From the NCBI GenBank assembly GCA_018903055.1, contig JAHIPW010000098.1, positions 1-5,437 of the forward strand: a stretch of 5,437 nt of DNA, in the 5' to 3' direction. Positions 1-5,437 of this stretch are shown piece after piece (position 1 is the first letter of the stretch; every line of letters begins with the position of its first letter). This DNA comes from DRGV01 sp018903055 [NCBI: bacterium] (GTDB lineage Bacteria > UBP18 > UBA7526). The translations under genes were made by a program, and so were the position numbers. A model generated the notes under the pieces. That model saw only the letters and a program-made list of their open reading frames with translations. It was not told the DNA's origin and did not search any database.

Positions 1-2
1 AG

Positions 3-443
3 GAAAGAATCGACGATGACCTTCTAATCATTGCTGGAGATAACCTCTTCGAATTCGACCTTTCCAGGTTCATTCGATTCTTTCAGGAGAAGAAGGCTCC
101 CTGTATCGCTCTTTATGATATTGGAGATAAAGAGAGGGCCAAGAAGTATGGGGTGGCGACCATAGATGCGAATCAGAGGATCGTTAACTTTAAAGAAAAG
201 CCTTCCTGCCCTGCCTCTACCCTGATCGCCACCTGCTTATATCTCTTTTCCAGGAAAGATTTAAGCCTTATCGCAACCTACCTCAAGGAGAAGAGAAGTT
301 CCGATGCTCCAGGATTCTATATCCAATGGTTAGCTGAGGAAGAAGAGGTTTATGGCTTTGTCTTCAAAGAGAAGTGGTATGATATCGGAAGCCTGGAATC
401 CCTAAAAGAGGCAGATTTAAACTATCGGGAAGTGATACGGTAA
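3..443 (+). CDS. Sugar-1-phosphate nucleotidyltransferase, C-terminal part (5' end outside window)
   Basis: The frame is open from base 3 to the TAA at 441-443, giving 146 residues of a longer protein whose N-terminal nucleotide-binding loop lies before the window. Visible features fit the glucose-1-phosphate thymidylyltransferase/NTP-transferase fold: hydrophobic strand LLIIAGDN with the metal-binding Asp region, then a YDIGD segment, GVATID with NFKEKP (the family's V-EKP substrate loop), an SDAPGFYIQWL helix, and a C-terminal KWYDIGSLESLKEA, the usual W-x-DIG-x-x-E motif. The family joins a sugar-1-phosphate to an NTP to give an NDP-sugar plus pyrophosphate, in the cytoplasm, for cell-envelope polysaccharide. 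The exact sugar and nucleotide cannot be read from this fragment. The internal ATG at 153 is not a plausible start because conserved sequence continues upstream of it. Its stop codon overlaps the left end of the foldback repeat that precedes metK. Confidence 0.88.
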   Translation, partial: ERIDDDLLIIAGDNLFEFDLSRFIRFFQEKKAPCIALYDIGDKERAKKYGVATIDANQRIVNFKEKPSCPASTLIATCLYLFSRKDLSLIATYLKEKRSSDAPGFYIQWLAEEEEVYGFVFKEKWYDIGSLESLKEADLNYREVIR

Positions 444-494
444 TATGAAGAAAGTTACTAGCAGTTACTAAAGGTTACCAACGGTTACCAATGC

Positions 495-512
495 CTGCCT
501 GCCGGCAGGCAG
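495..512. repeat. 18-bp perfect palindrome nested in copy A
   Basis: CTGCCTGCCGGCAGGCAG is identical to its own reverse complement. It lies at the apex of foldback copy A, between the fourth and fifth GTTAC units. Copy B has no equivalent at that place, so it looks like a secondary insertion of a small palindromic repeat. Confidence 0.75.
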
Positions 513-538
513 AGTTACAAAAGCAACCGTTAGTAACA

Positions 539-562
539 ATCCCCCGATAAATATCGAGGGAT
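539..562 (+). repeat. Stem-loop 1 of copy A
   Basis: Bases 539-548 pair with 553-562, with a single C/A mismatch (544/557) and an AAAT loop. It sits between TAGTAAC units at 531 and 564. No T-run follows, so it is not an intrinsic terminator. Confidence 0.7.
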
Positions 563-581
563 GTAGTAACCGATAGTAACA

Positions 582-600
582 GTCCGGTCTTCAGCCGGAC
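582..600 (+). repeat. Stem-loop 2 of copy A
   Basis: GTCCGG (582-587) pairs with CCGGAC (595-600), extended by a T-G wobble (588/594) around a 5-nt loop. It sits between the TAGTAAC units at 574 and 602 and ends about 17 nt before the metK Shine-Dalgarno. If transcribed it could affect access of ribosomes, which is inference. Confidence 0.7.
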
Positions 601-629
601 GTAGTAACATATTATAAGAGGAGATAAGA

Positions 630-1838
630 ATGAAGAGACATCTATTTACTTCAGAGAGTGTGACCGAGGGACATCCAGATAAGATCTGCGATCAGATTTC
701 GGATGCAGTATTAGACGAGATTCTAAGATACGATCTTAGATATCACCTCTCTCCCTATCGTAAAAAAAGAGGGGGTAAGAGAGGAAGCCGGGTGGCCTGT
801 GAGACCTTTGTCACTGTGGGATTGATTGTAGTGGGAGGGGAGATTACTACTAAATGCTATGTCGATCTTCCTCTTCTGGTGCGCAACCTGATTAAAGATA
901 TTGGCTATGTCAGGCCAGAGTTTGGCTTTGAGCATGAGACCTGCGCCATACTGAATGCCATTGGAAGGCAATCCCCCGATATTGCTCTGGGAGTGGATAC
1001 CGGAGGAGCTGGAGATCAGGGTGCTATGTTCGGCTACGCCTGCAAAGAGACCAAAGAACTTATGCCCCTGCCCATTATGCTTGCTCATGGATTGACTAAA
1101 AGGTTAGCCCAGGTGAGAAGGAAGGGGGTCCTGGACTATCTTGGGCCAGATGGGAAGAGCCAGGTCACTGTAGAGTACCAGGATGGCAAGCCGGTTCGTG
1201 TGGATGCTGTGGTTCTCTCTACCCAACATACAGAGAAGATCCTGAATGTTAAGAAGACCCACATAACGGATGAGGCAAAGGAAGAGTTAATCGAGAAGGT
1301 TATAAAGGCAGTCATTCCAGGGAGACTTCTGGATAAGAGGACAAAGTATCTGGTCAATCCCACTGGGAAGTTTCTCACCGGTGGCCCCAAGTCTGATACC
1401 GGAATGACGGGAAGGAAGATCATTGTCGATACCTATGGAGGAAGAGCTTTGCATGGGGGAGGGGCCTTCAGCGGAAAGGACCCCACCAAGGTTGATAGGT
1501 CTGCCTCCTATATGGCAAGATATATCGCCAAGAACCTGGTGGCGGCGGGGATAGCGGATGAATGTTGTGTTCAACTGGCCTATGCCATTGGAGTCAAGGA
1601 TCCGGTCTCGGTCATGATTGACACCTATGGTACAGGAAAGATTAATGAAAAGAGAATCGTGGAGTTGGTGAAGAGGCACTTCTTACTGACCCCAGAGGGG
1701 ATCATCGGGGAGCTCGACCTCTGGCGACCCATCTATAGGAAGACCGCCTGCTATGGCCACATGGGAAGGGAAGAGGAAGGCTTCAGCTGGGAGAAGAGGG
1801 ACAAAGCAGAGACATTGCGCAAAGAAGCTGGACTGTAA
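630..1838 (+). CDS. metK: S-adenosylmethionine synthetase (methionine adenosyltransferase)
   Basis: It makes S-adenosylmethionine from methionine and ATP, releasing phosphate and pyrophosphate; a cytoplasmic, normally tetrameric enzyme using Mg2+ and K+. The whole protein aligns with bacterial Met[16 protein letters not shown] at the N-terminus (GHPDK residues 14-18, ATP/metal site), the glycine-rich [12 protein letters not shown] (126-137), [53 protein letters not shown] (276-291, phosphate-binding loop), and a C-terminal YGHMGRE. At 402 residues it is longer than E. coli MetK (about 384). Most of the excess is a basic insertion at about residues 36-52, partly offset by a shorter loop before GAGDQG. 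The start is fixed by homology and by a GAGGAGAT Shine-Dalgarno just upstream. No SAM riboswitch is recognisable in the leader, which is instead the foldback repeat. Probable first gene of a metK-pfkB-ahcY methyl-cycle block. Confidence 0.97.
723..785 (+). other. Lineage-specific basic insertion in MetK built on inverted repeats
   Basis: Between DAVLDEIL and the conserved RVACE motif, other bacterial MetKs have only a few residues (about 15 fewer than here). The extra stretch, roughly residues 36-52, includes [16 protein letters not shown] and is strongly basic. At DNA level the area holds a perfect 7-bp inverted repeat with a 3-nt loop (723-729 with 733-739) and a second pairing of CCTCTC (746-751) with GAGAGG (779-784). 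The reading frame is kept. This resembles a small palindromic element inserted in frame, but a native loop expansion is also possible. Confidence 0.55.
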
Positions 1839-1876
1839 GCCAGTGAGCCAGTGAGCCAGTGAGCCAGTGAGCCAGT
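1839..1876 (+). repeat. 8-bp tandem repeat (GCCAGTGA), four full units plus a partial
   Basis: It starts immediately after the metK stop codon: full units at 1839, 1847, 1855 and 1863, then GCCAGT to 1876, followed by a short T-run. There is no stable hairpin before the T-run, so it is not a convincing terminator. Copy number of such an array is expected to vary by replication slippage. Confidence 0.85.
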
Positions 1877-1919
1877 TTTTATAACCGGAAAACCGGCTAA
1901 CCAAAAACAAGAGGTAGGA

Positions 1920-2834
1920 ATGAGTGTTCTGGTAGTGGGTTCCGTTGCTTTAGATACTGTAAAGACCCCCTTCAGAGAGGTTAAAGAGACCCTGGGAGGT
2001 AGTGCTACCTACTTTGCCCTGAGCGCCCATCACTATACCCAGGTGAGTATGGTGGCAGTGGTGGGAAGCGACTTTCCCAGAAAGTATTTAGATCACTTTA
2101 AGGGAAAGGGAATCGATATTAGGGGGCTGGAGATAAAGAAGGGTAAGACCTTCCGGTGGAAAGGCTACTATGAGTACGATCTGAATCAGGCCCATACCCA
2201 GAGGACCGAGCTGAACGTCTTCCGCACCTTTCGCCCCAAGATACCGGAAGAATATAACAAAATAGAATATCTTTTTTTAGCCAATATCGATCCCCAATTA
2301 CAGCTTTCTGTCTTGAGGCAGGTCAGGAAGCCCAAGCTCGTTCTCTGCGATACCATGAACTACTGGATTGAGAAGAAGAGGAAAGAACTACTCCTTACTC
2401 TGAAAGGGGTAGACATTCTTCTCTTAAATGACTCAGAGGCCAGGGAGTTGACCGGAGAGCATAACCTCTTCAAGGCCTCGCGCCGGGTACTGAAGATGGG
2501 TCCAGAGAAGGTAATCATAAAGAAGGGGGAGCATGGGGCTCTGATGTGGAGTAAGAATTCCCATTTCGCTGTTCCCGGATACCCTTTAGAGGACATCAAT
2601 GATCCCACTGGTGCTGGAGATAGCTTTGCCGGAGGATTCTTGGGATTCCTGGCCTATACCAATGACTTGAGTGAGGAAAATATGAGGAAGGCCATGATCT
2701 ATGGGAGCATTATGGCCTCCTATAATGTGGAGGATTTCAGTGTAAAAAGACTTGAAAGATTAAAGGATAAGGAGATTATCGAAAGGTATCGGGAGTTTAA
2801 GAGAATGACCCATTTTGAGGACCTAAGTGAGTGA
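1920..2834 (+). CDS. PfkB/ribokinase-family kinase, possible nucleoside kinase of the methyl cycle
   Basis: A 304-residue cytoplasmic ATP-dependent kinase of the ribokinase/PfkB superfamily. Seen in sequence: N-terminal VLVVGSVALDTV with the substrate-contacting Asp12, a GG pair (26-27) in LGGSATYFA, the VGSDFP strand, a central LLLNDSEARELTGE segment, VIIKKGEHGALM, and the C-terminal signature DPTGAGDSFAGGF with catalytic base Asp234 and the anion-hole glycines. The length is typical. The substrate is not shown by the sequence. Its place between metK and ahcY suggests it phosphorylates adenosine (or inosine) released by AhcY, pulling that reversible reaction forward; this is inference from context. 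The GGSATYF pattern differs from the GG-N motif of well-studied adenosine kinases, so a sugar or other nucleoside substrate remains possible. The start is supported by GAGGT at 1911-1915, though its spacing is rather short. Confidence 0.85.
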   Translation: MSVLVVGSVALDTVKTPFREVKETLGGSATYFALSAHHYTQVSMVAVVGSDFPRKYLDHFKGKGIDIRGLEIKKGKTFRWKGYYEYDLNQAHTQRTELNVFRTFRPKIPEEYNKIEYLFLANIDPQLQLSVLRQVRKPKLVLCDTMNYWIEKKRKELLLTLKGVDILLLNDSEARELTGEHNLFKASRRVLKMGPEKVIIKKGEHGALMWSKNSHFAVPGYPLEDINDPTGAGDSFAGGFLGFLAYTNDLSEENMRKAMIYGSIMASYNVEDFSVKRLERLKDKEIIERYREFKRMTHFEDLSE

Positions 2835-2932
2835 TGCAGTAATATGAAAAAGGTTACGAACCGTTACTAATTGGTTACTAAACAGTTACTAACAGTTACC
2901 AGTGATTAAGGTAAAAGTAACCGTTAGTAACA

Positions 2933-2950
2933 GTCCGACTTTAGTCGGAT
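2933..2950 (+). repeat. Stem-loop 1 of copy B
   Basis: Bases 2933-2939 pair with 2944-2950 (six Watson-Crick pairs plus a terminal G-T) around a TTTA loop. It occupies the same slot between TAGTAAC units as the 539-562 stem in copy A but with a different stem sequence. Confidence 0.7.
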
Positions 2951-2969
2951 GTAGTAACCGATAGTAACA

Positions 2970-2987
2970 GTCTGGCTTTTGCCAGAC
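2970..2987 (+). repeat. Stem-loop 2 of copy B
   Basis: GTCTGGC (2970-2976) pairs perfectly with GCCAGAC (2981-2987) around a TTTT loop. It matches the position of the 582-600 stem in copy A, with several base pairs changed on both sides of the stem. Confidence 0.72.
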
Positions 2988-3018
2988 GTAGTAACATATT
3001 ATACGGGGAGGTTGTAGA

Positions 3019-4272
3019 ATGAAATACCATATTAAGGACATTAAGTTAGCAGATAAAGGAAAGAAGCGTATCGAGTGGGCCGCGGGGGAGATGCCGGTCT
3101 TGAATCTCATTAGAGACGAGTTCAGAAAGAAGAAGCCCCTGAAGGGCTTGAAAATCTCTGCCTGCTTACATGTGACGAGTGAAACCGCGGTTTTGATGCA
3201 GACCCTGAAAGCCGGAGGAGCAACCCCTTATCTCTGTGCTTCTAACCCCCTCTCTACCCAGGATGATGTAGCCGCTTCCTTAGTTAAACACGATGGAATC
3301 GGTGTCTTTGCCATTCGGGGAGAGAATAACAAGATCTATTATCATCATATTAAAAGCGTTCTAAATATCAAACCTCAGATTACTATGGATGACGGAGCTG
3401 ATCTCGTTGCTACCGTTCTCCGTTCACCGTTCACCGTTCACCGTGGTATTATTGGAGGAACGGAGGAGACGACTACCGGAGTAATTAGATTAAGGAGTAT
3501 GGCAAATAAGGGGATATTGAGATATCCCATCATCGCCGTAAATGATGCTCAGACAAAGCATTTCTTCGATAATAGGTATGGGACGGGACAGTCAACCATA
3601 GATGGTATACTGCGGGCAACGAATAGACTCTTGGCAGGCAGCAACTTTGTGGTCTGTGGTTATGGCTGGTGCGGAAGGGGAATCGCCATGAGAGCCAGAG
3701 GGATGGGGGCCAGGGTAATCGTCACTGAAGTAGATTCCTTAAAAGCCCTGGAGGCCTCTATGGATGGCTATCAGGTGATGCCCCTGAACGAAGCGGCGAG
3801 AGTCGGGGATATTTTCGTTACTGCAAGTGGAGATATAGGCCTCATTGATAAAAGACACTTCCGGGCAATGAGGGACGGGGCAATCGTTGCCAATGCTGGT
3901 CACTTCAATGTTGAGATAAATATCCCTGCCTTAGAAAGAATGGCCAAAAAGAAGAGAAGTATAAGGGGAGCGATCGATCAATATATCCTTCCCGGGGGAA
4001 AGAGGATCAATCTCTTAGGGGAAGGAAGACTGGTAAACTTAGCTTGTGCCGAGGGGCATCCTCCCACAGTAATGGATATGTCCTTTGCCAATCAGGCTTT
4101 GTCTGTTGAATATCTGGTAAAGAAGAAGGCTCTAAAGAAGAAGGTATACCCTGTTCCTTCCCAGATAGATAAAAGGATTGCCCGGTTGAAACTCAAATCC
4201 TTAGGGATAAGGATAGATAGATTGACCAAAGAACAAGAGAGATATCTTAAGTCCTGGGAATTAGGCACTTAA
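3019..4272 (+). CDS. ahcY: S-adenosylhomocysteine hydrolase, short archaeal/Thermotoga-like type
   Basis: NAD-dependent, reversible cleavage of S-adenosylhomocysteine to homocysteine and adenosine, clearing the product inhibitor of methyltransferases. The 417-residue protein carries CLHVTSETA (His51), [18 protein letters not shown] (Asp124/125), GGTEETTTG (Glu149/150), [11 protein letters not shown] (Lys180 and Asp184, matching human Lys186/Asp190), GTGQST, the NAD loop GYGWCGRG (214-221), [14 protein letters not shown], and [14 protein letters not shown]. It ends in YLKSWELGT, lacking the longer C-terminal tail and the roughly 40-residue insertion of many bacterial and eukaryotic enzymes. 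Members of this short type in Methanocaldococcus act on S-inosylhomocysteine, so that substrate cannot be excluded. The usual LHTK-like segment after DDGADL is replaced by residues encoded by a 7-bp tandem repeat. The start is set by homology and by GGGGAGGT at 3005-3012. Foldback copy B precedes it. Confidence 0.95.
3414..3444 (+). repeat. 7-bp tandem repeat (CGTTCAC) inside ahcY
   Basis: CGTTCTC at 3414, then three exact CGTTCAC units at 3421, 3428 and 3435, followed by CGT. Three units equal 21 bp, so the frame cycles through all three phases and returns, encoding [11 protein letters not shown] (residues 133-143). It lies between catalytic Asp124/125 and Glu149/150, where relatives carry an unrelated LHTK-type helix. 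Length to the next motif is within about one residue of that in relatives. Confidence 0.85.
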
Positions 4273-4274
4273 GG

Positions 4275-4359
4275 AGATGTCGGATTTCAGTCTTCAGATC
4301 TCAGATTGCCGATAAAATCTGCAATAATTTACTGCAAAACAAACTGATATCTGACATCT
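4275..4359. repeat. 17-bp imperfect inverted repeat downstream of ahcY
   Basis: Bases 4275-4291 pair with 4343-4359 with one G-T wobble and one mismatch, enclosing about 51 nt that contain further CAGAT/ATCTG words. No T-run follows the right arm, so it is not an intrinsic terminator. It could be a 3'-end-stabilising structure or a remnant of a dispersed repeat. The rest of the 4273-4416 spacer shows no gene. Confidence 0.6.
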
Positions 4360-4400
4360 GCTCTGCGTTTCTGTGTTAAATTCTGCATTTCGGCGATTAC

Positions 4401-4449
4401 AAAGGAGGGAAAGAGAATGAACCCCGTTAGAGATACTAAAAGATATTGA
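4401..4449 (+). pseudogene. Orphaned original start (Shine-Dalgarno plus ATG) of the lipoprotein gene
   Basis: AAAGGAGG at 4401-4408 is an excellent Shine-Dalgarno 8 nt before ATG 4417-4419. The frame gives only MNPVRDTKRY and stops at TGA 4447-4449. The ATGAA is followed at once by the left terminal repeat of the 148-bp element. Removing the element plus one TGAA copy (4422-4573) rejoins this ATG to AAAAGAATC at 4573 onward and yields a standard lipoprotein signal peptide beginning MKRIIILVG and ending LLAGC. The signals may still be used to translate the 10-residue leader peptide, which would end 41 nt before the ATG now in use. Confidence 0.75.
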
Positions 4450-4569
4450 TGGATATAAATAAAAAAATGAGAAGGATAAAGGAGGTTCAAATGAAGGTAA
4501 TAAATAGTTACGGTCGCCTTAGGCGATCTATCCCATACGACAAGCCTACGGGACAAGTCTCTAACGGGG
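4422..4569. mobile_element. 148-bp MITE-like element with 12-bp terminal inverted repeats
   Basis: The ends are exact inverted repeats: CCCCGTTAGAGA (4422-4433) and TCTCTAACGGGG (4558-4569). Both flanks carry TGAA (4418-4421 and 4570-4573), consistent with a 4-bp target duplication. It has no room for a transposase, so it would have to be mobilised in trans. Inside are an A/T-rich left half, a Shine-Dalgarno with ATG (4478-4493), and a 7-bp hairpin with a TTA loop (4512-4528, one G-T pair). Its ends read in translation as NPVRD and SNGV; from memory, peptide ends of this type recur in predicted proteins of uncultivated bacterial lineages, suggesting a dispersed family, not verified here. Confidence 0.72.
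4478..4493 (+). promoter_or_regulatory. Shine-Dalgarno and ATG carried by the inserted element
   Basis: AAAGGAGG (4478-4485) lies 5 nt before ATG 4491-4493. It is the only well-placed ribosome binding site in frame with the lipoprotein. The alternative in-frame GTG at 4569, formed by the last G of the element plus TG of the flank, aligns with the original start but has no convincing Shine-Dalgarno. Confidence 0.75.
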
Positions 4570-5437
4570 TGAAAAGAATCATTATCTTAGTGGGGATTTT
4601 AGCTCTGGGTCTCACTCTTCTGGCAGGATGTCGCCAGCGACCGGAGGAAGTGGAACTGGGGAAGAAGGAGTTGGTCCCCCTTGAGGAAATGGTCCCCTTA
4701 GAAGAGATGGCTCCCCCAGAGGAAATGGCTGAGGCCGCTCCCACTGTAGTTCCCGCCGCAGGCATTACCTCCGTCAATAGCATCACTCAGGCCTCCGTTG
4801 GCCAGAGGGCAATCCTCCAAGCAACGATAACCTCTGTCCGGATTTTTAGTGAAGCGAAGGGAAGAACCCTGAAGATAAGTGATGGAACGGGAAGCATAGA
4901 TGTCGTAATCTGGAAAGATCTCTACAACCAGATACCCCAGAGAGATTCTCTTGTTAAAGGAGTAAGGATTCAGGTCTCGGGAGAGATCGGGAGTTACCGG
5001 GAGAACCTCCAGATAAAACCAAAAAGCCCAGGGGATATTCAGATATTAGGAGCTGCTCCAGCTGCCCTTCCAGCCGTTGCTCCATTAACTCCAGTAACCC
5101 AGGTGCCGATAGAGGAGAAAGTTGTTGCCCCTCCTCCCCAGGTGACAGCAAAGCCGGAGCTTAAGAAAGTGGATACTGATGGGGATGGGATTCCCGATAC
5201 CTTCGCCATGGTAGGAACCACGGCCGCTCCGGCCATTGCTCCCGCCGCAGCACCTAGGGCACCTGCGATGCGGAAGATCCCTGTCCGGACAACCCCGATA
5301 TCGAGCATCACCCAGGCCTCAGTTGGTCAGTGGGAGACCCTAAAAGGCACCATAACCAGTGTCTATGTCTTTAAGGAGGCCAAGGGTCGTACCTTAAAGA
5401 TAAGTGATGGAACGGGAAGCATAGATGTCGTAATCTG
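4491..5437 (+). CDS. Lipoprotein with repeated OB-fold domains (3' end outside window)
   Basis: The frame is open from ATG 4491 to the window end: 315 codons, no stop. Residues 1-26 are encoded by the inserted element. Residues 27-47 (VKRIIILV...LLAGC) form a classic lipoprotein signal with lipobox Cys47, so the mature protein should be lipid-anchored outside the cytoplasmic membrane. A Glu/Pro-rich linker follows with three hexapeptides (PLEEMV, PLEEMA, PPEEMA; 63-80). Residues about 92-186 fit the bacterial OB-fold nucleic-acid-binding type (ITSV, RTLKISDGTGSIDVVIW, GVRIQVSGEIGSY, LQIKP). A Pro/Ala linker contains DTDGDGIPD (228-236), resembling a thrombospondin type-3 calcium motif. A second OB domain starts near 270 and is cut off. 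Repeat period is 175 residues. Ligand unknown; OB folds outside the cytoplasm need not bind nucleic acid. The true start may differ, since the long N-terminal extension before the signal is unusual. Confidence 0.85.
   Translation, partial: MKVINSYGRLRRSIPYDKPTGQVSNGVKRIIILVGILALGLTLLAGCRQRPEEVELGKKELVPLEEMVPLEEMAPPEEMAEAAPTVVPAAGITSVNSITQASVGQRAILQATITSVRIFSEAKGRTLKISDGTGSIDVVIWKDLYNQIPQRDSLVKGVRIQVSGEIGSYRENLQIKPKSPGDIQILGAAPAALPAVAPLTPVTQVPIEEKVVAPPPQVTAKPELKKVDTDGDGIPDTFAMVGTTAAPAIAPAAAPRAPAMRKIPVRTTPISSITQASVGQWETLKGTITSVYVFKEAKGRTLKISDGTGSIDVVI
4872..4912 (+). repeat. 41-bp exact direct repeat, copy 1 (in OB domain 1)
   Basis: This encodes KISDGTGSIDVVIW and is identical base for base to 5397-5437, 525 bp (175 codons) downstream. 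Flanking domain sequence is similar but diverged, so the core is either recently duplicated or homogenised. Confidence 0.9.
5397..5437 (+). repeat. 41-bp exact direct repeat, copy 2 (in OB domain 2, at the window end)
   Basis: Identical to 4872-4912. The window ends inside it, so how far the identity runs cannot be seen. Confidence 0.9.

Follow-up and report, generated by a model that had tools for sequence, protein, structure and literature searches.

The start codon of a lipoprotein gene appears to be the insertion site of a 148-bp element with terminal inverted repeats at positions 4422-4569 of the 5,437-nt stretch of DNA that was analysed (hereafter the window), and this element is probably a non-autonomous copy of a minimal inverted-repeat mobile element driven by a GIY-YIG nuclease. 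Comparison of the ends, the 4-bp duplications, the sites found empty elsewhere and the classes of insertion site indicates that the family to which it belongs is mobile.

On the plus strand the window carries, in order, the end of an NTP-transferase gene, metK, a gene for a pfkB-family kinase, sahH, and the gene for a lipoprotein with an OB-fold domain. The order NTP-transferase, metK, sahH is common to several Omnitrophota and to the NPL-UPA2 locus L043. The SahH protein of the window reaches at best 70% among the matches listed, which are scattered over many phyla, and positions 600-5437 compared with 198 Elusimicrobiota gave 63-73% among the matches listed, nearly all of them inside metK and sahH. 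The features of the lipoprotein gene and of the element are as follows.

4401..4408, plus strand: Shine-Dalgarno AAAGGAGG of the ancestral lipoprotein gene, read from the sequence, preceding ATG 4417.
4417..4419, plus strand: ancestral start codon ATG, which today opens only MNPVRDTKRY and a stop.
4418..4421, plus strand: left 4-bp target-site duplication TGAA, read from the sequence; TGAA/TTCA ranks second among the duplications seen in the family (10/76).
4422..4569, no strand assigned: whole 148-bp element, probably a non-autonomous copy, recognised by its inverted ends and by a covariance model that was built from 56 relatives (35.5 bits, E 3e-8).
4422..4433, plus strand: left terminal inverted repeat CCCCGTTAGAGA, from the repeat search.
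4434..4511, plus strand: 78-nt segment that matches, by position and length, the first ~25 codons of the GIY-YIG gene in full-length relatives (mostly 74-81 nt in the class).
4478..4485, plus strand: internal Shine-Dalgarno AAAGGAGG, read from the sequence.
4491..4493, plus strand: internal ATG, the proposed present start, whose frame continues across the right end into the lipoprotein.
4491..5437, plus strand: lipoprotein gene as now read (..LLAGC, OB-fold domain, PF01336 E 6.5e-12), open at the window end.
4512..4528, no strand assigned: 17-nt hairpin GGTCGCC-TTA-GGCGATC, which includes one G-T pair and is situated where the class has its covarying hairpin.
4531..4553, no strand assigned: second, weaker 23-nt hairpin TCCCATACGACAAGCCTACGGGA; the same 23 letters occur in the Elusimicrobia element L338.
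4558..4569, plus strand: right terminal inverted repeat TCTCTAACGGGG, from the repeat search.
4569..4571, plus strand: GTG across the junction between the element, which supplies its first base, and the right TGAA; a possible fallback start, read from the sequence.
4570..4573, plus strand: right copy of the duplication TGAA, read from the sequence.

The inverted repeat reported in the initial annotation is real. Its exact 12-bp ends (4422-4433 and 4558-4569) were recovered by the repeat search, and TGAA is present on both outer flanks. The search itself returned a perfect 13-bp inverted pair (4421-4433/4558-4570); since the outermost A/T pair is part of the flanking TGAA copies, 12 bp is the correct end length. 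When positions 1..4421 are joined to 4574 onward the sequence becomes MKRIIILVGILALGLTLLAGCRQR, and with the element removed in this way the reading MKRIIILVGILALGLTLLAGC is restored, so that the Shine-Dalgarno, ATG 4417 and the lipoprotein signal come together as the annotation had proposed. Its further statement that the element split the start codon region holds for the place of insertion and is incomplete as to the outcome, because the element brings a new Shine-Dalgarno and a new ATG. The frame from ATG 4491 crosses the right end as MKVINSYGRLRRSIPYDKPTGQVSNG, continues with VKRIII... and adds 26 residues to the lipoprotein, which would thus be translated from within the element.

Only one copy of the element is present in the 5.4-kb window. 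At 148 bp it is too short for a known transposase, and only mechanical ORFs overlap it. Positions 4400-4600 fold more stably than their shuffles (z = -2.9). The covariance model scores the window at 35.5 bits on one strand and 32.2 on the other, and the ends alone give ~32; the inner hairpin region adds only ~3 bits and was dropped as sufficient proof of membership, which rests on the ends, the duplication, the length, the position of the hairpin and the 23-mer. This 23-mer was found exactly in one element of the Elusimicrobia genome G385 and nowhere else in 294 Elusimicrobiota genomes at up to one mismatch. A search of 334 Omnitrophota genomes, run without a positive control, returned no match to an ortholog of the lipoprotein gene or to the empty site that the annotation had expected among relatives. 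A viral origin was discarded, exact-pattern scans of viral_contigs having returned 0, as was a plasmid or phage origin, for which blastn gave just short matches that lie in the AT-rich part of the query and span 12-18% of it.

The 12-letter end is present in five of the nine genomes reached through relatives of sahH; one of these, an Omnitrophota genome, has 25 end matches, many of them in facing pairs, against two for the reversed pattern. Pairs of ends forming a 124-154-bp pattern were detected in 17/193 Omnitrophota genomes with no control matches, and six rich genomes contain between 9+7 and 45+39 single ends by direction (control 0-2). Among 43 further genomes, ten gave any match. The excess is clear only in G385 (85 ends, control 0) and in the Thermodesulfovibrionales genome G364 (14 ends, control 0); a deltaproteobacterial genome shows a weak excess (5 ends, control 1), and the remaining genomes have 0-2 matches with controls of 0-4. 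The maximum of 85 ends in a genome corresponds to about 40 copies. Counts of 14-85 in rich genomes, compared with 0-2 for the reversed pattern, set the ends apart as a family beyond chance, and the distribution of this family is patchy and crosses phyla.

The expectation of the annotation that other copies of these ends would carry 4-bp duplications is borne out. In the first, mostly Omnitrophota set, which includes the window, 76 of the 128 unique paired copies (25-320 bp) are flanked by exact 4-bp duplications, 44 of them TAAA/TTTA and 10 TGAA/TTCA. The proportion in G385 is 35/40, and the same genome contains two sets of three identical 110-bp copies whose flanks differ. The family thus supports the original reading of the window as the insertion of a small inverted-repeat element at a start codon with duplication of TGAA.

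An operon of genome G192 provides a view of occupied and empty sites. Three copies are located exactly at the start codons of consecutive genes, twice at ATG/AA and once at GTG/AA, the affected genes encoding a glycosyltransferase, a HAD hydrolase and an MGDG synthase-like protein. Two of the duplications are exact TGAA, and the third site reads GTGAA before and CAAG after the element. The stretch gave any match in 20 of 39 genomes (G192 included), and orthologous sites were compared in G202 and G169. In the relative G202 these genes are conserved (~70-75% nucleotide identity) and none of the three sites contains an element. The neighbourhood is rearranged in G169, where the ortholog of the first gene begins MPDKNTTNKISNTAKCDI, resembling the element-derived MDISHKNKVNQISNGVKCDI of G192, and lacks the end repeats. 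An extension kept without the repeats is the pattern that the annotation had named as contrary to an insertion; it was seen this once, in a gene other than that of the window. Because the G202 ortholog starts MNCDI, we read the G169 extension as a decayed older copy that would have lost its ends and kept its start, although it could have existed before the element arrived.

The choice of insertion site was assessed with the 74 first-set copies that have an exact duplication and enough flank, not all of whose targets are strictly TRAR, against 5502 control TRAR sites. The position coincides exactly with a stop codon, counted for frames of 80 codons or more, in 16/74 copies and 130/5502 controls (odds ratio 11, p 4e-11), with an ATG/AA start in 11/74 and 112/5502 (odds ratio 8.4, p 5e-7), and with a prepilin-like G/FTL.E site in 9/74 and 10/5502 (odds ratio 76, p 6e-13). 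Inspection by eye recognised nine prepilin sites among 16 pattern matches at 281 ends. Four of the nine downstream proteins score above the Pfam pseudopilin cut-off (T2SSG three, GspH one); the other five fall below it, with three weak matches, one of them to an unrelated family, the protein pieces having begun after the Gly and so cutting the N-methylation motif. In G385 stop codons are mildly enriched (6/33, p 0.026), and the enrichment of start-codon and prepilin sites is not repeated (0/33 each). This difference suggests that the site preference may be a selection for survivors that varies by genome. All ten start-codon copies of 60-200 bp possess an in-frame ATG open to the junction, compared with 25/200 of other element strands; the ten include the window, and seven come from G192, six of those from one subfamily. 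The window therefore fits a pattern in which the survivors at start codons bring their own start.

Copies of 270-390 bp with the same ends (L182, L199, L236) encode a GIY-YIG protein. The frames of L199 and L236 match PF01541 with E 4.9e-17 and 1.8e-15, respectively; against a cut-off of 22.6 bits L199 scores 62.4 and the L236 piece 57.4, while a 25-residue piece of L113 falls below it with 19.7. A search with the protein found relatives in 20/21 genomes. Of 30 loci returned, 29 were examined, and flanking inverted repeats, counted at a score of 12 or more, bound 15 of them and are missing from 14. Among these 15, the ends of ten are of the CCCCGTTA type, and an end of L244 is TCCCGTTAGA. In L243, L246 and L252 the gene is placed between other end sequences without exact duplications, and L253 was not relied on, its repeat being part of a repeat-rich stretch. 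Ends 235-265 nt apart were located at 18 places in 13/315 Omnitrophota genomes (control 0). From these places 16 distinct ~280-bp elements were translated, of which 13 match the nuclease and 8 have exact 4-bp duplications; in L385 the GIY-YIG gene appears, by eye, to be frameshifted. We also note that the L240 copy has a stop near its start. Since these ~270-310-bp copies have the ends of the short copies, they are candidate autonomous relatives.

The nuclease frame exits through the right end (..KRFLSLTG), and its stop is often, not always, a TAA or TGA just outside. Ten nuclease genes compared in 45 pairs gave pN of 0.08-0.28 and pS of 0.63-1.0. The dN/dS ratio is 0.03-0.19 in the 13 of 45 pairs for which it is computable, all with pS of at least 0.63, and is a rough value because synonymous sites are near saturation; pairs with pS of at least 0.74 yield no ratio, and an earlier pair set was saturated. 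The Y.Y, Y.G, KR, H, RE and NR positions, which we take to be those that are catalytic in GIY-YIG proteins, are alike in all ten of these predicted nucleases. The comparison indicates that the ~85-residue GIY-YIG nuclease is under purifying selection.

The short copies probably originated from this longer form. A 10-15-bp internal inverted repeat, extending from codons ..RKRF.. to the final ..KRFL.., is present in 8 of the 14 full-length elements tested; it is absent from L245, whose ends are of the main type, and from L243, L244, L246, L247 and L252, whose ends differ. In ~122-bp copies both arms stand adjacent as a hairpin beside one end, mostly 74-81 nt from the other, which is roughly what separates the gene start from the first arm in full-length elements. 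Among 56 aligned copies, with the window copy not among them, compensatory changes occur at 7/7 pairs of the hairpin and 98% of cells pair; the end pairs, being fixed by the search pattern, are uninformative for covariation. The ~122-bp copies are thus probably internal-deletion derivatives of the GIY-YIG element, and the window copy likewise, having the 78 nt and the hairpin as in the class plus its second hairpin. Its inner part would then descend from the GIY-YIG gene, and positions 4434-4511 are not recognisable as GIY-YIG protein. An earlier idea that the inner part of constant length was a captured, spacer-like host fragment was dropped, as full-length copies show the start of the GIY-YIG gene there.

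The following mechanism may account for these features. The full-length form is ~270-310 bp long, with terminal inverted repeats, the main type beginning CCCCGTTAGA, and a single gene for a lone GIY-YIG nuclease domain of ~85 residues, whose frame runs through the right repeat and whose internal inverted repeat (..RKRF../..KRFL.. codons) adjoins that repeat. Deletion between the arms would leave the ~122-bp form, consisting of an end, ~78 nt of gene start, the hairpin and the other end. The nuclease, acting in cis or supplied by another copy, would open a target of the TRAR kind (such as TAAA or TGAA), leaving a 4-nt stagger; the element would be joined in as a copy, and filling of the gaps would produce the 4-bp duplication. 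Depending on the target, a stop would be rebuilt, a start replaced, or the element placed just before a prepilin-like cleavage site. As the target resembles a stop codon or ATGAA, and LTG or SNG-V is read outward from the right end, insertion would in many cases be nearly neutral. In the window, the element would have entered the ATG/AA of the lipoprotein gene, which would now be read from ATG 4491 with 26 extra residues. Both the role of the GIY-YIG protein as mobility enzyme and the route of copying are deduced from sequence. The wider proposal, which we consider evenly balanced, is that of a new class: an autonomous ~280-bp DNA transposon whose sole protein is the ~85-residue GIY-YIG domain, which performs its own 4-bp-duplicating insertion at codon-like (TRAR) targets and spares the host gene on entering a stop codon, an ATG/AA start or a prepilin-like G/FT junction, which uses the codon-written nested repeat, folded next to the terminal repeat, as recognition structure, and which spawns ~122-bp derivatives like that of the window.

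A reading that is unlikely, though it keeps appreciable weight, is that an unseen DDE-type transposase moves these elements in trans as ordinary MITEs and that the GIY-YIG gene is a passenger of some copies. Ends of 12 bp with a 4-bp duplication are typical of DDE transposons, yet translated spans of 160-900 bp between the ends, inspected by eye, revealed no conventional transposase. Two full-size elements, L378 (269 bp) and L390 (283 bp), have no GIY-YIG gene, and genome G190, with 26 ends in each direction, gave no match to the GIY-YIG query, as would be expected of copies moved by another enzyme; against this, GIY-YIG is the gene in 13/16 of the ~280-bp class. GIY-YIG genes are moreover found between the other ends mentioned above, there without exact duplications, and the hairpin of the short copies has its counterpart in the internal repeat within the gene; both observations speak against a passenger gene.

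A free-standing homing-type element, in which the GIY-YIG nuclease cuts the empty allele, repair copies the element from the occupied allele and jumps to new sites are rare, seems improbable. In both G113 and G180 an element occupies the final codons of pgk, just in front of tpiA (tpiA assigned by Pfam, pgk by eye), with a dN/dS of 0.03 between the two, which looks like long retention or homing more than free transposition and would fit homing or a use to the host. L241/L387 is situated within an early part of a gene for a formyl-transferase (purN-like), and a second, differently coded start of that gene follows downstream, a further arrangement in favour of homing. However, homing spreads between like alleles, whereas up to 85 ends are present in one genome, with fresh duplications and identical copies in differing flanks. 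GIY-YIG is the nuclease of known homing endonucleases (PMC1564403).

The GIY-YIG-driven element is also preferred to a structured regulatory or coding RNA that is kept for the benefit of the host and merely looks mobile; compensatory changes at all seven hairpin pairs and retention at the same site in two species are compatible with such an RNA, which the empty sites, the duplications and the identical copies with differing flanks, together with the absence of any Rfam family at the gathering cut-off in the window, make very improbable. For the window alone, a chance inverted repeat in a long-standing lipoprotein leader is scarcely credible, for the undetected empty site and the G169 extension without repeats are outweighed by exact 12-bp ends identical to those of a mobile family, the TGAA duplication, a hairpin at the class position, a 23-mer common to a G385 element, and the restoration of Shine-Dalgarno, ATG and signal peptide on joining.

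The GIY-YIG-driven family can be placed beside several known systems. MITEs are deletion derivatives of larger elements and resemble it in being short, folded and present in many copies with terminal inverted repeats and target duplications; the window copy shares their terminal inverted repeats (perfect over 12 bp here), target duplication (TGAA), small size and lack of a transposase gene. In contrast to MITEs, the apparent parent of the family encodes a lone GIY-YIG nuclease rather than a DDE or HUH transposase, and a stop or start codon can often be read in the target; the term GIY-YIG is absent from the main text of the MITE review compared. The window copy is thus MITE-like, and its parent may represent a new class. 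Penelope-like retroelements use a GIY-YIG endonuclease for insertion and differ in being eukaryotic and in having a reverse transcriptase. Protein similarity relates the family nuclease to UPF0213/single-domain GIY-YIG (PDB 1zg2, BH0048; E 4.6e-8), which has the same minimal domain.

Homing endonuclease genes include the seg genes of phage T4, which are free-standing and of the GIY-YIG type. They are not known to carry terminal inverted repeats, nor to show 4-bp duplications at scattered places, whereas the family has terminal inverted repeats and short target duplications. Free-standing GIY-YIG homing endonuclease genes are described in PMC1564403, and the likeness consists in a GIY-YIG nuclease as the gene of the mobile unit. 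Rickettsia palindromic elements, according to two reports (PMC2229807, PMC10969869), are palindromic, 100-150 bp long and tolerated by the host, and are inserted in frame in unrelated protein genes, in coding sequences as well as RNA genes. As described there, they are alike in behaviour, as short, palindromic, tolerated in-frame insertions, and unlike the family in its start-codon, stop-codon and prepilin-like sites, its 4-bp duplications and its nuclease-coding relative. Among the papers listed by literature searches run largely without subscription papers and bioRxiv, none presents a bacterial element that combines inverted ends and 4-bp duplications with a lone GIY-YIG gene, which is weak evidence of absence. 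Searches for the ends or peptides as strings gave nothing relevant among the matches listed, and no literature joining MITE and Omnitrophota was found.

Should the lone GIY-YIG protein be what moves these elements, it would differ from the mobility enzymes of the classes of bacterial inverted-repeat elements known to us, the elements would rank among the smallest self-coding mobile units known to us, and the protein would be a very small candidate tool for DNA insertion. Even if the nuclease is not the mover, the family explains odd N-terminal extensions that mislead the calling of gene starts; extensions derived from it, such as MNPVRN... and ..ISNGVK.., are frequent in metagenome proteins. 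The family is also a clear natural experiment in the survival of selfish DNA where genomes are compact, here by occupying stop codons, start codons and cleavage sites of the prepilin-like kind.

Members of the inverted-repeat family, most of whose full-length copies carry a lone GIY-YIG nuclease gene, were also found in and beside protein-coding genes other than that of the lipoprotein. One such insertion in genome G024 (locus L241/L387) lies as follows:

L241, 1480-1758: GIY-YIG element, in the early part of a formyl-transferase (purN-like) gene.

Downstream of this element, a second gene start with different coding, MKRLAFLVSGNGTNM, opens a product that matches Pfam Formyl_trans_N; the formyl-transferase gene is rebuilt by this second start. 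In two species (L381 and L382, in G113 and G180) a full element occupies the identical place, where pgk ends ahead of tpiA, and its nuclease gene displays a dN/dS of 0.03. Long retention at the shared site, homing to it, or use by the host are the alternatives for this arrangement.

In G169, where the neighbourhood is rearranged, the ortholog of a gene from G192, the genome with three start-codon insertions in one operon, is encoded on the minus strand at ~2613 of L288 and bears the N-terminal extension MPDKNTTNKISNTAKCDI. The extension is similar to the element-derived one of G192 but lacks the end repeats, and is perhaps a domesticated, decayed copy of the element.

Two further elements, L378 and L390 (269 and 283 bp), possess the family ends and full length, yet contain no GIY-YIG gene. 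At L236 3773-4160 (G091), a shorter element, whose ends are similar and whose flanks are TTTA and TAAA, interrupts a GIY-YIG element; this is a nested insertion.

The window holds other repeats, all noted by eye. Repeated GTTACTAAC-like units, together with small hairpins of the form AGTCCGG..CCGGACGTAGTAAC, are situated in two intergenic stretches, 440-610 and 2840-3000, and were assigned by eye to a different repeat family. TTCACCG repeats at 3418-3450 run in frame within sahH, reading RSPFTVHRG, and are seemingly a short repeat within a conserved gene. A tandem repeat, GAGCCAGT, is present immediately 3' of the metK stop codon (1838-1876).

Among the 14 GIY-YIG genes not bounded by inverted repeats, eight lone ones selected by eye (L248, L250, L255, L259, L260, L261, L262 and L265) are each followed directly by a tRNA gene of the same strand. 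By eye, a partial tRNA sequence also appears on the opposite side of the nuclease gene in L260 and L261. The tRNA-adjacent genes possibly reflect GIY-YIG mobility of a second, tRNA-directed kind.
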